From: Haloarcula halophila
GTDB taxonomy: Archaea; Halobacteriota; Halobacteria; Halobacteriales; Haloarculaceae
Length of the DNA stretch: 64,000 nt
Reading direction: 5' to 3'
Assembly: GCF_029278565.1 (NCBI RefSeq)
Contig: NZ_CP119559.1
Location: 1,550,001-1,614,000 of the forward strand
Below are positions 1-64,000 of this stretch, piece after piece (position 1 is the first letter of the stretch; each line of letters opens with the position of its first letter). The position numbers were made by a program, and so were the translations under genes. Below the pieces are notes generated by a model. The model had not been told where the DNA came from, made no database searches, and saw only the letters and a list, made by a program, of their open reading frames with translations.

Positions 1-1
1 C

Positions 2-445
2 CTTCCGAACGGGAAAGTGCACGACGCAGCCGCCGTCAACGACGTCCAGAGCACGGAGATCGTCAGACGGGCGCTGGTCGGCGAGAGCGGGACGGTCGTC
101 GAACCGCTGGTGAACCTCCGTGCCGACCGCCGGGGACGGACAGCGTCGTTCCGTCGGTATCTGGGGGCGCTGTTGGCAGACGGCCACGCCGGGGAGATCC
201 ACGCCCTCGGCGACGGCCGCCACGCGTTCGCCAACACGGCGGACTTTCCCGTCCGAACGTACGGCGAGGGGGCGGCCCCCGAGTCGGTTCTGACGGACGT
301 GCTCGCTGCCGGCAATCCGGTACTCGTCATGGGCAACACCGTCACCGAGTTCATGCGCGACATCCAGGCCGAGATCGAAGCACGGACGATCGACCGGGAA
401 CCGGCCGCAATCACTCGACAGGAACGGGCGGTGAGCCGACAGTGA
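2..445 (+). CDS. CapB/PgsB-like poly-gamma-glutamate synthase subunit, C-terminal part
   Basis: The reading frame is open at the left window edge, so only the last 147 residues or so are visible. The stretch VHDAAAVNDVQST followed by VNLRADRRGRTASF matches the ligase half of CapB/PgsB, where an AANDPxST segment and an NxRADRxxRT segment occur in the same order. The tail VLVMGNTVTEF resembles the final GNxxG strand of that family. Bacterial members are Mur-ligase-like enzymes that polymerise gamma-linked glutamate for a capsule. The stop codon overlaps the start of the CapA-like gene by 4 bases, which indicates translational coupling. The ATP-binding half lies outside the window, so catalysis cannot be judged here. 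Confidence 0.72.
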   Translation, partial: LPNGKVHDAAAVNDVQSTEIVRRALVGESGTVVEPLVNLRADRRGRTASFRRYLGALLADGHAGEIHALGDGRHAFANTADFPVRTYGEGAAPESVLTDVLAAGNPVLVMGNTVTEFMRDIQAEIEARTIDREPAAITRQERAVSRQ

Positions 446-2556
446 CCGACAGTGGCCGCTCACGCCGTGCGTTGCTCCGGACCGTCGGAACTGTAGCGGG
501 TACCGCTCTGGCGGGGTGTGGCACTATCGCAGACGTGTTCCCCGCCTCGGACCCACCGGACACCGGCCCACAGTCGTCCGCGACCGCGGTTCGGGGACGT
601 GTCGTCGACACGGGAGGAACGCCAGTTGTGGACGCCGACGTGACGGCACTCGGTACCGGCGGGACTAACCTCGCGACAGCACGAACCGACGACGGGGGCC
701 GGTTCTCGCTTTCGGTGCGTCGGCCAGTTTGGGTTCGCGTCCGGAAAGACGGCTACAACGAGCGTGTTCGGGCCTGCCGACCAGGACCGACACACAGGAT
801 TGTCGTGACCGAAGCGACCGGAACGGCGACGCTCACCTTCGGTGGCGATACGATGTTCGCTCGACGTTTCTACACCGACCCGACAGACCAGTTGAACCCC
901 CGGGCACGCATCGATCCGGGCGATCGGCGTGGTGACCACGACGCGATCCTCGATCCGATCGAGCCGGCGTTATCGGCCGCTGACCTCACCTCGGTGAACC
1001 TCGAAACCCCGTTGACGACGCGGGGTCTGCGTCACCCGGAGAAGACCTATTCCTTCGCCTCACACCCCGTCGCTGCCGACGCGCTCGCCGCCGCCGGCGT
1101 CGACTACGCGGCGCTGGGAAACAACCACGTCCTCGACGCGCTCGGGCCGGGGCTCCGGGACACGACCGCGGCGCTCGCCGGGGCCGGCGTCGGCTACTCC
1201 GGTGCCGGGACCTCGGCGGCGGCCGCCTGGGAGCCACACGTCCAGGGGGCCGGCGACCTCACCGTCGCGTTTCTGTCGTGTACGACGATCACCGGCGACT
1301 TCTACGCGATCGATCTGGCTGCGAACGGGCCGACCGACAGGCCCGTCACCGTCACCATCGACGGCGAGTCCCGGACCGTCCCTGCCGGCGTCGGGGCCGC
1401 CCGTGCGACGACCGATCGGCTCGACCGAGCCGTGAGACGCGCCGACGAGACTGCCGACGTCGTCGTCGTCCAGATCCACGGTGGCGAGCCGTACCAGCGG
1501 ACACCGACACCCGACGTGCGACGGCTCACAGCGACGGCCGCTCGGAGCGGGGCGGATCTCGTGGTCAACCACCACCCGCACGTCACAGGCGGGATCGAGC
1601 GGGTCGAGGGAGCGCTCGTCGCGTGGTCGCTGGGCAATCTCGTGTTCGACCAACGGATCTGGCCGACGTTCCCGACGTACCTGTTGACCGTCACTGTCAG
1701 TGCCGAGGGCGCCGAACGGGCGACCGTTGACCCGGTCCTGATCGACGGGTTCGTCCCCCACGGGATCGTCGGCAAACCGAACAGGACGGTGACCTGGAAC
1801 ACACTCGCGACATCGAGCGAGGAAGCGACCGCCACGCGGTCCGGTGTCACGTTCGGTGCGGGGAGTCGGCCCGAGCGGGCTGTGAGCAAGCAGTTCCCCG
1901 AGCGCGGTGCGATCTATGCCCGGGAGGTCGGCTGGGTAGCCGGAGTCACGGAGGGGCAAATCCGACTCGGGCGTGACCTCCTGCCGACCGGTCGGTTCGA
2001 GAGTACCGACATCGACGGAGAGGGGTACGACGGCTCACTCTGGCGGTACGGGCGGACCTATCCCACGGTACGCAGGGAGTACGGAACAGACGGCTCCGGC
2101 GGCGTCCGCCTCCGCCGAGTCGACGGGAACCGCTCGCGAGCGGTTCTCTCGAACACGCGTCGAGTCCCGATCGACGGCCCGCTGACTGTGACGACGAACT
2201 ATCGGGCCAGCGAGACGGGGACCACGCTGGAACTGACCTGGTTCGCCGACACCGACGGATCGGCGATCGGCCGCCGGCAGTGGTCACTGCCGCCGACCGG
2301 CGATCGCTGGCAGCGGTTCGTCCGTGACGCCTCCCCGCCGACCGGCGCGACCCACGTGAACGTCCTGCACACTCTCGCCCCGCCGGCGAACGGCCGTCGA
2401 AGGGCCGAAATCGACGACGTGCGCCTCGTCCAGTGGGGAGACCAGGGGACGACCGCAGACCGCAGGGCCGATCACATCCGGGTCCGGGACCCAGCCACCG
2501 TCGAGTTCGGGCTCCCGGCCTTCGCCGAGCGTGTCCAGTGGCCACGACTCCTCTGA
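442..2556 (+). CDS. CapA-family (PGA_cap) lipoprotein with added beta domains
   Basis: A 704-residue protein with a twin-arginine signal (RSRRALLR, about residue 6) and a lipobox LAGC, so it is probably exported folded and anchored outside. Residues about 50-105 (GRVVDTGGTPVVDADV) look like a carboxypeptidase-regulatory-like beta domain. From about 128 the CapA metallophosphoesterase-like core is clear: LTFGGDTMF, NLETPL, LGNNHVLDALGPG, QIHGGEP, VNHHPHVTGG and SLGNLVFDQ. Residues about 515-700 form an extra region that reads like a carbohydrate-binding beta sandwich. CapA proteins act with CapB in anchoring or releasing poly-gamma-glutamate. The GTG start overlaps the upstream stop. The added outer domains suggest a surface or cell-wall partner, which is an inference. 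Confidence 0.82.
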   Translation: MTDSGRSRRALLRTVGTVAGTALAGCGTIADVFPASDPPDTGPQSSATAVRGRVVDTGGTPVVDADVTALGTGGTNLATARTDDGGRFSLSVRRPVWVRVRKDGYNERVRACRPGPTHRIVVTEATGTATLTFGGDTMFARRFYTDPTDQLNPRARIDPGDRRGDHDAILDPIEPALSAADLTSVNLETPLTTRGLRHPEKTYSFASHPVAADALAAAGVDYAALGNNHVLDALGPGLRDTTAALAGAGVGYSGAGTSAAAAWEPHVQGAGDLTVAFLSCTTITGDFYAIDLAANGPTDRPVTVTIDGESRTVPAGVGAARATTDRLDRAVRRADETADVVVVQIHGGEPYQRTPTPDVRRLTATAARSGADLVVNHHPHVTGGIERVEGALVAWSLGNLVFDQRIWPTFPTYLLTVTVSAEGAERATVDPVLIDGFVPHGIVGKPNRTVTWNTLATSSEEATATRSGVTFGAGSRPERAVSKQFPERGAIYAREVGWVAGVTEGQIRLGRDLLPTGRFESTDIDGEGYDGSLWRYGRTYPTVRREYGTDGSGGVRLRRVDGNRSRAVLSNTRRVPIDGPLTVTTNYRASETGTTLELTWFADTDGSAIGRRQWSLPPTGDRWQRFVRDASPPTGATHVNVLHTLAPPANGRRRAEIDDVRLVQWGDQGTTADRRADHIRVRDPATVEFGLPAFAERVQWPRLL

Positions 2557-2580
2557 GTCCACACCGCGACAGTAGCCGTC

Positions 2581-3471
2581 TCACCGGCCCGCGAGACGCT
2601 CGCCGGCCAGTGGCATCACCAACAGGAGCGCCGTCCCGACGGCGGCCGCGAGCCCAGTCGTCAGCGGGCCGGGCCGGACCGCGAGCGTCACGCCGGCAGC
2701 GGTGAGGACGACGCCGACGCCCAACGCCGCCGTCGCGGTAGCGCCCCGGCGTGTCGGTTCCGGGACCCGCTGCCCGACGAGTTGCCACGCGACTGCGCCG
2801 CCGACACCGATCCCCAGTCCGGCGGCGACGTCCTGGGTTAGTCCGCTGGCGACGATACCGGCGGCCGCGACGACGGCAGCCAGCCCGAACACGCGATCCG
2901 GCGTCCCGAGTCGCGTCACCGACAGCCAGAGCGTTGCGCCTGCGATAGCGAACCCGGCCAGGATATCGACGAGGAAATGGACGCCCAGAACGAGCCGTGA
3001 GAGCCCGATCAGCAGCGCCACACCGCCGGCGACCGCTGCCCGCTGTCGGCGTGTCCCGATCCGGACTGCCCACGCCAGACCCCCCCAGACCAATACCGCA
3101 GTGGTCGCGTGCCCGCTGGGGAAGCCGTACCCGTCGCCGGTCGCCATCGAGCTGTAGGCACCGCTGAACGCCGCCGGGACGAGGTCTGCGTGTGCCGGGA
3201 CGCCGGCGCCGACAGGGCGCGGGAGGCCGAAGACGCCCTTCAGCGAGACGGCCACGGCGACCGCTGCGGCCAGTAACGCGACGACCATCGCCGCCCGTTC
3301 GCGGGTGAGCCTGTGGCCGACGCGTGGCGTCTGTGCCCCGAGCCAGTACAACAGCGCCGACAACGAGAACGTGAACCAGAAATCACCGAGTTGGGTCAGC
3401 AGGGCGAACAGGACCACGGCGACCCCCGGGAGCGACGACAGGAGGTCGGCGACGCCGACGCCGCGAGTCAC
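2581..3471 (-). CDS. PAP2-family membrane phosphatase
   Basis: A 296-residue membrane protein. The three PAP2 phosphatase signatures are present: KGVFGLPRP (KxxxxxxRP), PSGH, and SRLVLGVHFLVD (SRxxxxxHxxxD). These form the His/Arg/Asp active site that removes phosphate from lipid phosphates such as undecaprenyl or dolichyl diphosphate. After the catalytic region there are further hydrophobic helices, so the protein is longer than minimal PAP2 enzymes. The GTG start overlaps the stop of the upstream YihY/BrkB-like gene by 4 bases, so the two are probably co-transcribed. The true substrate cannot be read from the sequence. Confidence 0.85.
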   Translation of the reverse strand: MTRGVGVADLLSSLPGVAVVLFALLTQLGDFWFTFSLSALLYWLGAQTPRVGHRLTRERAAMVVALLAAAVAVAVSLKGVFGLPRPVGAGVPAHADLVPAAFSGAYSSMATGDGYGFPSGHATTAVLVWGGLAWAVRIGTRRQRAAVAGGVALLIGLSRLVLGVHFLVDILAGFAIAGATLWLSVTRLGTPDRVFGLAAVVAAAGIVASGLTQDVAAGLGIGVGGAVAWQLVGQRVPEPTRRGATATAALGVGVVLTAAGVTLAVRPGPLTTGLAAAVGTALLLVMPLAGERLAGR

Positions 3472-4715
3472 TGCCGCCAGTCACGGACCCGGTCGACCGC
3501 CCGGCGCGGGAGGCCGGTCACCCGGAACGTGACGCCGACGACGAGCATCACGACGTAGAGCCCGAGCGTCGACAGCCAGATGACGAGCATCGAGGCGACC
3601 GCCCAGGGGCCCTTCAGGTAGTAGAACGCCCCCAGCGTCATCACTGTCCCGTACAGCAGGACGACGTACGGTCCCCACCCGCGGGCGTGACCGCGACGCA
3701 TCCGCCGGCGGACGTACTGTTTGAGGTCGTTCTCCACGTCCTCGCGGTGGAGCGTCCGGGACTCGACGTCGTCCCGGAACTCCTCGAACTCCTCGCGCAG
3801 CGCTTCGAGTTCCTCGTCGGTCAGGTCCTCGACGTCCCGCCCGTCTCCGGTGGCGCCGGGCGGCGGCGTCTCGCCGGTGTGTTCGTCGGCGTCCTCACTC
3901 ATCGCTTTGCCGGACCCTCGAAGCGCGCCCTGTTGTAGTTGCCGGTCCGAGTCGTCGGCAAGCGCCGCGTTCAGCGCCGCCCCGACCAGCAGGATCTGGC
4001 CGGCGAAGTAGAACCAGGTCACCAACAACAGGACGCCCCCGACGACACCGTAGAGCTGGTAGGCGTCCGCCTGAGCGGCGTAGACGTTGAACGCCGTCCC
4101 CAGCAGCGTCCAACCGACGGCCGCAAGCGCCGCCCCGGGAACCGCCTCCCGAATCTCCATCGGCTGGTCCGGGAAGACGTAGTACAGTGGGAGGAAGGCG
4201 ACCGTCAGGATCGGAACGAGCGCGAGCCCGCCCAGCGCCACCTGAACCCCGAGAACGGCCCCCAGCGCGCCGACGACACCCAGCCCCACGATCGCCAGCC
4301 CGATCCCCGCGAGCGCAGACAGCGCGTCGACGAGTTGCTCGGCGATCGGCTTGGGCTCGTGAGCGCCGTACACCCCGGAGAAAGCCAGATCGAGCCCGCG
4401 GAACACCTTCAGCGCACCCCAGATCATCACCGCCAGACCGAGGACGGTCGCCCCGCCCCGCCCGGCAGCACTCGTCAGTGCGCCCTCTAACAGTTCGGAG
4501 GCGGCCGGCGACAGCGCAGAGCCGACCGCACCGACGACCCGTGTGGCGAAGGCCTCGCCACCGAGCAGCGATCCGACGACCAGCGCCAGCAACAACAGCG
4601 GGAGCACGGAGACGAACATGTAGTAGGCGATCCCCGCCGCCAGAAACGAGATCTGCTCTCCCCGGACCGTCCCGACGAGGTCCCGGCCGACACCGATGGC
4701 GCGATTCCGGTTCAC
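3468..4715 (-). CDS. YihY/BrkB-family inner membrane protein
   Basis: A 415-residue protein starting VNRNRAIGVGRDLVGTV. The N-terminal 280 residues hold six hydrophobic helices with family hallmarks (ISFLAAGIAYYMFVSVLPLLLL, then the LGTAFNVYA and TWFYFAGQILLVGAALNA region). The C-terminal third is charged (EDLTDEELEALREEFEEF) and then has two more membrane helices, an extension beyond bacterial YihY. An upstream ATG at 4856 would add 47 residues rich in Arg and Ser. I prefer the GTG at 4715 because a TATA-like box sits 28 bases before it. Function is unknown in this family; the old ribonuclease BN label is wrong for it. It is coupled to the PAP2 gene downstream. Confidence 0.82.
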   Translation of the reverse strand: MNRNRAIGVGRDLVGTVRGEQISFLAAGIAYYMFVSVLPLLLLALVVGSLLGGEAFATRVVGAVGSALSPAASELLEGALTSAAGRGGATVLGLAVMIWGALKVFRGLDLAFSGVYGAHEPKPIAEQLVDALSALAGIGLAIVGLGVVGALGAVLGVQVALGGLALVPILTVAFLPLYYVFPDQPMEIREAVPGAALAAVGWTLLGTAFNVYAAQADAYQLYGVVGGVLLLVTWFYFAGQILLVGAALNAALADDSDRQLQQGALRGSGKAMSEDADEHTGETPPPGATGDGRDVEDLTDEELEALREEFEEFRDDVESRTLHREDVENDLKQYVRRRMRRGHARGWGPYVVLLYGTVMTLGAFYYLKGPWAVASMLVIWLSTLGLYVVMLVVGVTFRVTGLPRRAVDRVRDWRQ

Positions 4716-4739
4716 GTCCAGTGGTCGGTCTGTGCGCAC

Positions 4740-4746
4740 AAATATA
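4740..4746 (-). promoter_or_regulatory. TATA box of the YihY/BrkB gene
   Basis: On the minus strand the sequence reads TATATTT, centred about 28 bases before the GTG at 4715. This is the spacing expected for a leaderless haloarchaeal transcript, and it decides the start codon in favour of 4715. Confidence 0.6.
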
Positions 4747-4960
4747 CTGGCCCGACGGCGTGGCGCGGTCATCGGCGCGACCCTGTCGCAGTTCCCGCTT
4801 CCTTCTTCCAGTACCGTCCTCGCGCTGTCGGCGCTCGATCTCCTACTGGGTGGCATCGCCGTCTACCTGCTCTCGCGGGCGTCGAGTTCCGAGGTTCGCT
4901 AGCTGGCCTAACCAGTAAGGGAATGGTTCCACCTCACATCGTACTCTATGAGTAATTACA

Positions 4961-5362
4961 ATGTCCGCCACGACCAGATCCGGCGAGAAGTCGGACGCGA
5001 GCTACGAGATCCGAGCCGACACCGCCGCGAACACGCTGTACCTGGAGTTTAGTGGGACCCTCACTGCCGAGGAGATGGAAGTCGCCGCCGAGGAGACCGT
5101 CGCCGCCGCCGAGGGGCTCCGCGACGGGTTCGCGATCATCAACGACGTCTCGACGTTCACGCCGCCGTCGCCCGAGGCCGCGAAACCGATCAAGGAGGCA
5201 CAGGTCAAACTGAAAGAGATGGGCGTCGGCGACGTCGTCCGAGTCGTCGGCGAGGAGACGAGTATGGTCACCGAGAACGCCTTCCAGCGGCGCTCGCGAC
5301 AGGCCGGCTACGACGGCAAGACCGCCAACTCCATCGCGGCCGCAGAGCGGAAACTGGAGTAA
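4961..5362 (+). CDS. STAS/SpoIIAA-like small acidic protein
   Basis: A 133-residue acidic protein. The pattern YEIRADTAANTLYLEFSGTLTAEEM, then a helix and FAIINDVSTFTPPS, resembles the SpoIIAA-like/STAS fold found in proteins that bind lipids or act as anti-anti-sigma-like adaptors. No catalytic motif is visible. It lies alone between the divergent YihY/BrkB promoter and the convergent MATE gene, whose stop is only 10 bases away. I assign the fold by pattern only and propose no specific role. Confidence 0.6.
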   Translation: MSATTRSGEKSDASYEIRADTAANTLYLEFSGTLTAEEMEVAAEETVAAAEGLRDGFAIINDVSTFTPPSPEAAKPIKEAQVKLKEMGVGDVVRVVGEETSMVTENAFQRRSRQAGYDGKTANSIAAAERKLE

Positions 5363-5372
5363 CGCGCTTTTT

Positions 5373-6812
5373 CTAGTCGTCGAGTGCCGCGTCCGGGCGA
5401 TACGAGCGGCTGACCACCCGCCAAGTCCCCGACCGGAACCGGTAGTAGGTGATCGCCGCCGGCACCGCTGTCTCGACGAGCAGCGAGGCGTACAGGGCGG
5501 TGACACCGATCGTGGGGACGACCACACCGACGTAAGCGACCGGGAGCGCGAAGACGTACATCCCCAGGAGCTGTGAGTACAGCGGCCAGCGGGTGTCGCC
5601 ACTGGCCCGGAGCGGTCCAGTTGCACCGCCGTCGATACCCCGGAAGACAACACTCGCGCACGCGACAGCGACGAAGACGGTCACCAGCGGCAACAGCGTC
5701 GTGTCCTCGACGAACAGGCGGCCGATCTGTCGGGAGAACGGTGCAAGCGCGACGGCGACAAGGAGATAGACACCGATCCCGAGCCGGAGGACCGTCCGGG
5801 CCCAGGCGGTCGCTTCCGGTTCGTCGTTCTCACCGAGGGCCTGCCCGACGAGACTGCTGGAGGCGAGACTCAGCCCCCAGTTGGGCGTATCGAGCAGGGC
5901 ACGGACCCGCAGGGCGACGACGTACGCCGAGACGACGTCGGGGCCGAACAACCCGACGATGAACAGCCGCGGGAACTGCGCGCCCGTCCGCGCGAGGTTC
6001 GTCCCCACGAGCGGGGCACCCATCTCGACGAGGTCACGGGCCAGCGAGCGATCCAGGAACGGCCGGGCGACCGGAATCCGTACCGGAAACGGGACCCCTG
6101 GCAGACCCCCGCGTGTCAATCCGACCACCAGCGCGGCAGTGACGAGAACGTTCGCGACGACGGTGCCGATGGCGGCACCGACGACGCCCATCTCTAGCCC
6201 GAAGATGAGGACGGCGTTGATGACGACGTTGACGACGGCCCCGCCCGCCCGGACGACCATCGCCGACCAGGCGTCGTCGGCACCCACCAGCGTCCTGCTC
6301 CCGACGAGGTTCAAGCCGGCGAACGGGACCCCCAGCGCGGCGACCTTGAGGTACGACTCGCCGAACGCGACCGCACGCGATCCCGACCCGACGAGGTCGA
6401 TCAGCGGGCCGGGGACGACCCAGTACAGCGCCGCGACCGGGACCGTGATCGCGACGACGACCGCGGCGCTCGTGGTCACCGACAGCCCGAGTTCCTCGCG
6501 GGCGTCGGCCCCGTAGCGCTGAGAGACCAGACCGATGGTCGCGCCGGCCACACCCCCGCCGAGCGCGAACGCCAGCCCCCAGAACGGCGTCGCGTAGCCG
6601 ACGCCCGCGATGGCGGTCGGCCCGATCGCCAGCCCGACCATCGCCACGTCGGCAGTCGATTTGGACATGCGCGCGAGGCCGGTGACGATCCTGGGCCAGG
6701 ATAGCTCGGTCGTCCGTGCGATACGATCACGTTCGACGAGGCCGGCCCGTGCGAGCAGGCTCCCGATAGCCAACAAGAGTACACGGACGGGATTATAGCG
6801 GGAGCCTGACAC
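5373..6812 (-). CDS. MATE-family multidrug/Na+ antiporter
   Basis: About 479 residues with twelve predicted membrane helices in two related halves, typical of MATE (NorM/DinF) exporters. Recognisable pieces are MSKSTADVAMVGLAIGPTAIAGVGYATP near the start of the first half, ASSSLVGQALGENDEPEA in the second half, and the GPLRASGDTRWPLYSQL loop. Such proteins export cationic compounds or metabolites using a sodium or proton gradient. A frame open further upstream to 7193 encodes low-complexity Gln/Arg sequence and overlaps the divergent gene at 6903, so I start at the GTG at 6812. That choice is uncertain by a few codons; another GTG is at 6833. Confidence 0.82.
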   Translation of the reverse strand: MSGSRYNPVRVLLLAIGSLLARAGLVERDRIARTTELSWPRIVTGLARMSKSTADVAMVGLAIGPTAIAGVGYATPFWGLAFALGGGVAGATIGLVSQRYGADAREELGLSVTTSAAVVVAITVPVAALYWVVPGPLIDLVGSGSRAVAFGESYLKVAALGVPFAGLNLVGSRTLVGADDAWSAMVVRAGGAVVNVVINAVLIFGLEMGVVGAAIGTVVANVLVTAALVVGLTRGGLPGVPFPVRIPVARPFLDRSLARDLVEMGAPLVGTNLARTGAQFPRLFIVGLFGPDVVSAYVVALRVRALLDTPNWGLSLASSSLVGQALGENDEPEATAWARTVLRLGIGVYLLVAVALAPFSRQIGRLFVEDTTLLPLVTVFVAVACASVVFRGIDGGATGPLRASGDTRWPLYSQLLGMYVFALPVAYVGVVVPTIGVTALYASLLVETAVPAAITYYRFRSGTWRVVSRSYRPDAALDD

Positions 6813-6872
6813 CGTCGCCAGTTCGTGGCCGACGGTGAAAGGCGTTAAGAACCGCCCCGACGGGTAGCAGTT

Positions 6873-6879
6873 TTTATAC
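6873..6879 (+). promoter_or_regulatory. TATA box for the 136-residue membrane protein
   Basis: The sequence TTTATAC is centred 27 bases before the ATG at 6903. This fits a leaderless transcript starting at or next to the start codon. Confidence 0.6.
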
Positions 6880-6902
6880 GCCGCCCTACCCTCCGGACGG
6901 AT

Positions 6903-7313
6903 ATGGTCTCCCCAGTCGCCATCCGGGACGGCACCCTCCAGATGACGCTGTTGTTGCTCGTCGCCGGGTTCGTGCTGCTCGGACTGAGCGTGGTCGGCGT
7001 CGGCGCGTCGCTCCCGCTGGCGGCCGGGTTCGTCGTCCTGGCCGTCGGACTGTTCCTCACACGCCCCGAGACGGCGGCCGGTCGCGTCCTGGGCGTCGAC
7101 ATCGATCTGATCCTGCGCTGGCTCTGGCTCGCGATGGTACTCGCCGCCGTCCCGCTGGTCATTCGGCCGACCGCGACTCCCGGCGAGGTCCAATCGTTCG
7201 GCGGACTACTCGGACTGGCCGGAATGGCGAACTACTTCCTGCGGCCGCTGTATCTGCTGGGCTACGACCTCTCGCAAAAACTCGCACGCCTGGGCAACGT
7301 CGACGGTCGCTGA
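6903..7313 (+). CDS. Small membrane protein, function unknown
   Basis: A 136-residue protein with about four hydrophobic helices (residues 14-35, 39-56, 70-85, 95-118). It has a short charged tail, YDLSQKLARLGNVDGR. It shows no motif that I can assign to a family. It is transcribed divergently from the MATE exporter and converges on trm1, whose stop is directly adjacent. A leaderless promoter supports expression. Confidence 0.7.
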   Translation: MVSPVAIRDGTLQMTLLLLVAGFVLLGLSVVGVGASLPLAAGFVVLAVGLFLTRPETAAGRVLGVDIDLILRWLWLAMVLAAVPLVIRPTATPGEVQSFGGLLGLAGMANYFLRPLYLLGYDLSQKLARLGNVDGR

Positions 7314-8417
7314 TCAGGCCTCGACGGCCGCGCGCATCTGGGCAACGTCGGCGTCGCTCTTGAACGTCGTCCCGCCGAAGTGCGTTCGGGTGGCCTCGAA
7401 TCCTGCGTCCCGGAGCGTTCCGAGAAACTCGTCCATCGCGTCGGCGCCCCGGCCCCAGCGCTTACACAGCCGGTGTTGGTCGTAGTGGGTCGGCGTGTCC
7501 AGTTCCGTCGCCAGCGTCGCCAGGAGGTCTCTGGCCGTCTCGGCTGTCCCCATGTCGTCGGTGACGTACTCGGCGACCGACCGGGCGAACGCTGGGTCGC
7601 AGGTCCGACCCAGCCAGATCGGACCCGCCGTCTGGAGGTGTTGCCCACACTCCGGGCATTCCTCGGGTGCGTCGGCGATCAGCCCGCGCTCGTGGTTCCG
7701 CCAGAGACACTCCTGGCAGTGGTAGACGTGGCCCAGTTCGTCGATGCAGTCGTTGGCGACTCTCGCGCCCCGATCGAACTCCAGGTAGGTCCGGGCGTAG
7801 TGACGCGTCGCGTGGCTCAGGATCGGCCGGGCCGCGATGTCGTACCGGGCGGCGGTCCGGACCATCGCCGACAGCAGGACCCGCAGCCCCATCTCGGCGT
7901 GGTACTCGGTGTTTCGCGGGACCGTGCTGTACGTACGGACGCCGCTCTCGAAGTGCGCGCCACACAGCGGCGCGGTGTCGGTCGCGGTCACACACAGGAG
8001 GTTCCGGGTGCCCTTGACCGCCGCGTCGGCGAAGGGCATCGGCGTCCCGAACGGGTCGACGTCGACCACGTCGAACGTGTCGGTGTGCATGAGCACGCTG
8101 GCGTCCTCGTGTCGGACCGCCCCCGCCACGCCGTTGCGTTCGAGGTTCCGCTCACAGAGGGCGACCGCCTCCTCGTCGATGTCACACAGCGTCGTCTCCC
8201 AGCCGTCGGCGGCCGCCCGGACCCCACGGACACCGCTGGCGGCAGTGGCGTCGAGATACGACGACGCCCGGTCCTCGCGGTCCCGGTAGGCCCGAAGCGT
8301 CGCAACCGTCAGATCCCGGTTCAGTTCCTGGACCGGGTTGAAGAAGACGTTCTCGCCTTTCCCGGCGTCGGCCTGTTCGGGAACCGTCACGGTCACCTGC
8401 CCCTCGCTGACGCGCAT
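7314..8417 (-). CDS. trm1: tRNA (guanine(26)-N2)-dimethyltransferase
   Basis: A 367-residue protein matching archaeal Trm1, which methylates G26 of tRNA with S-adenosylmethionine. The N-terminal Rossmann domain has [16 protein letters not shown] (motif I), LCDIDEEAV, and the characteristic [11 protein letters not shown] motif IV. The C-terminal part carries a four-Cys zinc site (YHCQEC and ECPECG, about residues 225-255) typical of the Trm1-specific domain. Start [15 protein letters not shown] is the usual haloarchaeal beginning. The length is normal for archaeal members. It converges with the small membrane protein upstream in coordinates. Confidence 0.95.
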
Positions 8418-8462
8418 ACCCGACGATATCCGTCGAACGCGTTAAGGGATTCGACACACGGG

Positions 8463-10127
8463 TCACTCTGCTCGCTCGTCCGGGAGCCGGACGGTGACGC
8501 TCGTTCCGGACTCGACCTCGAAGGCCAGTTCGGCCCCCAGCGTGGTCGCGACCCACCTGATCAGCCACAGGCCGATCCCGCTCCCGTGGTTCAGATCCGT
8601 CTCCTGGCCGCTGTCGAGGACCGCCAGTTCGTGGTCCGGGATACCCGGGCCGCCGTCGACGACGGTCAGCACCACGGCACCCTCGTCGACCGTCGCCGAT
8701 ACCGTCACGTCGGAGCCGTCGGTGTGCTCGACGGCGTTCTCGACGAGGTTCTCGACGAGTACCTCCAGCAACACCGGCTGTGTCGACAGTTCGAGTCCGT
8801 CGGGGACCGACACCGTCACGCGCTCGCCGGCTTCCGGCCCCAGAGCGTCGACGACACCGGCCAGAAACGACACCACGTCGACCGTCTCGAACGCGTCCCC
8901 GCTGGTCGAGACCTCCGACAGCGTTCGGGCCTTCTCCCCGGAGTCGACGAGCCGGCCGACCGCCGCCTCGATCGTCTGGGCGTGGGCCGCCTCCTGGCCG
9001 TCCAGCGTCTCCGCCAGCAACTCCGCACGGCCCCTGATGACCACGCTCTCGTTGCGGACGTTGTGCCGGAGAAACCGGTTGAGGACCTCCAGCCGTCGCT
9101 CGCGGCGGATCTCGTCGGTGATGTCCTGGAACAGGACGGTGTAGCCAAGGTGAGTTCCGGCCTCGTCGCGGAGTTCCGTCTGCTGTGTCTTGAACTCCTG
9201 GCGTTGCCTGTCGGTCTCGACGCCGATCCGTTCGCCCTCGCCGTTGACAGTGATCCGCTCGTCACCCAGAATCGCGGACAGTGGCCGCGTCAGCGCCGAC
9301 TCCGTATCGACGCCGAAAGTCGCCTCCGCCGCCGGATTGAGCGTGACGATACGGCCTTCGACGTCGACGATGGCGACCGGCGTTCCGATGTCGTCGATCG
9401 CCGCCCGTTCGCCGATCCGGCGCGTCGCCGGGTGGAACTCGAACATCCCCCCGCCGACGAACGCGTAGGCGTCCAGGACGATGTGGGGCAAGAACAGGAC
9501 TGGCGTCAGGTTCACGGGCGGCCCCAGCCCCAGCGCCCACAGCAACGCACCGACCCCCGGAGGCAGCGGGCTCAGTCCGACGGCGATCGCTTCCCGTCGG
9601 TACAGCGGGCCGTAGCTGATCACCGTATCGAACAGCAGGACCGTCCCGATGCTGACGAACAGCATCACGCCGAGGATCGAGACGTATCCCAGCGGCAAGA
9701 ACGTATACGCCGCACCGAGGACGCCCCACACACGGACCGGCTCGTAGCCGCCCCACAGCAGCGGCGTCTGTGTGCTCGCGATCGCCAACAGCGAAATCGT
9801 TAAAGGAACGACAGCGCTCGCCCGGTACCACCAGCTCTCTACGATCCCGGTCCGTCCGGTGTATCCCAGCGCGAACGACAGGAAGAAGAAGCCGATCCAG
9901 CCCGCGGCCATCCACGAGAGCACCTCGACCGCCACGCGAAACGGCGGCGACACCGCGACGATCCCGACGGCGTATCCCACCGACCAGACGGTGATGGTCG
10001 CGATGGTCGCGACGAACCACCGCGCACCCGGTTGCTCCCAGTGTGGCCGCAAGCGCGCGAGCAGATAGAGCGAGCCGACCCCCGAGGCGAGCGCACCGAC
10101 GGCTGGCCAGGGGATGTCGGTGACCAT
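8463..10127 (-). CDS. Membrane sensor histidine kinase (7TM N-terminus, PAS, HATPase)
   Basis: A 554-residue protein. The first 215 residues contain about seven membrane helices of the histidine-kinase N-terminal 7TM type. A PAS domain follows (IDDIGTPVAIVDVEGRIVTLNPAAEATFG). The dimerisation/phosphoacceptor segment NRFLRHNVRNESVV has its His near residue 353. The ATP-binding domain carries an N box (LVENLVENAVEHTDG) and G boxes (VVDGGPGIP and HGSGIGLWL). All catalytic elements are present, so autophosphorylation is expected. No response regulator gene lies next to it, so its partner is unknown. The ligand sensed by the membrane part cannot be inferred. Confidence 0.9.
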   Translation of the reverse strand: MVTDIPWPAVGALASGVGSLYLLARLRPHWEQPGARWFVATIATITVWSVGYAVGIVAVSPPFRVAVEVLSWMAAGWIGFFFLSFALGYTGRTGIVESWWYRASAVVPLTISLLAIASTQTPLLWGGYEPVRVWGVLGAAYTFLPLGYVSILGVMLFVSIGTVLLFDTVISYGPLYRREAIAVGLSPLPPGVGALLWALGLGPPVNLTPVLFLPHIVLDAYAFVGGGMFEFHPATRRIGERAAIDDIGTPVAIVDVEGRIVTLNPAAEATFGVDTESALTRPLSAILGDERITVNGEGERIGVETDRQRQEFKTQQTELRDEAGTHLGYTVLFQDITDEIRRERRLEVLNRFLRHNVRNESVVIRGRAELLAETLDGQEAAHAQTIEAAVGRLVDSGEKARTLSEVSTSGDAFETVDVVSFLAGVVDALGPEAGERVTVSVPDGLELSTQPVLLEVLVENLVENAVEHTDGSDVTVSATVDEGAVVLTVVDGGPGIPDHELAVLDSGQETDLNHGSGIGLWLIRWVATTLGAELAFEVESGTSVTVRLPDERAE

Positions 10128-10246
10128 GCTCCGTTCCAGGACCTACTCCCTGTTGACCTTTCCGGGGACCGCCGACAGTGACTCCAGCGGCGGTGGCACC
10201 GACAGGCAGACGACGCTGTTTAGTCGCGCCTCTCCGTAGCCGGGGT

Positions 10247-10594
10247 GTGACTGCGGTCGACGACTGGGTGACACGGCTGGAAGCCGACGGGGAGTTGACC
10301 CCGGAGGGAGTGTCACGTATCGTCGCCGCCCACGGCGACCGCGGCACACAGGCCATCGAAGCCGTCGGCGAGGGGCGAGTGAAACAGTACCGGGACTTCG
10401 TCGTGGTCGTCGGCCACAAGGACGAGTACATCGTCGAGGACGACGGCTGTACGTGTGCTGACGCCGAATACAACCTCGATCCCGACGATCCCGAGGAGCT
10501 CTGTTGGCACGCCCTGGCGGTTCGCATCGCCGAGGCCATCGACGCCGTCGACGACCACGACATGTGGTACTCCGACGTTCGCGATTTCCTGTAG
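10247..10594 (+). CDS. SWIM-type zinc finger protein
   Basis: About 115 residues. The motif CTCADAEYN, eight residues, then CWH gives the CxC-Xn-CxH pattern of a SWIM zinc finger. SWIM domains bind DNA or proteins and occur with recombination mediators and helicases. I start at the GTG 10247 (VTAVDDWVTRLEADGEL) because a TTTA-containing element lies about 26 bases upstream; an in-frame ATG at 10178 would add 23 Arg-rich residues. The protein is single-domain, so it may be an adaptor. It converges on hisH across the hairpin array. Confidence 0.75.
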   Translation: MTAVDDWVTRLEADGELTPEGVSRIVAAHGDRGTQAIEAVGEGRVKQYRDFVVVVGHKDEYIVEDDGCTCADAEYNLDPDDPEELCWHALAVRIAEAIDAVDDHDMWYSDVRDFL

Positions 10595-10608
10595 ACCCAC
10601 TTTTTACT

Positions 10609-10817
10609 GCGGGGGGTCGCCATCGGCGACCCCCGCTTGCAAAAACGTGGGGAAAAACTGCCGAACGCTCGGCGTCGCCTCGCGTTCGGTGAACCGGCGG
10701 CTGCGCCGCCGGAGGCTCCCGGCACAGCCCTGCCCGTCCCCAGGTTCTCGCGATCACACCGCGAGGTTCGGGAGACCACCGGTCTCCCGGCACGGTCGAC
10801 CGCGACTGCCGTCGCGG
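10609..10817. repeat. Array of six GC-rich hairpins between convergent genes
   Basis: Between the SWIM gene stop and the hisH stop (10595-10902) no gene is visible. Six inverted repeats follow one another: 10612-10634 (10 bp arms GGGGGTCGCC/GGCGACCCCC), 10661-10689 (8 bp, CCGAACGC/GCGTTCGG), 10694-10712 (8 bp, loop TGC), 10747-10765 (6 bp, CTCGCG/CGCGAG), 10769-10789 (9 bp, CGGGAGACC/GGTCTCCCG, loop ACC) and 10800-10817 (7 bp, CCGCGAC/GTCGCGG). The stems differ in sequence, so this is not one repeated unit. It may end both converging transcripts or be a dispersed structured element. Confidence 0.7.
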
Positions 10818-10902
10818 CACTCGCTCCCGGCCACCACGACAGCAGACCAGCGACAGCACCCGTGACCGCGACCACAAAAAGCGACAGCGACCGCAGACTC
10901 GC

Positions 10903-11607
10903 CTACCGCTCGACGCAGTAGTCGACGAAGTTCCGCAGGATCTGCAGGCCCGTCTCGCCGGACTTCTCGGGGTGGAACTGGGTCCCGAAGACGTTGCCGG
11001 CCTCGTTGGCGACGATCGAGGCGAAATCCGTCCCGTAATCTGTCGTAGCGACCACCGCGTCCTCGTCGTCGGGGACCGCGTAGTAGGAGTGGACGAAGTA
11101 GGCGTACTCGCCGTCGACGGAACCGCCGCCGGCGGTTCCGTCTGCCCGTGGGATCTCCGATCCCACGCTGTCGACTCCCTCGACGAGCGGGTGGTCCCGC
11201 TGTACGTCCAGTTGGTTCCAACCCATGTGGGGGACCGTCTGGTCGCGGCTGAACCGGACGTTCTCGCCGGGGATCAGGTCCAGGCCCTCGGCGTCGCCCT
11301 CGCCGGCGTGGTCGGCTTCCTCGCTCGTCGTCAGCAGCATCTGCATCCCGAGACAGATTCCGAAGAGTGGTTTGCCCGCCTCGGCCTGTTCGACCAGTGC
11401 GTCCCGGAACGGGCCGGCGTTGTCCATCCCCTCGGAGAACGCGCCCACACCCGGGAGGACGATGCCGTCCGCGGCGTCGAACGACGCGGGGTCTTCGGTG
11501 AGTGTCACCTGGGCGCCCGCGCGTTCGAGCCCGCGGGTGACACTCCGGAGGTTCCCCAGTCCGTAGTCGACGACCACCACCTCCGCGGCGGTCTGTCTGG
11601 CACTCAT
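10903..11607 (-). CDS. hisH: Imidazole glycerol phosphate synthase, glutamine amidotransferase subunit
   Basis: A 234-residue class I glutamine amidotransferase. VVVDYGLGNLRSVTRGLERAG at the start and LPGVGAF are HisH hallmarks. The catalytic Cys is in FGICLGMQ, and the His and Glu are in FGTQFHPEKSG. HisH releases ammonia from glutamine and passes it to HisF to make IGP and AICAR in histidine synthesis. Compared with bacterial HisH there is a Gly-rich insertion around residues 155-170 (VGSEIPRADGTAGGGSVDG). No other his gene is adjacent, as is common for dispersed archaeal his genes. Confidence 0.93.
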   Translation of the reverse strand: MSARQTAAEVVVVDYGLGNLRSVTRGLERAGAQVTLTEDPASFDAADGIVLPGVGAFSEGMDNAGPFRDALVEQAEAGKPLFGICLGMQMLLTTSEEADHAGEGDAEGLDLIPGENVRFSRDQTVPHMGWNQLDVQRDHPLVEGVDSVGSEIPRADGTAGGGSVDGEYAYFVHSYYAVPDDEDAVVATTDYGTDFASIVANEAGNVFGTQFHPEKSGETGLQILRNFVDYCVER

Positions 11608-11924
11608 ACGTCCTGGTAGGCGGACCCCCGGTAAGTGCGTTCCTGTTGCCGCAGCGTTACCGGTCGACGACAGTCGCCTGTCCCGGTCCGCGCGGATCAC
11701 CACACGGGTCGTTCCCGATGTCGTCTCGATAGGGAACGGCCCAGCGCTGTGTGAAAACTATCCACCAGTTGTGTAAAGTTGTGAACGTCCAGCCAGTTAA
11801 ATCGGGAGTTAGAATACATATAGTATATTCTGGAACTGTTAGCTATATATATTCTGTCTCGGATGGCGTCGGCTATATAACAGACATATGAACGCTTTAT
11901 TGGTTCAGAATTGTAGCGCCGGAT
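11608..11924. promoter_or_regulatory. AT-rich control region of phnD
   Basis: There is no gene here. The last 120 bases are strongly AT-rich. Features seen are an imperfect dyad with arms AGAATA/TATTCT at 11811-11831, two GCTATATA copies 30 bases apart (11842 and 11872), and AGACATAT at 11882-11889. A TATA-like CTTTATT lies at 11895-11901, centred 27 bases before the phnD ATG. The 30-base spacing would put the two copies on the same helix face. Binding of a phosphate-responsive regulator is an inference from the gene's function and from a similar motif before pstS. Confidence 0.55.
11895..11901 (+). promoter_or_regulatory. TATA box of phnD
   Basis: CTTTATT is centred 27 bases before the ATG at 11925. 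The AGACATAT motif ends six bases upstream of it. Confidence 0.6.
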
Positions 11925-12995
11925 ATGCGAAAGCGGAGAAACTTCCTGAAAGGCATCGGGGCACTCGGGGCGGCCGGCGTCATCGCCGGTTGTTCCGGCA
12001 ACAACTCTGGCGACGGCGGGTCCGGCAGTGACGGAGGATCGTCGGACGGGTCCTCCTCCGAGGGTGAGAGCACGGACACCGAAACGGCGACGGACACGCC
12101 GTCGGGTCCCGAAGTCACGTTCGGCGGGAACGAGGAACTCAACTTCAACCTCTCGCCGAGCGTCCCACAGGAGGACCTCTACGTCCAGTACGCGCCGCTC
12201 CGTGACTACCTCGAGGAGTACATCACCGGCAACTTCGACGTTCCCCCGGCGCTGGACGCCCAGATGAACGTCGGGAGCAACTACAGCGCCGTCATCCAGG
12301 CGCTGGGGCAGGGGACGGCGAACCTCGCCGAGACGGGGCCGTTCGCGGCCGCGGTCGGCCACCAGACCGACAACTCCGAGGTGATCGTCCAGCGCTTTGG
12401 CTACGGTGGCTGGACCTACAAGAGTATCATCGCGACGCCGAACGACAGTTCGATCAGCAGTCTGTCGGACCTCTCGGGCAAGAGTGTCGCGTTCAGCGAC
12501 CCGCTCTCGACCAGCGGCTTCCTCTTCCCGACGGCCGCGATGAAAGAGGCTGGCATCGACGTCGGGAACCTCCCCGAAGGCAACGGCTCCCAGGCCGGCT
12601 TCGAACCGATCTTCGCCGGCGGACACGTCCAGTCGTACACGCTCCTGGTCCAGGGTGAGGTCGACGCCGCGGCCATGGGCGGGTTCGTCCGCGACACCAA
12701 GACGGGGCCGGCCCCCGAGGAGTGGCAGAGCAACGCGACGACGCTCCACGAGGACACCGGTCTCCCCCGGGCGCCGATCGTCGTCAGCAGCGCGCTCGAC
12801 GACGACGCCAAGAACGCGATCCAGGAGGCGTTCCTGGAGGCACCCGCCTCGGCGTTCGACGGCGCCGACGGCGAGGACGGCACCGACGACGACCTCTGGT
12901 TCAGCAAGGTCCGGGAAGCGAGCATCGACGACTACCAGATCGTGATCGACAAGGCAGAGACCCTCGGCGTCGGTGCGGACTTCTTCAGCGGCTAA
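11925..12995 (+). CDS. phnD: Phosphate/phosphonate ABC transporter substrate-binding lipoprotein
   Basis: A 356-residue protein with a Tat signal (RKRRNFLKG), lipobox IAGC, and a low-complexity Asp/Ser/Gly/Thr linker to residue 65. The binding domain reads as PhnD: LYVQYAPLRDYLEEY, then YSAVIQALGQGTANLAETGPFAA, LSDLSGKSVAFSDPLSTSGFLFP, and GHVQSYTLLVQGEVDAAAMGGF. The SDPxSTSG segment forms the ligand pocket in the family. The protein would capture phosphate, phosphite or a phosphonate outside the membrane and deliver it to PhnE/PhnC. No C-P lyase genes are nearby, so simple phosphate-analogue uptake is likely. The transcript appears leaderless. Confidence 0.88.
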   Translation: MRKRRNFLKGIGALGAAGVIAGCSGNNSGDGGSGSDGGSSDGSSSEGESTDTETATDTPSGPEVTFGGNEELNFNLSPSVPQEDLYVQYAPLRDYLEEYITGNFDVPPALDAQMNVGSNYSAVIQALGQGTANLAETGPFAAAVGHQTDNSEVIVQRFGYGGWTYKSIIATPNDSSISSLSDLSGKSVAFSDPLSTSGFLFPTAAMKEAGIDVGNLPEGNGSQAGFEPIFAGGHVQSYTLLVQGEVDAAAMGGFVRDTKTGPAPEEWQSNATTLHEDTGLPRAPIVVSSALDDDAKNAIQEAFLEAPASAFDGADGEDGTDDDLWFSKVREASIDDYQIVIDKAETLGVGADFFSG

Positions 12996-13034
12996 CCATC
13001 ACGGTTTATCACTCTCGCATCTCACACCACAACC

Positions 13035-13841
13035 ATGCCCGCAGTTACCTTCGACGACGTAACGAAGATCTACGGCGAGGACACGGTCGCCCTCAGGGAC
13101 ATCGATATCGAGATCGAGGAGGGTGAGTTCGTCATCCTGCTCGGACCGTCCGGCGCGGGGAAGTCGACGTTCCTGCGCGTCCTGAACGGACTCACACAGC
13201 CCACAGAGGGGGAGGTCGCCATCCAGGGTCAGTCGGCCACGAGCGCCCGCGAGGACGTCGGGATGGTGTTCCAGGAACACTACCTCATCGAGAGCATGAG
13301 CGCCTTCCAGAACGCGCTCACCGGCGCACTCTCGCGGAACGGGCTCCTCCGGAGTTTCCTCACCTGGCACAGCGAGGCGGACAAAGAGACGGCACTGGAG
13401 GCACTCGATACCGTCGGCCTGCTCCACGAGTCCGGCCAGCGGGCCGGTTCGATGAGCGGGGGGCAAAAACAGCGCGTCGGCATCGCCCGCGCATTGGTCC
13501 AACAGCCCAACCTCCTGCTCGCCGACGAACCGGTCGCCAGCCTCGACCCGAAGGCCGCCCGGGACGTGATGAGCTACATGAAACAGGCCGCGAGCGAACG
13601 TGATCTGACGGCCGTCACGAGCCTCCACCAGGTCAACATCGCCCGCGAGTTCGGCGATACGTTCCTCGGGGTCCGGGACGGCGAAGTCGTCTTCCAGGGG
13701 ACCCGCGAGGATCTGACGATGGACGTCGTCGACGAGATCTACTACGGCGAGGACGCCTCGGGCGAACTCGCCGACGAGTCCGACGATCCGACCGGGACCA
13801 GCGCCCCGCGGTCGGCCGTCGAGGGAGGTGGGTCGGCGTGA
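13035..13841 (+). CDS. phnC: Phosphonate/phosphate ABC transporter ATPase
   Basis: A 268-residue ABC ATPase with Walker A GPSGAGKS (about residue 38), Q loop MVFQEH, signature MSGGQKQRVGIARA and Walker B LLLADEP followed by the switch His in LHQVNIA. The HYLIESMSAFQNALTGAL stretch after the Q loop is typical of PhnC. It energises import of the PhnD ligand. It follows phnD by 39 bases and its last 4 bases overlap the phnE start, so the three genes form one operon. The C-terminal tail is Ser/Asp rich and variable. Confidence 0.92.
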   Translation: MPAVTFDDVTKIYGEDTVALRDIDIEIEEGEFVILLGPSGAGKSTFLRVLNGLTQPTEGEVAIQGQSATSAREDVGMVFQEHYLIESMSAFQNALTGALSRNGLLRSFLTWHSEADKETALEALDTVGLLHESGQRAGSMSGGQKQRVGIARALVQQPNLLLADEPVASLDPKAARDVMSYMKQAASERDLTAVTSLHQVNIAREFGDTFLGVRDGEVVFQGTREDLTMDVVDEIYYGEDASGELADESDDPTGTSAPRSAVEGGGSA

Positions 13842-14830
13842 GCACCGGTCCGATCTCGGCACAGCTCAACTCCCTCCAGCGGTCCCGGCGGATCAAGCAG
13901 GTCTCGACGCTCCTGCTCGTGGTCGGTATCCTCGCGGTGACGTACTTCGGGCTGGGGTTCGTCCAGTTCGACCTCGGAGAGATCTCCAGCGGCGTCCCCA
14001 GCTTCATCGAGTTCATCTTCGCCTTCTTCCCGCCGAACTTCGAGGCGCTGACGCTGTTTACGAAGAACAACGGCATCACCGGACTGGAAGCGGTCGGCGC
14101 GAGCCTCGGGAACCCGGGGAGTATCGTCGAGAGCCTCGCCTCGCCCCGGCTGACCCTGGTGAAAGCCAGCGTCGTGACACTCCTGCTTGGCTTCCTCGGA
14201 ACGGTTCTTGGCTTCCTGCCCGCACTCGTCTTCGGTGTGCTGGGCAGCGAGCAGGTGACGCCGTTCCCGTTCAACTTCATCTTCCGCGGGACGATGAGTG
14301 CGATCCGCGCCATCCCCGCGATCGTCTGGATCTTCCTCTTTATCCCGTTTGGCCCGCCGAGTCAGGCGACCGCGGTGCTGGCGATCGCCACCGACACCGT
14401 CGGCAACCTCGGCCGGCTGTTCACCGACGAACTCGAAGAGGTCGAGGAAGGCCCCATCGAGGCCATCCAGTCGACGGGTGCGTCCCGGACCCAGACGGTC
14501 GGGTTCGGGATGTTGAGCCAGGTGTCCCGCTCCTTTATCGCCTGGACGCTGTACATCTTAGAGATCAACACCCGCATCGCGATCTCGCTGGGTGTCGTCG
14601 GTGCCGGCGGACTGGGGCTGTACATCCGGAACCAGCAGGACCTGCTTCAGTTCCAGAACACCGCCGCGGGCATCGTCATGGTCTTCGTCGTCGTCCTCTC
14701 GATCGAACTGCTCTCCTCGCGGATTCGCGCCCGCCTGCGGCCGGGTGAACACGAGAGCAAGGGATTCATCGAGGGACTGCGTGACCTGCTGAACGCCGAG
14801 AAGTGGGTCGGTCGAACCGAGAAGAACTAG
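13838..14830 (+). CDS. phnE: Phosphonate/phosphate ABC transporter permease
   Basis: A 330-residue membrane permease beginning at a GTG that overlaps the phnC stop (GTGA). About six helices are visible. The ABC-permease coupling loop is EEVEEGPIEAIQSTGASRTQTVGFGMLSQV, equivalent to the EAA motif that contacts the ATPase. IRAIPAIVWIFLFIP before it is characteristic of PhnE. With PhnC it forms the transmembrane channel. It converges on the uracil-DNA glycosylase gene with two bases between the stops. Confidence 0.9.
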   Translation: MSTGPISAQLNSLQRSRRIKQVSTLLLVVGILAVTYFGLGFVQFDLGEISSGVPSFIEFIFAFFPPNFEALTLFTKNNGITGLEAVGASLGNPGSIVESLASPRLTLVKASVVTLLLGFLGTVLGFLPALVFGVLGSEQVTPFPFNFIFRGTMSAIRAIPAIVWIFLFIPFGPPSQATAVLAIATDTVGNLGRLFTDELEEVEEGPIEAIQSTGASRTQTVGFGMLSQVSRSFIAWTLYILEINTRIAISLGVVGAGGLGLYIRNQQDLLQFQNTAAGIVMVFVVVLSIELLSSRIRARLRPGEHESKGFIEGLRDLLNAEKWVGRTEKN

Positions 14831-14832
14831 GA

Positions 14833-15420
14833 CTAGAAGTCACCCAATCGCTTCTGGCCGCTTTCGCCGTCGGAGAACTCCGCGGCCGTCTCCAGTGCCG
14901 ACCCGAACGTCTCTTTCTGGCTCGGATCGTACAGCGTCGCCGCCGGGTGGACGCTCACCAGGACTCGCCGGGGCGTTCCCTCGATCGGGACGTCGTACAC
15001 CTCGCCGGCCTCGCCGGTGACCGCGACGTCGCGCTCCAAGAGGTGTTCCGCCGGCACCTTCCCGAGCGTGACGACCACCGCGGGATCGACAGCGTCGATC
15101 TCGTGTTCGAGGTACGGCCGACAGTGTGCCCGCTCCTCGACGTGGGGGTCACGGTTGTCCGGGGGACGACAGCGGACGCAGTTGGTGATGCGTACGTCCC
15201 CCCGGTCGAGTCCGACCTCACGCAGCGTCTCGTCTAACACGTCGCCGCTGCGGCCGACGAACGGTTCGCCCTGCTCGTCCTCGTTGGCACCCGGAGCCTC
15301 ACCGACGAACAGGAGATCCGCGTCCGCCGGGCCGGCACCGTTGACGATGCGGGACCGCGACTCGCAAAGCTCCGGACAGCGTTCGCAGGCGACGACGTCG
15401 AGTCCGTCCATCCCTTCCAT
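14833..15420 (-). CDS. udg: Family 4 uracil-DNA glycosylase
   Basis: A 195-residue protein of the iron-sulphur uracil-DNA glycosylase family. Cluster-binding cysteines are seen in CERCPELC near the N-terminus and in NCVRCRPPDNRDP. The uracil-binding motif is GEAPGANEDEQGEPFVGRSG, and the DNA-intercalation motif is VSVHPAATLYDP. The enzyme removes uracil formed by cytosine deamination, which matters for a GC-rich genome. MEGMDG gives two possible ATG starts (15420 and 15411). The dUTPase-like gene at 18.5 kb works on the same problem from the nucleotide-pool side. Confidence 0.92.
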   Translation of the reverse strand: MEGMDGLDVVACERCPELCESRSRIVNGAGPADADLLFVGEAPGANEDEQGEPFVGRSGDVLDETLREVGLDRGDVRITNCVRCRPPDNRDPHVEERAHCRPYLEHEIDAVDPAVVVTLGKVPAEHLLERDVAVTGEAGEVYDVPIEGTPRRVLVSVHPAATLYDPSQKETFGSALETAAEFSDGESGQKRLGDF

Positions 15421-15469
15421 ACCGGTCGTTCGGACCCGGCGGTATCAAGGGCGGCGGTCTCGGCGTCGC

Positions 15470-16021
15470 TCACTCGGCATCGACCAGCCCACGGGCGGCG
15501 AGCCGTGCGACCCGGAGCGGTTCCGGCCGCCCGCCCTCGGGGGTGAACGCCCGCACCACGTCGGCGGCCTCCTGGTCGGCGAGGCCGACACTCCGGACGT
15601 ACACCGTCCCGTCGTCGACGGTGACCGGCCGGCGGTCGGGTTGGGCACGGTAGGTCGACAGGCGATGCTGGACCGTCTCGGGATCGTCGAACGCCTCGCG
15701 GATCGCGCTCCCCAGTCCGGGAGAGTCCTCGAAAGTCACCGAGACGGTCGGCAACCCTGTTCGGTCGTGGAGCTGCCGAAGGTCGAGGACGTTGAACCAC
15801 GCCGGCGCGATGCCAGCGATCAGGAGATATCGAACGTCCGCACGCCCCAGTCGCTCGACCATCTCACAGACGGTGGCGGTCGCGTCGCTCCCACCGACGG
15901 TACACGTATCGAAAACGAACCCGTCCACCACCCGGCTGGCGCGGACGACGGCACCAGCGAAGTGGCTTGTCGACTCCCGGTACGACTCAGCGACGCCGAG
16001 GGCGCGAACCCCCGGTTTCAC
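15470..16021 (-). CDS. DUF99 (UPF0215) family protein
   Basis: A 183-residue protein that begins KPGVRALGVAESY, the usual start of DUF99 proteins. VVRASRVVDGFVFDTCTVGGSDAT and YLLIAGIAPAWFNVLDL match the same family, which is structurally related to endonuclease V. A DNA-repair role has been suggested for the family, but the activity is not established. The GTG start overlaps the DUF5786 stop by 4 bases (GTGA), so the two are co-translated. The family resemblance to a deaminated-base nuclease fits the neighbouring uracil glycosylase. Confidence 0.8.
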   Translation of the reverse strand: MKPGVRALGVAESYRESTSHFAGAVVRASRVVDGFVFDTCTVGGSDATATVCEMVERLGRADVRYLLIAGIAPAWFNVLDLRQLHDRTGLPTVSVTFEDSPGLGSAIREAFDDPETVQHRLSTYRAQPDRRPVTVDDGTVYVRSVGLADQEAADVVRAFTPEGGRPEPLRVARLAARGLVDAE

Positions 16022-16206
16022 GTGTTGGTCTCGGTCTCCTTGATATCCTTCAGCCGGTCGAGTAATTCGTCGTTCGACGCCGTGAACTCGTACTCGACAT
16101 CACCCTTGTGGGTGTTGTCCTCCGTGTCGAGTCCATCGTCGTCGTCGAAGTCTGTGTCGTACTCCTGGTTGTCTTGTTCTGATTCGTCGTAGCTCCCGAA
16201 CCCCAT
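16018..16206 (-). CDS. DUF5786 small acidic protein
   Basis: A 62-residue highly acidic protein starting MGFGSYDESEQDNQEYD. The run of Asp and Glu around residues 18-28 is followed by a conserved helix, YEFTASNDELLDRLKDIKE. This is the pattern of the haloarchaeal DUF5786 family, which has no known activity. A TTTATT element about 32 bases upstream on the minus strand gives a plausible promoter. It is translationally coupled to the DUF99 gene. Confidence 0.75.
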   Translation of the reverse strand: MGFGSYDESEQDNQEYDTDFDDDDGLDTEDNTHKGDVEYEFTASNDELLDRLKDIKETETNT

Positions 16207-16352
16207 GGTACGTGTATACCTACGTTGTTCCCCCCAATAAATCACCCGGCGGTCTCAGTCAGCGACCACGCCAGCCCACGAGTGGGCGTGTCTACCCCAC
16301 GTTTTCGACCATCGTCGAAGGACACGTCGTCGCAGTCTATCGGTTTACGGGC

Positions 16353-17072
16353 TCAGAGTGATTCCCGTGGGTCGACGTTCCGGTTGCCCGCGTGGGCGTC
16401 GGCGCCCTCGGTCGGTGCGGCCCACTCGACGGCGTTACCGAGCACGCGCTGGACGTCGTCGCGGTGGTAGATCGGGTAGGTCTCGTGACCCGGCCGGAAG
16501 TAGAACAGTCGGCCCCGCCCCCGCCGGTAGCAACAGCCGCTGCGGAACACCTCACCGCCCTCGAACCAGGAGGTGAAGACCAACCGATCGGGCTCGGGGA
16601 CGCCGAAGGGTTCGCCGTACATCTCCGCCTCCTCGAAGACCAGCGAGTCGCCCAGTCCGTCGGTGATCGGGTGACCCGGGTCGACGACCCAGCACCGTTC
16701 TCGCTCGCCGGCCTCCCGCCAGGTCAGGTCACAGGGTGTCCCCAGCAGCCGTTTGAACGGCTTCGAGGCGTGCGCCGAGTGGAGCACGAGCAGCCCCATC
16801 CCGTTCTGGACGCGTTCGGCGACCCGCTCGACGATCTCGTCGTCGACCTCGTCGTGGGCGGCGTGGCCCCACCAGGTCAGTACCTCGGTCTCGTCGAGGA
16901 CGGCCTCGGTGAGCCCGTGTTCGGGTTCCTGGAGCGTCGCGGTCCGCGTCTCGTGACCTCGCTCGGCCAGCGCGTCGGCGATCGTCGTGTGGATGCCCTC
17001 GGGATAGATCTCGGCGACCTCCTCGTCGTCCCGTTCGTGGACGTACTCGTTCCAGACAGTGACGGATACCAT
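16353..17072 (-). CDS. ThuA-like domain protein
   Basis: A 239-residue protein of the ThuA (trehalose-utilisation) class I glutamine-amidotransferase-like fold. [35 protein letters not shown] is a typical start. [31 protein letters not shown] and the ending [19 protein letters not shown] support the assignment. The family takes part in sugar degradation in some bacteria but its reaction is unclear. The ATG at 17072 is the first that fits the family. No sugar genes are adjacent, so the substrate is unknown. Confidence 0.85.
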
Positions 17073-17151
17073 GGTTGGTCTGGACCGGGCGGGCGCGTAA
17101 AGATGGCGCACGACCACGACACTCAAACGCCTCCCGGCCCACCACTCCCGC

Positions 17152-17763
17152 ATGGAGGTCCACACCGTCACCGCCGACGCCGAGACGTTCACGTGTAACG
17201 CCTACCTCGCCACCGGCGACCGGACGACGCTCGTCGACGCCGGGGCCTACGAGGGCGTCGTCGACGCGATCCGGGAACACACCGAGACGCTCGACGCCGT
17301 CGTCCTGACCCACCAACACGGCGACCACGTCGAGCAACTCGACGCCGTACTGGACGCCTTCGACACCGAGGTGTACGCCTACGCCGACCACGCCCGCCGG
17401 GACCACGCCATCGACGACGGCGACACGGTCCCGGTCGGCGACGAGGACTGCGAGGTCGTCTACACCCCGGGCCACGCCGAGGATCACGTCTCGCTGGCCT
17501 CCGAGGCCTCGCTGTTCTCGGGGGACGTGGTCGTCCACGACGACGGCGCCTTCGAGGGCGGGTCGTTCGGCCGGACCGACTACCCCGGCCAGTCCCGCGA
17601 GCGGCTCATCGAGAGCATCCGCGAGTTGCTCGACCGGCTGCCGGATAGCGTCGAGCACATGTACTCGGGCCACGGGAGCGTCTTCCACGGCGACGTCCGG
17701 GAGATCGTCGAGCGGGCGCTGGAACGGGCCGAACGGCGCGAGCCGAAATACCCCGACGAGTGA
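17152..17763 (+). CDS. Metallo-beta-lactamase fold hydrolase
   Basis: A 203-residue protein with the metal-binding motif [12 protein letters not shown] (HxHxDH), the later His in GHAEDHVSL, the Asp in [10 protein letters not shown], and the final His in [12 protein letters not shown]. This is a complete two-metal site of the glyoxalase II type. It is small and single-domain, so it may hydrolyse a thioester or phosphodiester. It is transcribed away from the ThuA gene. A perfect 7-bp hairpin (CGCTCTC/GAGAGCG, 17771-17787) just after the stop may help to end transcription between this gene and the convergent L40e gene. Confidence 0.87.
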
Positions 17764-17805
17764 GCGCAGCCGCTCTCCGGGAGAGCGACGGAGAAAACGA
17801 CTCGG

Positions 17806-18006
<201 letters not shown>

Positions 18007-18031
18007 TCAGGCCGCCCCGTCAAACGGGGGT

Positions 18032-18466
18032 ATGCCGACCATCGAGGAGACACACATCGTCAACCGCGAGCGGGTCCAGCCAGGCGACGCGAACAACTAC
18101 GACAGCGCCCACGGGGGGATCGTGATGAAGTGGATGGACGAGTTCGGCGCGATGTCGGCGATGCGGGCCGCCCGCCAGTCCTGTGTCACCGCACAGATGT
18201 CCCGTGTGGACTTCGAGCGACCGATCCCCATCGGTGACAACGCCCGTATCGAGTCCTACGCGTACGCGACCGGCCGGACCAGCGTCCGGGTCCACATCGA
18301 AGTGTCACGGGAGAACCCCCACACCGGGGAGACCGAACCGACCACCAGCGCCTACGCCACCTTCGTCGCTATCGAGGACGGGAAACCGACGGAAGTGCCC
18401 GACCTGACCGCCGAGAGCGAGGCCTGCGAGGAACTGCGCGAGCGGGCTCTGGAAGACGAACCCTGA
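18032..18466 (+). CDS. Acyl-CoA thioesterase (hot-dog fold)
   Basis: A 144-residue single hot-dog domain. YDSAHGGIVMKWMDEFGAMSAMRAARQSCVTAQ matches the BFIT/YciA-type acyl-CoA hydrolases, where the helix after HGG carries the active Asp. VDFERPIPIGDNARIESYAYATGRTSVRVHIEV completes the fold. It would release free fatty acid or another acid from CoA. It starts at the ATG 18032 (MPTIEETHIVNRERVQPGDANNYD). It is transcribed divergently from the L40e gene and converges on the dUTPase-like gene six bases after its stop. Confidence 0.85.
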   Translation: MPTIEETHIVNRERVQPGDANNYDSAHGGIVMKWMDEFGAMSAMRAARQSCVTAQMSRVDFERPIPIGDNARIESYAYATGRTSVRVHIEVSRENPHTGETEPTTSAYATFVAIEDGKPTEVPDLTAESEACEELRERALEDEP

Positions 18467-18471
18467 AAGCG

Positions 18472-18933
18472 TCAGAGGTTCTCGCGCTGGTAGCTCCCCT
18501 CGTAGGTCCCCTCGTGTGCCGCCTCCGCGAGGACGAGTTGGGCGATGCGAGCGCCCTGTTCCAGTTCGATCGGGTGGTGGACCTCCAGCAGTCCCTCGCC
18601 TTTGCCCTCGTAACCGGCGTCCCAGACAGCCGTATCCAGCATGCAGGAGTTCCGCAGCAGCGACGACCGGGGATAGAGAAAGCCGACGTGGTCCTCCGGG
18701 ATGACTACCCGGTCGGCGTACTGGACGACGTAGCCGCCAGGTTCGAGCCGATAGACGTCGTCGTCGGCGTCGAGTTCCCGGCGCTCCCCGACAGTCTTGC
18801 CGTCCTGTCCGATGAAGCCTGGTTCGACCTGCTCGTAGACGGTCCCGAGCGTGAGGTCGACGCCGTTGGGCTGGATCTGTTCGGGACGGAGGTCGTCCAG
18901 TTCCTCGGCGACGAAACGGCCGCTCTTGAACAT
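18472..18933 (-). CDS. dut: dUTP diphosphatase / dCTP deaminase-like protein
   Basis: A 153-residue trimeric dUTPase-fold protein. IQPNGVDLTLG, YPRSSLLRNSCMLDTAVWDAGYEG and GARIAQLVLAEA are the family motifs. The PRSSLLR and following Asp-containing segment bind and hydrolyse the nucleotide. At 153 residues it is shorter than typical dCTP deaminase (about 190), and it begins MFKSGRFVAEELDDLRPEQ, the form I know as haloarchaeal dUTPase. Whether it also deaminates dCTP cannot be decided by eye. It keeps uracil out of DNA, in line with the uracil glycosylase at 14.8 kb. Confidence 0.83.
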   Translation of the reverse strand: MFKSGRFVAEELDDLRPEQIQPNGVDLTLGTVYEQVEPGFIGQDGKTVGERRELDADDDVYRLEPGGYVVQYADRVVIPEDHVGFLYPRSSLLRNSCMLDTAVWDAGYEGKGEGLLEVHHPIELEQGARIAQLVLAEAAHEGTYEGSYQRENL

Positions 18934-19033
18934 GATGGGCGCTGCTATCGCCAGGGCGAAAGACCTGCCGTTCCGGGTCGCATCGCCCAACGCCGGAGTT
19001 CCGATAGATGAAAAATAGGGCAGGATACGCGGG

Positions 19034-19041
19034 ATTTATAC
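19034..19041 (+). promoter_or_regulatory. TATA box of the aconitase gene
   Basis: ATTTATAC is centred about 30 bases before the ATG at 19068. This supports a leaderless or nearly leaderless transcript and excludes an in-frame ATG at 19008, which lies upstream of the box. Confidence 0.6.
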
Positions 19042-19067
19042 GCGCGCGCCATCGATACTGGGACGTT

Positions 19068-21041
19068 ATGGGACAGACGCTAACGGAAAAGATTCTCGAC
19101 GAACATCTCGTCGAAGGGGAGCTGACACCCGGCGAGGAGATCGGCATCGAGATCGATCAGGTGCTCACACAGGATACGACAGGGACGCTGGTCTGGCTTC
19201 AGTTCGAAGCCCTGGGCCTCGAAGAGGTCCAGACGGAACTGGCCGCTCAGTACTGTGACCACCAGACCTACCAGTTCGACTTCAAGAACACGGACGACCA
19301 CCGGTTCCTCCGGTCGGCCGCCGGGACCTTCGGCGCGCACTTCTCGCGTCCGGGCAACGGCATCTGTCACAACGTCCACAAGGAGAACTTCGCCGAACCC
19401 GGCAAGACGATGCTGGGCTCGGACTCCCACACGCCGACCCCCGGTGGCCTGGGTGAACTCGCCATCGGCTCCGGTGGCCTCGACGTCGCCGTCGCCATGG
19501 GTGGCGGTGCCTACTACATCGAGATGCCCGAGGTCGTCAACGTTCGGCTCGAAGGCGAACTGCCCGACTGGGCCACCGCCAAGGACGTCATCCTCGAGTT
19601 GCTCCGTCGTCTCTCCGTGAAAGGCGGCGTCGGCAAGGTCCTGGAGTACACCGGCCCCGGTGTCGAGACCCTCTCCGTGCCCGAGCGGACGACGATCACC
19701 AACATGGGGACCGAACTCGGTGCGACCTCCTCGATCTTCCCGACCGACGAGAACACCGAGGATTACCTCGAACGCCTCGGTCGCGAGGACGTCTACGAGG
19801 AACTCCAGCCCGACGACGACGCCGAGTACGCCGACGAGATCGTGGTCGACCTCTCGGAGCTGGAACCGCTCATCGCCGAGCCGTCGATGCCCGACAACGT
19901 CGTTCCCGTCCGTGAAGTCGAGGGCGTCGACGTCGAGCAGGTCATGATCGGCTCCTGTACGAACGGCGCTTACGAGGACATCCTCCCCGGCGCGAAGATG
20001 CTGGAAGGGCGCAACATCGACAAGAAGACCGAGATGATCGTCGCCCCCGGTTCGAAGCAGGCGTCCGAGATGCTGGCCCGCGAGGGCTGGACCGCGGAGA
20101 TGATGGCCGCCGGCGTCAACTTCTCCGAGGCGACGTGTGGTGCCTGTATCGGTATCGGCCACGTGCCCGCCAGCGACTCTGTCTCGCTGCGAACCTTCAA
20201 CCGCAACTTCGAGGGCCGCTCGGGCATCGAGGACGACAACGTCTATCTCTGCTCGCCGGAAGTCGCCACCGCGGCGGCCATCAAAGGCGAGATCGTCGAC
20301 CCGCGTGACCTGGCCGACGAACTGGGCGACCTGGAGGCACCCGGTCTGGAGATGCCCGACGAGTACATCGGCAACTCCGAGTCGGACCTCATCGCGCCCG
20401 ACGAGGCCGTCGACGACGAACTCATCAAGGGACCCAACATCGGCGACGTGCCGCTGAAAGACCCCCTGGAGGCCGATGTCGGCGGTGAAGCCCTCCTCAA
20501 GATGGAGGACAACATCACCACCGACCACATCATCCCGGCCACGCAGGACATCCTGATGTACCGGTCGAACGTGCCGAAGCTCTCGGAGTTCACGCTCTCG
20601 CGTGTCGACGAGACCTTCGCACAGCGTGCGCTGGACGCCGACGGCGGCGTCCTCGTCGCCGGCGAGAACTACGGGCAGGGCTCCTCGCGCGAACACGCGG
20701 CGCTGTGTCCGATGTATCTCGGTATCGAGACCGTCCTCGCACAGAGCTTCGCCCGCATCCACAAGGCGAACCTCTTCAACTTCGGGATCGTCCCGCTGGA
20801 GATCGACGAGGAGACCTACGAGAAGATCGAGCAGGGCGACGACATCGAGATCGTCGACGACACCGCCGAGGCCGTCCGCTCCGGCGACGAGGAGTTCACC
20901 ATCCGGGTCAACGACGACTGGGAAGCGACCGGCCACCTCGACGCCTCCGAGCGCGAACGCGAGATCCTCGCCGCAGGCGGGAAGCTCTCGCACACGAAAC
21001 AGCAACACGAGAGCGGCGGCGCCGCACCTGCCGACGACTGA
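19068..21041 (+). CDS. acn: Aconitate hydratase
   Basis: A 657-residue aconitase of the short, mitochondrial-like type. It has the substrate segment LGSDSHTPTPGGLG, the iron-sulphur cysteines in IGSCTNG and ATCGACIG, and the swivel-domain motif YGQGSSREHAAL containing the catalytic Ser. It converts citrate to isocitrate in the citric acid cycle. The linker between core and swivel domains (about 430-480) is acidic, as expected for a halophile. A leaderless-type promoter precedes it. A run of six T (21064-21069) shortly after the stop is a likely archaeal terminator. It forms a single-gene unit. Confidence 0.95.
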   Translation: MGQTLTEKILDEHLVEGELTPGEEIGIEIDQVLTQDTTGTLVWLQFEALGLEEVQTELAAQYCDHQTYQFDFKNTDDHRFLRSAAGTFGAHFSRPGNGICHNVHKENFAEPGKTMLGSDSHTPTPGGLGELAIGSGGLDVAVAMGGGAYYIEMPEVVNVRLEGELPDWATAKDVILELLRRLSVKGGVGKVLEYTGPGVETLSVPERTTITNMGTELGATSSIFPTDENTEDYLERLGREDVYEELQPDDDAEYADEIVVDLSELEPLIAEPSMPDNVVPVREVEGVDVEQVMIGSCTNGAYEDILPGAKMLEGRNIDKKTEMIVAPGSKQASEMLAREGWTAEMMAAGVNFSEATCGACIGIGHVPASDSVSLRTFNRNFEGRSGIEDDNVYLCSPEVATAAAIKGEIVDPRDLADELGDLEAPGLEMPDEYIGNSESDLIAPDEAVDDELIKGPNIGDVPLKDPLEADVGGEALLKMEDNITTDHIIPATQDILMYRSNVPKLSEFTLSRVDETFAQRALDADGGVLVAGENYGQGSSREHAALCPMYLGIETVLAQSFARIHKANLFNFGIVPLEIDEETYEKIEQGDDIEIVDDTAEAVRSGDEEFTIRVNDDWEATGHLDASEREREILAAGGKLSHTKQQHESGGAAPADD

Positions 21042-21313
21042 GACTCCCCTTCGCTTTCGACGATTTTTTCTGACGCGACGGTGCCCAGCGATCGCTGTAT
21101 CGTCAGTCCGTGAACGGCAGCGCGGTCGCTCAACAGGCAACACCGGATCGAGCAGCCGCTGAGAGGGTAAGTGGAAAGTGGAAAGAGGGGGTGGGTGGTG
21201 GGGGGTGGTGGCACCCAAAACGGGTGCATCCGGACCTAGACTACTGACGGATATGAACCTTGTGGCCGCCGCCGCTCGTTGTGAGAGCGACACACGACTC
21301 GGCGACAACGCCT
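21042..21313. other. Gap with G-rich tract and small hairpin
   Basis: No gene is seen between acn and rimI. On the plus strand a G-rich stretch at 21187-21210 contains four or more runs of G, and it leads directly into a perfect hairpin GCACCC/GGGTGC with loop AAAAC (21211-21227). The G runs could form a four-stranded structure. The first 30 bases hold the acn terminator. Confidence 0.5.
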
Positions 21314-21835
21314 ATGTACTCGCCAGCCGTACGACGGGCCGTGACGACGGTGTCCCCCGACGGGTCGGCGGAATCGGACCCACCCACTGTTCGCCCGGCC
21401 GAGCGTGCGGACCTCCTGGAGATCCACCGCATCGAGCAGACGGTGTTTCCCCAACCCTGGCCGTTCTCCGCGCTGGAGAGCTATCTGGGTGAAGACGGGT
21501 TCTTAGTCGCCGAAACCGGCGATCCCACGACGGCACCGACCGTCGCGGGCTACGTCGTCGCCGACACCGTCCCGAACCACGGGACGCCGCTCGGCCACGT
21601 GAAGGATCTGGCGGTCCGGCCCGACAACCGTCGGGAGGGGATCGCCACCGCGTTACTCTCCCGGGCGCTCGGGGTTCTGGCGGGCACGGGCGCTGGCTCG
21701 GTCAAACTAGAAGTCAGGGCCGACAACGAGGAGGCGAGACGGCTCTATCGGGGATTCGACTTCGAACACCGGAAGACGATCCCGAACTACTACAGCAACG
21801 GGGCCGACGCGTACGTGCTGGTCCGAACGCTGTGA
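21314..21835 (+). CDS. rimI: GNAT acetyltransferase, RimI-type (ribosomal S18 alanine)
   Basis: About 173 residues with the GNAT fold. ERADLLEIHRIEQTVFPQPWPFSALESYL is the RimI-specific N-terminal part. The acetyl-CoA loop is VRPDNRREGIATALL (RxxGxG/A type), followed by LEVRADNEEARRLYRGFDF and YYSNGADAYVLVRTL. RimI-type proteins acetylate protein N-termini; archaeal members (Ard1-like) act on many proteins. The start is uncertain: ATG 21314 is used here, but GTG codons at 21341 and 21350 would give a protein starting nearer the conserved part. It heads a run of six plus-strand genes. Confidence 0.83.
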   Translation: MYSPAVRRAVTTVSPDGSAESDPPTVRPAERADLLEIHRIEQTVFPQPWPFSALESYLGEDGFLVAETGDPTTAPTVAGYVVADTVPNHGTPLGHVKDLAVRPDNRREGIATALLSRALGVLAGTGAGSVKLEVRADNEEARRLYRGFDFEHRKTIPNYYSNGADAYVLVRTL

Positions 21836-21878
21836 CGAACCCGGCAGTTGATACGTCTCGGTGGCGTTGCCTCGGCTG

Positions 21879-22289
21879 ATGGGGTATACCTGTCCAGTCT
21901 GTACGGACCCACAGGCCGACGATCGCCACCTCGCGAACCACATCGCGTTTACCGCGATCACCGGCGATACCGCCCACGAGGAGTGGCTCGACGACCACGT
22001 CCCCGACTGGGGGTCGATGGGCGAATCCGAGCTAGCGGACCTCGTCGTCGAGTACGCCGACGAGACTGAGTACCCACAGGTGTTCGAGGACACCACCGAC
22101 CAGGGTCACGACCACCACCACGAGCAGGACCGCCCCCAGGGCAGCGCCGGCCAGCGCGGGTCGCGCTCGCTCAGCGAGGGCGACCGCGAGGTCCTCGCGG
22201 AGGCCCGGGACCTCACCCGGCAGATGCTCGACGAGGACGAGAGCGACGGTTCCGACGCGGACGAGGCGACCGGAGACGAAACCGAGTAG
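21879..22289 (+). CDS. DUF5810 protein
   Basis: A 136-residue protein starting MGYTCPVCTDPQADDRHLANHIAFTAI. A CxxC pair and two His (HLANH) suggest a zinc finger of C2H2 spacing. The tail is a low-complexity His/Asp/Glu region, then a helix LSEGDREVLAEARDLTRQML. I recognise the pattern as haloarchaeal DUF5810, of unknown role. The next gene is a DUF5809 protein, and the two families commonly appear together. Confidence 0.72.
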   Translation: MGYTCPVCTDPQADDRHLANHIAFTAITGDTAHEEWLDDHVPDWGSMGESELADLVVEYADETEYPQVFEDTTDQGHDHHHEQDRPQGSAGQRGSRSLSEGDREVLAEARDLTRQMLDEDESDGSDADEATGDETE

Positions 22290-22312
22290 TCCCGTCGTCG
22301 CCTACTCCCGGT

Positions 22313-22726
22313 ATGGAGACCGAGGGGCAGTTTTCGCCGTCGACAGTCGAGGCGGCCCGCGAACGCTACGACGCCGTCGGGCCGACCGCACAGGTCGTCG
22401 TCAGGGAAGTCGCGAAGGCGATGGGGCTCGACCCCGAGGAGTACGATCGGCGAGTCACGAGCGAGGTCGTCGAGACGGCTCGTGACGTCATCTTCGCGGA
22501 GTCGCTCGCGGTCACCGTCGGAAGTCGCACGGAGTTCGAGGAGTGGCGGGCCGGCACCGACCACGAGGTCACCGTCGTCGGCTCCGAACACGTCGACAAC
22601 GTCGTCTGGCACGCGCCGGCCTTCGCCGACGAGGGGGTCGCCGCCACGTTCCAGGACGAACGGGACGCCGCCGTCGGGACGCTGCGCAGACAGGCCTTCG
22701 GACGCCTCTACCGCGAGGTCGTCTGA
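22313..22726 (+). CDS. DUF5809 protein
   Basis: A 137-residue soluble protein, METEGQFSPSTVEAARERYDAVGPTAQVVVREVAKAM. The middle (VTVGSRTEFEEWRAG, then VVGSEHVDNVVWHAPAF) alternates strands and helices. I recognise it as haloarchaeal DUF5809 without known activity. Its stop overlaps the next start by one base, and it follows the DUF5810 gene by 23 bases, so the three form an operon. Confidence 0.7.
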   Translation: METEGQFSPSTVEAARERYDAVGPTAQVVVREVAKAMGLDPEEYDRRVTSEVVETARDVIFAESLAVTVGSRTEFEEWRAGTDHEVTVVGSEHVDNVVWHAPAFADEGVAATFQDERDAAVGTLRRQAFGRLYREVV

Positions 22727-23139
22727 TGCGTCCGGTCACCCGCAACACGCTCGTCGGGATTCTGGTCATCGTCGTCCTCCTGTTGGCACTGGGGGCGTTG
22801 CCCTCGTATCTCAAGAGCGGCGACCCTTACTACGTCACGGCGACGCCGACAGACGGGACCTACAGCGTCGAGAACGGGACGGCGGTCAACGGGAGCGTCC
22901 TCACCGACCGCCGGTATCCCTACACGACGGCCGCACTCGGCAACGCGACGGCCGACACCGCGGGCAGTTCGGCGCCGTACTGGCGCGGCCCCGTCGGGTT
23001 GAAAGGCGCGTTCACCCACTCGCCGTTCGACGAACGCGACGCCCTCAGACAGCGGTACGACAACGCCACGGTCGGTGAGGGCGTCGTCGTCAGCCACAAC
23101 GGCACGTTTTACCGCGTCGCGGTCTCACAGTCGGTATGA
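22726..23139 (+). CDS. Membrane-anchored outer protein, function unknown
   Basis: A 137-residue protein. MRPVTRNTLVGILVIVVLLLALGALPSYL forms a single N-terminal membrane anchor. The rest (residues 31-137) is a Thr/Asn-rich domain with several NxT/S sites, such as ENGTAVNGS and GNATADT, as expected for a surface protein that could be glycosylated. No family was recognised. Start and stop overlap DUF5809 and the Nudix gene by one and four bases, so it is in the middle of an operon. Confidence 0.68.
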   Translation: MRPVTRNTLVGILVIVVLLLALGALPSYLKSGDPYYVTATPTDGTYSVENGTAVNGSVLTDRRYPYTTAALGNATADTAGSSAPYWRGPVGLKGAFTHSPFDERDALRQRYDNATVGEGVVVSHNGTFYRVAVSQSV

Positions 23140-23678
23140 CCGACACGAGCGAGTGGGACTGGCCGGTCGTCGAGTCCGCGGCCGAGTACGAGACCGGCTG
23201 GTACACCGGCGGCTACGACCGCGTGCGCCAGCCGGACGGGTCGGAGAAGGAGTACTACTGGGCCGAACTCCCCGACGCCGTCGTCGTCGTGGCGACCACG
23301 GGCGAGGAGCTCGTCATGGTCGAGCAGTTCCGGCCGACCATCCGCGAGCAGTGTCTCGAACTCCCCGCCGGGATCGTCGAGGACGGCGAATCCTACACGA
23401 CCGCCGGCGAGCGAGAACTGCGCGAGGAGACCGGTTTCGCGGCCGGGAGCCTCTCCCTGCTGGAGGAGTTCTGGTGTTCGACCGGCGTCCTCCGGCACCG
23501 ACGGGGGATCGTCTTCGCCGAGGGTCTGGAGCCGGTCGACCGCGACCTCGACGACAACGAGTTCCTCTCGGTGACGACCGTCCCGATTGCCGACGCGCTC
23601 GACGTCGCCCGTGCGGAACCCGCCAACGACGCGACTATCGAGGGGATCCTCCTCGCACAGGCCGAGGGGCTGTTGTAG
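23136..23678 (+). CDS. Nudix hydrolase, ADP-ribose pyrophosphatase-like
   Basis: A 180-residue protein with a complete Nudix box in GIVEDGESYTTAGERELREE followed by TGF (Gx5Ex7REUxEExGU). VVMVEQFRPTIREQCLELPAG before it is typical of ADP-ribose pyrophosphatases, which split ADP-ribose to AMP and ribose 5-phosphate. WCSTGVLRHRRGIVFAEGL is the downstream substrate loop. The ATG overlaps the preceding stop (ATGA). The enzyme may clear ADP-ribose or related dinucleotides. Confidence 0.87.
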   Translation: MTDTSEWDWPVVESAAEYETGWYTGGYDRVRQPDGSEKEYYWAELPDAVVVVATTGEELVMVEQFRPTIREQCLELPAGIVEDGESYTTAGERELREETGFAAGSLSLLEEFWCSTGVLRHRRGIVFAEGLEPVDRDLDDNEFLSVTTVPIADALDVARAEPANDATIEGILLAQAEGLL

Positions 23679-23716
23679 TCCAGTGAACGTTTAGGGCTCG
23701 CCCGCTAGCGATCGGT

Positions 23717-24067
23717 ATGGACGGCGAAATCGGCGTCGACGAACTGGAGTCGCTACTCGAAGACGACGGCGCGACCGTCGTCGATATCCGCCCGCCCCGG
23801 GCGTTCGACCAAGCCCACATTCCCGGGAGCGAGAACGTCCCGCTGAACCGTCTGGTCGACGACGTCGAGCGCTTCGAGGGCGTGGACCGGATCGTCACGA
23901 TCTGCCCTCACGGGAAATCCAGCGTCCAAGCGGCCCGGCTGATCGCCTCCTACGAGGGCTTCGACGGGACAGTCGAGAGTTTCGCGCCGGGACTGGGCGG
24001 CTGGGACGGGCCACTCGACGGCGACATCTCCGAACAGTCCGACGAAGGGCCGGCTGCGCCGTTCTGA
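23717..24067 (+). CDS. Rhodanese-like single-domain protein
   Basis: A 116-residue rhodanese domain: TVVDIRPPRAFDQAHIPGSENVPLNRL at the N-terminal half, and the active loop ICPHGKSSVQAARLIASY with Cys near residue 62. The final GLGGWDGPL is typical. Such proteins carry sulphane sulphur as a Cys persulphide and donate it to thiolation reactions. The active loop is CPHGKSS where classical rhodaneses have CRxGxR, which fits a sulphur carrier. It lies 38 bases after the Nudix gene. Confidence 0.87.
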   Translation: MDGEIGVDELESLLEDDGATVVDIRPPRAFDQAHIPGSENVPLNRLVDDVERFEGVDRIVTICPHGKSSVQAARLIASYEGFDGTVESFAPGLGGWDGPLDGDISEQSDEGPAAPF

Positions 24068-24124
24068 TCCTCACTCCCCGCTCGGGAAAGACGGTGGCTC
24101 GGGTAAAACTATCGTCACAAGGGG

Positions 24125-24157
24125 CTCAGCGGGGGTAACTGCTCGTCATCGCCACCG
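24125..24157. repeat. 33-base direct repeat, left copy
   Basis: This copy is identical over 33 bases to 25001-25033. It begins CTCAGCGGGG and ends CATCGCCACCG. The two copies are in the same orientation, 876 bases apart, and bracket the small acidic ORF and the Doc toxin gene. Beyond the identical part the flank TAGACT recurs at the same distance (24166 and 25042), so the similarity is wider than 33 bases. Confidence 0.85.
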
Positions 24158-24211
24158 TCGGAAAGTAGACTACCGTGTCAAAAAAGTCCACCTATCGACT
24201 CGCGCGGCCGG

Positions 24212-24349
24212 TCACTCGTATGCGAGTTCTTCGTATATCTCCGCGTGCTCGTCGAGATCCTGTTTTCCGAGGAACCGGATCAGGTAGCGTCTGGCCTCCT
24301 CGGGCGACAGGTCGTCCGGCAGGTCGGGTGCGTCGCTTTCAGCGGCCAT
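24212..24349 (-). CDS. Small acidic protein, candidate partner of the Doc toxin
   Basis: A 45-residue ORF, MAAESDAPDLPDDLSPEEAR, RRYLIRF and an acidic helix ending EIYEELAYE. It starts two bases after the Doc stop on the same strand, so the two are co-transcribed. It is mainly one or two amphipathic acidic helices. In known doc systems the antitoxin is usually encoded before the toxin; here the only companion ORF lies after it. No DNA-binding head is visible. Assignment as antitoxin is inference from position, size and charge. Confidence 0.5.
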   Translation of the reverse strand: MAAESDAPDLPDDLSPEEARRYLIRFLGKQDLDEHAEIYEELAYE

Positions 24350-24351
24350 TC

Positions 24352-24906
24352 TTACTCCTCACTACGCGAGTCCGAGTGATAATCGTTCGGTTCGCCGTGA
24401 CGGTTGCTCTCGGACGGGTCAGGTTCGACGTCGCCCGGGATTCGTTCAGCGTCCATGATTCGTGACAACCAGAGCTCGACAGTCGCTTTGTATTCCGGTT
24501 CGAGCGGTGCAGTGTGTTCGCAGAGGTAAGAAAGAATGACTCCTTCCTCGACGGCCGTCTCATCCGTCGCCAACGCTTTCAGAATCTCCTTGATCTGACT
24601 GTCATACGCGAACTCTAGGCCGTTCAACGCGTAGAAGACGCGTATCGACATGAGTGCCGTTCGCTTGTTCCCGTCGACAAACGGATGATTGACCACGATG
24701 AGACGGAGCAGCTGGTACGCTTTCTCGTGGAGGGACCCGGGCACGTGACCAAAGTGTCCCTCACGGATGTGCTCGACTGTGTATTCGATGTCGCCTGTCG
24801 AGGCGACGCCAGCCTCCGTATCTTCGTTCGACTCGACAACCAGCTCGTGAATCGAGAGGATGTCCTCTGTAGTGAGGTAGTTGAGCGAGTCTGGTCCCGC
24901 TGCCAT
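24352..24906 (-). CDS. doc: Fic/Doc-family toxin-like protein
   Basis: About 184 residues. The Fic active motif HPFVDGNKRTA is intact (HxFxxGNxR), around residue 84. YLTTEDILSIHELVVES at the start and IREGHFGHVPGSLHEKAYQLLRLIVVNHP are typical of Doc, which in phage P1 phosphorylates EF-Tu; Fic relatives AMP-ylate. The presence of K after N (GNKRT) is the Doc-type variant. A C-terminal tail after residue 155 is Ser/Asp/Glu rich. GTG 24909 is directly before the ATG. The gene sits between two direct repeats. Confidence 0.85.
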   Translation of the reverse strand: MAAGPDSLNYLTTEDILSIHELVVESNEDTEAGVASTGDIEYTVEHIREGHFGHVPGSLHEKAYQLLRLIVVNHPFVDGNKRTALMSIRVFYALNGLEFAYDSQIKEILKALATDETAVEEGVILSYLCEHTAPLEPEYKATVELWLSRIMDAERIPGDVEPDPSESNRHGEPNDYHSDSRSEE

Positions 24907-25205
24907 CACTCTTGACTACTGTCGGTAAACGTATGCAAGTACTGATTTCGGAGATTGGATTTGTGTCTACCTCGGGAGGATCTATTAATAGAAAATGAGT
25001 CTCAGCGGGGGTAACTGCTCGTCATCGCCACCGAGAGCGGATAGACTCCCCCGCGTGAAAAACTCGTTTGTTGACGGCCGTGTGGAACTCAGGTTCTCGT
25101 CCTGAGCAGTAGTCTGACGACAGCCAATTGATATCGACGCAGTCTATGTATACCTCGTTGCATGCACTCGGACAAGCGCGGGCCGGTTCCCTGGGCAACA
25201 GCCCC
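24907..25205. other. Gap holding the right repeat copy; no gene seen
   Basis: This stretch contains the promoter side of the Doc gene (GTAAACGTAT near 24926), an AT-rich TCTATTAATAGA palindrome near 24981-24992, and the second repeat copy at 25001. It then leads to the end of the channel fusion gene. No coding sequence beyond the short frame inside the repeat is convincing. Confidence 0.5.
25001..25033. repeat. 33-base direct repeat, right copy
   Basis: This is the second perfect copy of the sequence at 24125-24157. On the minus strand both copies read the same short frame ending VAMTSSYPR and a stop (TGA), and the residues before this (VVYFPT in the left copy, GVYPLS in the right) are similar but not identical. 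Confidence 0.85.
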
Positions 25206-27020
25206 TCACCGGCGACCGAACAGCCGCTCGGTGAACGACCGCTGTGTCGCCCGCTCTGTGAGGAGGACCGAACACTCCATCTCGTCGATCACGGAGAGGT
25301 TGAGCGAATCGTGGACGAGCCGCGAGAGGAGTCCGCGTTCGGTGGCGCCGATGACCACGAGCGAGTGTGCCCGTGCCTCGCGAGCGATCGCGGTCTCGAC
25401 ATCACCGGTGTCGTCGACGGTCTGGGTGGCCGATTCGAGATCGTGTTCGCGGGCCCAGTCCGCCAGGAACTGCTCGCCCGCTTCGCGTTCGTGCTGGCCG
25501 TCGACGACGTGTAACAGCGACAGTTCGGCCCCGACCGCTGACTGGAGGGTGGTGGCGACCTCCGCGCTCAACTCGCAGTTGAGCCCGCCCTCGGTCGGGA
25601 GCAAGATCCGCGACGGGTCGAACCCGCGGTTCTTGAGGACGAGGAAGTCACAGGGGAGTTCGCGGGTGAGATCACTGAGCGATCCCCCGGCTTTCCCGGC
25701 ACCCCACACTCTGTTGTCTCCCCACTGCATCACGACCTGGTCCGCCTGGTGCCGGCGTGCGACCTCGAACAGCGTCTCGAACGAGCGCTGGGAGACGACA
25801 GTCGAACTCTCGTACGCGACCTCGTACTCGTCGGCGACTGCTTCCAGTTCGTCGAGCAGTTTCGTCGACTCGTCGACGATCTGCTGGCGTTGCTTGGTGT
25901 CGTATCCTCGTCCGCCGGCCGGCGTCTGGACGATGTGGACCGGGGTGACCACCGCGTCTTCCCGCTGGCTCGCCAGTGTACACGCCAGCCTGACGAGGTC
26001 CGTCTCCGTGCGAGGGTTCAGGATCGGGACGAGGATGCGATAGGACCCGCTATCGTGGACTGCGGGGGCGTCTTCCGGGTCGAGCAGTGGGACGTACGAT
26101 CGCCCCGCGAGCCCGCCGAGGAGCCACTCCGAGACGGAGAGTTGCCGTTCGGCACCTTCGAACCGTGCCGAGGCGAGCCGTTCCTCCGTCGTCTGGAAGT
26201 AGTTGACGACCGTGACGAGGACGACGCCACCGACAGTGTTGCCCAGCAACACCGGCAGGACGAACTCGACGAGGCCGACGGTGACCGCGAGATCCCCGAG
26301 CAACACCAGGTAGATCATCTCGGTGAAGGAGACGACGGAGTGGTACAATCCGCCGAGCGGGATCGCGAGGAAGGCGAGATAGACGACCACGAGCCGGGAG
26401 ATGGTGTCCCGGGCCGCGTACTCGACCCAAACGACACCGGCGACGATCAGCCCGGCGAAGGCGGCCTTACTGAACAGGCTCCACCAGGCCGTGGCGACCC
26501 CCTCCTGTGCGATGCCGGCCGCGACCATCCCCGCGTCCGCGGAGAGCACGCCGCCGAAGGCCAGCGCCGCGGCACCCATCGCCCCACCGGTGAAGTTCCC
26601 GGCGAGCACGACGATCCAGTTACGGAGGAGCGCCGGGATACTCGCCAGCCGTTCCAGTGTCAGTGCGACCGGTGGCAGCGTGTTCTCGGTGTAGAGTTGA
26701 TAGCCGCCGATGATGATGTAGATGAACCCCAGCGGGTAGAGCAGCGCGCTCAGTATCGGGTCCGAGCCGGTCGACGTCTTCATCGAGACGTACAGCATGA
26801 ACGTGATGGTGATCGCGAACCCACCGGCGAGGGCGCTGAAAAACAGCTCCCGGGAGCCTGCCGTGATCTCCTCGTCGGCAGCTGCGACGATCCGCTGGAA
26901 CACCTCGTCCGAGGAGAAGCGGTCACGAACGACACTCCCGACCGCGGGTGCACCACTCCGCGACCGTTCGACGGCCTCACGAACCGACTCCTCGGGGTCC
27001 TGTGCGTCGGGATCGCTCAT
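25206..27020 (-). CDS. Formate/nitrite-type channel fused to UspA domains
   Basis: A 604-residue protein. Residues about 40-295 form a formate/nitrite transporter (FNT) channel with the two half-helix signatures LAGNFTGGAMGAAAL and LLGNTVGGVVLV at equivalent places of the two repeats. From about 330 a universal-stress domain begins (YRILVPILNPRTETDLVRLACTLASQR), and a second follows at about 480 (RILLPTEGGLNCELSAEVA, ending VVIGATERGLLSRLVHDS). The ATP-binding GxxG-x9-GS pattern is only partly kept. FNT channels move formate, nitrite or related monovalent acids. The stress domains would lie inside the cell and may gate the channel, which is inference. Confidence 0.85.
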   Translation of the reverse strand: MSDPDAQDPEESVREAVERSRSGAPAVGSVVRDRFSSDEVFQRIVAAADEEITAGSRELFFSALAGGFAITITFMLYVSMKTSTGSDPILSALLYPLGFIYIIIGGYQLYTENTLPPVALTLERLASIPALLRNWIVVLAGNFTGGAMGAAALAFGGVLSADAGMVAAGIAQEGVATAWWSLFSKAAFAGLIVAGVVWVEYAARDTISRLVVVYLAFLAIPLGGLYHSVVSFTEMIYLVLLGDLAVTVGLVEFVLPVLLGNTVGGVVLVTVVNYFQTTEERLASARFEGAERQLSVSEWLLGGLAGRSYVPLLDPEDAPAVHDSGSYRILVPILNPRTETDLVRLACTLASQREDAVVTPVHIVQTPAGGRGYDTKQRQQIVDESTKLLDELEAVADEYEVAYESSTVVSQRSFETLFEVARRHQADQVVMQWGDNRVWGAGKAGGSLSDLTRELPCDFLVLKNRGFDPSRILLPTEGGLNCELSAEVATTLQSAVGAELSLLHVVDGQHEREAGEQFLADWAREHDLESATQTVDDTGDVETAIAREARAHSLVVIGATERGLLSRLVHDSLNLSVIDEMECSVLLTERATQRSFTERLFGRR

Positions 27021-27165
27021 GCCCAAACGGGTGTCACACACGGACTAAGAGGTTGTTGTTCACCGTGGTTCCGGCAGACGGACCGGATACCCGCCGATCG
27101 TCGGAACTCAGTCGCCGGACGGACCGAAGTAAGAACTAAGCCAGCCGTCGACTCACTCCTAGACG

Positions 27166-27945
27166 ATGTCCGATTCCTGGCCCGCGCTGGCGCTACTCGG
27201 TCTGGTGCTGCTGGCGGGGTGTGACGGGTTTGCCGGTCTCGACGGTACGACGGCGACTGAGAGCCGGACACCGGCACCGGTCCCGGAGGATTCGACAGTG
27301 GCACCGGGGGTGCCCGCGACGGACGGGGAGACGACAGTCATCGACGCCGACCGGCTGCTCGCGGCCGACACGGAACATCGCTCGGCGACCGGCTACCGCC
27401 TGAACCGGACGGTGACCATCCGCGGGACGAACTGGACGACCCGGATCGACCGGGACCGGCGGGTCGCCGCCAACGGAACGCTGTTCGAGCGCGTCGAGAT
27501 CAACAGTTCCGGCCCGTTGTCGCCCACGATCGGGCAGAGCGAGCTCTGGACCAACGGCTCGACGGTGTACGTCCGTACGTTCGACGGGGACGGTACCCGC
27601 ATCGAGCAGGGACCGTTCCCATCAGCTCCCGGACACTTCCGGCAGTGGACGATGCTCCGCGAGCAGGTGCTCGCGGACGGCACGTACGAGGTCGAACCGA
27701 CCGCCGACGGAGCCGTCCTCCGGTCGAGGGAGCTGCCGACCCTGCCGGCAGCATTGGTCCCGCTCTCGGTACGCGAGCCACGGAACGTGACCGCACGGGT
27801 AGCCGTGACAGAGGCGGGACTGATCCGATCACTCCGGGTCCAGTACGACACGACCGTCCGCGGCGAGCCGGTCCGAGTGACGATCCGGCATCGGCTCGGG
27901 GCGGTCGGGAACACGAGCGTCGACCGTCCGGCCTGGGTCTCCTAA
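27166..27945 (+). CDS. Secreted lipoprotein, haloarchaeal family
   Basis: A 259-residue protein with a Sec-type lipoprotein signal, LALLGLVLLAGCDGF. A Thr/Pro/Asp linker follows, and then a beta-rich domain with repeated NxT/S sites (RTVTIRGTNWTTRID, EINSSGP, ELWTNGSTVYVR). The pattern resembles the DUF7537-type family of haloarchaeal lipoproteins with LolA-like folds; I am unsure of the exact number. It overlaps the opposite-strand helical protein gene at the 3' ends by 4 bases. Confidence 0.68.
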   Translation: MSDSWPALALLGLVLLAGCDGFAGLDGTTATESRTPAPVPEDSTVAPGVPATDGETTVIDADRLLAADTEHRSATGYRLNRTVTIRGTNWTTRIDRDRRVAANGTLFERVEINSSGPLSPTIGQSELWTNGSTVYVRTFDGDGTRIEQGPFPSAPGHFRQWTMLREQVLADGTYEVEPTADGAVLRSRELPTLPAALVPLSVREPRNVTARVAVTEAGLIRSLRVQYDTTVRGEPVRVTIRHRLGAVGNTSVDRPAWVS

Positions 27946-28877
27946 CGGTCGGGAAGGGACTGTTCCCTTCGCTCTTCGAGGGTCTCCTGGACGCGGTTCC
28001 AGTCGACCGGCGGCTCGAACCCGTCTAGCTCCGCGTCGAACGCCCCGAGGGCGTCGTCGAACCGGTCGCGCCACGCTGGTTCGGCGTGGTCGGCGAGCGT
28101 GTCGTTCAGTTCCCTGGTCCGGCGTTCTGCGTCGGCCACCCGGTCGTCCAGGCTGGCGCGGAACTGCGCGTCCTCGCGGTCGGCCCAACTCCGGAGGGCG
28201 GCCAACTCGGCACGGAGGTCGGCGACGAGCAGTTCCAGGACGCGCGCTCGCATCGTCGCGTCCGCCCAGTCGGCAGCGGGCGCGTCACTGTCGGTCGAGA
28301 GCGCGGTGGCCGCGGCCGTCAAGTCGTCGAGCGATTCGTCGACGATATCGACGTCCGCTTCGAACTCGTCGTACCGCCGGTCCGGCTCCGCGAGCCACGA
28401 CTCGAACTGCTCCAGATCCGTAGAGAGGTCGTCGGCCGTCCGGACGACACCCTGTGCGGTCGTCGCGACCTCCCGGAGTTCCGTCGCCAACTCGTAGACG
28501 GCGCTGGGATCGTCCAGTCGGTCGACGGGTGTCCGCAGGTCATCGGTGAGATCGGCGGCCCGCGCTTCGACGGCTTCGAGCCGGTCCGCGTACGCGTCGA
28601 GGCGGGCCGCCACGATCTCGAAGTCGTCGACCGCGGCGGCCGCCGCCGTCGCGTCCTCGTAGGCGATTCCGGCGAGTTCGACGCGCGTCTCGGCCGTCGC
28701 GACCACCTTGGACGTGTCCGAGACGGCCGTCTCGACTGCCTCGCGTGTGACCACGCCGTCGTCGGTGACCGGGTCGAGCGCCTCCCGTACTGCCTTCGGG
28801 TCGCAGTCGTCCTCCCGGTCGACGATCGCCTCGATCACGTCCTCGACCGGTCGGCCGATCAGCCCGTTCTCGCTCAT
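27942..28877 (-). CDS. Helical cytoplasmic protein, possible halo transducer-related
   Basis: A 311-residue acidic protein of almost continuous alpha helix. The N-terminal 70 residues (LIGRPVEDVIEAIVDREDDCDPKAVREAL, then VVTREAVETAVSDTSKVVATAETRVELA) look like a small globular head. The rest is a chain of coiled-coil segments such as YADRLEAVEARAADL. Haloarchaeal annotation often calls such proteins halo transducer-related, but I see no methyl-accepting or HAMP signature. No role is proposed. Confidence 0.65.
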   Translation of the reverse strand: MSENGLIGRPVEDVIEAIVDREDDCDPKAVREALDPVTDDGVVTREAVETAVSDTSKVVATAETRVELAGIAYEDATAAAAAVDDFEIVAARLDAYADRLEAVEARAADLTDDLRTPVDRLDDPSAVYELATELREVATTAQGVVRTADDLSTDLEQFESWLAEPDRRYDEFEADVDIVDESLDDLTAAATALSTDSDAPAADWADATMRARVLELLVADLRAELAALRSWADREDAQFRASLDDRVADAERRTRELNDTLADHAEPAWRDRFDDALGAFDAELDGFEPPVDWNRVQETLEERREQSLPDR

Positions 28878-28988
28878 ACCCGCGAGTTCCTCGCCACGAG
28901 ATGTATACTTTCCGTCAGAGCCGTCGTTTCGTGACTGTTTCTCTCGTTATCGATATAGTCGTCTCGTCACTAGGGGATTCGATATATA

Positions 28989-29000
28989 GACATATATGTC
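28989..29000. promoter_or_regulatory. Palindrome upstream of pstS
   Basis: GACATATATGTC is a perfect 12-base palindrome in an AT-rich stretch (28960-29010). It lies about 70 bases before the pstS TATA-like TATTATAA (29063-29070). AGACATAT recurs upstream of phnD at 11882. This is a candidate binding site for a phosphate-responsive regulator. Confidence 0.5.
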
Positions 29001-29104
29001 AATATAGGTACGAACTGACTGGTACTCCCGGCTCTGTATCGGGACAAACCACCGTATAGAGGTATTATAATCCCTTTTACCCCGATACGGGCTTGGATAG
29101 CCTG

Positions 29105-30301
29105 ATGTCAGACGACAAAGCGTCCGGCACTGGCGTATCACGGCGAAAGTTCCTCCTCACTTCAGGCGCCATCGGGGCGGCAGGGCTGGCTGGGTGTTCC
29201 GGTGGCGATGGTGGCAGTGACGGTGGAAGCGGGAGCGACGGCGGGAGCGGCAGTGACGGTGGAAGCGGGAGCGATGGTGGAAGCGGTAGCGACGGTGGCG
29301 ACGGGGGAATGAACACGGACCTGCTCACAGCCGAGGGGTCCTCGACAGTGTACCCCATCTCGAACAAGGGTGCCTCCTACTGGAACGCCAACGCGCCCCC
29401 GAGTGACGGCGAGTACTGGGGGTCGAACGACGAGGGCTCCGTTCCCGGCTGGAGCGAGATCGAGACGGACGAATACCTCGCCGACTACTTCGCGGGACTG
29501 TACGGCTTCGAACAGACGGGCGAGCGCTCGAACCCGCCGTTCAACGCGACAGTCAGTCTGAGCCACTCCGGGACGGGCTGTAAGGCGGTCCGGGACGGAT
29601 TGGTCGACATCGGCAACTCCTCGGGTCCGATCACGGCCGAGCTCGGCATCAGCGACTCCGAAGCCCAGGAGCAGTTCGTCGACCACGTCGTGGGCCGCGA
29701 CGGCCAGCCGGTCGTCGTGAGCAGCGACATCTACGACGCCGGCGTCACGCAACTCACCGGCGAGCAGATCCGCCAGATCTACCAGGACGAGATCACCAAC
29801 TGGTCCGAGGTCGGCGGCCCGGACCAGGAGATATTCTGTATCGGCCGCGCGGAAGGGTCGGGCACCGACACGTCGTTCCGACTCAACATGCTCGGTAGCG
29901 CCGACGCATCGATGGAAGGCGTCGACTCCCGGTTCGGCCAGAACCAGCAGGTCGCCGAGGCCGTCGCCAACAACGACGGCGCCATCGCGTACATGGCACT
30001 GGCGTTCACCAGCGAGTCGGTCCAACCGATCGGCATCGAGTTCGAAGGGACGCTGTACGAGCCGAACAAGGACGCCGAGAACACCATCTTCGACAGCGCG
30101 TACCCGCTGAACCGGGACCTGCACATGTACACGAAGATCACGGAAGACACCCCCAGCGGGACGGATCTGCGCGAGGGGGCCTTCCTGAACATGTTCCTGA
30201 CACAGTTCGGACAGATCGTCTTCGTCGAGCAGAACAACTACATCCCGCTCCCGACCAGCGACATCGAGTCCGAGGCCGAAAAGCTGCCGGACCAGGCCTG
30301 A
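29105..30301 (+). CDS. pstS: Phosphate ABC transporter substrate-binding lipoprotein
   Basis: A 398-residue protein with Tat signal SRRKFLLTSGAIGAAG, lipobox LAGC, and a long Gly-Ser-Asp linker of repeated GGSGSD-type units (about residues 32-62) that tethers the binding domain. Phosphate-binding loops are SSTVYPIS, SHSGTGCKAV and EGSGTDTSFR. TCxYDAGVTQLTGEQIRQIYQ-like text (IYDAGVTQLTGEQIRQIYQD) is characteristic. It delivers phosphate to PstC/PstA. It is followed by pstC, pstA, pstB, phoU and an AbrB-PhoU gene in one direction. Confidence 0.94.
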   Translation: MSDDKASGTGVSRRKFLLTSGAIGAAGLAGCSGGDGGSDGGSGSDGGSGSDGGSGSDGGSGSDGGDGGMNTDLLTAEGSSTVYPISNKGASYWNANAPPSDGEYWGSNDEGSVPGWSEIETDEYLADYFAGLYGFEQTGERSNPPFNATVSLSHSGTGCKAVRDGLVDIGNSSGPITAELGISDSEAQEQFVDHVVGRDGQPVVVSSDIYDAGVTQLTGEQIRQIYQDEITNWSEVGGPDQEIFCIGRAEGSGTDTSFRLNMLGSADASMEGVDSRFGQNQQVAEAVANNDGAIAYMALAFTSESVQPIGIEFEGTLYEPNKDAENTIFDSAYPLNRDLHMYTKITEDTPSGTDLREGAFLNMFLTQFGQIVFVEQNNYIPLPTSDIESEAEKLPDQA

Positions 30302-30367
30302 GACGGTATCCCGCGAAGTGGGGACGGATACTCCGAACTTCGCACTTAATTTCATACAGTACACATT

Positions 30368-31498
30368 ATGACACGTACATCGAACGAGGCAGGCGCCGGA
30401 ACGGGCGCGCTGGCGCGGCGGCGCCGGCAGCTCCGTGATTTCGTCACCGAAACCGAGCCGGCGGCGCTGGTTACGGTCGGCGTGATGGCGGTCGCGCTGG
30501 TGGCGACACTCGCCGGGTTCCTCGCGGTTTCTCCGCTGACGATCGTTCCGTTCGCCGTCTTCCTGGGCAGCGCTGGATACGGCTGGGCACGGCACCAGGG
30601 GCTGACCGCCCAGGTGCTGACGTTCTCGATGATGGTCTCGACGATCATGATACTGCTGTTGATCGTCGTCTTCATCTCCGTCGAGTCGATCCCGGTCGTC
30701 CAGTACGAGAGTGTGACGGTGTTCGGCGTCGCCGTCCCCGGACTACGGTTGTTCACGCAGACACAGTGGGACGCCGTCTCCCCCCCGATCCGGTACTCGA
30801 TGGTACCGATGATCCACGGGACAGTGATGGTGACGACCATCGCGACGGCCGTCGCCGCGCCGCTCGGGGTCGCCGCGGCACTGTTCCTCTCGGAGATCGC
30901 CCCCGCGACCGTCCGTGAAGTCGTCAAACCGGGCGTGGAGATCCTCGCAGGGATCCCCTCCATCATCTACGGGTTCATCGGGTTCACCATCCTGAGCCCG
31001 TGGGCGGCCGACCAGTTCCGGACCACCGGCCAGGGGTCGTACCTGTTCGTCGGAATCGTCGTCGGGCTGATGGCGCTGCCGACGGTCGTCTCCGTCGCGG
31101 AGGACGCCCTGTCGAGCGTCCCCGAATCGATGAAGAGCGGCTCGCTCGCGATGGGGACCACCGACTGGCAGACGATGACCTCGATCACGCTACCGGCGGC
31201 GTTCTCGGGGGTCTCAGCGGCAGTCCTCCTGGGCGTCGGACGGGCCATCGGCGAGACGATGGCCGCGACGGTCATGCTTCGGGGGGTCCCGCAACTGACC
31301 GAACCGCTGTACAACGTCTTCTACGGCCAGGAGACGCTCACCTCGCTCATCGCCAACAACTACGGCGAGGCCGACGGGCTCCAGATGGACGCCCTGTTCA
31401 TCGCCGGCGTCATCCTGTTCGTCACGGTGTTGTTCATCTCCATCGGGGCACAGTACATCGAGTGGCGGATGCGCCGGAAACTAGGGGGTGAGATCTGA
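30368..31498 (+). CDS. pstC: Phosphate ABC transporter permease PstC
   Basis: A 376-residue permease. After a basic N-terminal segment and two extra helices the MalF-type core begins. The coupling loop is VPESMKSGSLAMGTTDWQTMTSITLPAAFSG, the PstC version of the EAA motif. GIPSIIYGFIGF and GRAIGETMAA are PstC/PstA signatures. It is longer than bacterial PstC (about 310). The stop overlaps the pstA start (TGATG), so the two permease subunits are co-translated. Confidence 0.92.
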   Translation: MTRTSNEAGAGTGALARRRRQLRDFVTETEPAALVTVGVMAVALVATLAGFLAVSPLTIVPFAVFLGSAGYGWARHQGLTAQVLTFSMMVSTIMILLLIVVFISVESIPVVQYESVTVFGVAVPGLRLFTQTQWDAVSPPIRYSMVPMIHGTVMVTTIATAVAAPLGVAAALFLSEIAPATVREVVKPGVEILAGIPSIIYGFIGFTILSPWAADQFRTTGQGSYLFVGIVVGLMALPTVVSVAEDALSSVPESMKSGSLAMGTTDWQTMTSITLPAAFSGVSAAVLLGVGRAIGETMAATVMLRGVPQLTEPLYNVFYGQETLTSLIANNYGEADGLQMDALFIAGVILFVTVLFISIGAQYIEWRMRRKLGGEI

Positions 31499-33111
31499 TG
31501 GCCGGTGCGACGAAGACGAACCTCGTCACGGGCGACGTCTCGGAGACGAACGCGGTCGCGGCGGGTGCGGTCGCGCTCTCGGCGCTCCTGTTCGCCCTCT
31601 CGCTGGCGGCGCTGTTCGAGGTCATCACCATCAGCGACCCGGTCGCGGGCGTGCCGGTCGTCACGCTGCTGGGCCTGATCCTCGTGACCCTGGGCGGCGC
31701 CGTGATCACCTTCGGGATCGGCTCGTTCCTGGGCTACGTCGAGACACAACCGAGCCCGAGCGCCGGGCTGGTCGCGGCGACGGTCTTCTCGGCGATCTGG
31801 TTCGCCGTCGGAGGGCTGGTCGCCTCCCAGACGCTCGGGTTCGGGGGACTGACGTGGCTGCCAGTCGCCGCCCTCGCCGGCGGTAGCGCGTTCGCGCTGA
31901 CCGCGCTGCCCCGTGAGGACATCGGCTCGACGCTTCCGGCAGGTGCGCTCACGCTGCTGACGGGGCTCGCCTTCGTCACGGGGACGATCGGGCCGGCCTG
32001 GGCGTGGGAGCTGAGCTTCGAGCAACAGGCCTCGTTCACCGCCGAGTTCGTCATCCCCATGGCGACGCTGTTCGCGGCACTCATCTCGGGCTGGGCCGCT
32101 GCGAAGGCTTACGGCGGATTCGGCGCCCGCGGTCGGCACATGGGCGCGTACGTACTCATCTACCTGAACGCGAGCTCCATCGTCGGCGTGCTGTTCGTGC
32201 TGGTCGCGTTCACGACCATGAAGGGGGTTCCGGGGCTACTGACCGGCGCCGAACTGGGGACGGGACCGGACGTGACCCTGTTCGGTCTCACGGTCGGGCT
32301 GCCGTTCTCGGTCCCGTTCGTGATGAACGGGGTGGCGCTGCTCAACGACTTCCAGGGCGTCCTCCCGGCGATCGTCGGCACGATCTGGCTCGTGATCGGC
32401 GCGGTGCTGTTCGCGGTGCCCCTGGGTGTCGGCGCGGCGATCTTCCTCACCGAGTACGCCGAGCGCGGCCGGCTCACCCAGGCCGTCGAGGTGGCGACCA
32501 ACGGGCTCTGGAGCACGCCGAGCATCGTGTTCGGCCTGTTCGGGTTCGCCTTCCTCATCCCGCGGTTCGGGGGGAACAAGTCGCTGATCTCGGGGATGCT
32601 CACGCTCGGGTTCATGCTCCTCCCGCTGGTGCTCATCACGAGCCGGGAGGCGATCCTCGCGGTGCCGGACGAGTACCGCGACGCGAGCGCCGCGCTGGGT
32701 GTCACGAAGTGGCAGACGATACGCAGCGTGGTCCTCCCGGCCGCGCTCCCGGGCGTCGTCACGGGCGTCATCCTCGGTGTCGGTCGGATCGCCGGCGAGA
32801 CGGCCCCCATCCTGCTGACGATGACCGGCGGGACGTTCGTGCCCGGCGGGTCGACGGTCGACGTGATCGGCGGGTTCCAGTTCACGGGCACCCCGCCGTT
32901 CGTCGCCAACCCCGAACTGCTACAGGCGACGACGGCGCTCCCGTTCCAGTTGTACGCCCTCATCACGGCCGGCGTCGGTCTCGGTGACAACGTCACCAAC
33001 CCCGAACAGTTCCAGTGGGCGACGGCACTGATGTTGCTCGTGGTGGTGCTGTCGTTCTACGCGATCGGCATCGGCGCGCGGTACTACTTCCGGAGGCGAC
33101 TTCAATCATGA
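31498..33111 (+). CDS. pstA: Phosphate ABC transporter permease PstA, long form
   Basis: A 537-residue permease, far longer than bacterial PstA (about 290). The C-terminal half carries the transport core: [37 protein letters not shown], and the coupling loop [31 protein letters not shown], then [11 protein letters not shown]. The N-terminal about 250 residues add some six helices of unknown function. The same type of extension is known in haloarchaeal PstA. The stop overlaps the pstB start by 4 bases. Confidence 0.9.
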
Positions 33112-34022
33112 GTGAAACGACAGAGACGACAGGACAGACAGGCATCGAGTCGGACCAACCCCTCGAAACGACGAGCGGTGAAACCGAGGAGCAGGTCCGG
33201 GAGGAGTGGCGCGAGTACGAGTTCGACGGTCGGACGAAACTCGCCGCAGAGGATCTCGACGTCTACTACGGCGACGACCACGCGCTGAAAGAGGTCTCCA
33301 TCGAGATCCCGGAGAACAGCGTCACCGCGCTCATCGGCCCCTCTGGTTGTGGGAAGTCGACGTTCCTCCGGTGTCTCAACCGGATGAACGACCGTATCCG
33401 GAGCGCCGAGATCGACGGCTCCGTCGAGATCGACGGGCAGGAGATCTACCAGGAAGGGGTGAACCTGGTCGAACTACGCAAGCGCGTCGGGATGGTGTTC
33501 CAGTCGCCGAACCCGTTCCCGAAGTCGATCCGGGAGAACATCTCGTACGGCCCCGAAAAGCACGGTGACCTCCAGACGGGGCTGCTGGCACGGCTGCTCA
33601 ACAGGAGCGACGCGGCCGAGCGCGAGCAACTCGTCGAGCAGTGTCTCCGCGACGCGGCGCTGTGGGACGAGGTGCAGGACCGCCTCGACGACAACGCGCT
33701 CGGGCTCTCCGGTGGCCAGCAACAGCGCCTCTGTATCGCTCGGTGTCTGTCGGTCGATCCCGAGGTGATCCTGATGGACGAGCCGGCGTCGGCGCTCGAT
33801 CCGATCGCGACTTCGAAGATCGAGGACCTCATCGCCCAACTGAGCGAGGAGTACACGGTCGTCATCGTCACCCACAACATGCAGCAGGCCGCCCGGATCT
33901 CCGACCAGACGGCCGTCTTCCTCACCGGCGGCGAACTCGTCGAGTACGACGACACGGAGAAGATCTTCGAGAGCCCCGAGAGCCAACGCGTCGAGGACTA
34001 CATCACCGGCAAGTTCGGGTGA
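33108..34022 (+). CDS. pstB: Phosphate ABC transporter ATPase PstB
   Basis: A 304-residue ABC ATPase. Walker A is GPSGCGKS, then LRCLNRMND, the PstB-specific run after it. The Q loop is [10 protein letters not shown], the signature [14 protein letters not shown], Walker [14 protein letters not shown], and the switch His is in [11 protein letters not shown]. An acidic 45-residue N-terminal extension ([16 protein letters not shown] and so on) precedes the domain. PstB couples ATP hydrolysis to phosphate import. phoU follows 8 bases after the stop. Confidence 0.95.
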
Positions 34023-34029
34023 GCGAGCG

Positions 34030-34707
34030 ATGTCACGCGAGTCCTACCAGGAGCGGCTGGCGACGCTGCGGGCGGACGTAGTCGGAATGGGTGATCTCGT
34101 CGGCGAGCGCCTGGAGCTGGCATTGGAGAGTATTCGGACCGGTGACGAGGAACTGGCCCGGACGGTTATCGACGGCGACGACGAGGTCAACGACCTGTAC
34201 CTCGACCTCGAAGGCGACTGCATCGACCTCTTTGCCCTCCAGCAACCGGTCGCGACGGACCTCCGGTTCGTGGCGACCTCGTTCAAAGTGATCACGGACC
34301 TCGAACGGATCGGCGACCTGGCGACGAACCTCGCCAACTACGGGCTCGCAGCCACCGGCGAGATCCTCCCCGAGGTCGCCATCGAGGAGATCGGGGCCGA
34401 CGCAGTGGCTCTCGTCGAACGGGCACTGGAAGCGTACCGGACCGACGACGCCGACGCCTGTCGGACGATCGCGGCCGACGACGACGAGATCGACGCGCTC
34501 TGTCAACACGCCAGCGAGACCGTCGTCCGGGACCTCATCGAGCGGGAGGCGACCGACGACCAACTCTGGTCGATCGAGGAACTGCTCGACGACGTCTCAC
34601 GAGTCTTGCTGACGATCCGGGATCTGGAACGGATCGCCGACCACGCGGTCAACATCGCAGCACGAACACTGTACATGGTCGATTCGAGCACGGAACTCAT
34701 CTACTGA
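34030..34707 (+). CDS. phoU: Phosphate regulator PhoU
   Basis: A 225-residue two-repeat helical protein: YQERLATLRADVVGMGDLVGERLELALESI, and the metal-binding DxxxD motifs in VATSFKVITDLERIGDLATNLANY and VLLTIRDLERIADHAVNIAARTLYM. PhoU in bacteria binds the Pst transporter and damps uptake when phosphate is plentiful. Length and motifs are normal. The last base of the stop is one base from the next start. Confidence 0.94.
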   Translation: MSRESYQERLATLRADVVGMGDLVGERLELALESIRTGDEELARTVIDGDDEVNDLYLDLEGDCIDLFALQQPVATDLRFVATSFKVITDLERIGDLATNLANYGLAATGEILPEVAIEEIGADAVALVERALEAYRTDDADACRTIAADDDEIDALCQHASETVVRDLIEREATDDQLWSIEELLDDVSRVLLTIRDLERIADHAVNIAARTLYMVDSSTELIY

Positions 34708-34708
34708 C

Positions 34709-35740
34709 ATGGAGACACGCAAGATCCAACAGGTCGGTGGCGGAACGTACACCGTCTCGCTCCCGAAGGAGTGGGCCGAACAGGCGGAGGTCTCCGCCGG
34801 CACCGTCGTGGACCTCCACACGCATATCGACGGGTTACTCGTCGTCCAGGCCGGCGACTGTGATCGCGGCGTGACCAGCCCCATCGAGATTCAGGTTCCC
34901 CCCGAGGACGCCGACGCCGTCGAACAGTCGCTTCGGGCGGCATACGCCGCCGGAGCCGAATCGATACGGCTCACAGCGCCCGAGGGCTTTACCGACAGTC
35001 AACGACGAGCCATCGACCGGGTCGCCCGGAACCTGACCGGAGTCGCCGTCGCCGAGGAATCGGCGACCGAGGTGACGGTCCGTACGATGCTCGACGCGAC
35101 GGAGGTCTCGATCACACAGTCAGTCCGGCAACTCCAGTTCGTCGCGCTCTCGATGCACCGGGACGCCGTCGCAGCGCTGACCGGCGCCGGCGGGGTCGAC
35201 CAGCCCGCCGACCGGGACGACCAGGCCGACCGGTTGTACGCGATGATCGAACGGCACTTCGAGCGCGGCCTCGCGAAACTCGACGAGGTCGACGCCCTCG
35301 GTCTCACCCGGCCCGAACTGTTCCAGTTGTGGGCGACGGCTCGTGAACTCGAACGGGTCGCCGACCACGCCGAGCGGATCGCCTGCGTGGCCGCCCGGTT
35401 GGAATCGCCGGTCGCCGGCGACCTCGCGGACGACATCGACGGGATCGCTGCCACGGCACAACGCACGGTCGAGGAGGCGGTCCGTGTCGTCATCGACGAC
35501 GCCGGCGTCGACACCGCCCACCAGGCACTGAGTGATCGGGACCGCGTCCGGACCGACGTGGCGGACCTCGACCGGCGACTGTTCGAGGCCCCCGAGAGCG
35601 ACTACCGGCTCACACACGTCGTCGATAGCCTCCAGCGCACCGCCGAACACGGCGGTAACGTCGCCGAACTCGGCCTCCGGAGCGCACTCCGTGAGGACTC
35701 GCTGGCCCCGGCTGCGGAGCCGGCCGACGCCAACGACTGA
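34709..35740 (+). CDS. AbrB-type DNA-binding domain fused to PhoU-like domain
   Basis: A 343-residue protein. The first 50 residues (METRKIQQVGGGTYTVSLPKEWAEQAEVSAG) form an AbrB/SpoVT swapped-hairpin DNA-binding motif. From about 120 a PhoU-like helical region follows with QLQFVALSMHRDAV, ARELERVADHAERIACVAA and LQRTAEHGGNVAELGL. This fusion would allow a PhoU-type signal to control transcription directly. It directly follows phoU, so the phosphate operon probably encodes its own regulator. Known as a family in archaea, but its target sites are not established to my knowledge. Confidence 0.85.
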   Translation: METRKIQQVGGGTYTVSLPKEWAEQAEVSAGTVVDLHTHIDGLLVVQAGDCDRGVTSPIEIQVPPEDADAVEQSLRAAYAAGAESIRLTAPEGFTDSQRRAIDRVARNLTGVAVAEESATEVTVRTMLDATEVSITQSVRQLQFVALSMHRDAVAALTGAGGVDQPADRDDQADRLYAMIERHFERGLAKLDEVDALGLTRPELFQLWATARELERVADHAERIACVAARLESPVAGDLADDIDGIAATAQRTVEEAVRVVIDDAGVDTAHQALSDRDRVRTDVADLDRRLFEAPESDYRLTHVVDSLQRTAEHGGNVAELGLRSALREDSLAPAAEPADAND

Positions 35741-35861
35741 TAGTGAGTCGTATAGGTTGTTTCCGGTCGCGCCGACACCGGGGACGGCGCGTACCGGTAC
35801 GTCGCTGTGAGACGCCAGCGCTCGTAGCGGCTTTATGTCTCCGGTCGCGTAGATGGAGGCG

Positions 35862-36608
35862 ATGACGGTCAGACACGACGGACTCGCCGTCGAGTGGCTC
35901 GGGTACGCGACGATCAGGCTCGCCGGCGACGACACGGTCGTCTACATGGACCCGGGCCGGTACGGCGTCCTGACCGGCGAGTGGGAACCCTTCGAGGAAG
36001 GTATCGGCCACCCGCCGGCACGCGACTACGACGCCCGCGACGGCGACATCGTCTGTGTCAGCCACGTCCATCACTACGATCCCGACGCCATCGAACGGGT
36101 CGCCGCCCCCGATGCGACGGTCGTCGCCTTCGAGGGGATCGAGGGGCGTGCGCGCGAACGTGATCTCCGACCACTCGCGGATCTCCCCTACGAAGTCCGG
36201 CAGATCGGTTCCGCCGACCAACTCGGCGTCGAGGGGACAGACATCTGGACGACGCCGGCGTACAACGAACCGGACGGCCCACACACCCGTCCCGACGGGA
36301 CCCCCTACCACCCCGAGGGCTTCGGCTGTGGCTTCCTGGCGGTCGTCGACGGGACCCACTGCTTCTGGCCAGGCGATACGGACGTGTTACCCGGACACCG
36401 AACGGTGGAGACCTCGTTGTTCTGTCCGCCGATCGGTCAGCGGTTCACGATGGACCGCAAGGAGGCCGCGGGACTGGCGGCGACGATCGACCCCGACCTG
36501 GTCGTTCCGGTCCACTACAACACCTTCTCGACGCTCGCTGCCGACTCGCGGGCCTTCGCCGCCGACGTGGCCAGCGCCGGCGTCCCGGTCGCCTTAGACG
36601 AGCAGTGA
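35862..36608 (+). CDS. UlaG-like metallo-beta-lactamase fold protein
   Basis: A 248-residue protein with the fold of UlaG/YhfI-type MBL proteins: VEWLGYATIRLAGDDTVVYMDPG, then the metal site VSHVHHYDPDAI, a later Asp in FWPGDTDVLPG, and His in VVPVHYNTFS. The first motif is HVHHYD rather than HxHxDH, so the second His/Asp arrangement deviates. ATG 35862 is preferred to ATG 35853 because a TTTA element is about 27 bases upstream. Substrate unknown. Confidence 0.8.
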   Translation: MTVRHDGLAVEWLGYATIRLAGDDTVVYMDPGRYGVLTGEWEPFEEGIGHPPARDYDARDGDIVCVSHVHHYDPDAIERVAAPDATVVAFEGIEGRARERDLRPLADLPYEVRQIGSADQLGVEGTDIWTTPAYNEPDGPHTRPDGTPYHPEGFGCGFLAVVDGTHCFWPGDTDVLPGHRTVETSLFCPPIGQRFTMDRKEAAGLAATIDPDLVVPVHYNTFSTLAADSRAFAADVASAGVPVALDEQ

Positions 36609-36651
36609 GCACGACTCGCCTCCCACCGGCTCGTACATCGGAGCTGCCGCC

Positions 36652-37953
36652 TCACCCGTCGTCCCACGCCTGCCATTCGCGGTGAGCGGCGGCGACTGCC
36701 TGGATCTCCGCGGGGTCGAGTCGGCCCTGCTCGGTCAGGACGGCCGTCACCGGGTCGGCCGGCGTCACGTCGAAAGTCGGGTTGGTGACGGCTACGTCGG
36801 CCGCACCGTCGTAGACCTCCGCCCGGGAGCGCGGTTCGAGGTCGTACCCGTCCTCGGGAGCGATCTTGTCGCTTGCGGCCACCACGAACACCTCGCAGTC
36901 GGCGGCTGCGGCCGACAGCACCGCCCCGCGGGTGCCGACCTTGTTGACGAGACGGCCGTCCGGCAAGATCCGATCGGCACCGACGAGCACCGCCCCGGCG
37001 TCCCAGTCGTCGAGTTCGAACGCCAGCGCGGCGTCGGTCGTGAGTGTCACGTCCGTCGACGCCGCCAGCGCCTCGGCGACGCCGATTCCCTCCCGGCCCG
37101 GGCGTGACTCGGCGACCAGGACCGCTTCGGGTGCAGCCTCGTGGAGCGTCTCCTGGACCGTCCCCGAGCGCGAGAGGGTCGCGATCCGTGCCGGCAACGC
37201 CTCGGCGGCCGCTCGGGCGGCCTCCCGGTCGGCGGCACAGACCTGTTCGACCGCTCGGCCGGCCGCAGTCTCGACGGTCGCCGGGGACCGACCGTCGCTC
37301 GCGGCCAGCATCGTCCGGTTGATCCGGTTCGCCAGAACGGCCATCGAGGGACGAGCGTCCCGGAGCGATCGAGCCAGGGCCGCCAGTCCGTCCCAGTCGT
37401 CGCTGGGCCGTTCGACCGTCTCGCAGTCGTCCCGGTGTCCTTCGACGACGGCGGCCGCCTCGTCCCGGAGGACCTCCAGTGCCCGCACCGAGAGCCACGA
37501 CGAGCCGTGGGTCCGGTCCTCACGGACGGTCGCCACGCGCGGTCGGACCCGATCGTAGGCCGTCCAGAGCCGGGGAACCGTCTCCCGCCGGAGGATCTCG
37601 GGGGGCTGGACCCACGCTGTCTCGGCGGTCTCCGCGTTCGTCCGGACCGCTCGGGAGTCACAGTCGAAGAGGAACGGATGGACGAGCCAGTCGTCCGTCC
37701 CGTCGGCGACCGAAAACGGCTCGCCCCGACTGGCGAGCGTGACTGCGTGCTCCAGCCCGGTCGCCTCGGCGATCTCGGCCCGCGCTGCGGTCTCCGGGTC
37801 GCGATCCGGCGCGGTCGGGTCGCCGTCGTCGGCCACGTGTCCGGCAACTCCGCCCCACCGGCCGGGAGAGGAGCCGACCCCGTCGCTGCGGCACAACAGG
37901 AGGATCTCGCCGTCGGTACGCAGAAAACAGGTAACGACCGGGCGGGAAGGCAT
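36652..37953 (-). CDS. Degenerate Nudix domain fused to eIF2B/R15P-isomerase-like domain
   Basis: A 433-residue protein starting MPSRPVVTCFLRTDGEILLL. Residues 1-150 have the Nudix fold, but the box reads ARAEIAEATGL where REUxEExGU is expected, so key residues are lost. Residues about 190-430 are an eIF2B-alpha-like domain of the ribose-1,5-bisphosphate isomerase group: ALEALPARIATLSRSGTVQET-type text, LVAESRPGREG, DAALAFELDDWDAGAVLVGADRIL and LVNKVGTRGAV. Such isomerases work in AMP recycling in archaea. The Nudix part may be a nucleotide sensor, which is inference. Confidence 0.82.
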   Translation of the reverse strand: MPSRPVVTCFLRTDGEILLLCRSDGVGSSPGRWGGVAGHVADDGDPTAPDRDPETAARAEIAEATGLEHAVTLASRGEPFSVADGTDDWLVHPFLFDCDSRAVRTNAETAETAWVQPPEILRRETVPRLWTAYDRVRPRVATVREDRTHGSSWLSVRALEVLRDEAAAVVEGHRDDCETVERPSDDWDGLAALARSLRDARPSMAVLANRINRTMLAASDGRSPATVETAAGRAVEQVCAADREAARAAAEALPARIATLSRSGTVQETLHEAAPEAVLVAESRPGREGIGVAEALAASTDVTLTTDAALAFELDDWDAGAVLVGADRILPDGRLVNKVGTRGAVLSAAAADCEVFVVAASDKIAPEDGYDLEPRSRAEVYDGAADVAVTNPTFDVTPADPVTAVLTEQGRLDPAEIQAVAAAHREWQAWDDG

Positions 37954-37991
37954 GGCCGACCCGTCGCCCGCCCGGATAATGAGCGTGGGGG

Positions 37992-39098
37992 CTACAGCGC
38001 GTCGAGCAGTCGGTCGACGTCCTCGGCGGTGTTGAACGCGTGGACCGACGCCCGGACGGCACCCCGGGGCTGGGGGAGCGACCGGACGACGACGCCGGCC
38101 TCGCCGAGCCGCTGGACCGTCGCCTCGGGGTCCTCGGCGGCGAAGGTGACCAGTCCCGACTCGTAGTCCTCGGGACTCACCAGCCGGTCGCCGAGTCCCG
38201 CTTTCAGCCGGTCGGTCAGCCGCTGGACCCGGGACTGTATCGTCTCGAACCCGACGGCTTCGACCGTCTCGATGGCTTCGGCCAGCGCGACGTACGGCGC
38301 CGGGGTGGTCGTCCCGACCTCGAACCGCCGGCCGCCGGCGTGGTAGGTGTACTCGCTCGCGCCGGGGTCCTCGACGCTCCGGTAGCCGATCCTGGTCTGT
38401 CGAAGTCGATCGTGAGCCCCGGGAGCGACGTACAACATCCCGGCACCCCACACGCCCAGCAGCCACTTGTGGCCGGCACAGGCGACGAAGTCCGCGCCCC
38501 AGTCGGTGACGTCGACGGGGTGGTGGCCGACCGACTGGACCGCGTCGACGAGCACCTGTGCGCCCGCGTCGTGGGCGACGTCGGCGACCTCCGCGACCGG
38601 GAGCCTGGTCCCGTGTGTCCAGGTGAGCGAACTCAGGACGACCAACCGTGCGTCTTCGACGGCGTCTTTCAGCGCCGCCATGTCGAGCCGTCCCCGGTCG
38701 GTCGGGACGACCCGGACTTCGACGCCGTGGGTGTCGGCCAGGCGGTCCCAGGGGAGGGTCCCGGCCGGATGTTCGAGGTCGGTCCGGACGACCACGTCGC
38801 CGGGTTGGAAGTCGATCGCACCGGCGACGAGGCTGATGCCGTCGGCGGTGCTCCGGGTGAACGCGAGGTCGTCGGTCCCGGCACCCAGGAACTCCGCGGC
38901 GACCACGCGGGCGTCGTCGATCGCCCCGAACCCCATCTCGTAGGGGTCCCGTGGGCCGTGGCCCTCGAACTCGTGGCGCTCCAGAAAGCCGGTCGCCGCC
39001 TCGACGACGTGGCGCGGGCTGGGGCCGCTCGCTCCGGTGTTGAAGTACGTACGCTCCTCCAGTGCGGGGATCGACCGGCGAAGCTCGGCAGGGTCCAT
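37992..39098 (-). CDS. Class V aminotransferase (cysteine desulfurase-like)
   Basis: A 368-residue PLP enzyme. The start PALEERTYFNTGASGPSPRHVVEAA, LAFTRSTADGISLVAGAI, VLVDAVQSVGHHPVDV and the PLP lysine in CAGHKWLLGVWGAGMLYV place it in the isopenicillin N epimerase/cysteine desulfurase group. No conserved active-site Cys loop of the IscS type is visible toward the C-terminus, so I do not call it a desulfurase. It stands next to the eIF2B-like fusion with 38 bases between and is probably co-transcribed. Confidence 0.82.
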   Translation of the reverse strand: MDPAELRRSIPALEERTYFNTGASGPSPRHVVEAATGFLERHEFEGHGPRDPYEMGFGAIDDARVVAAEFLGAGTDDLAFTRSTADGISLVAGAIDFQPGDVVVRTDLEHPAGTLPWDRLADTHGVEVRVVPTDRGRLDMAALKDAVEDARLVVLSSLTWTHGTRLPVAEVADVAHDAGAQVLVDAVQSVGHHPVDVTDWGADFVACAGHKWLLGVWGAGMLYVAPGAHDRLRQTRIGYRSVEDPGASEYTYHAGGRRFEVGTTTPAPYVALAEAIETVEAVGFETIQSRVQRLTDRLKAGLGDRLVSPEDYESGLVTFAAEDPEATVQRLGEAGVVVRSLPQPRGAVRASVHAFNTAEDVDRLLDAL

Positions 39099-39136
39099 AG
39101 TCGATGCAGGCCCGCCGGCGCCTTGAGCCCTGCGTG

Positions 39137-39490
39137 CTACAGCGCGCCGCCGAGGGTACCACCGATCAAGACACCGACCAGCGCCGCCGCGAACATCCCG
39201 CCGGCGTACAGCGCAGCCGTCCGGAGTTCGCCGTCCCCGGCCAACTGGACCGTCTCGACCGCGAACGACGAGAACGTGGTGAACGCCCCGCAGAATCCGG
39301 TGCCGGCCGCGAGCGCGACCGCGTCGCCGGCCGGAGCAGTGACCAGCAGACCCAAGAGGACGCTGCCGAGGACGTTCACCGAGAGCGTATCGACCAGTTC
39401 GCGTTCGAGGAGCCGGGCAGTCGTGTATCGGGCCATCGCCCCGACTGCACCGCCGATCCCGACCAGGACGAACGGGTTCACGACAGCCAC
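39137..39490 (-). CDS. crcB: Fluoride channel subunit CrcB/Fluc
   Basis: A 117-residue four-helix protein. VGIGGAVGAMARYTTARLL, then VNVLGSVLLGLL with the pore Asn, and GFCGAFTTFSSFAVETVQLA with the phenylalanine/threonine track are Fluc features. It removes fluoride from the cell as part of a dimer with opposite-facing subunits. It overlaps the next-listed crcB gene by 13 bases. The pair probably forms a heterodimer because each lacks partner symmetry only by sequence drift. Confidence 0.88.
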   Translation of the reverse strand: MAVVNPFVLVGIGGAVGAMARYTTARLLERELVDTLSVNVLGSVLLGLLVTAPAGDAVALAAGTGFCGAFTTFSSFAVETVQLAGDGELRTAALYAGGMFAAALVGVLIGGTLGGAL

Positions 39491-39870
39491 CCCGCGAGTC
39501 GCTGTCCACAGACGACCGCGGCGAAGCCGAGCCCGTAGTTCGCGGCGACGTTCAGGGCGGCGAGTTCCGGACCGAGGCCGCTGGTCTGGACCGCGAAGGT
39601 GCTGTAGGTCGTCAGCGACGAGAGAACCCCCGTCCCGACGAGTAATCTAGCACGCGTGGGCACGACCTGGCCGACGCCCGCATCGTAGGCCATGGCACCC
39701 AGCAGGAAGCTCCCGAGCACGTTCGCGGCGAGCGTTCCGGTGATCGGGTCCTGGAGAGCGGCGACACCCGGCGTCAGGACGGTGATCCCGTGTCGGAGCG
39801 CGGCCCCGAGGCAGCCACCGACGGCGACCAGCGCCAGCGGCCCGACCCACCCCTCGCGGAACCCACTCAT
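39478..39870 (-). CDS. crcB: Fluoride channel subunit CrcB/Fluc, second copy
   Basis: A 130-residue four-helix protein encoded just before the other crcB. VGGCLGAALRHGITVL, then ANVLGSFLLGAM and GVLSSLTTYSTFAVQTS match the family. Threonine and Ser replace parts of the aromatic track seen in the other copy (TTYSTF against TTFSSF). Two adjacent divergent copies are the usual arrangement of heterodimeric fluoride channels in Gram-positive bacteria and haloarchaea. Confidence 0.87.
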   Translation of the reverse strand: MSGFREGWVGPLALVAVGGCLGAALRHGITVLTPGVAALQDPITGTLAANVLGSFLLGAMAYDAGVGQVVPTRARLLVGTGVLSSLTTYSTFAVQTSGLGPELAALNVAANYGLGFAAVVCGQRLAGWLS

Positions 39871-39918
39871 TGGCGGGACGAGACCGCCGGGCTACTCCTG
39901 CGTTGCGGTCGACGGCCG

Positions 39919-40947
39919 TCACGGATCAGCTACAGCGGACGCGCACGGACTGTCACCACCGTGTGGCGTCCGCCGCTCGCGGACACGGACGTGGTGGACG
40001 GACTCGGTGGTGTCGTCGACGACGAGCGCCTCGCCGGGTTCCTCGGGGAGCCGTGTCGACCACTCCCCGTCGAGATACGTCGGGCGAGCGGCTGTCAGCG
40101 CCTCGATGTCGGTCCGAGCCGTCAGTCGATGTGCCAGAACGAGATCCGCCTGTGACACCGCCACCGCCGGCAGCGCGCTCGGGCGCTGTGTCGCCAGCCA
40201 CAGGCTCACACCGGGCTGTCGGCCCCGGGTGACGAGCCGACGGAGGGGGCCGGCAGCGACGCCGTCGGTGAACGCGTGCGCCTCGTCGACGAGTACCCAG
40301 GGGAGTCGCGTCGTCGTCCCCTCGACTCGCCCCCGATACAGGGTGGTCGCGACCGCCGCGAGCACTGCACCCGCGGGCTCGCGGGTCTGACCCGAAAGGT
40401 CGAGGACAGTCACCCCGGGGCTGTCGAAGGCTGTCGAAGCAAGCCCGTCGGGGTCGAAGACGTTCCAGTCGGCCGCCAGCGACAGATGGTTGGCTGCCCC
40501 GCGCCGTGTCGACCGCTCGGCGTCGGCGTTCTCGACCCAGCGACGCATCTCCGAGAGCGTCCCGGCGTGGCTCGTGGCCCGCCAGAGCAGACTCCCTACG
40601 CCGCTCTCCGGTCCGACTCCGAGCAGCGTACACCACTCACGTGGGCCGAGCGCGTCCGCGCGGACCTGTGGATCGAGGACCCGTGCAGGGGCGTCCACGT
40701 CCGCGAGCCCGGCGAAGACACCCATCGGGTCGACGACGACCGGGGTGACGCCGTCAGTCTCGGCCAGCGCCTCCGCGAGGACGCCCAGCGTGTAGCTCTT
40801 TCCCATCCCGCGCTTCCCGACGACCAGGCCGGCGTGGGGGCCGTCGAGATCCAGGTCGACGTGTGCCCCGCGGCTCCCATCGCGTGCCCGATAGTGGCCC
40901 AATCGAGCCGTCGGTCCCTGTTCGTCCTCGCGTCCGATGACGACCAT
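39919..40947 (-). CDS. HerA/FtsK-like ATPase
   Basis: A 342-residue P-loop protein. Walker A is GKRGMGKS (about residue 44), Walker B is WVLVDEAHAF, and a later Gln-containing sensor reads SLWLATQRPSALP. The N-terminal GHYRARDGSRGAHVDLDLDGPHAG and the VVDPMGVFAGL stretch are typical of HerA-type helicase/translocases. It is shorter than HerA proper (about 500), lacking the N-terminal HAS barrel. Partner NurA is not nearby. Possibly it moves DNA or protein; specific function unknown. Confidence 0.78.
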   Translation of the reverse strand: MVVIGREDEQGPTARLGHYRARDGSRGAHVDLDLDGPHAGLVVGKRGMGKSYTLGVLAEALAETDGVTPVVVDPMGVFAGLADVDAPARVLDPQVRADALGPREWCTLLGVGPESGVGSLLWRATSHAGTLSEMRRWVENADAERSTRRGAANHLSLAADWNVFDPDGLASTAFDSPGVTVLDLSGQTREPAGAVLAAVATTLYRGRVEGTTTRLPWVLVDEAHAFTDGVAAGPLRRLVTRGRQPGVSLWLATQRPSALPAVAVSQADLVLAHRLTARTDIEALTAARPTYLDGEWSTRLPEEPGEALVVDDTTESVHHVRVRERRTPHGGDSPCASAVADP

Positions 40948-41022
40948 ACCGGGGCTGGTCTCGGCCTCGTATTTGAACGCTTGGACGAGGGTTCAAGTAC
41001 GAATCCGGGACCAGGCCGCCCC

Positions 41023-41466
41023 GTGTTCGAAGCCCTATGGCGGGACGAACGTGGTATCGAAGGACTTCCCATCCGACTGGTCATCGCGCTGGTCGTCGGC
41101 GTCGCCTGCATGAGCGTGATGATGAGCACGATCTCGGGCATCCAGACACTCCAAGTCACCGAGGTCGACGTCCAGCCGTCCCCGGAGGTCACAGAACCCG
41201 GGAGCGGGTCCGTCTCCGTGACGGTCGTCGATCCCGAGGGGTCGCCGGTCGCCGACGCGACGGTCGTCGCGAAAAGCGGGACGGCGACACTCTCCTCCGT
41301 CGAGACCGCGAAGACCGGATCGGGCGGAACGGCGTCGCTGTCGCTGTCGCCGTCGTTGGGTCCCAATCAGGACGAGGGGACGATCGTCTTCGAGGTGAAA
41401 CCGCCCGCCGGCAGTAGCTACCAGGACAATCGGGCCAATACGGATCTGTTGGTGGTGCGGTCCTAG
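41023..41466 (+). CDS. Pilin-like or archaellin-like secreted protein
   Basis: About 147 residues from GTG 41023. DERGIEGLPIRLVIALVVGVACMSVMMSTIS resembles a type IV pilin-like signal where cleavage precedes the hydrophobic helix. The rest is a small beta domain (VSVTVVDPEGSPVADATVVAKSG), like a bacterial Ig/carboxypeptidase-regulatory module. The family matches haloarchaeal proteins of the DUF7382-type, which I cannot confirm. It overlaps the convergent methyltransferase gene by 4 bases and is divergent from the HerA-like gene. Confidence 0.62.
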   Translation: MFEALWRDERGIEGLPIRLVIALVVGVACMSVMMSTISGIQTLQVTEVDVQPSPEVTEPGSGSVSVTVVDPEGSPVADATVVAKSGTATLSSVETAKTGSGGTASLSLSPSLGPNQDEGTIVFEVKPPAGSSYQDNRANTDLLVVRS

Positions 41467-42191
41467 TCCCAGTCGATCCACTCGTGTTCCCAGCCCGGTC
41501 GCGTCTCCGCTGCTTTCCGGGCGCGTTCGCGGTCCTCGCGTTGGGTCCGGTTTCGTTCGACGGTGTCGGCTTGCTCGCCCTCGACGAGCATCGGCGCGAA
41601 CGCGACGCCGCCCAGGCGGTCGGTCTCGCCGTCGGCGTCGACGATCGTCAGCGTCTGCTCGCCGGTCCCGAGCGGCATCACGAGCCGGCCGTCTGGCGCG
41701 AGCTGGTCGACCAGCGCTCGGGGTGGGTTGATGGCAGCAGCCTCCAGCAGGATGCGGTCGTAGGGGGCGTACTCGGGGAGCCCGTCGGCACCGTCCCGTC
41801 GGTCGACGAGGACCGCATCGTAGCCGGCGGTCGCTAAGTTCGACCGCGCTTCGATGACCAGCCGCCGGGTGATATCGATCGCCTGGACGTTCGCCGCACC
41901 GACCCGCTCGGCCAGCACCGCCGCGGTGTAGCCGATCCCGGCACCCACCACGAGTACGTCGTCGTCTTCGGCCGGTGCCAGCGCCTCCAGCAGACGGGCG
42001 GCAGTGCTGGGCGAGAGGACCCGCGTCCCCATGACTTCGAAGGGCCGGTCGGAGTAGGCCTGCTCCTCGGGGACGAACGCCTCCCGTGGGACCGACCGCA
42101 TCGCCGCCGACAGCCACGCACTCTGGACGACACCCTTGCTGTCGTGTTGGAGGCTGTCGACCATATCGTCCCGCAGCACCGCCGTGTCCAT
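41463..42191 (-). CDS. pcm: Protein-L-isoaspartate O-methyltransferase paralogue
   Basis: A 242-residue SAM-dependent methyltransferase of the PCMT family. AMRSVPREAFVPEEQAYSDRPFEVMG and LSPSTAARLLEAL are family regions. The SAM loop is LVVGAGIGYTAAVLAERVG, followed by VQAIDITRRLVIEA. The first-motif Gly pattern (GAGIGY) and the missing GQTISAP motif make it a divergent member. A C-terminal Arg/Glu-rich tail ends HEWIDWD. The neighbour at 42274 is the standard enzyme. Confidence 0.75.
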   Translation of the reverse strand: MDTAVLRDDMVDSLQHDSKGVVQSAWLSAAMRSVPREAFVPEEQAYSDRPFEVMGTRVLSPSTAARLLEALAPAEDDDVLVVGAGIGYTAAVLAERVGAANVQAIDITRRLVIEARSNLATAGYDAVLVDRRDGADGLPEYAPYDRILLEAAAINPPRALVDQLAPDGRLVMPLGTGEQTLTIVDADGETDRLGGVAFAPMLVEGEQADTVERNRTQREDRERARKAAETRPGWEHEWIDWD

Positions 42192-42273
42192 ACCTGTGGG
42201 TTCGCGCGGAGCTATATGAATGACGCGGCCTCGGCCACCCGCGCAGCGATGTCTACGCGTCGGCCGCTCAGAC

Positions 42274-42903
42274 TCATTTGAGTGGAACGAATCGCACACC
42301 GCCGTGTGTCTCCCGGTCCAGCGAGCCGTCGGCGCGCCGGCGTGCCCGGACCAGTCGCTGGCGCCCGTTCCCGATGGGGGCGAGTACCAATCCGCCGGGA
42401 CGGGTCTGTTCGACCACCGCCCGCGGAAACTCCGGCGCGGCGCAGGTGAGGTAGCTGCGGTCGTAGGGAGCGTGGTCGGCCCAGCCCTGCTTACCGTCGC
42501 CGGTACGGACCGATACGTCCCCGTATCCCGTCGCTGCCAGTCGTTCCCGTGCTGCCTGTGCCAGCGAGTCGTGGTACTCGACGCTGAAGACGTGCTCTGC
42601 TCCGACCAGTTCGGCCGTGACCGCGGCGTGGTAGCCACAGCCGGTCCCGATCTCCAGGACGCGGTCGCCGGGCTGGAGTTCCAGCAGCGTCGCCATGATC
42701 GCGACCATATGTGGCGCGGAGATGGTCTGTTCCTCGCCGATAGGGAGCGGACTGTCGACGTATGCACGGTGGCGCCGCGCCTCGGGAACGAACTCGTGTC
42801 TGGGGACCGTTTCGAGTGCGTCGAGAACCCGCTCGTCGTCGATCCGCTCGCGGCTCCGGAGCCGGTCGACCAGCGCCGCGCGGTCCCGCGCCGGGTCGCT
42901 CAT
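42274..42903 (-). CDS. pcm: Protein-L-isoaspartate O-methyltransferase
   Basis: A 209-residue enzyme with the canonical motifs: VPRHEFVPEARRHRAYVDSPLPIGEEQTISAPHMVAIM, SAM loop VLEIGTGCGYHAAV, VEYHDSLAQAARERLAATG, and LVLAPIGNG. It methylates damaged isoaspartyl residues so that they can return to aspartate. The TISAPHM motif, missing in its neighbour, is complete. It lies one base from the HVO_0476-type gene. Confidence 0.9.
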   Translation of the reverse strand: MSDPARDRAALVDRLRSRERIDDERVLDALETVPRHEFVPEARRHRAYVDSPLPIGEEQTISAPHMVAIMATLLELQPGDRVLEIGTGCGYHAAVTAELVGAEHVFSVEYHDSLAQAARERLAATGYGDVSVRTGDGKQGWADHAPYDRSYLTCAAPEFPRAVVEQTRPGGLVLAPIGNGRQRLVRARRRADGSLDRETHGGVRFVPLK

Positions 42904-42904
42904 C

Positions 42905-43558
42905 CTACCAGGCCGACCACGCGGTCGTCGACTCGTCGCGGACGTACAACCGGTTGATGTCCTTCGCGACGGCGCTGTCGCCCTCGTAGTCCAGTTTGTC
43001 GAAGTCGTAGCCGTGGGCGTCGTCGCGGATGTGGATGCCCTCGACGGTGAACTCCTCGTCGCCGAAGGTCTCGGTCTCGCCGACCTGGAACTGATAATCG
43101 CCGGGGACCTGGAGCTTGAAGCTCTCGGTCTCGTCGTGGCGGCCGTCTTTGGGATGCATGGTGACGTTGACGGCGACGTTCCCGACGGCTCGGGACCAGA
43201 TGGTCTCGACGGCGCTGGTCGGTGCCTCCTCCTCGCGGCCCTCGGCGGTCTCTAAGCTGGTGATCCGGGCGGTCACGACGGCTTCCTCGGTCTCTAAGAG
43301 GAACTCCTCCCCGACCGCGAGTTGTTCGTCTTCGGGGACGTCGACCTGGGCGGTGAACGATTCCCCGTCCTGGGAGACGACGACGTTCCGTGGGACAGTC
43401 GTCTCCTCCGGGAGCTGTTCCTTGTGGACGTGGTCACATTCGGTACACCGGACAGTGACCTGGCCGCCCTCTTTCAACACTTCGTGGACGGTCTCGACGT
43501 CGGGCGAACAGGCGGGACAGGGGAGGCCGACCCGTTCGCCGGGTGAAACTGTAGTCAT
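42905..43558 (-). CDS. HVO_0476-type zinc finger protein
   Basis: A 217-residue acidic protein. The N-terminus has two CxxC pairs, CPACSPD and CTECDHVHKE, separated by EVLKEGGQVTVR, forming a zinc ribbon. The rest is a beta-rich domain (VVVSQDGESFTAQVDVPED and SRAVGNVAVNVTMHPKDGRHDE). This corresponds to the haloarchaeal HVO_0476 family of unknown role. It is followed on the same strand by the pcm pair. Confidence 0.78.
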   Translation of the reverse strand: MTTVSPGERVGLPCPACSPDVETVHEVLKEGGQVTVRCTECDHVHKEQLPEETTVPRNVVVSQDGESFTAQVDVPEDEQLAVGEEFLLETEEAVVTARITSLETAEGREEEAPTSAVETIWSRAVGNVAVNVTMHPKDGRHDETESFKLQVPGDYQFQVGETETFGDEEFTVEGIHIRDDAHGYDFDKLDYEGDSAVAKDINRLYVRDESTTAWSAW

Positions 43559-43708
43559 ACGTCGGCGTTGACGGGCCGGGCGTAAATGGTCGTCGCCACG
43601 CCCAGGTCGTGCAGGCCGCTGGCACGGTCAGACCTGACAGACGTGGGCTGTCCCGTCACTCCTGACCCGACAAAACTATCTTGGAGTCAGCGGTTCAACA
43701 GGTAGTCG

Positions 43709-44125
43709 ATGCCTCGATATCGGCCCGCTGACGCGTTGAACGTCGGTATCGTTCTCCTGACGGCGCTACTGGGGGTTGCCCTCTGGCCACGGCTCCCCGC
43801 CGAGATGGCGATCCACTTTTCGGCTTCCGGAGTGCCGGACAACTACGTCCCGAAAGCCGTCGGCGTCGCGTTGCTGCCGGCGATCATGCTCGCGGTGTTC
43901 CTGTTCGTGAAGACGGCATTCAGCTACGACCCACCGAGCGACTCCCGCGTTCCAACGGTCGTGACGGTCGCGACGACGGGTTTTCTCGGCGCGCTCCACG
44001 CGCTCGTCCTCGCCTGGAACGTCGGCTATCCGGTGCCGATGGACTCCGTCCTGGTCGGGGCGCTCGTGTGGGCGGTGGCACTGTGTGGCTACGTCTACCG
44101 CCGGGAAGGGGTCTCGCTCACGTGA
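43709..44125 (+). CDS. DUF1648 membrane protein
   Basis: A 138-residue protein with four membrane helices. LPAEMAIHFSASGVPDNYVPKAVGVALLPAIML is the DUF1648 signature (PxxxxxHFxxxGxPD). Such proteins relate to the SdpI immunity/permease group. A 15-residue basic/polar tail follows the last helix. It has no operon partner: the aminopeptidase lies downstream in the opposite direction. Confidence 0.82.
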   Translation: MPRYRPADALNVGIVLLTALLGVALWPRLPAEMAIHFSASGVPDNYVPKAVGVALLPAIMLAVFLFVKTAFSYDPPSDSRVPTVVTVATTGFLGALHALVLAWNVGYPVPMDSVLVGALVWAVALCGYVYRREGVSLT

Positions 44126-44129
44126 CCGG

Positions 44130-45083
44130 TCACTCGGCCGATGGCAACTCGATCCGGTCGCCGTCGGCGTACACCGTCGGTTCGGTCAGGATACCGTCCA
44201 GGTGGATCGGCACGTGGGTGTCCCCACCGATCGCGTGGTCGTCGCCGACGGCGATGTGGACTGTCCCGCCGGCTTTCTCGTCGAGGAGGACCGATCCAAC
44301 CAGTTCCGTCACGGCGACGTTCGTCCCGATGCCCAGTTCCGCCAAGTTGTAGGCGTCCCGCCCGACCTCCTCGGCGGCCGCGTCGAGTTCCCGCCGAACG
44401 TCGGGGTCGTCGATCTCGGTGACGAACCCGTCCTCGACTTCGAAGGTCAGGTGCTTTCCGTCGAGTTTCCCGTGTGGGCGCATCGTCCCGTCGACGACGA
44501 ACCGGCCGTCGGCTGTCTCGGGGGCGACGAACACCTCGCCGGCCGGCAGGTTCGACATCTCGCCCGGTTCGTGGACGATTCCGGTATCGAGTCGCCACTC
44601 CCGACTGCCGAGGCCGAAGGTGATGTCGGTCCCCTGTGGGGAGGTGACCCGGATCTCGCCGGCGTCCCGAACCTGTTCGAGGACCGCTTCACAGTGCTCG
44701 CGGATGCTGTCGTAGTCGGCGTCCAGCCCCATCAGGAACACGTCCTCTGTGATACCGGGCAGCGTCGCGACCCGAGCGCCGGCGGCGTTGGCCTCGCTAC
44801 GGGCGTCGGTGTGGCTCAGGCTCTTGGTCGTCGGCGCCAACACCACGTCCGCGGTCCGCATCGCGCCGGCGACCGGCGCCGGTGGTTCCTCTCCGTGTTG
44901 GTCCCCCGGCGGGTATCGAACGAAGACGGTGTCCTCGGTGATCTCGGCGGCGACCCGGGCGAGGGCCTCGCCGATCGCCTTGCGCTTGTCGTCGGTGACG
45001 ACCGCACAGGATTCGTCGGGTTGGAGGTTCAGACACTGCTTGATGGCTGTCTCTGCTGGCCGTCTGAGCGACGAGTTGTCCAT
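44130..45083 (-). CDS. M29-like aminopeptidase
   Basis: A 317-residue protein. PAETAIKQCLNLQPDESCAVVTDDKR and ADVVLAPTTKSLSHTDAR resemble the N-terminal lobe of M29 thermophilic aminopeptidases, and GEVFVAPETADGRFVVDG, LAELGIGTNVAV and VHIAVGDDHAIGGDTHVPIHLDGI supply the Glu/His/Asp metal ligands of the C-terminal lobe. It is shorter than bacterial AmpS (about 410), as are other archaeal members. It would cleave N-terminal residues from peptides. Confidence 0.8.
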   Translation of the reverse strand: MDNSSLRRPAETAIKQCLNLQPDESCAVVTDDKRKAIGEALARVAAEITEDTVFVRYPPGDQHGEEPPAPVAGAMRTADVVLAPTTKSLSHTDARSEANAAGARVATLPGITEDVFLMGLDADYDSIREHCEAVLEQVRDAGEIRVTSPQGTDITFGLGSREWRLDTGIVHEPGEMSNLPAGEVFVAPETADGRFVVDGTMRPHGKLDGKHLTFEVEDGFVTEIDDPDVRRELDAAAEEVGRDAYNLAELGIGTNVAVTELVGSVLLDEKAGGTVHIAVGDDHAIGGDTHVPIHLDGILTEPTVYADGDRIELPSAE

Positions 45084-45193
45084 ACCGACGGGTCGGTCGG
45101 GAGCGGATTAACTCTTGGTACGGGAGAGCCAGCCGACCCGGCGCTGTCGGCACCCGTCGTGTGACGCGACCGCCCGAGAGTACAACGATCCGA

Positions 45194-45215
45194 GTTAATT
45201 TCTATAACTATTAAC
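45194..45215. promoter_or_regulatory. Inverted repeat upstream of gapB
   Basis: GTTAAT and ATTAAC form a perfect 6-base inverted repeat with 10 bases between. It lies just upstream of the TATA-like GAATATC at 45222-45228, centred 28 bases before the ATG. The position suits a regulator that controls the glycolysis/gluconeogenesis switch; no known site was recognised. Confidence 0.45.
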
Positions 45216-45221
45216 CGTAAA

Positions 45222-45228
45222 GAATATC
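45222..45228 (+). promoter_or_regulatory. TATA box of gapB
   Basis: GAATATC is centred about 28 bases before the ATG at 45253, the leaderless distance. It lies 7 bases after the right arm of the inverted repeat at 45194-45215, so a bound regulator could touch the basal factors. Confidence 0.5.
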
Positions 45229-45252
45229 GTCGTCTCCCGAGAACGCCTTGAC

Positions 45253-46317
45253 ATGCTCCATGTGGGCATCAACGGCTTTGGCACGATCGGCAAACGAGTC
45301 GCCGACGCGGTGCGTGCCCAGCCCGATATGACCGTCGCTGGCGTCTCGAAACGGACACCGAATTTCGAGGCGACGATCGCACACGACCGTGGTTACGACC
45401 TCTATGCGGCCGGTGAGGACGGCCGCGCTCCGTTCGACACCGCTGGACTCCACACCGAGGGGACGGTCCACGATCTCGTCGCGGCCAGCGACGTCGTAGT
45501 CGATACGACGCCGGGCGGGATCGGGGCGAAAAACGCCGACCTCTACGCCGACTACGACACGCCGGCGATCTTCCAGGGCGGCGAGGACCCCGACGTAGCC
45601 GAGATGAGCTTCAACGCCAGAGCGAACTACGAGTCCGCGTTGAACGCCGACACCGCCCGCGTGGTCTCGTGTAACACGACCGGCCTGTCACGCCTGTTCG
45701 CCCCGCTGCGGGAACGCTACGGCATCGAGAAGGCCCGGGTGACCCTGGTCCGGCGCGGCGGTGACCCCGGTCAGACCAGTCGCGGGCCGATCAACGACAC
45801 CCTCCCCGATCCAGTGGAGATCCCCTCCCACCACGGCCCCGACGTCCAGACGGTCTTTCCCGACATCGACGTCGACACAATGGGGATGAAAGTGCCGACG
45901 ACACAGATGCACACCCACAGTGTCAACGTCACGCTGGAGTCGACCCCGTCGGCCACGGCGGTCCGGGAACTGCTGACGGCGGAGTCCCGGCTGTTTCTCA
46001 TCCCGGAGACGCTGGGGATCGACGGGGCCGGGAAGCTCAAAGAGTACACCCGCGACGCCGGCCGTCCGCGGGGTGACGTCTGGGAGAACTGCATCTGGGC
46101 GGAGTCGGTCACCGTCGAGGACAACGACCTCTATCTGTTCCAGGCGATCCACCAGGAGGCCGACGTCGTCCCCGAGAACATCGACGCCGTCCGCGCGCTG
46201 TCCGGACGGACCCCCGACGCCGCCCGTAGCATCAGCCGGACCGACGAGGCACTGGGGATCGGACGCGGCCTGGTCCAACACGGTGGAAGCACCGCCCGGC
46301 GGACAGCCGACGACTGA
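45253..46317 (+). CDS. gapB: Type II glyceraldehyde-3-phosphate dehydrogenase
   Basis: A 354-residue archaeal (type II) GAPDH. The Rossmann start is [17 protein letters not shown], the active Cys lies in [11 protein letters not shown] (about residue 140), and [25 protein letters not shown] with [10 protein letters not shown] is characteristic. [18 protein letters not shown] follows. It is phosphorylating and uses NAD(P). Haloarchaea also have a bacterial-type GAPDH; the archaeal type is generally linked to gluconeogenesis. An AT-rich promoter with a dyad precedes it. Confidence 0.93.
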
Positions 46318-46355
46318 TCGCCCTGGCTGTCGTGACGCCGGCCACCACGGGACCG

Positions 46356-46847
46356 TTACCCGAGTTCGTGGAACGTCAGGTCCCCGCTCTCGGTGTCCAG
46401 CGTCGCGACCGAGAACGCCTCGGGCGCCGGCGGGATGGCGATGCCACCGGGGTTGACCCGGACCGTCCCCTCGTACTCCTCGGTCCCACGCTCGTGTGAG
46501 TGCCCGTGGAAGACGTAGTCGTAGTTACCACACTCGACCAAGGCGTCGACGATGGCGCCGCTGGTCCCGTGATACACTGCGGTTTCCGCGCCGTCGAGCG
46601 TGATCTCGCCCATCTCACCCAGGTACGTCCCGAACTCCGCGACGGTCGACTGGACGGCCCACTCGCCGTCGTTGTTGCCCCGCGCGGCATAGAACGTCCA
46701 GTCGCCCTCGAAGGGTGTCACCGAGAACGGCGCGACGAAGTCGCCACAGTGGACGACCGCGTCGACGTCCGCCTCGCTGAAAGTCTCGACTGCGGCCTCG
46801 ACTAGCGCCAGGTTGTCGTGCGTATCGGAGACGATGCCCACGTGCAT
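46356..46847 (-). CDS. YfcE/MJ0936-type metallophosphoesterase
   Basis: A 163-residue calcineurin-like phosphoesterase. Metal ligands are in GIVSDTHDNLAL (DxH), VVHCGDFVAP (GD), ARGNNDGEW (GNND) and VFHGHSHERG (GHxH). The ending VNPGGIAIP is typical of the YfcE/MJ0936 group, which acts on phosphodiesters in vitro. It is single-domain and complete. A biological substrate is not known. Confidence 0.88.
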   Translation of the reverse strand: MHVGIVSDTHDNLALVEAAVETFSEADVDAVVHCGDFVAPFSVTPFEGDWTFYAARGNNDGEWAVQSTVAEFGTYLGEMGEITLDGAETAVYHGTSGAIVDALVECGNYDYVFHGHSHERGTEEYEGTVRVNPGGIAIPPAPEAFSVATLDTESGDLTFHELG

Positions 46848-46935
46848 ACCCACTCGTTCCGTCGCGGCTGTCAAGAACGTACCCCCGCGGCGCCGTCCCG
46901 CGAAGCTTTTGTCCCGCTGGCGACAATCCCATTCA

Positions 46936-47184
46936 ATGGCAGGGGGCATCCTCGACACGATCGGCCTGCTGACGGTCGTCGTGTTCGCCGTTCCCGTCGC
47001 GCTGTTCGGCGCAGAGCACCTGCTCCGGGGCGAGTTCGTCGCCGGCGTCGGCTTCCTGGGGATCGCTGCCGGGATGGTCGCCGTCGAGCGATATCTGGTC
47101 ACCCCGACCGACGTGCCGGCGATGGCCGCGGAGAAGACCGTCGGTGCCGTCGCCAAAACTGACGATCCCGACGAAGACGAGTAG
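46936..47184 (+). CDS. Small two-helix membrane protein
   Basis: An 82-residue protein: MAGGILDTIGLLTVVVFAVPVALFGAEHLLRGE, then a second helix GFLGIAAGMVAVERYLV and an acidic tail. It matches the small haloarchaeal membrane protein family I know as DUF7533; I cannot verify the number. It is divergent from the phosphoesterase gene and converges on the UvrD-like helicase. Confidence 0.66.
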   Translation: MAGGILDTIGLLTVVVFAVPVALFGAEHLLRGEFVAGVGFLGIAAGMVAVERYLVTPTDVPAMAAEKTVGAVAKTDDPDEDE

Positions 47185-47202
47185 GGCAGGTCGCGCGAGC
47201 CG

Positions 47203-49044
47203 TCAGTCGGCCGCGAGCGGTTCGCTGGCTTCCTCCAGCAGTTCCTCGATGGAGCGCTCACTTGGCTCGTTCTCCAGGAGGACGTCGATGGGCAGCGTCG
47301 GTGCGCCGTCGACGAGGTTCTCCAGCAGGACCAGCCGTTCGCGGGCCCGCGACATCCCGACGTAGAAGACACGGCGTTCGTTGTCGGTCAGCGTCGGCAC
47401 GGGGCTCGTGTGTTTGGTGAACTCGTCGACTCCGGGCACCTCGATGCCGTTCTGCTCGACGGTCGCGGCCATCTGCTCGACGACTTTCTCGGTGAGGTCG
47501 GTGGCGACGAAGACGTGGTCGGCCTCGCGACCTTTCGCGGAGTGGATCGTGCCCACACGGACCCGATCGGCGTCCATCCCGCGGTAGTCGCCGGTGAAGT
47601 AGGCGCTGACGGTCCGCTCCTGGAAGTTCGTCACCTTCCGCAGCATGTCGCCGGCGGAGGCGGCGTCGGGGACGAACGGGACGTGGTCCCGGACGACGTC
47701 CGGCGAGATCTCGATCTCGGCGATGTCCTCTTTGACGTGGTTCTCCTCGATTTCCTCCAGTTCGTCGAAGAAGTCGTCCCGCTCGCCGGTCCCGAAGGCC
47801 GAATCGGCCAGCATATCGGCCAGCCGGCGTGCCTCCAACACCGAGAGGTGTTCGTCGTTCTCGATAGCCTCGACCCCGCGGACGTACTGTGTCAGCCGGT
47901 CGGTCCACATCCGCTGGTCGGTCAGACAGGAGAAGGGGATCCCCTCGTCGATGAACTCGTCGATGAACTGGAACATCTGGTAGCGGGCCCGGAAGAGGAC
48001 CATCACCGTCTCGTCGGACTCGCCGACGGTGGCTTTGACGTTCCGAGCCAGATCGAACATCGAGGGGTTGGGGACCGCCTCGACCCGGCCGCCCTCCTTG
48101 CGCGGGTTGAGGTCTTTCTCCTGGCGTTTCTCGATGTGGCGGACCTCGCGGTTGACCACGTTGAGGATCTGGGAGGGGAGTCGGTAGGAGTTGGGGAGGA
48201 TCTCGTCCTCGGTGACGTCCTCTTCGAGCAGCAGGTCGGGGTCGGCCCCCTGCCAGGCGTAGACGACCTGGTCGTCGTCGCCGGCGATCAGCACGCGCTT
48301 CATGTGGGGTTTCCACTCCTGGTAGACGTCGTACTGCAGCGTCGTGATGTCCTGGAACTCGTCGATGATTAGGTAGTCGACGTTTGGCAGCAGCGAGCGC
48401 TGAGCGACCCGTTCGAGCATGTCCGCGAAGCCGATGACGTCGTTGTCACCCTTGTACGTCCGCCAGCCACGGATCGCCTCGGGCACGTCGACGCGGTCGT
48501 CGTCGGTCGGCCACGTCGGCGTGTACTTGTTGCCCGTCTGGGCGTTGTCGTCGATCTCGGGTGGGAGGCGGACCTCCTCGTCGTCCCACTTGAACGGCAC
48601 GTCGTACCAGTCAGCCACGTCGCGGCGGGTCCGCTGGAGCCACTGGCTCGTCGCGATGATCTTGTTACCGAGCGTCGTCGAGCGGGCCGACCGCCGACGG
48701 GACCCCTCGTACTCGTCCTCGTAGTCGATCCCGAACTGATCACAGAACTCCTCTTTGTCGTCCTCGCCGACGACGTCGCCACGCGAGAGGTTCAGCAGTT
48801 CGTAGGCTTTCGCGTGCATCGTACAGACGTTCCCACGGAGGGCTCGGGGCGTCACGTCCAGCCGTTCGGCCAGCCGTTCACGGACCTCGGCTGCCGCCGC
48901 ACGCGTGTAGGACACGACGAGTACGTCCCGGAAGTCGACGTCGTCGTCTTCCAGCAGTTCGTCGACACGGTCGAGGAGGGCCGTCGTCTTCCCGCTGCCG
49001 GGTCCACCGAACAAGCGGACGACCTCGGTGGTCGGTTCAGTCAT
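47203..49044 (-). CDS. UvrD/Rep-like superfamily 1 helicase
   Basis: A 613-residue helicase. Motif I is GGPGSGKTTAL, Ia VSYTRAAAAEV, II LIIDEFQD, III LIAGDDDQVVYAWQGA, IV RARYQMF, V VGTIHSAKGREADHVF and VI VFYVGMSRARERL. All catalytic motifs are present. It unwinds DNA in 3'-5' direction in related enzymes; archaeal members are called Hel308-unrelated UvrD-like proteins. The region 85-200 is an acidic insertion rich in Arg and Asp. No nuclease domain is fused. Confidence 0.9.
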   Translation of the reverse strand: MTEPTTEVVRLFGGPGSGKTTALLDRVDELLEDDDVDFRDVLVVSYTRAAAAEVRERLAERLDVTPRALRGNVCTMHAKAYELLNLSRGDVVGEDDKEEFCDQFGIDYEDEYEGSRRRSARSTTLGNKIIATSQWLQRTRRDVADWYDVPFKWDDEEVRLPPEIDDNAQTGNKYTPTWPTDDDRVDVPEAIRGWRTYKGDNDVIGFADMLERVAQRSLLPNVDYLIIDEFQDITTLQYDVYQEWKPHMKRVLIAGDDDQVVYAWQGADPDLLLEEDVTEDEILPNSYRLPSQILNVVNREVRHIEKRQEKDLNPRKEGGRVEAVPNPSMFDLARNVKATVGESDETVMVLFRARYQMFQFIDEFIDEGIPFSCLTDQRMWTDRLTQYVRGVEAIENDEHLSVLEARRLADMLADSAFGTGERDDFFDELEEIEENHVKEDIAEIEISPDVVRDHVPFVPDAASAGDMLRKVTNFQERTVSAYFTGDYRGMDADRVRVGTIHSAKGREADHVFVATDLTEKVVEQMAATVEQNGIEVPGVDEFTKHTSPVPTLTDNERRVFYVGMSRARERLVLLENLVDGAPTLPIDVLLENEPSERSIEELLEEASEPLAAD

Positions 49045-49098
49045 TGAAACGATAATAGAGGCGCGGACGGATAAACGGCGCGCTTTCGCGACCCGCCG

Positions 49099-49398
49099 TC
49101 AGCGGTACAGTGAGACGTACAACATCGCGAACCCGATGATGAACGGGACGGTCTCGGCCATCTGGAAGAACACCCGCACCAGCGCGTCGACGTTGGCCGC
49201 CCCCAGTTGGGTGATGACACTGGAGACTGCGACCCCCATACTGATGAACGCGAACCCGACGAAGGCGTACTGAAGGCGTTCCGAGGGCCGTTTTCGATAC
49301 GCCTGGAAGCTGATGAGCGTGATCCCCAGTGTCAGCCCGAACACCACCATCCGCATCAAAACGAGCACACCGCGCGCGATTGCGACACCGTCGGCCAT
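49099..49398 (-). CDS. Small membrane protein, DUF7521-like
   Basis: A 99-residue protein with three helices (about 10-30, 45-63, 76-97): VFGLTLGITLISFQAYRKRPSERLQYAFVGFAFISMGV. The central RPSERL loop after the first helix recalls DUF7521 proteins. It is encoded after a winged-helix regulator on the same strand, 51 bases away, a pairing that I have seen described for haloarchaeal regulator/membrane-protein couples. Function unknown. Confidence 0.65.
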   Translation of the reverse strand: MADGVAIARGVLVLMRMVVFGLTLGITLISFQAYRKRPSERLQYAFVGFAFISMGVAVSSVITQLGAANVDALVRVFFQMAETVPFIIGFAMLYVSLYR

Positions 49399-49449
49399 CT
49401 TGTCACCTCTGTTTGCCCACCGGGGTCGTAAACATTCGCGTCGGCACGG

Positions 49450-49857
49450 TCACTCGGGGTTGAGTTCGTCCCAGAGCTGGCCGAACCGGTCGGGGAGGTT
49501 CTCCTCGCGATAGATGCGGACCTTGTACTCCTCGTCTTCCAAGGAGATGACTGTCGACTCGAAGTTCGACTGGTACACCTTGTAGTGGTTCCCGTCCTCG
49601 GCGACGAGCGTCTGGTCTTTGATGAGGTTGTACTCGTCGAGCATCTCGATGCGGCGATACACCGTCGGCAACGAGAGGTCACACTCCTCGGCGAGTTCCT
49701 TGGCCGACTGTGGCTCCCGACTGATGGCGGCCAGCACGCGCCGTGCGTGCTGATCGCCGATCGTATCGAGAATCTCTTCGATACTCTTGTCGTCCGGCAC
49801 TACCGTCCAATTCTCCCGGGGCAGTAAAAGCGTTTCCGAGCGCCGGGGTCCTTTCAC
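49450..49857 (-). CDS. Winged-helix transcription regulator
   Basis: A 135-residue protein. The core SIEEILDTIGDQHARRVLAAISREPQSAKELAEECDLSLPTVYRRIEMLDEYNLI is an ArsR-like winged helix with recognition helix LSLPTVYRRIEML. The rest is a beta extension. It starts at GTG 49857 (MKGPRRSE). GTG 49803 is another possible start. TATA at 49879-49884 is 24 bases upstream. It probably represses or activates the membrane gene after it. Confidence 0.85.
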   Translation of the reverse strand: MKGPRRSETLLLPRENWTVVPDDKSIEEILDTIGDQHARRVLAAISREPQSAKELAEECDLSLPTVYRRIEMLDEYNLIKDQTLVAEDGNHYKVYQSNFESTVISLEDEEYKVRIYREENLPDRFGQLWDELNPE

Positions 49858-49878
49858 GCTCAGAAAACACTGCCGCCG

Positions 49879-49884
49879 ATATAT
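49879..49884. promoter_or_regulatory. Palindromic TATA box between divergent regulators
   Basis: ATATAT is its own reverse complement. It lies about 24 bases before the GTG of the minus-strand regulator and about 51 before the ATG of the plus-strand PadR-like gene. One box may therefore be used in both directions, or two overlapping boxes may compete. Confidence 0.5.
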
Positions 49885-49932
49885 GCGACTGGCAGTAGAA
49901 CCCGTAGCTGCGGATCGCGTTCAGGTGAGACG

Positions 49933-50418
49933 ATGTCCGGAGACAACCTCCGTCGCATGACGACGGACACGACCGTGGGCGAGACACCCGACGAGCAACT
50001 GACCCCTCTCGGCGGGACGGATCGTCCGGAAGTCGAGAGTGGCACCATTCCGGAGCCGCTGTTGTCTTCGGTCATCGAGGACGTTGCTGACGGTGATCTC
50101 ACCGTCGACGACGGCCTCGTGACCCAGAGCCTGGACGAGATCCTGCTCGCGATGATCGCGCTGGCCGACGACGAGACACACGGTACCGGACTCATGGAGG
50201 AACTCTCGCGGCTCTTCGATGCGGATCTGAGTCCGGGGACGGTGTACCCGCGTCTACACGACCTCGAGGCCGAAGGCCAACTCCGGATGCACGAACTCGT
50301 GCAGACTAAGCAGTACTCGATCGACGACGCGGCAGCAGCCGAATCGAAGATCGAGGACGCGATGTATCAACATCTCGCGATCGGACTGTTCCTCCACGCG
50401 TCACTCGACGGCGTCTAA
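49933..50418 (+). CDS. PadR-family transcription regulator
   Basis: A 161-residue protein with a PadR-type winged helix: LDEILLAMIALADDETHGTGLMEELSRLFDADLSPGTVYPRLHDLEAEG. The N-terminal 60 residues are acidic and probably loose. GGTGAG lies 6 bases before the ATG 49933 and may act as a ribosome site; ATG 49957 would be an alternative start. It faces away from the winged-helix regulator, so the two may control one another. Confidence 0.82.
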   Translation: MSGDNLRRMTTDTTVGETPDEQLTPLGGTDRPEVESGTIPEPLLSSVIEDVADGDLTVDDGLVTQSLDEILLAMIALADDETHGTGLMEELSRLFDADLSPGTVYPRLHDLEAEGQLRMHELVQTKQYSIDDAAAAESKIEDAMYQHLAIGLFLHASLDGV

Positions 50419-50543
50419 TCGCTCTCTCCCCGAGGTCGCCCCGGCGACTCCTGACCCCAGTCCCGGGGTCGACCCGTGTTTTAGCTGCTGAGAGCTACCG
50501 CTGGCACAGTTGATCGCCGAAAAGTCAGTTGACCGGGACCCCG

Positions 50544-50723
50544 TCAGTTTACAGGTGTCCACCCGCACACCGAGCACTCTGTCGCCGCGTCGTCGTGGAG
50601 ACCGCCACAGTCGGGACACTGCTTTTTGTTGTAGTTCTCCTCCCAGGCGGCCGTCTCAACGTCGTGGCCCCGTTGGGAGAGGAACTGGTCGAACATATCG
50701 TCGCTGCTCGGTGCGGACGCCAT
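50544..50723 (-). CDS. HVO_0416-type small zinc ribbon protein
   Basis: A 59-residue protein: MFDQFLSQRGHDVETAAWEEN, then KKQCPDCGGLHDDAATECSVCGWTP. Two CxxCG pairs (CPDCG and CSVCG) make a zinc ribbon. It resembles the haloarchaeal HVO_0416-type zinc-finger micro-proteins, which may act as protein or RNA adaptors. It lies between the PadR gene and the beta-propeller gene, and ends near a small inverted repeat (GACCCC/GGGGTC near 50455). Confidence 0.75.
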   Translation of the reverse strand: MASAPSSDDMFDQFLSQRGHDVETAAWEENYNKKQCPDCGGLHDDAATECSVCGWTPVN

Positions 50724-50853
50724 ACGTGATATGCTATACCACACCACCATATAGGTCTACCGATACCCGGAAAGATTTGCCCGTGACGTCGGATTTCCCC
50801 TTCAATTTTAGATTTCAGTAGTTATATTATGGAGAAGATCGGTGAATTAGTCG

Positions 50854-52101
50854 ATGCGTGAGACGGTTCGACGCCGGACGTTCCTGACTGCCGTCGCGAC
50901 GACGGCGGTCGGGCTCGCCGGCTGTGGGGGGGACAGCGACGACGATCGACCAACGGCGACCGACGCTGTGACGGACACACCAGTTGCGACGGCGACCGAC
51001 ACCGCAACAGCGACCGAAACTGCGACGCCGACACAGACGCCACAGTTACTTCCCGAGGCCGACTGGCCCTCGTATCACTACTCGGCCGGGAACCTCGGCG
51101 TCCACCCGGAGGCGACCGGACTTTCCGGACCACCGGCGACGAGTTGGACGTACGATCTCGGCACGCCGACCGAGGGATCACTGACGCTCGTCGACGGCAC
51201 GCTGTTCGTCGGCGCCGGGAGCCTCCAGAGCAGTTCCGACGCGGGTGCGATCCACGCGATCGACGCGGTCTCGGGCGACCAGCAATGGAGAGCAGCGACG
51301 GACGGTCCAGTCCACGCGACGCCCGTTCACAAGGAAGGGTTCGTCTTCGCCGGTACCGACACCGGAACCATGTACGCTCTCAACGGGGCCAGCGGCGAGG
51401 AGTTCTGGACCTACAGCCCCTCGTCAGGGGCCGGGTTCGGGACGGCCCACGTCGCCGACGGGACCGTCATCGTCGGGACAGGCGGTGGCCGCGTCCTAGA
51501 ACTACAGCAGAACTCCGGGGGTCGGACCGGACAGACCGACGTGACTGCCGAAGTGCGGACCGCGATCGCCCGCGTGCGAGGTGTCACGTACGTCGGGACC
51601 AACAGCGGGAGCGTCTTCGCCCTCGCCGACTCTGCGGCCGACTCCTGGGAGTACGACGAGGGGCGTGGCATCCGCGGTGTCGCCACGGACGGCCGCGCGG
51701 TCTACGCGACCAGCCGCGATGGCAAACTGTTGGCACTCAACACCAACGGACGGCTGATCTGGGAGTTCGGAACCGCCAGTCCGGTCCGGCACAACCCGGT
51801 CATCGACGGCGAGTGGGCGTTTTTCGGGACCGACAGCGGCGAGATATACGGGCTCGAAGACGGACTCGAACGCTGGAAGACGGAACTCGACACCGCGCTC
51901 TCGAACGCCCCAGTCCTCGTCGCGGGGACACTCTACGTCGTCGCCAACGACGGCACAGTGTACGCGCTGGACCGCGCGACGGGGTCGGTCAACTGGTCAC
52001 ACGCGCTCGATGTCCCAGTCGAGCGGAGTACGCCGATCGTCAGCGGGGGGCGCCTGTGGGTCCCGACACTCGCTGGGACCGTCCACGCGATCGGCGGCTG
52101 A
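50854..52101 (+). CDS. PQQ-type beta-propeller lipoprotein
   Basis: A 415-residue protein with Tat signal RRRTFLTAVATTAVG and lipobox LAGC. A Thr/Ala/Asp-rich linker (residues 27-65) leads to repeated PQQ-like blades: GAIHAIDAVSGDQQWRAATDGPVHATP, GTMYALNGASGEEFWTY, GKLLALNTNGRLIWEF, GTVYALDRATGSVNWSHALD. Each blade ends with Trp-containing strands, giving a 7-8-bladed propeller. Known relatives include BamB-like scaffold and PQQ enzymes; no PQQ-binding Cys-Cys is visible. It is probably a surface scaffold. Confidence 0.85.
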   Translation: MRETVRRRTFLTAVATTAVGLAGCGGDSDDDRPTATDAVTDTPVATATDTATATETATPTQTPQLLPEADWPSYHYSAGNLGVHPEATGLSGPPATSWTYDLGTPTEGSLTLVDGTLFVGAGSLQSSSDAGAIHAIDAVSGDQQWRAATDGPVHATPVHKEGFVFAGTDTGTMYALNGASGEEFWTYSPSSGAGFGTAHVADGTVIVGTGGGRVLELQQNSGGRTGQTDVTAEVRTAIARVRGVTYVGTNSGSVFALADSAADSWEYDEGRGIRGVATDGRAVYATSRDGKLLALNTNGRLIWEFGTASPVRHNPVIDGEWAFFGTDSGEIYGLEDGLERWKTELDTALSNAPVLVAGTLYVVANDGTVYALDRATGSVNWSHALDVPVERSTPIVSGGRLWVPTLAGTVHAIGG

Positions 52102-52109
52102 CACCCGAC

Positions 52110-52439
52110 TCACTCCTGCAGACTCGGTCCCGGTTTCCAGGTGTTGCCCTCCAGGACGACGAGGTCGTACCGTTCTAACACCTGGAGCGTGTCGACGACG
52201 GCCTGTGCATCGAAGGCGACAGTCATCCCTTCCGGAAGCTGTTGGGCGATCGCGCTCCGGGTACCGCCGTTGATTCGGACGACCGTCTCCAGGAGGATTT
52301 CGAGATCGCCGAGCAACGGATCGAGATCCGTCCGCCCGCTGTCGCTGGAGTCCAGCTTGGAGATGACTTCCTCGTAATCGCCGCTGAGTTCCATCGATAC
52401 GGACACTTCCTTACCGTCTGCGTCCTCGTTCTCGCTCAT
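52110..52439 (-). CDS. Small helical protein after rdfA, function unknown
   Basis: A 109-residue protein, MSENEDADGKEVSVSMELSGDYEEVISKL and later LLGDLEILLETVVRINGGTRSAIAQQL, ending FDAQAVVDTLQVLERYDLVVLEGNTWKPGP. The C-terminal part (helix, helix, beta wing) resembles a winged-helix fold. It is 142 bases after rdfA on the same strand. Whether it belongs to the shape locus is inferred from position only. Confidence 0.6.
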   Translation of the reverse strand: MSENEDADGKEVSVSMELSGDYEEVISKLDSSDSGRTDLDPLLGDLEILLETVVRINGGTRSAIAQQLPEGMTVAFDAQAVVDTLQVLERYDLVVLEGNTWKPGPSLQE

Positions 52440-52581
52440 TGTCCGGAGTATGAACGGTCACCCCCAAAACAATTACCATCCCGCCGGTATCTACCGGTAT
52501 GTCCGTCGGATACGCACGTCGATCCAGTAAAACAGGCGTATCAGTGCGATGAGTGGGAGAGGGAATCCGACCGTGCTGTGG

Positions 52582-53199
52582 CTACTCCTGCTGGCAGGAA
52601 CAGCCACCCTGCTCGAAGAACGTGGCGACCGTGTACTGTGTCCCACACTGCTGGCAGAGGACCTGGGCGTCGAGGAACACCTCGAAGTCGTCGATGTCGA
52701 TCCGGTCCGTATCCCGAAGCTTCTCGATACGTTCCTCGGTGACCGAGAGCGTCCGCGTCATCAATCGCTGGATACTCTCCAGGTCTTTCTCGATTTTCTC
52801 CTGGTCGCTCAGCCCCTCGTACTCCGCACCGCGCCAGTCCTTGAGATACGACCTGATAGCCTGGTAGGTGACGAAGTCCTGCTCTAGATCCTCGACGTCG
52901 ATCCCGTTCCGTTCGAGTCGGTTTCGCGTATCGGTCCTGACGCCAGTACTGACATCGTCGCCGGTGAGGTTCTCGTAGGTCGTCCGGACATCGCTTTCGA
53001 GGGCGCTCATCCCGGCGTCGAGTAACAACTGTTCGAGCAGCCGCTTGTTGAAAAACTCCGCGAGATCCCGGAGACTCATCCGCTCGGCGCCCTCACCCGT
53101 CCACCGCGCTTCCAGATCGGCCCCGAGCCCGTCCAACCCGTACTCGTCGATGAGGCGTGCTACCTTACTCGCTGGCCGGTCGTCCGGTGTGTCTGCCAT
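52582..53199 (-). CDS. rdfA: Rod-determining factor RdfA-like protein
   Basis: A 205-residue protein starting MADTPDDRPASKVARLIDEYGL. MSLRDLAEFFNKRLLEQLLLDAGMSALESDV is the conserved N-terminal region I associate with haloarchaeal rod-determining factor RdfA, reported in Haloferax volcanii to be needed for rod-shaped cells. The C-terminus has CQQCGTQY and CSCQQE, a possible zinc site. It lies directly after an SMC-like gene on the same strand with 41 bases between, as in the reported Haloferax locus. Confidence 0.78.
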   Translation of the reverse strand: MADTPDDRPASKVARLIDEYGLDGLGADLEARWTGEGAERMSLRDLAEFFNKRLLEQLLLDAGMSALESDVRTTYENLTGDDVSTGVRTDTRNRLERNGIDVEDLEQDFVTYQAIRSYLKDWRGAEYEGLSDQEKIEKDLESIQRLMTRTLSVTEERIEKLRDTDRIDIDDFEVFLDAQVLCQQCGTQYTVATFFEQGGCSCQQE

Positions 53200-53240
53200 C
53201 GTGGTATCCCTAGCGAGAATAGTGACAAAAGGCTACTGAG

Positions 53241-55196
53241 TCAGATCGAGGTGATGCGGTGGAACTCCGCGTCCAGTGCCTGTGCGTCCTCGGGCAACAG
53301 CGCCACGACGAGATACTGGGCGTAGTCCGCGAAGTACGCGACCAGTTCGGCGATCCGGCTCGAATCGATCGCCTCCAGCGAGTCAAGCAGCATGAACGGC
53401 ACCGTTTCGTGGAGATCGTGGACCAGATATCCCGCCAGCGCGAAGATCAGACCGGTCACCTCGCGCTCGCTCTCGCTCAGGTGTTCGATCGTGTCCTCGT
53501 AGGCGGCTCCGTTGTCCGTCGTCCGGACGATGTGGAGTTCGAAGGCCGTCCTGTCGACTTTCTGTCTCCCCTCACGGACCGTCCGCTCGACACGCTCGAT
53601 CCAGATCCGCTCTAGGTTCTCGTACTCCATGATGTCGAGGATCGCGTCCATGTGTTCGTTGAACTCCTCGACTGCCCCCGCCTCGATCTGGTCGATCTTG
53701 GTCCGCTTGTCGGTGAGTTCCTCGACCAGTTCGTCACGCTCGGCCCGGAGATCGTCTGCGCGGTCTAACAGCTCCTCGATCGATTCGATCTCCGAGGAGA
53801 TGTCGTCGAGGTCCGACTCCAAGCTATCGATCTCGAATTCGAGCTGGTTTGCCTCCTTGTGGAGCGAGAGGATATCGTCGAAGTCCTCGGATTCGAGGTC
53901 GTCAACTTCCTCTTCGAGAGTCTGGACCTGGTCGGTGAGTGACTCACGGCGCTCTTTCAACGAGTCGATCTGGTCCTCACGGCGTTCCAGTTCCGTCTCG
54001 ATGTCCTCGATCTGTCCCTGAACGTCTTCCCGACGCTGTTGTTGCCGTTCGGCTTCGCGTTGCTGGCTCTTGAGATCGTCAAGTTCGGATTTGAGGTCGT
54101 TGAGCGCCTCGACCTTCTCCTGGCGTAAGTCCTGCAACCGGGTGACCGTCTCCTCGATCTGTTCGCGTTCGACCGTCGATCCACACGTCCAACAGACGAT
54201 CGATTCGTCGTCGTCGAGCAGTCTGTCGGTGACCGCGTCCGCCGGTTCGCCCTGCTCGTCGTCGAGCGACTGGATCACGCCGTAATCCTCCTCTTCGAGC
54301 CGTTCCTCGTTGTACTGGATGAGACTCTGGAGATCGGAGATCTCCGTGTTGAGTGCCTGTCGCTGATCGCGCAGACGGCTGATCTCGTCGTCGAGATGCT
54401 GGTGTTCGCCCATCGGCGTCTCGGGGAGGTCCGAAAGCTCCGATTCGAGCTCCTGGCGTTCCTGTTTCAGCGAGGAGATACTCTCCTCCTGTGTCTCGAT
54501 CTGCCGGCGGACCGACTCCAGATCCGACCGTGTCGATCGGAGTTCGTCTAGTTTGTCCTCTAACTCCTCCTGCTCTTTCCGACTCTCTTCGATATCGCGA
54601 CTGTTCGAGTCGATATCGTCTTCTTTCTCGGCCAGTTCGTCTCTTTTTTCCGATATTTGATCTTGTATTTTGCTTTTTTGCTGCTCTAGATCGGGGAGGT
54701 CGCGCTTCTTCGATTCTATCTCCGCCAGTTCGTCGTTTATTTCGCCTTTTTCTTCTTCGAGTTGGCGGATCTCGTGTTTGATTTCGTCGATATCGACCGG
54801 TCGCATGATGATCTCACGGAGATCGTCACCACGTGCGACCGACTGGCGGGCCTCGTTGGTCTCCAGCAGAAACGCGAACACGTCTGCGACTGCCGGATCG
54901 TCGAGGTACCCGCCATCCTCGAACTGGACCGTTCCACCGGTCCGTTTCAGCCGTCGTTCGTACGACTGGCCGCCGATCGATAGTTCCACACTGCCCGTGT
55001 CGGCATCGCCTTTCAACGTCGCCTGGTTACTCCCCATCACTGCCATGATAGACTGAAGAAACGACGTACGGTTCGTCGCGTTCTTCCCTGTGAGGACAGT
55101 TACACCCGGCGGGATATCGACACTGGTCTCGCTGATGCCCCCGATGTTTTCGACGTGAAACTGCGCCACATCAGAGGACTGTTGAGACATTCCCAT
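53241..55196 (-). CDS. Archaea-specific SMC-like protein (Sph-type)
   Basis: A 651-residue protein: N-terminal head, long coiled coil (about 140-330 and 350-540), and C-terminal head. The central hinge-like site holds VCWTCG (about residue 334), like the Rad50 zinc hook. Walker A reads GKNATNRTS, with Arg in place of the invariant Lys and Ala/Asn for Gly. The signature region is LSESEREV, and Walker B reads FMLLDSLEA, with Ser for Glu. It starts at ATG 55196, supported by a T-rich TATA-like run 28 bases upstream. ATG 55190 is next. It may bridge chromosome and cell-shape control with RdfA. Confidence 0.85.
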   Translation of the reverse strand: MGMSQQSSDVAQFHVENIGGISETSVDIPPGVTVLTGKNATNRTSFLQSIMAVMGSNQATLKGDADTGSVELSIGGQSYERRLKRTGGTVQFEDGGYLDDPAVADVFAFLLETNEARQSVARGDDLREIIMRPVDIDEIKHEIRQLEEEKGEINDELAEIESKKRDLPDLEQQKSKIQDQISEKRDELAEKEDDIDSNSRDIEESRKEQEELEDKLDELRSTRSDLESVRRQIETQEESISSLKQERQELESELSDLPETPMGEHQHLDDEISRLRDQRQALNTEISDLQSLIQYNEERLEEEDYGVIQSLDDEQGEPADAVTDRLLDDDESIVCWTCGSTVEREQIEETVTRLQDLRQEKVEALNDLKSELDDLKSQQREAERQQQRREDVQGQIEDIETELERREDQIDSLKERRESLTDQVQTLEEEVDDLESEDFDDILSLHKEANQLEFEIDSLESDLDDISSEIESIEELLDRADDLRAERDELVEELTDKRTKIDQIEAGAVEEFNEHMDAILDIMEYENLERIWIERVERTVREGRQKVDRTAFELHIVRTTDNGAAYEDTIEHLSESEREVTGLIFALAGYLVHDLHETVPFMLLDSLEAIDSSRIAELVAYFADYAQYLVVALLPEDAQALDAEFHRITSI

Positions 55197-55884
55197 ATAT
55201 CCACCCTCAGCCCCAACAGTAAAAAAACTGTTTTATTATCTATCGATACGTTTCGGTACTGCTGAACTCGCAGATGACTGTCTCCGATCGTGTGCCTCTG
55301 TTATCCGGTCACTGGCACTAACCAAGCAGCAACGGCATACACTGGCTAACAATCGTACCTTCGTTATTCCACCAGCCAGCGAGTTTCACGTGTGGAGAAG
55401 CGATGAGTCCACATCCGGACAGATACACCGAACTAGATTTCGACCGTATTCGAAGTACACTTAGAGTGCTGATCCACCCATATGAATACATATATCGAAA
55501 TACGTGAGTGAAAATCTAATTTCGCACCGATATTTAGCTTGCAGATCCAAATACCCCCATTACGTACCCACATTTGCGTATTTGTCCTGGGATTTTCCCA
55601 GACGATCCCACAAACCCCCAGTTGGGATTAATTCTTGGGAGAACTCGATATAATTTCCCGTTGCAGCCGGTATCTGTGGATACAAAGCCATTTTTTCGTG
55701 ACGGCCCGGATGAGATGTTCCTAGATTTAGGACATCCACTCGTTGATATCGGTAGCACACTATAGTAACAATCGAACCGATTTACACATCGATCGCACTG
55801 CAGTCGTGCGATCGGGTGTGCAGTGGTTTTCGGTGGCTACGGGAGATCGATCGTGGTTTCTATCGCCATAGTCAACAGCAGAAG
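55197..55884. other. AT-rich gap beside the tRNA 3' end
   Basis: There is no convincing gene in 688 bases. GC content is clearly below that of the neighbours. Short open frames near 55534-55765 lack haloarchaeal codon use and recognisable motifs. The first 40 bases hold the SMC-like promoter. The right end abuts the 3' side of a tRNA, the usual integration target for archaeal elements, but I find no second copy of the tRNA end in the gap. Confidence 0.5.
55215..55232. promoter_or_regulatory. Dyad over the SMC-like gene promoter
   Basis: AACAGT and ACTGTT form a perfect inverted repeat with six A between. It covers the T-rich TATA-like element (minus strand) centred about 28 bases before the start at 55196. 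A protein bound here would block the basal factors, so it is a good repressor-site candidate. Confidence 0.5.
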
Positions 55885-55988
55885 TGGGCCCTGCCGGATT
55901 TGAACCAGCGCTCAATCGGTATCCCACGCCGACGGAGTCCCGTCGACGATATGAGCCGATCGCTTTAACCAGACTAAGCTAAGGGCCC
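55885..55988 (-). tRNA. tRNA with CAU anticodon and 29-base intron (probably elongator Met)
   Basis: The minus strand folds as a full tRNA: acceptor GGGCCCT/AGGGCCC, D stem GCUU/AAGC, anticodon stem AUCGG/CCGAU with loop CUCAUAA (after splicing), T arm GCUGG UUCAAAU CCGGC, and A73. A 29-base intron sits after position 37. It has a canonical bulge-helix-bulge: central helix CUCA/UGGG, 3-base bulges UAU and AUA, and a 9-bp intron stem CGUCGACGG/CCGUCGGCG with loop GACU. Cutting at UA^U and AU^A leaves a 75-base tRNA. CAU can mean Met or Ile2; known intron-bearing haloarchaeal CAU tRNA is elongator Met. Confidence 0.88.
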
Positions 55989-56140
55989 TCTGTATGTGCG
56001 TTCTGTAGTGGCGCCCTTTAGCCTATCGGGATTGGGCGTCGTCGACCGTAGTACGGGTACAAACCCTTTTCGCCCGGACGTACCAATATCGTGATCATGG
56101 ACAGCCGGTGTGGACGTGTCGCGGCGGGAGTGAGCGTCTG

Positions 56141-57349
56141 ATGGCAGCGGCGGGGTTCTGGGCGTTAGTCGGTCTCGCGACGGTGACGGGGCTGGGGACT
56201 GCCTGGGCGCTCGGTGCGAACAGCAACTCGCCACCGTTCGCGCCGGCGATCGGGGCCAACGCGATCTCGACGATGCGAGCGGCGTTTCTCATCGGGATTC
56301 TGGCTGCGCTGGGCGCGCTCACACAGGGTGGGAGCATCTCCGAGACGGTCGGATCGGGGCTGATCGAAGGGGAGCCGATCACCTCGCTGGCCGCGACGGC
56401 GGGATTGTTGACCGCGACGGCGTTCATGGCCTTCGGCGTGTACTCGGGGTATCCCGTCCCGGCGGCGTTCGCCACGACGGGTGCGATGGTCGGTGTCGGT
56501 CTCTCGCTCGGCGGGGCACCGGTGTACGACACCTACCGGGAGATACTCCTGTTTTGGGTCCTGGTCCCACCGGTCTCGAGCGGGCTGGCGTATCTCACGG
56601 CGACGTTGCTACGCCGGGACGATATCCCCGAGACGGTCAGCGTCCCCGTTCTGGCAGCGGTCGTCGGCGGGATCGTCGCCAACGTCCGGTTGAGTGTCAT
56701 CCCGTCACCCCCGGGCGAGACACAGGCGTCACTGGCGAGTTTCTTCGGGCAGTTCGTGACGACGCCGGCCATCGGTGGGCTCGAACTCGACGTACTCGCG
56801 GTGACAGTGGTTGCTGCGCTCGGCGGGTTCGTGTTCATCCGGCGACGGACACAGGAGTCCGTCGACCGCGGCGTGAAGACGTTCCTGGTCGCGCTGGGGA
56901 GCGTCGTCGCGTTCTCCAGTGGCGGGAGCCAGGTCGGACTGGCTACCGGGCCACTGGAGAACCTCTACCGGGTGGAACTGGGGCTGCCGGGGATCGTCCT
57001 CCTCGCGATCGGTGCAGCCGGTATCCTCGCGGGCGCGTGGATGGGCGCGCCGCGGCTCCTGCAGGCGACCTCGCGGGAGTACGCCCAACTGGGAATTCGC
57101 CGGTCGATCGCGGCGCTGGTCCCGGGGTTCATCATCGCTCAGGTGGCGATCGCACTGGGAATCCCCATCTCGTTCAACAACATCATCATCTCGGGGGTCA
57201 TCGGTGGGGGTCTCGCGGGCGGGTCGGCCGGCGTCTCCCGGCGGAAGATCGGTGTAACGCTCACCTTCTGGGTCCTGACGCTCGTCGCGTCAATCGGCAT
57301 CGGCTTCGGTCTCTACCGTGTCTTGGGGACGGCATTGGGCGCTATCTGA
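56141..57349 (+). CDS. pit: PiT-family inorganic phosphate carrier
   Basis: A 402-residue transporter with about ten helices. The two PiT signature copies are ALGANSNSPPFAPAIGANAISTMRAAFLIG near the start and VAFSSGGSQVGLATGPLENLY with IPISFNNIIISGVIGGGLAGGSAGVSRRKIG in the second half. It moves phosphate with a cation. It gives a third, low-affinity type route besides the Pst and Phn systems. The 3' end overlaps the opposite-strand stress-protein gene by 8 bases. Confidence 0.85.
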   Translation: MAAAGFWALVGLATVTGLGTAWALGANSNSPPFAPAIGANAISTMRAAFLIGILAALGALTQGGSISETVGSGLIEGEPITSLAATAGLLTATAFMAFGVYSGYPVPAAFATTGAMVGVGLSLGGAPVYDTYREILLFWVLVPPVSSGLAYLTATLLRRDDIPETVSVPVLAAVVGGIVANVRLSVIPSPPGETQASLASFFGQFVTTPAIGGLELDVLAVTVVAALGGFVFIRRRTQESVDRGVKTFLVALGSVVAFSSGGSQVGLATGPLENLYRVELGLPGIVLLAIGAAGILAGAWMGAPRLLQATSREYAQLGIRRSIAALVPGFIIAQVAIALGIPISFNNIIISGVIGGGLAGGSAGVSRRKIGVTLTFWVLTLVASIGIGFGLYRVLGTALGAI

Positions 57350-57782
57350 CGACGGTGACCGTCACCGATGCCTTGCTGACGACGGCAGTCGCGACAGTCC
57401 CCAACAACCGATCGACCAGATTCGGCTCGGTCCGTCCGTGCCCGCCCATGACGACGTGGTCGACATCGCTATCGTCGACGAACGCCAGGATCGTCTCGGC
57501 GGGATCACCGGTCTCGACGGCCGTCTCAACCGCACGGTCAGTCTCGCTGGCCGTCGTCTCGGCTCGCTCGACGAGTGTCTGGGCCCGTTCGTGGGCCTGC
57601 TGACGGCGTTGCTCGCCGGCCCCGACGACGCCACCTTCGCTCATCCCGTCGTCCAACGGCGTCACGACGTTCAGAACCGTCACTCGACAGTCGAAGGTTT
57701 CGAGTGCGTGTGACAGCGCCGCGTCGGAGAGCGGCGATCCGTCCAGCGGAACGAGAACGTGGTCCGGGGCCATGCGCTCCAT
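57342..57782 (-). CDS. Universal stress protein UspA
   Basis: A 146-residue single UspA domain. HVLVPLDGSPLSDAALSHALETF is the start and VVMGGHGRTEPNLVDRLLGTVATAVVSKASVTVTVV holds the ATP-loop (GxxG-x9-GT). The pattern is intact, so it may bind ATP. Starts at 57782 (MERMAPDH) or 57773. It is convergent with the phosphate carrier gene and overlaps it. Confidence 0.88.
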   Translation of the reverse strand: MERMAPDHVLVPLDGSPLSDAALSHALETFDCRVTVLNVVTPLDDGMSEGGVVGAGEQRRQQAHERAQTLVERAETTASETDRAVETAVETGDPAETILAFVDDSDVDHVVMGGHGRTEPNLVDRLLGTVATAVVSKASVTVTVVR

Positions 57783-58164
57783 AGCGTGGCGGCGTACAAG
57801 ATTCTCCCGCCCGGGTGGTCCCCGGGATCGAACTATTTACTCGGCCTGAAAATAACATATTTCGTAGGTTATTTACTGTCTCGGCCGGTTCACTTGGTTG
57901 GCAGGCGAACGGGCTGTACCCGTATCCCATCGTCGGTCACCTGTCCCCGGCGATCCGCCCCTCCCCAGGGGCACGATACCACCGTTTCCAGACCGTCCCT
58001 GCCACGTCAGTCAGCCACGAGGCACTCTCCGTGCCAGAGTAGTGCCTCGCTGTCCACCAATACCATCGATTGCCTTGTCCACCGGGGCACGCTTCCGGCG
58101 TGTCCCGGTCTCCCCATTCGACTGCCCATCAGCGACTGCTGGCTACCCGACCCACGACTGGGGT
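57783..58164. other. Gap with two hairpins; no gene seen
   Basis: The first 90 bases are AT-rich and carry the Usp promoter (TATA-like elements near 57850-57875). Then come two inverted repeats: GAGGCACT/AGTGCCTC with 14 bases between (58019-58048), and an 11-bp stem with one G-U pair at 58082-58108, loop TTCCG. The second lies 57 bases beyond the stop of the 238-residue gene and may end its transcript. No coding frame is convincing. Confidence 0.5.
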
Positions 58165-58881
58165 TCACTCCTCGAAGACCTGTTCGACGTCCGATTTGGC
58201 ATCGGGAATAACACGTTGCTCGGCACGCCGCATCGACCGGAGTGCCTCGTCGGTGAACTCGACTTCCAGCGACGGGAGCGCTCTGGCGAGTCCACCAAGG
58301 ACCTCGCCCGGATCGATCTCCAACTCGAAGACGAACGCGTCCCGGTGTTCCTGGAGGGGCGTGCTGTACTCGAAATGGCGTTCGACGATATCGATGGCCT
58401 CCTCGTAGTCGTACACCTCCGCCACGGCGGTCCAGAACTCGTCGCTCTCGGCGTCGATCAGGGGCGCGATGTCGTCGCCGAACGTCCGCTGTCGGGACAG
58501 TAACGTCTCACGGATCGTCTCACGGCGCTCGCCCCTGACGCTGTTGGCCAGCGAGTTCCAGTAGATATCCCGGGCCAACACGTCGTCGGCATACTCCTCG
58601 AAGGGGGTCTCGGAGTCCGCGGCGTAGTCCAACACCGGTTCGAACTGGGCCATGATCTCCCGTTGATACTCCCTGAGTTTCGGGCGGACGACGTGGCGCT
58701 CCAGGGGTCGACTGTTCTTCAACAGTTTGCTCGCAGCTTTGCTCCCGCCACCCCGGGAACCACGGAGGACGGCTGCCACGTCGAACGCCGCGTAGGTCTC
58801 GTCGACGAGGTCCGAGAGGTACCGCTCGAACCCGTCTTCCACGGCACGTCGTGTCACACTACTGTCTGAGTGCCCCACCAT
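58165..58881 (-). CDS. Helical acidic protein, function unknown
   Basis: A 238-residue protein of mostly alpha-helical pattern: DGFERYLSDLVDETYAAFDVAAVLRGSRGGGSKAASKLL, then PKLREYQREIMAQFEPVL and a C-terminal acidic half (FWTAVAEVYDYEEAIDIVERHFEY). The Gly-rich loop RGSRGGGSK is basic and could bind nucleic acid or phosphate. No family was recognised. It is transcribed divergently from queD with 55 bases between. Confidence 0.65.
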   Translation of the reverse strand: MVGHSDSSVTRRAVEDGFERYLSDLVDETYAAFDVAAVLRGSRGGGSKAASKLLKNSRPLERHVVRPKLREYQREIMAQFEPVLDYAADSETPFEEYADDVLARDIYWNSLANSVRGERRETIRETLLSRQRTFGDDIAPLIDAESDEFWTAVAEVYDYEEAIDIVERHFEYSTPLQEHRDAFVFELEIDPGEVLGGLARALPSLEVEFTDEALRSMRRAEQRVIPDAKSDVEQVFEE

Positions 58882-58936
58882 CCTATCCCTTACGCCGGTC
58901 CGAGCGATTTATCCCGGCACTCGATAATCTTTCAGT

Positions 58937-59383
58937 ATGACTCAGAGAGTACTGGAACCCGATCCGGTCGCCGATGCCGGCGAGCGGACCCTCGTTGTCG
59001 GGGGCGACCGCCCGGTACGTATCTCGGCGGGCCACCGGCTCATGCACCACGACGGGAAGTGTTCGCGTCCGCACGGGCACAACTACGAACTGACGGTCCG
59101 GCTCACCGGCGACCTGACCGAGGCGGGGTGGGTCGTCGACAAGGGAGCGGTCACCGACGCCATCGAGGCCTGGGACCACCGCTTCTTACTGGAGGCGGGC
59201 GACCCGCTGATCGACGCCTTCGAGGCCAGCGGCGACGGCGACGCCGTCGTCGTGTTAGAGCGGCCACCGACCGCGGAGGTCATGGCGACAGTCCTCGAAG
59301 AACGGTTGGCCGAGCAACTCCCGGAGACCGTCTCGACCGTCGCCGTGACGGTCCGGGAGACCGGCGAACTCTGTACCCGCTGA
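58937..59383 (+). CDS. queD: 6-carboxy-tetrahydropterin synthase
   Basis: A 148-residue QueD/PTPS-family enzyme. Zinc and catalytic residues lie in SAGHRLMHHDGKCSRPHGHNYELTV: His, then the Cys of KCSR and HGHNY. VDKGAVTDAIEAWDHRFLL holds the later catalytic His. The protein makes 6-carboxytetrahydropterin from dihydroneopterin triphosphate on the way to preQ0. An extra 20 residues at the N-terminus precede the domain. Its stop overlaps the queE start (TGATG). Confidence 0.92.
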   Translation: MTQRVLEPDPVADAGERTLVVGGDRPVRISAGHRLMHHDGKCSRPHGHNYELTVRLTGDLTEAGWVVDKGAVTDAIEAWDHRFLLEAGDPLIDAFEASGDGDAVVVLERPPTAEVMATVLEERLAEQLPETVSTVAVTVRETGELCTR

Positions 59384-60162
59384 TGCCCGTCGCGAGTGAC
59401 GCTACCGTGCTCGACGAACTCGACACCGCCACAGCGGAGGCCGACGCGCTCCCGATCAACGAGCTGTTTTGCTCGCTGCAGGGGGAGGGACGGTTGGCCG
59501 GCACTCCGTCGGTGTTCGTCCGGACCAGCGGCTGTAACCTCCGGTGTTGGTTCTGCGATTCGTACCACACCTCCTGGGAACCGACCGGGGACTGGTACGG
59601 GATCGAAGAGGTCCTCGGCGCCATCGAGGGATACGACGCGGACCACGTCGTCCTCACCGGCGGCGAACCGCTCGTCCACGACGCCAGCACCGACCTGCTG
59701 GAGCGACTGACCGACCGGGGCTATCACACGACGGTCGAGACCAACGGGACCATCGTCCCGGAAGCACCGATCGATCTGGCCAGCGTGAGTCCGAAACTGG
59801 CCTCCAGCACGCCGACCGCCGACCGCGACCCGAAGGGTGACGGCGAGTGGGCCGACCGCCACGAGGACCGCCGGCTCGACGTCGGCACGCTCGCCACGCT
59901 GGTCGAGCGCTACGACACCCAACTGAAGTTCGTCGTCACCGGTCCCGACGACATGGACGAGATCGAGGGACTGCTCGAACGGATTCGGACTGCTGCCGAC
60001 GTGCCCGTCCCCGACGACAGCGTCCTGTTGATGCCCGAAGGACAGCGTCGCGATCGACTCGACGAGACCCGCCCGGTCGTCGCCGACCTGGCGCTGGAAC
60101 ACGGGTACCGGTACACGCCCCGGCTCCACGTCACGCTCTGGAACGACGCCCCGGGAACCTGA
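59383..60162 (+). CDS. queE: 7-carboxy-7-deazaguanine synthase
   Basis: A 259-residue radical SAM protein. INELFCSLQGEGRLAGTPSVFVRTSGCNLRCWFCDSYHTSW contains the CxxxCxxC cluster motif. VVLTGGEPLVHD is the GGEP motif for SAM, and TVETNGTIVPE follows. The start is fixed by the 1-base overlap with queD. It contracts the pterin ring to the 7-deazaguanine core. Four bases then precede queC. Confidence 0.93.
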   Translation: MPVASDATVLDELDTATAEADALPINELFCSLQGEGRLAGTPSVFVRTSGCNLRCWFCDSYHTSWEPTGDWYGIEEVLGAIEGYDADHVVLTGGEPLVHDASTDLLERLTDRGYHTTVETNGTIVPEAPIDLASVSPKLASSTPTADRDPKGDGEWADRHEDRRLDVGTLATLVERYDTQLKFVVTGPDDMDEIEGLLERIRTAADVPVPDDSVLLMPEGQRRDRLDETRPVVADLALEHGYRYTPRLHVTLWNDAPGT

Positions 60163-60165
60163 TAG

Positions 60166-60879
60166 ATGACAGACGACTCACAGACACACGCGGACCGCAC
60201 TGTCGTGCTCGCCTCCGGCGGCATGGACAGCGCCACGGCCGCCTACGAGGCACAGGCCCGCGGGTACGACGACCTGTACCTGTTGCATACGAGCTACGGA
60301 CAGAACACCGAACAACGTGAACTGGATTGCGCGCGTGCGCTAGCCGACCACGTCGATGCGGCGGAGTTCCTCCGTGTCGAGACCAGTCACCTCCGGCAGA
60401 TCGGCGGCTCCTCGCTCACCGACGACGGGATGGCCGTCGCCGAGGCCGACACCGAGGGCGACGAGATCCCCAGTTCGTACGTCCCCTTCCGGAACGCGAA
60501 CCTGCTGTCGATGGCCGTCTCGTTCGCCGAGGCCAACGGCGCGAGCGCCGTCTTCATCGGTGCCCACAGCGAGGACTTCTCGGGGTATCCGGACTGTCGC
60601 CCCGCTTTCTTCGAGGCCTTCCAGTCAGTCGTCGACGTGGGGACGAAACCCGACACGGAGATCGCGCTCGAAGCGCCCTTCGTCGAGTGGACCAAGACCG
60701 ACATCGCCGAGCGCGGACTCGAACTCGGGGTCCCCTACGCGGACACCTGGAGTTGCTACCGGAGCGACGAACCCGCCTGTGGGACCTGTGACGCCTGTGC
60801 CTTCCGGCTAGAGGCGTTCCAGCGGCTGGGCGAGCGCGATCCGATCCCCTACGAGCGCCGGCCCGAGTACGCGGACTGA
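60166..60879 (+). CDS. queC: 7-cyano-7-deazaguanine synthase
   Basis: A 237-residue PP-loop ATPase. The loop is LASGGMDSATAAYEA, and the zinc site is CYRSDEPACGTCDACAFR with four Cys. VPFRNANLLSMAVSFAEANGASAVFIGAHSEDF is a family region. It makes preQ0 from the carboxylate with ammonia. In archaea preQ0 becomes archaeosine at tRNA position 15. The three que genes form one operon; the tgtA transglycosylase is not in the window. Confidence 0.94.
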   Translation: MTDDSQTHADRTVVLASGGMDSATAAYEAQARGYDDLYLLHTSYGQNTEQRELDCARALADHVDAAEFLRVETSHLRQIGGSSLTDDGMAVAEADTEGDEIPSSYVPFRNANLLSMAVSFAEANGASAVFIGAHSEDFSGYPDCRPAFFEAFQSVVDVGTKPDTEIALEAPFVEWTKTDIAERGLELGVPYADTWSCYRSDEPACGTCDACAFRLEAFQRLGERDPIPYERRPEYAD

Positions 60880-60890
60880 CCGGACCGTCC

Positions 60891-61274
60891 TCAGTCGTCG
60901 GCGCTGTCGGCGGCCACCCCGTCCAGGACGTACTCCGCCGACGTTCGAGTCGTCGCCAGCGGCACGTCGTGGACGTCACAGATGCGCAACAGCGCCGTGA
61001 TGTCGGGTTCGTGTGGCTGTGCAGTGTGGGGGTCCCGCAGGAAGACGACGGCGTCGATCTCGTCCTGTGCGACCTCACCGCCGATCTGCATGTCCCCGCC
61101 CAGCGGCCCGCTCTGTTTCCGCTCGATCTCCAGATCTGTCTCGTCGCTGATCCGCTGGCCCGTAGTGCCCGTCCCGACCAGGTCGAACTCGGACAGCAGC
61201 GACTCGTAGGTCCGAACGAGGTCGATCATCTCGGGTTTCTCGTCGTCGTGGGCGATGAGCGCGACGCGTGTCAT
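60891..61274 (-). CDS. mgsA: Methylglyoxal synthase
   Basis: A 127-residue enzyme. ALIAHDDEKPEMIDLVRTY, GTGTTGQRI, KQSGPLGGDMQIGGEVAQDEIDAVVFLRDPHTAQPHEPDITALLRICDVHDVPLATTRTSAEY give the phosphate-binding loop and the catalytic Asp/His. It changes dihydroxyacetone phosphate to methylglyoxal and phosphate. Haloarchaea are known to have this bypass. Length is normal. Confidence 0.93.
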   Translation of the reverse strand: MTRVALIAHDDEKPEMIDLVRTYESLLSEFDLVGTGTTGQRISDETDLEIERKQSGPLGGDMQIGGEVAQDEIDAVVFLRDPHTAQPHEPDITALLRICDVHDVPLATTRTSAEYVLDGVAADSADD

Positions 61275-61361
61275 GAGTCGTCTCTCGGAAGCCGGGCTAA
61301 AAGCTGGTTGGGTCCTGTCGGAGACGCTACCACTGCCAGAAGGGGGCCTGGGCCGTTCCGT

Positions 61362-61622
61362 CTACTCGACGTCGACCCGGCCGTCGGCGGAGACCGTGAC
61401 CGGATGTCCCTCGACGGTGAACGTTTCGGGCTCGCCGTCGTTGACGACCGTGCGCAGTGTCTCCTCGTCGACGTACTGCTCGATGTCGCCGACATCCTCG
61501 ACAGTGAGATCTGTCGCCGCCAGAACCGCGTTGGTGATTACTTCGTCCGCAGGCACCGGGGTCTCCCACCCGTCGTCGTCGTCGTCCTGCAGCAGGTACA
61601 CTGTTCCGTTGTCGGTGCTCAT
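61362..61622 (-). CDS. HalOD1-like output domain protein
   Basis: About 86 residues starting MSTDNGTVYLLQDDDDDGWE. The C-terminal part, VITNAVLAATDLTVEDVGDIEQYVDEETLRTVVNDGEPETFTVEGHPVTVSADGRVDVE, matches the helical-then-beta pattern of the haloarchaeal HalOD1 output domain, often found alone or at the end of sensor proteins. It may be a signalling output piece. The promoter has a perfect dyad upstream. Confidence 0.7.
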   Translation of the reverse strand: MSTDNGTVYLLQDDDDDGWETPVPADEVITNAVLAATDLTVEDVGDIEQYVDEETLRTVVNDGEPETFTVEGHPVTVSADGRVDVE

Positions 61623-61660
61623 ACACGACACCACGCCGGGCTAGCGCTTAATAGGTGTTC

Positions 61661-61685
61661 AGCTGTTTCAGAGCGTGAAACAGCT
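61661..61685. promoter_or_regulatory. Perfect 10-base inverted repeat, candidate operator
   Basis: AGCTGTTTCA and TGAAACAGCT are separated by GAGCG. The dyad lies about 10 bases upstream of the TATA-like element CTATTAAG of the HalOD1-like gene (minus strand, near 61646-61653). The TATA-to-start distance fits a leaderless mRNA. No other gene starts in the stretch 61623-61996, which is otherwise empty. Confidence 0.55.
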
Positions 61686-61996
61686 CCGTGCGGGTGTGTG
61701 TCAGGCTCGTGTCGGACAACGGGATCTGTCGACGGTCGATCGGTGTCAAAAACGGTGTCGGAGGGCTCCCGGACAGAGGTTGTCAGAGGCACGGCCCGGA
61801 GTACTCTCTCCCAACACCAACAGGTGATACTCCGTGGTACTACTTAATGATTCGTCTCGCCCGGCAGCAATGGATCGACGGTCTCGGATCACCGGATCGA
61901 GGGAGCCCCCGTGCGCGCCGACGATCCGTCGCCAGCCGGACGATCCGGCCCGACGATTGCCGTGGTGTTTTTGACCGGACCAGTTGCACTGTCGGT

Positions 61997-62698
61997 ATGG
62001 ACGGTGTCGTACTCGCGGCCGGATCGGGAACGCGACTGCGGCCACTGACTGCCGACAGACCGAAGGGACTCGTCCGGGTCGCCGGGCAACCGCTCCTCTC
62101 ACACGCGTTCGATGCCGTGTTGTCGGTCGGTGTCGACAGACTGATCGCCGTGGTGGGCTACCGAGCCGACGATATCGTCGAATACTACGACGACGACTAC
62201 CGTGGCGTCCCGGTCGAATACGTCCACCAGGCCGAGCAACTCGGGACCGCTCACGCACTCCAGCAGGCGTGTCCCCTCGACGGGACGACCGTCGTGATGA
62301 ACGGGGACAACGTCTGCCGGGCGAACCTCGACGCGGTCCTCGACCGCCACGGGGCGACTGATGCAGCCGCTACACTCCTGGTAGAGTCGGTCACACGCGA
62401 GCAAGCCCGCGAGACCGGCGTCGTCGAAACCGACGACGGTCGGGTCACCGGACTCGTCGAGAAACCGGCCGACCCGCCCTCGACGCTGGTCGTCCGAGGG
62501 TTTCAGGTGTTCGAGCCGACGATCGAGCCGGCCTGTCGGCTGCTCAGACCGTCGGCTCGCGGTGAGTACGAACTCGCCGACGCGGTCGACCTCCTGGTGC
62601 AGGCGGGCCATCGGGTCGAGACGGTTCGACTCGACGGCTGGTGTCACAACGTTAACGACACGGTGGACGTCGAAGAGGTCGCCGAACGGCTCGACTGA
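61997..62698 (+). CDS. Sugar nucleotidyltransferase
   Basis: A 233-residue protein of the RmlA/GlmU N-terminal type. MDGVVLAAGSGTRLRPLTADRPKGLV carries the signature GxGTRLRPLT and the Lys for the sugar phosphate. VVMNGDNVCR has the metal-binding Asp. The C-terminal GWCHNVNDTVDVEEVAERL is like UTP-glucose pyrophosphorylases. No acyltransferase domain follows. It would make a UDP- or dTDP-sugar. An open frame further upstream to 61688 encodes no conserved sequence, so I start at 61997. Confidence 0.87.
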   Translation: MDGVVLAAGSGTRLRPLTADRPKGLVRVAGQPLLSHAFDAVLSVGVDRLIAVVGYRADDIVEYYDDDYRGVPVEYVHQAEQLGTAHALQQACPLDGTTVVMNGDNVCRANLDAVLDRHGATDAAATLLVESVTREQARETGVVETDDGRVTGLVEKPADPPSTLVVRGFQVFEPTIEPACRLLRPSARGEYELADAVDLLVQAGHRVETVRLDGWCHNVNDTVDVEEVAERLD

Positions 62699-62725
62699 GC
62701 AGGTGCGACGAAACGCGGCGGCGGG

Positions 62726-63808
62726 TCAGCCTTCGACGCCGCTGAAGGAGAGCCCGCCCTCGATGTATCGCTGTGCGAAGAGATAGACGAGCATGATCGG
62801 CGTCGCGAACGTGAGCGCGAACGCGGAGAACCGCGCCCACGGGATCGAGTACTCGTCGACGAGCGAGTAGAGTCCGACCGGCAGGGTGTAGTTCTCGGTA
62901 CCCAGCAGCGTCTGGGCGACGACGAACTCGGTCCAGCCAGTCAGGAAGGTGAAGATGAACACGGTCGCGAGGCCCGCCGCGGACATCGGGAGGATGACTT
63001 CCCAGACGACGCGCCACGGCGGCGCGCCGTCGACGACGGCCGCCTCCTCGTAGGAGACCGGGATCCCGTCCATGTAGGTCTTCAACAGCCACGTGTTGAA
63101 CGGGACCGCCGTCGCGGCGTAGTAGACCGCCAGCGCCAGTTTGTTGTCGTTGATGCCGAACTGGACGTAGATCGCGTACATCCCGATCAGCAGGGCGACG
63201 CCGAGTCCGCCGCCGACCTGGGTCATCAGGACGTACAGGAACAGGATCTTCCGGCGGAAGAGGAACTCACGGCGAGAGAGCGCGTACGACGCCGGGATGA
63301 TCAGCGCCATCGCGATCAGTACCGTCGGGATCGCGACGGTGACGCTGTTCCAGAGGAACTGCTTGAACTCCGACGGCCGGTCGACGCCGTAGGCCGAGGC
63401 GTCGAGGAACGTCAGTCCGGGCGTCTCGAAGACGAACGCCAGATCCGTCAGCGGGACACCGACGGTGATCGCCAGCGACGGGATGCCGATGTCACCGACG
63501 ACCCAGACGAAGGGCTTCACCGTCGGGTTCGGCGGGATCAGCGTGATGCTGTCGGACGTGTACAGCGACGCCCCCGAACCGGAGATGGCCGCCGTGAAGA
63601 TCCAGTAGATCGGGAACAGGAGCGCGAGCACCATCGCCGTCGCGGCGATCGTCGAGACGACGACCCGCAGGACCTCCGAAGCGGGCACCTCGCCGCGTTG
63701 GACCGCCTCGACGGTGTATTTCCACTGCCGGACGGTCTCGATCGGCGTCCGGGCGACGTTGAGGGCGTCCTCGGTGAGTTTCCGTGTGATATTCGAGAGC
63801 AGTCCCAT
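62726..63808 (-). CDS. Sugar ABC transporter permease (MalG-type)
   Basis: A 360-residue permease of the carbohydrate uptake family. The coupling motif is YEEAAVVDGAPPWRVVWEVILPMSAAGLATVFIF, the EAA loop. FLWNSVTVAIPTVLIAMALIIPASYALSRREF is the typical second half of MalG. An extra loop near residues 80-135 (SDSITLIPPNPTVKPFVWVVGD and so on) is outside. The substrate is probably an oligosaccharide, by family only. It directly follows the second permease with a one-base overlap. Confidence 0.88.
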   Translation of the reverse strand: MGLLSNITRKLTEDALNVARTPIETVRQWKYTVEAVQRGEVPASEVLRVVVSTIAATAMVLALLFPIYWIFTAAISGSGASLYTSDSITLIPPNPTVKPFVWVVGDIGIPSLAITVGVPLTDLAFVFETPGLTFLDASAYGVDRPSEFKQFLWNSVTVAIPTVLIAMALIIPASYALSRREFLFRRKILFLYVLMTQVGGGLGVALLIGMYAIYVQFGINDNKLALAVYYAATAVPFNTWLLKTYMDGIPVSYEEAAVVDGAPPWRVVWEVILPMSAAGLATVFIFTFLTGWTEFVVAQTLLGTENYTLPVGLYSLVDEYSIPWARFSAFALTFATPIMLVYLFAQRYIEGGLSFSGVEG

Positions 63809-64000
63809 CAGTCGTTCACCCCGTCAGCCAGCCGACCTTTCTTGACGTTCAGCCACATGAACGCGCCGATGAACAGCAGCGCGACGATACTGATCGCGGC
63901 ACCGCGACCGTACTCCTGGAACTGCAGCGCCTCGCGGTAGCCGTAGACGACGATGAGTTCGTTCGCCCGGGCCGGACCGCCCTCGTTGAACACGTAAGGG
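63808..64000 (-). CDS. Sugar ABC transporter permease (MalF-type), C-terminal end
   Basis: Only the last 63 residues or so are visible; the frame continues past the right window edge. VFNEGGPARANELIVVYGYREALQFQEYGRGAAISIVALLFIGAFMWLNV is the typical final segment of MalF permeases, including the NEGGP loop after the EAA region. Together with the MalG-type gene it makes the heterodimeric channel. The ATPase and binding protein genes are probably beyond the window. Confidence 0.85.
   Translation of the reverse strand, partial: PYVFNEGGPARANELIVVYGYREALQFQEYGRGAAISIVALLFIGAFMWLNVKKGRLADGVND

Follow-up and report, generated by a model that had tools for sequence, protein, structure and literature searches.

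Integrative elements at tRNA or tmRNA genes, such as the pTN3-like elements that recombine with the 5′ half of a tRNA gene, integrate conservatively. A part carried by the element restores the small RNA gene, a displaced fragment is left at the far end, and the restored 5′ part of pTN3-like targets comes with an element-borne promoter (PMC8371274). As targets, the review of archaeal tyrosine recombinases names tRNA genes, where pTN3-like elements use the 5′ half, besides protein genes and intergenic sites; the words sRNA and snoRNA are absent from it (PMC8371274). Integrons and CALINs, the archaeal integrons among them, stack small recombinase-less cassettes rich in toxin–antitoxin genes at one site; the archaeal integron paper makes no mention of Halobacteria (PMC9668308). 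A third comparable system, the pdif modules of Acinetobacter plasmids, places toxin–antitoxin and other genes between recombination sites that the host recombinase Xer serves in trans. In the literature available to us, with subscription journals mostly beyond reach, we found neither C/D-box sRNA genes, the sR41-type included, as integration sites nor haloarchaeal cassette arrays. The locus of Haloarcula halophila described here, where toxin–antitoxin cassettes appear to use such an sRNA gene, seems to represent a site and a manner of gene capture that have not been described before.

The window that we analysed is a stretch of 64,000 nucleotides (contig NZ_CP119559.1, positions 1,550,001 to 1,614,000). 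It contains two 33-base sequences in the same orientation, identical at 33 of 33 positions, whose start-to-start spacing of 876 leaves an insert of 843 bp. Their identity ends abruptly, with 0 further bases on the left and at once on the right too. The insert has a G+C content of 55% compared with 66% for the window. Within the 4.04-Mb genome these two are the only copies at up to three mismatches, which rules out a dispersed repeat, and shuffled sequences gave an expectation of 0.00 copies for a 27-base part of the 33-mer. Elsewhere in this genome (C2:444426) there is a decayed site resembling the 5′ half, without a toxin cassette. The only other repeated 20-mers of the window (GGCAGTGACGGTGGAAGCGG and overlaps) are of the GSGSDGG type, a run of which follows the lipobox of a PstS-like protein (29093-30301). 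The features of the locus are as follows.

23136..24067, plus strand: left-flank nudix and rhodanese genes beside the sRNA gene, syntenic in occupied and empty relatives
24093..24156, minus strand: intact sR41-like C/D-box sRNA gene, 64 nt, the attachment site, restored after insertion
24125..24157, minus strand: left 33-mer copy, corresponding to the 5′ half of the intact sRNA gene and interpreted as cassette-borne
24178..24185, minus strand: promoter-like A/T element reading TCAAAAAA and, on the strand of the sRNA, TTTTTTGA, close to the conserved spacing of cassettes and native loci, a putative cassette-borne sRNA promoter
24212..24349, minus strand: acidic ORF of 45 aa directly downstream of doc, candidate antitoxin or partner of doc
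24352..24909, minus strand: Doc/Fic toxin gene, 185 aa, with HPFVDGNKRT motif (PF02661, 6e-10; TIGR01550 DOC_P1, 2.5e-16)
24979..25000, plus strand: right-end motif of the cassette, GATCTATTAATAGAAAATGAGT, which includes the 12-base palindrome TCTATTAATAGA; unrelated cassettes end in the same motif
25001..25033, minus strand: right 33-mer copy, a displaced sRNA 5′ half without 3′ half, attR-like
25056..25062, minus strand: promoter-like TGAAAAA belonging to the displaced 5′ half and conserved in spacing, probably an orphaned sRNA promoter

The first-pass annotation had described perfect repeats around a Doc-type toxin gene and a 45-residue ORF, and this description is accurate in every detail. 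With both the Doc/Fic domain and the motif, the larger protein belongs to the Doc family. A family profile search matched the 45-aa ORF, a candidate for the antitoxin of the operon, to no family; its best stretch is 88% identical in an H. mukohataei plasmid. On the H. mukohataei plasmid of G059 (L065, the same as L033), a Doc cassette that is 70-73% like that of the window occupies a degenerate sRNA-like site, with the palindrome kept and the right repeat absent, possibly a secondary-site insertion. In the window, the displaced sRNA promoter and 5′ half (25001-25062) are directed at the doc operon, so that transcription of the toxin genes could start from there.

The left 33-mer extends leftwards (24093-24124) into a conserved sRNA gene, so that the left side holds the whole gene whereas the right side holds half only. 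A block of ~65 bases across and left of the left repeat was matched by DNA search in almost all of the 32 genomes of the genus. The minus-strand sequence of the block is GGTGGCGATGACGAGCAGTTACCCCCGCTGAGCCCCTTGTGACGATAGTTTTACCCGAGCCACC, with a C-like box, the guide, the D′ box CTGA, a C′-like box TGTGACGA (TGATGA in some relatives) and a D box CCGA or CTGA. The order in the sRNA gene is C box, 11-nt D′ guide AGTTACCCCCG, D′ box CTGA, C′ box and D box CCGA, and its terminal stem is GGTGGC/GCCACC. When 27 distinct sRNA genes were aligned, the terminal stem was paired in 99.4% of cells, with compensatory changes from U-A to C-G in six sequences and from C-G to U-A in one. The same alignment has box-like blocks for C, D′, C′ and D, which are degenerate in Halobacteria, as described for halobacterial C/D boxes (PMC2584109). 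The Rfam model sR1 (C/D snoRNA) matched the same strand in relatives at 20-22 bits, below its gathering score of 45. The sequence preceding D′, AGUUACCCCCG, is complementary at 11 of 11 positions to nucleotides 1943-1953 of the organism's own 23S rRNA, clearly its best-matching site, and the N+5 rule (position 5 upstream of D′) points to G1947 in GGCGGGGGUAACUAUGACCC, a helix-69 context. Aligned by eye to helix 69 of E. coli, G1947 would correspond to E. coli position 1909 and to Gm1950 of Haloarcula marismortui. For this Gm1950 an sR41-like C/D sRNA was predicted in 2008 (PMC2584109), and our sRNA conforms to that prediction in its guide, its target position and the order of its boxes. We therefore predict that 24093..24156 encodes the C/D-box guide sRNA for Gm1950 in helix 69. 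Minimum free energy folding of the sRNA alone was not significant (z -0.95), which is unsurprising because the evidence for a C/D RNA consists of the boxes, the guide and the covariation of the stem. Read as a guide-RNA gene, the block is intact on the left, where the 33-mer covers its 5′ half and one base of flank; the right 33-mer is a 5′ half on its own. A paralogous C/D sRNA with a GGCGGC stem and the guide GTTACCCC occurs on large plasmids of Halorussus, Natronosalvus, Halalkalicoccus and Natronorubrum (L034-L037, near locus position 6000), close to an aCPSF1 ribonuclease gene in three of the four and in two copies on one of them. That plasmids carry a guide for ribosome modification was unexpected.

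A unit that inserted site-specifically between att-like repeats, as the first-pass annotation had suggested, should have empty counterparts with one repeat copy, and such sites do exist. Three related pairs contrast an occupied locus with an empty one in which the cassette is absent, a single sRNA copy stands and the flanks are about 90-96% identical. Between occupied G001 and empty G006, 2.4 kb of left flank are 92.8% identical and 2.5 kb of right flank 95.2%; the left and right values are about 90-94% (in pieces) and 95% for G005/G017, and 93.7% and 89.6% for G024/G029. Thus the single-copy empty site, the gene restored on one side and the fragment on the other are all found, as in elements that restore RNA genes, and toxin-free relatives do hold one copy of the repeat, namely as part of the sRNA gene. 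In many loci, whether occupied or empty, the genes rimI, nudix and rhodanese are syntenic to the left of the sRNA. We found no closely matching empty locus for the cassette of the window among the relatives, because its right flank, a formate/nitrite transporter-Usp gene, is not common to them. The empty form of this locus is thus likely by analogy with the sister cassettes, whose sequences provide the empty-site argument.

The search for further cassettes between repeat copies was positive in other genomes. Reading the loci by hand, we counted occupied sites in at least 10 of the 32 genomes of the genus, in at least 16 of the 146 genomes of the family Haloarculaceae and in one genome of another family (G250). 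In relatives, one to three units, often two or three, are stacked at the sRNA gene, always on its 5′ side. Each unit begins with the sRNA 5′ half and finishes with the palindromic end ATCTATTAATAGAAAnnGGGT directly before the next 5′ half. Among 25 right ends from units of unrelated content, positions -21 to -7 mostly keep one base in 19-24. The right-end motif is present in 9 of 391 genomes of the class (a reversed control gave 0 matches), and a scan of genome contigs for the end motif added only six records, all from Haloarculaceae-type hosts. The core CTCAGCGGGGGTAAC occurs almost only at these sRNA sites. A viral origin is not supported: the element pattern and the palindrome pattern had 0 hits in IMG/VR, and phage records yielded chance matches only. 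A plasmid of H. pelagica shows, at L061:16220-16330, the end motif followed by a second palindrome ATCTATTAATAGAT, the sRNA 3′ half and then CTCTGCGGG, an arrangement that resembles a broken or head-on junction. The H. pelagica plasmid has two end-like motifs 13.6 kb apart, with metabolic genes and no annotated integrase between them.

On this basis we propose, with a probability of roughly 80%, that the 33-mers are the ends of an integrated toxin–antitoxin cassette whose attachment site is a C/D-box sRNA gene, that insertion rebuilds this gene and can be repeated in stacks, and that the enzyme is supplied in trans. The cassette would exist as a circle composed of the end palindrome, the sRNA 5′ half, an sRNA promoter and the toxin and antitoxin genes. 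This circle would recombine with the intact sRNA gene, with the crossover inside the common core CTCAGCGGGGGTAAC, and so join the host's sRNA 3′ half to the 5′ half and promoter of the cassette, forming an intact gene, which would presumably be expressed. The old 5′ half with its promoter would be displaced to the far side, behind the palindrome. Since the rebuilt gene would again be a full target, further cassettes could insert at the same place and stack, and the units may still be mobile. Three observations bear on the position of the exchange. In G001 the guide-adjacent triplet reads ATT next to the cassette and ATC at the far end, and empty relatives likewise have ATC; G005 has a base difference (CTGAG/CTCAG) left of the exchange; and arrays at degenerate secondary sites (G022 and the G014 plasmid) have the core alone in common, about 11-15 bp. 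These few informative sites place the exchange probably inside CTCAGCGGGGGTAAC, that is, in the D′ box and guide.

Homologous recombination of the Campbell type, in which plasmids or circles carrying a piece of the sRNA gene integrate through ordinary homology without a site-specific enzyme, would account for the shared stretch of up to 33 bp and for the lack of a recombinase nearby, and sRNA paralogs are indeed present on large plasmids. Haloarchaea recombine readily, which also speaks for it. Such a process would not, however, give unrelated cassettes a common non-homologous palindrome end, kept at most positions in 19-24 of the 25 right ends, nor fix the cassette boundary at CTCAG, and the secondary sites share only the core. 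We therefore consider it unlikely.

Most units are compact (0.75-1.9 kb), the same compact cassette types are found again in different species, and nearly all of the 22 units read carry toxin–antitoxin or Fic genes. Besides Doc with the 45-aa ORF in the window, there are SoFic-like Fic proteins in seven units; an MNT nucleotidyltransferase in another seven, usually with a HEPN-like partner, once beside VapB and once with transposases; TumE with an HVO_A0114-type regulator in three; HicA together with a DUF7387 partner; and a MazE-type antitoxin accompanied by a PIN-like protein. The remaining units carry a PIN-like protein and a UvrD-type helicase of 1120 aa. The HEPN and PIN calls were made by sequence inspection, with Pfam support below threshold or none. 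The few insertions other than simple cassettes include a 13.8-kb one in G014 and one with transposases in G005; a further insertion measures 5.45 kb. The one in G014 (L043), which separates the intact sRNA from the first displaced half, holds sugar-catabolism genes and represents a large cassette or DNA that was inserted later. Decay of larger integrative elements, i.e. plasmids or proviruses with their own integrase in the sRNA gene of which the toxin genes are the remains, would fit the 13.8-kb and 5.45-kb insertions and the rule that archaeal elements residing at RNA genes mostly have an integrase (PMC8371274). Yet almost every unit is compact and has ends that can be recognised, the same types recur across species, no unit in the ~80 loci read has a detectable integrase remnant, and no larger integrase-bearing element was seen at the sRNA gene, which makes this origin quite unlikely. 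Right-end copies are decayed in G088, G091 and G031, and therefore part of the arrays must be old and vertically inherited; where sister species share a cassette type, common descent may account for it instead of several transfers.

Right of the 5′ half, native and cassette-borne copies have the same promoter-like pattern, with GTA at +9, TGAAAA at +24 and CGT at +33. Therefore the cassette brings a putative sRNA promoter along with the 5′ half, and since each cassette supplies both, the sRNA gene is rebuilt. This pattern also bears on transposition by a casposon/Cas1-like or other enzyme, whereby the 33-bp copies would be target-site duplications like the repeats added in CRISPR adaptation. 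New units do always appear to the same side of the intact sRNA, each adding one repeat copy, but the promoter motif beyond the repeat is found on the cassette side as well, the two copies differ in the guide-adjacent triplet (in G001, for example, ATT next to the cassette and the native ATC at the far end), and the repeat length would have to vary from 33 to about 11 bp; transposition is thus very unlikely. That the repeat is a promoter or operator duplicated around a toxin operon is hardly credible: the displaced sRNA promoter does point into the doc operon and could drive doc, but the repeat is a conserved RNA gene with compensatory changes, stands alone in toxin-free genomes and also lies beside unrelated genes on either strand, and the empty sites contradict such a role.

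Site-specific integration by an enzyme in trans raises the question of the recombinase. The first-pass annotation had found none inside the unit, and this extends to the other sites: using our own HMM, we detected no tyrosine recombinase in the ~80 loci read, the nearest ones being far away. With no recombinase detected at any site, a trans-acting one would have to serve the cassettes, most likely a tyrosine recombinase. All 12 cassette-bearing genomes tested encode tyrosine recombinases, and from 10 of the 12 we recovered a core protein of ~345 aa, 69-96% identical, as a candidate only for the enzyme of the sRNA site. A search for a link between recombinase and site (PF00589 in 12 genomes, att motifs near 30 integrase loci) found none. 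Among other enzyme classes, serine recombinases (PF00239) are absent from 5 of 13 cassette-bearing genomes and Y1 transposases (PF01797) from 3 of 13, so neither is universal.

In comparison with the tRNA/tmRNA-gene elements, the haloarchaeal units target a C/D-box guide sRNA gene, are mostly 0.75-1.9 kb in size, lack the integrase and stack although unrelated. Unlike integrons, which have intI beside attI, the arrays have no IntI alongside, and their cassette end, read directly, consists of the 12-base palindrome TCTATTAATAGA and an RNA-gene half and looks unlike attC. The difference from pdif modules is that the site is an RNA gene in direct orientation; the use of Xer here would be a guess. 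The locus can therefore be described as RNA-gene-restoring integration with integron-like stacking, in which the sRNA function and the recombinase are the main steps that we infer. A more far-reaching picture, which we offer tentatively and at somewhat less than even odds, is an integron-like capture platform of haloarchaea at the helix-69 guide sRNA, where a resident core tyrosine recombinase would insert palindrome-ended, recombinase-less toxin–antitoxin cassettes in trans into the D′ guide, each providing a new promoter for the sRNA.

The mobile toxin unit postulated by the first-pass annotation is thus supported and extended: the repeat is half of an sRNA gene, insertion rebuilds this gene, and the window is one case of stackable toxin–antitoxin cassettes. 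This adds a C/D-box guide sRNA gene to the RNA-gene targets of integration and provides an archaeal cassette-stacking locus without a local recombinase, with an end motif and att core that are searchable and testable in culturable Haloarcula strains. For these organisms it would mean a route for the spread of toxin–antitoxin genes that tie themselves to an RNA of ribosome maturation, and a ribosome-modification guide whose promoter is repeatedly swapped by mobile DNA.
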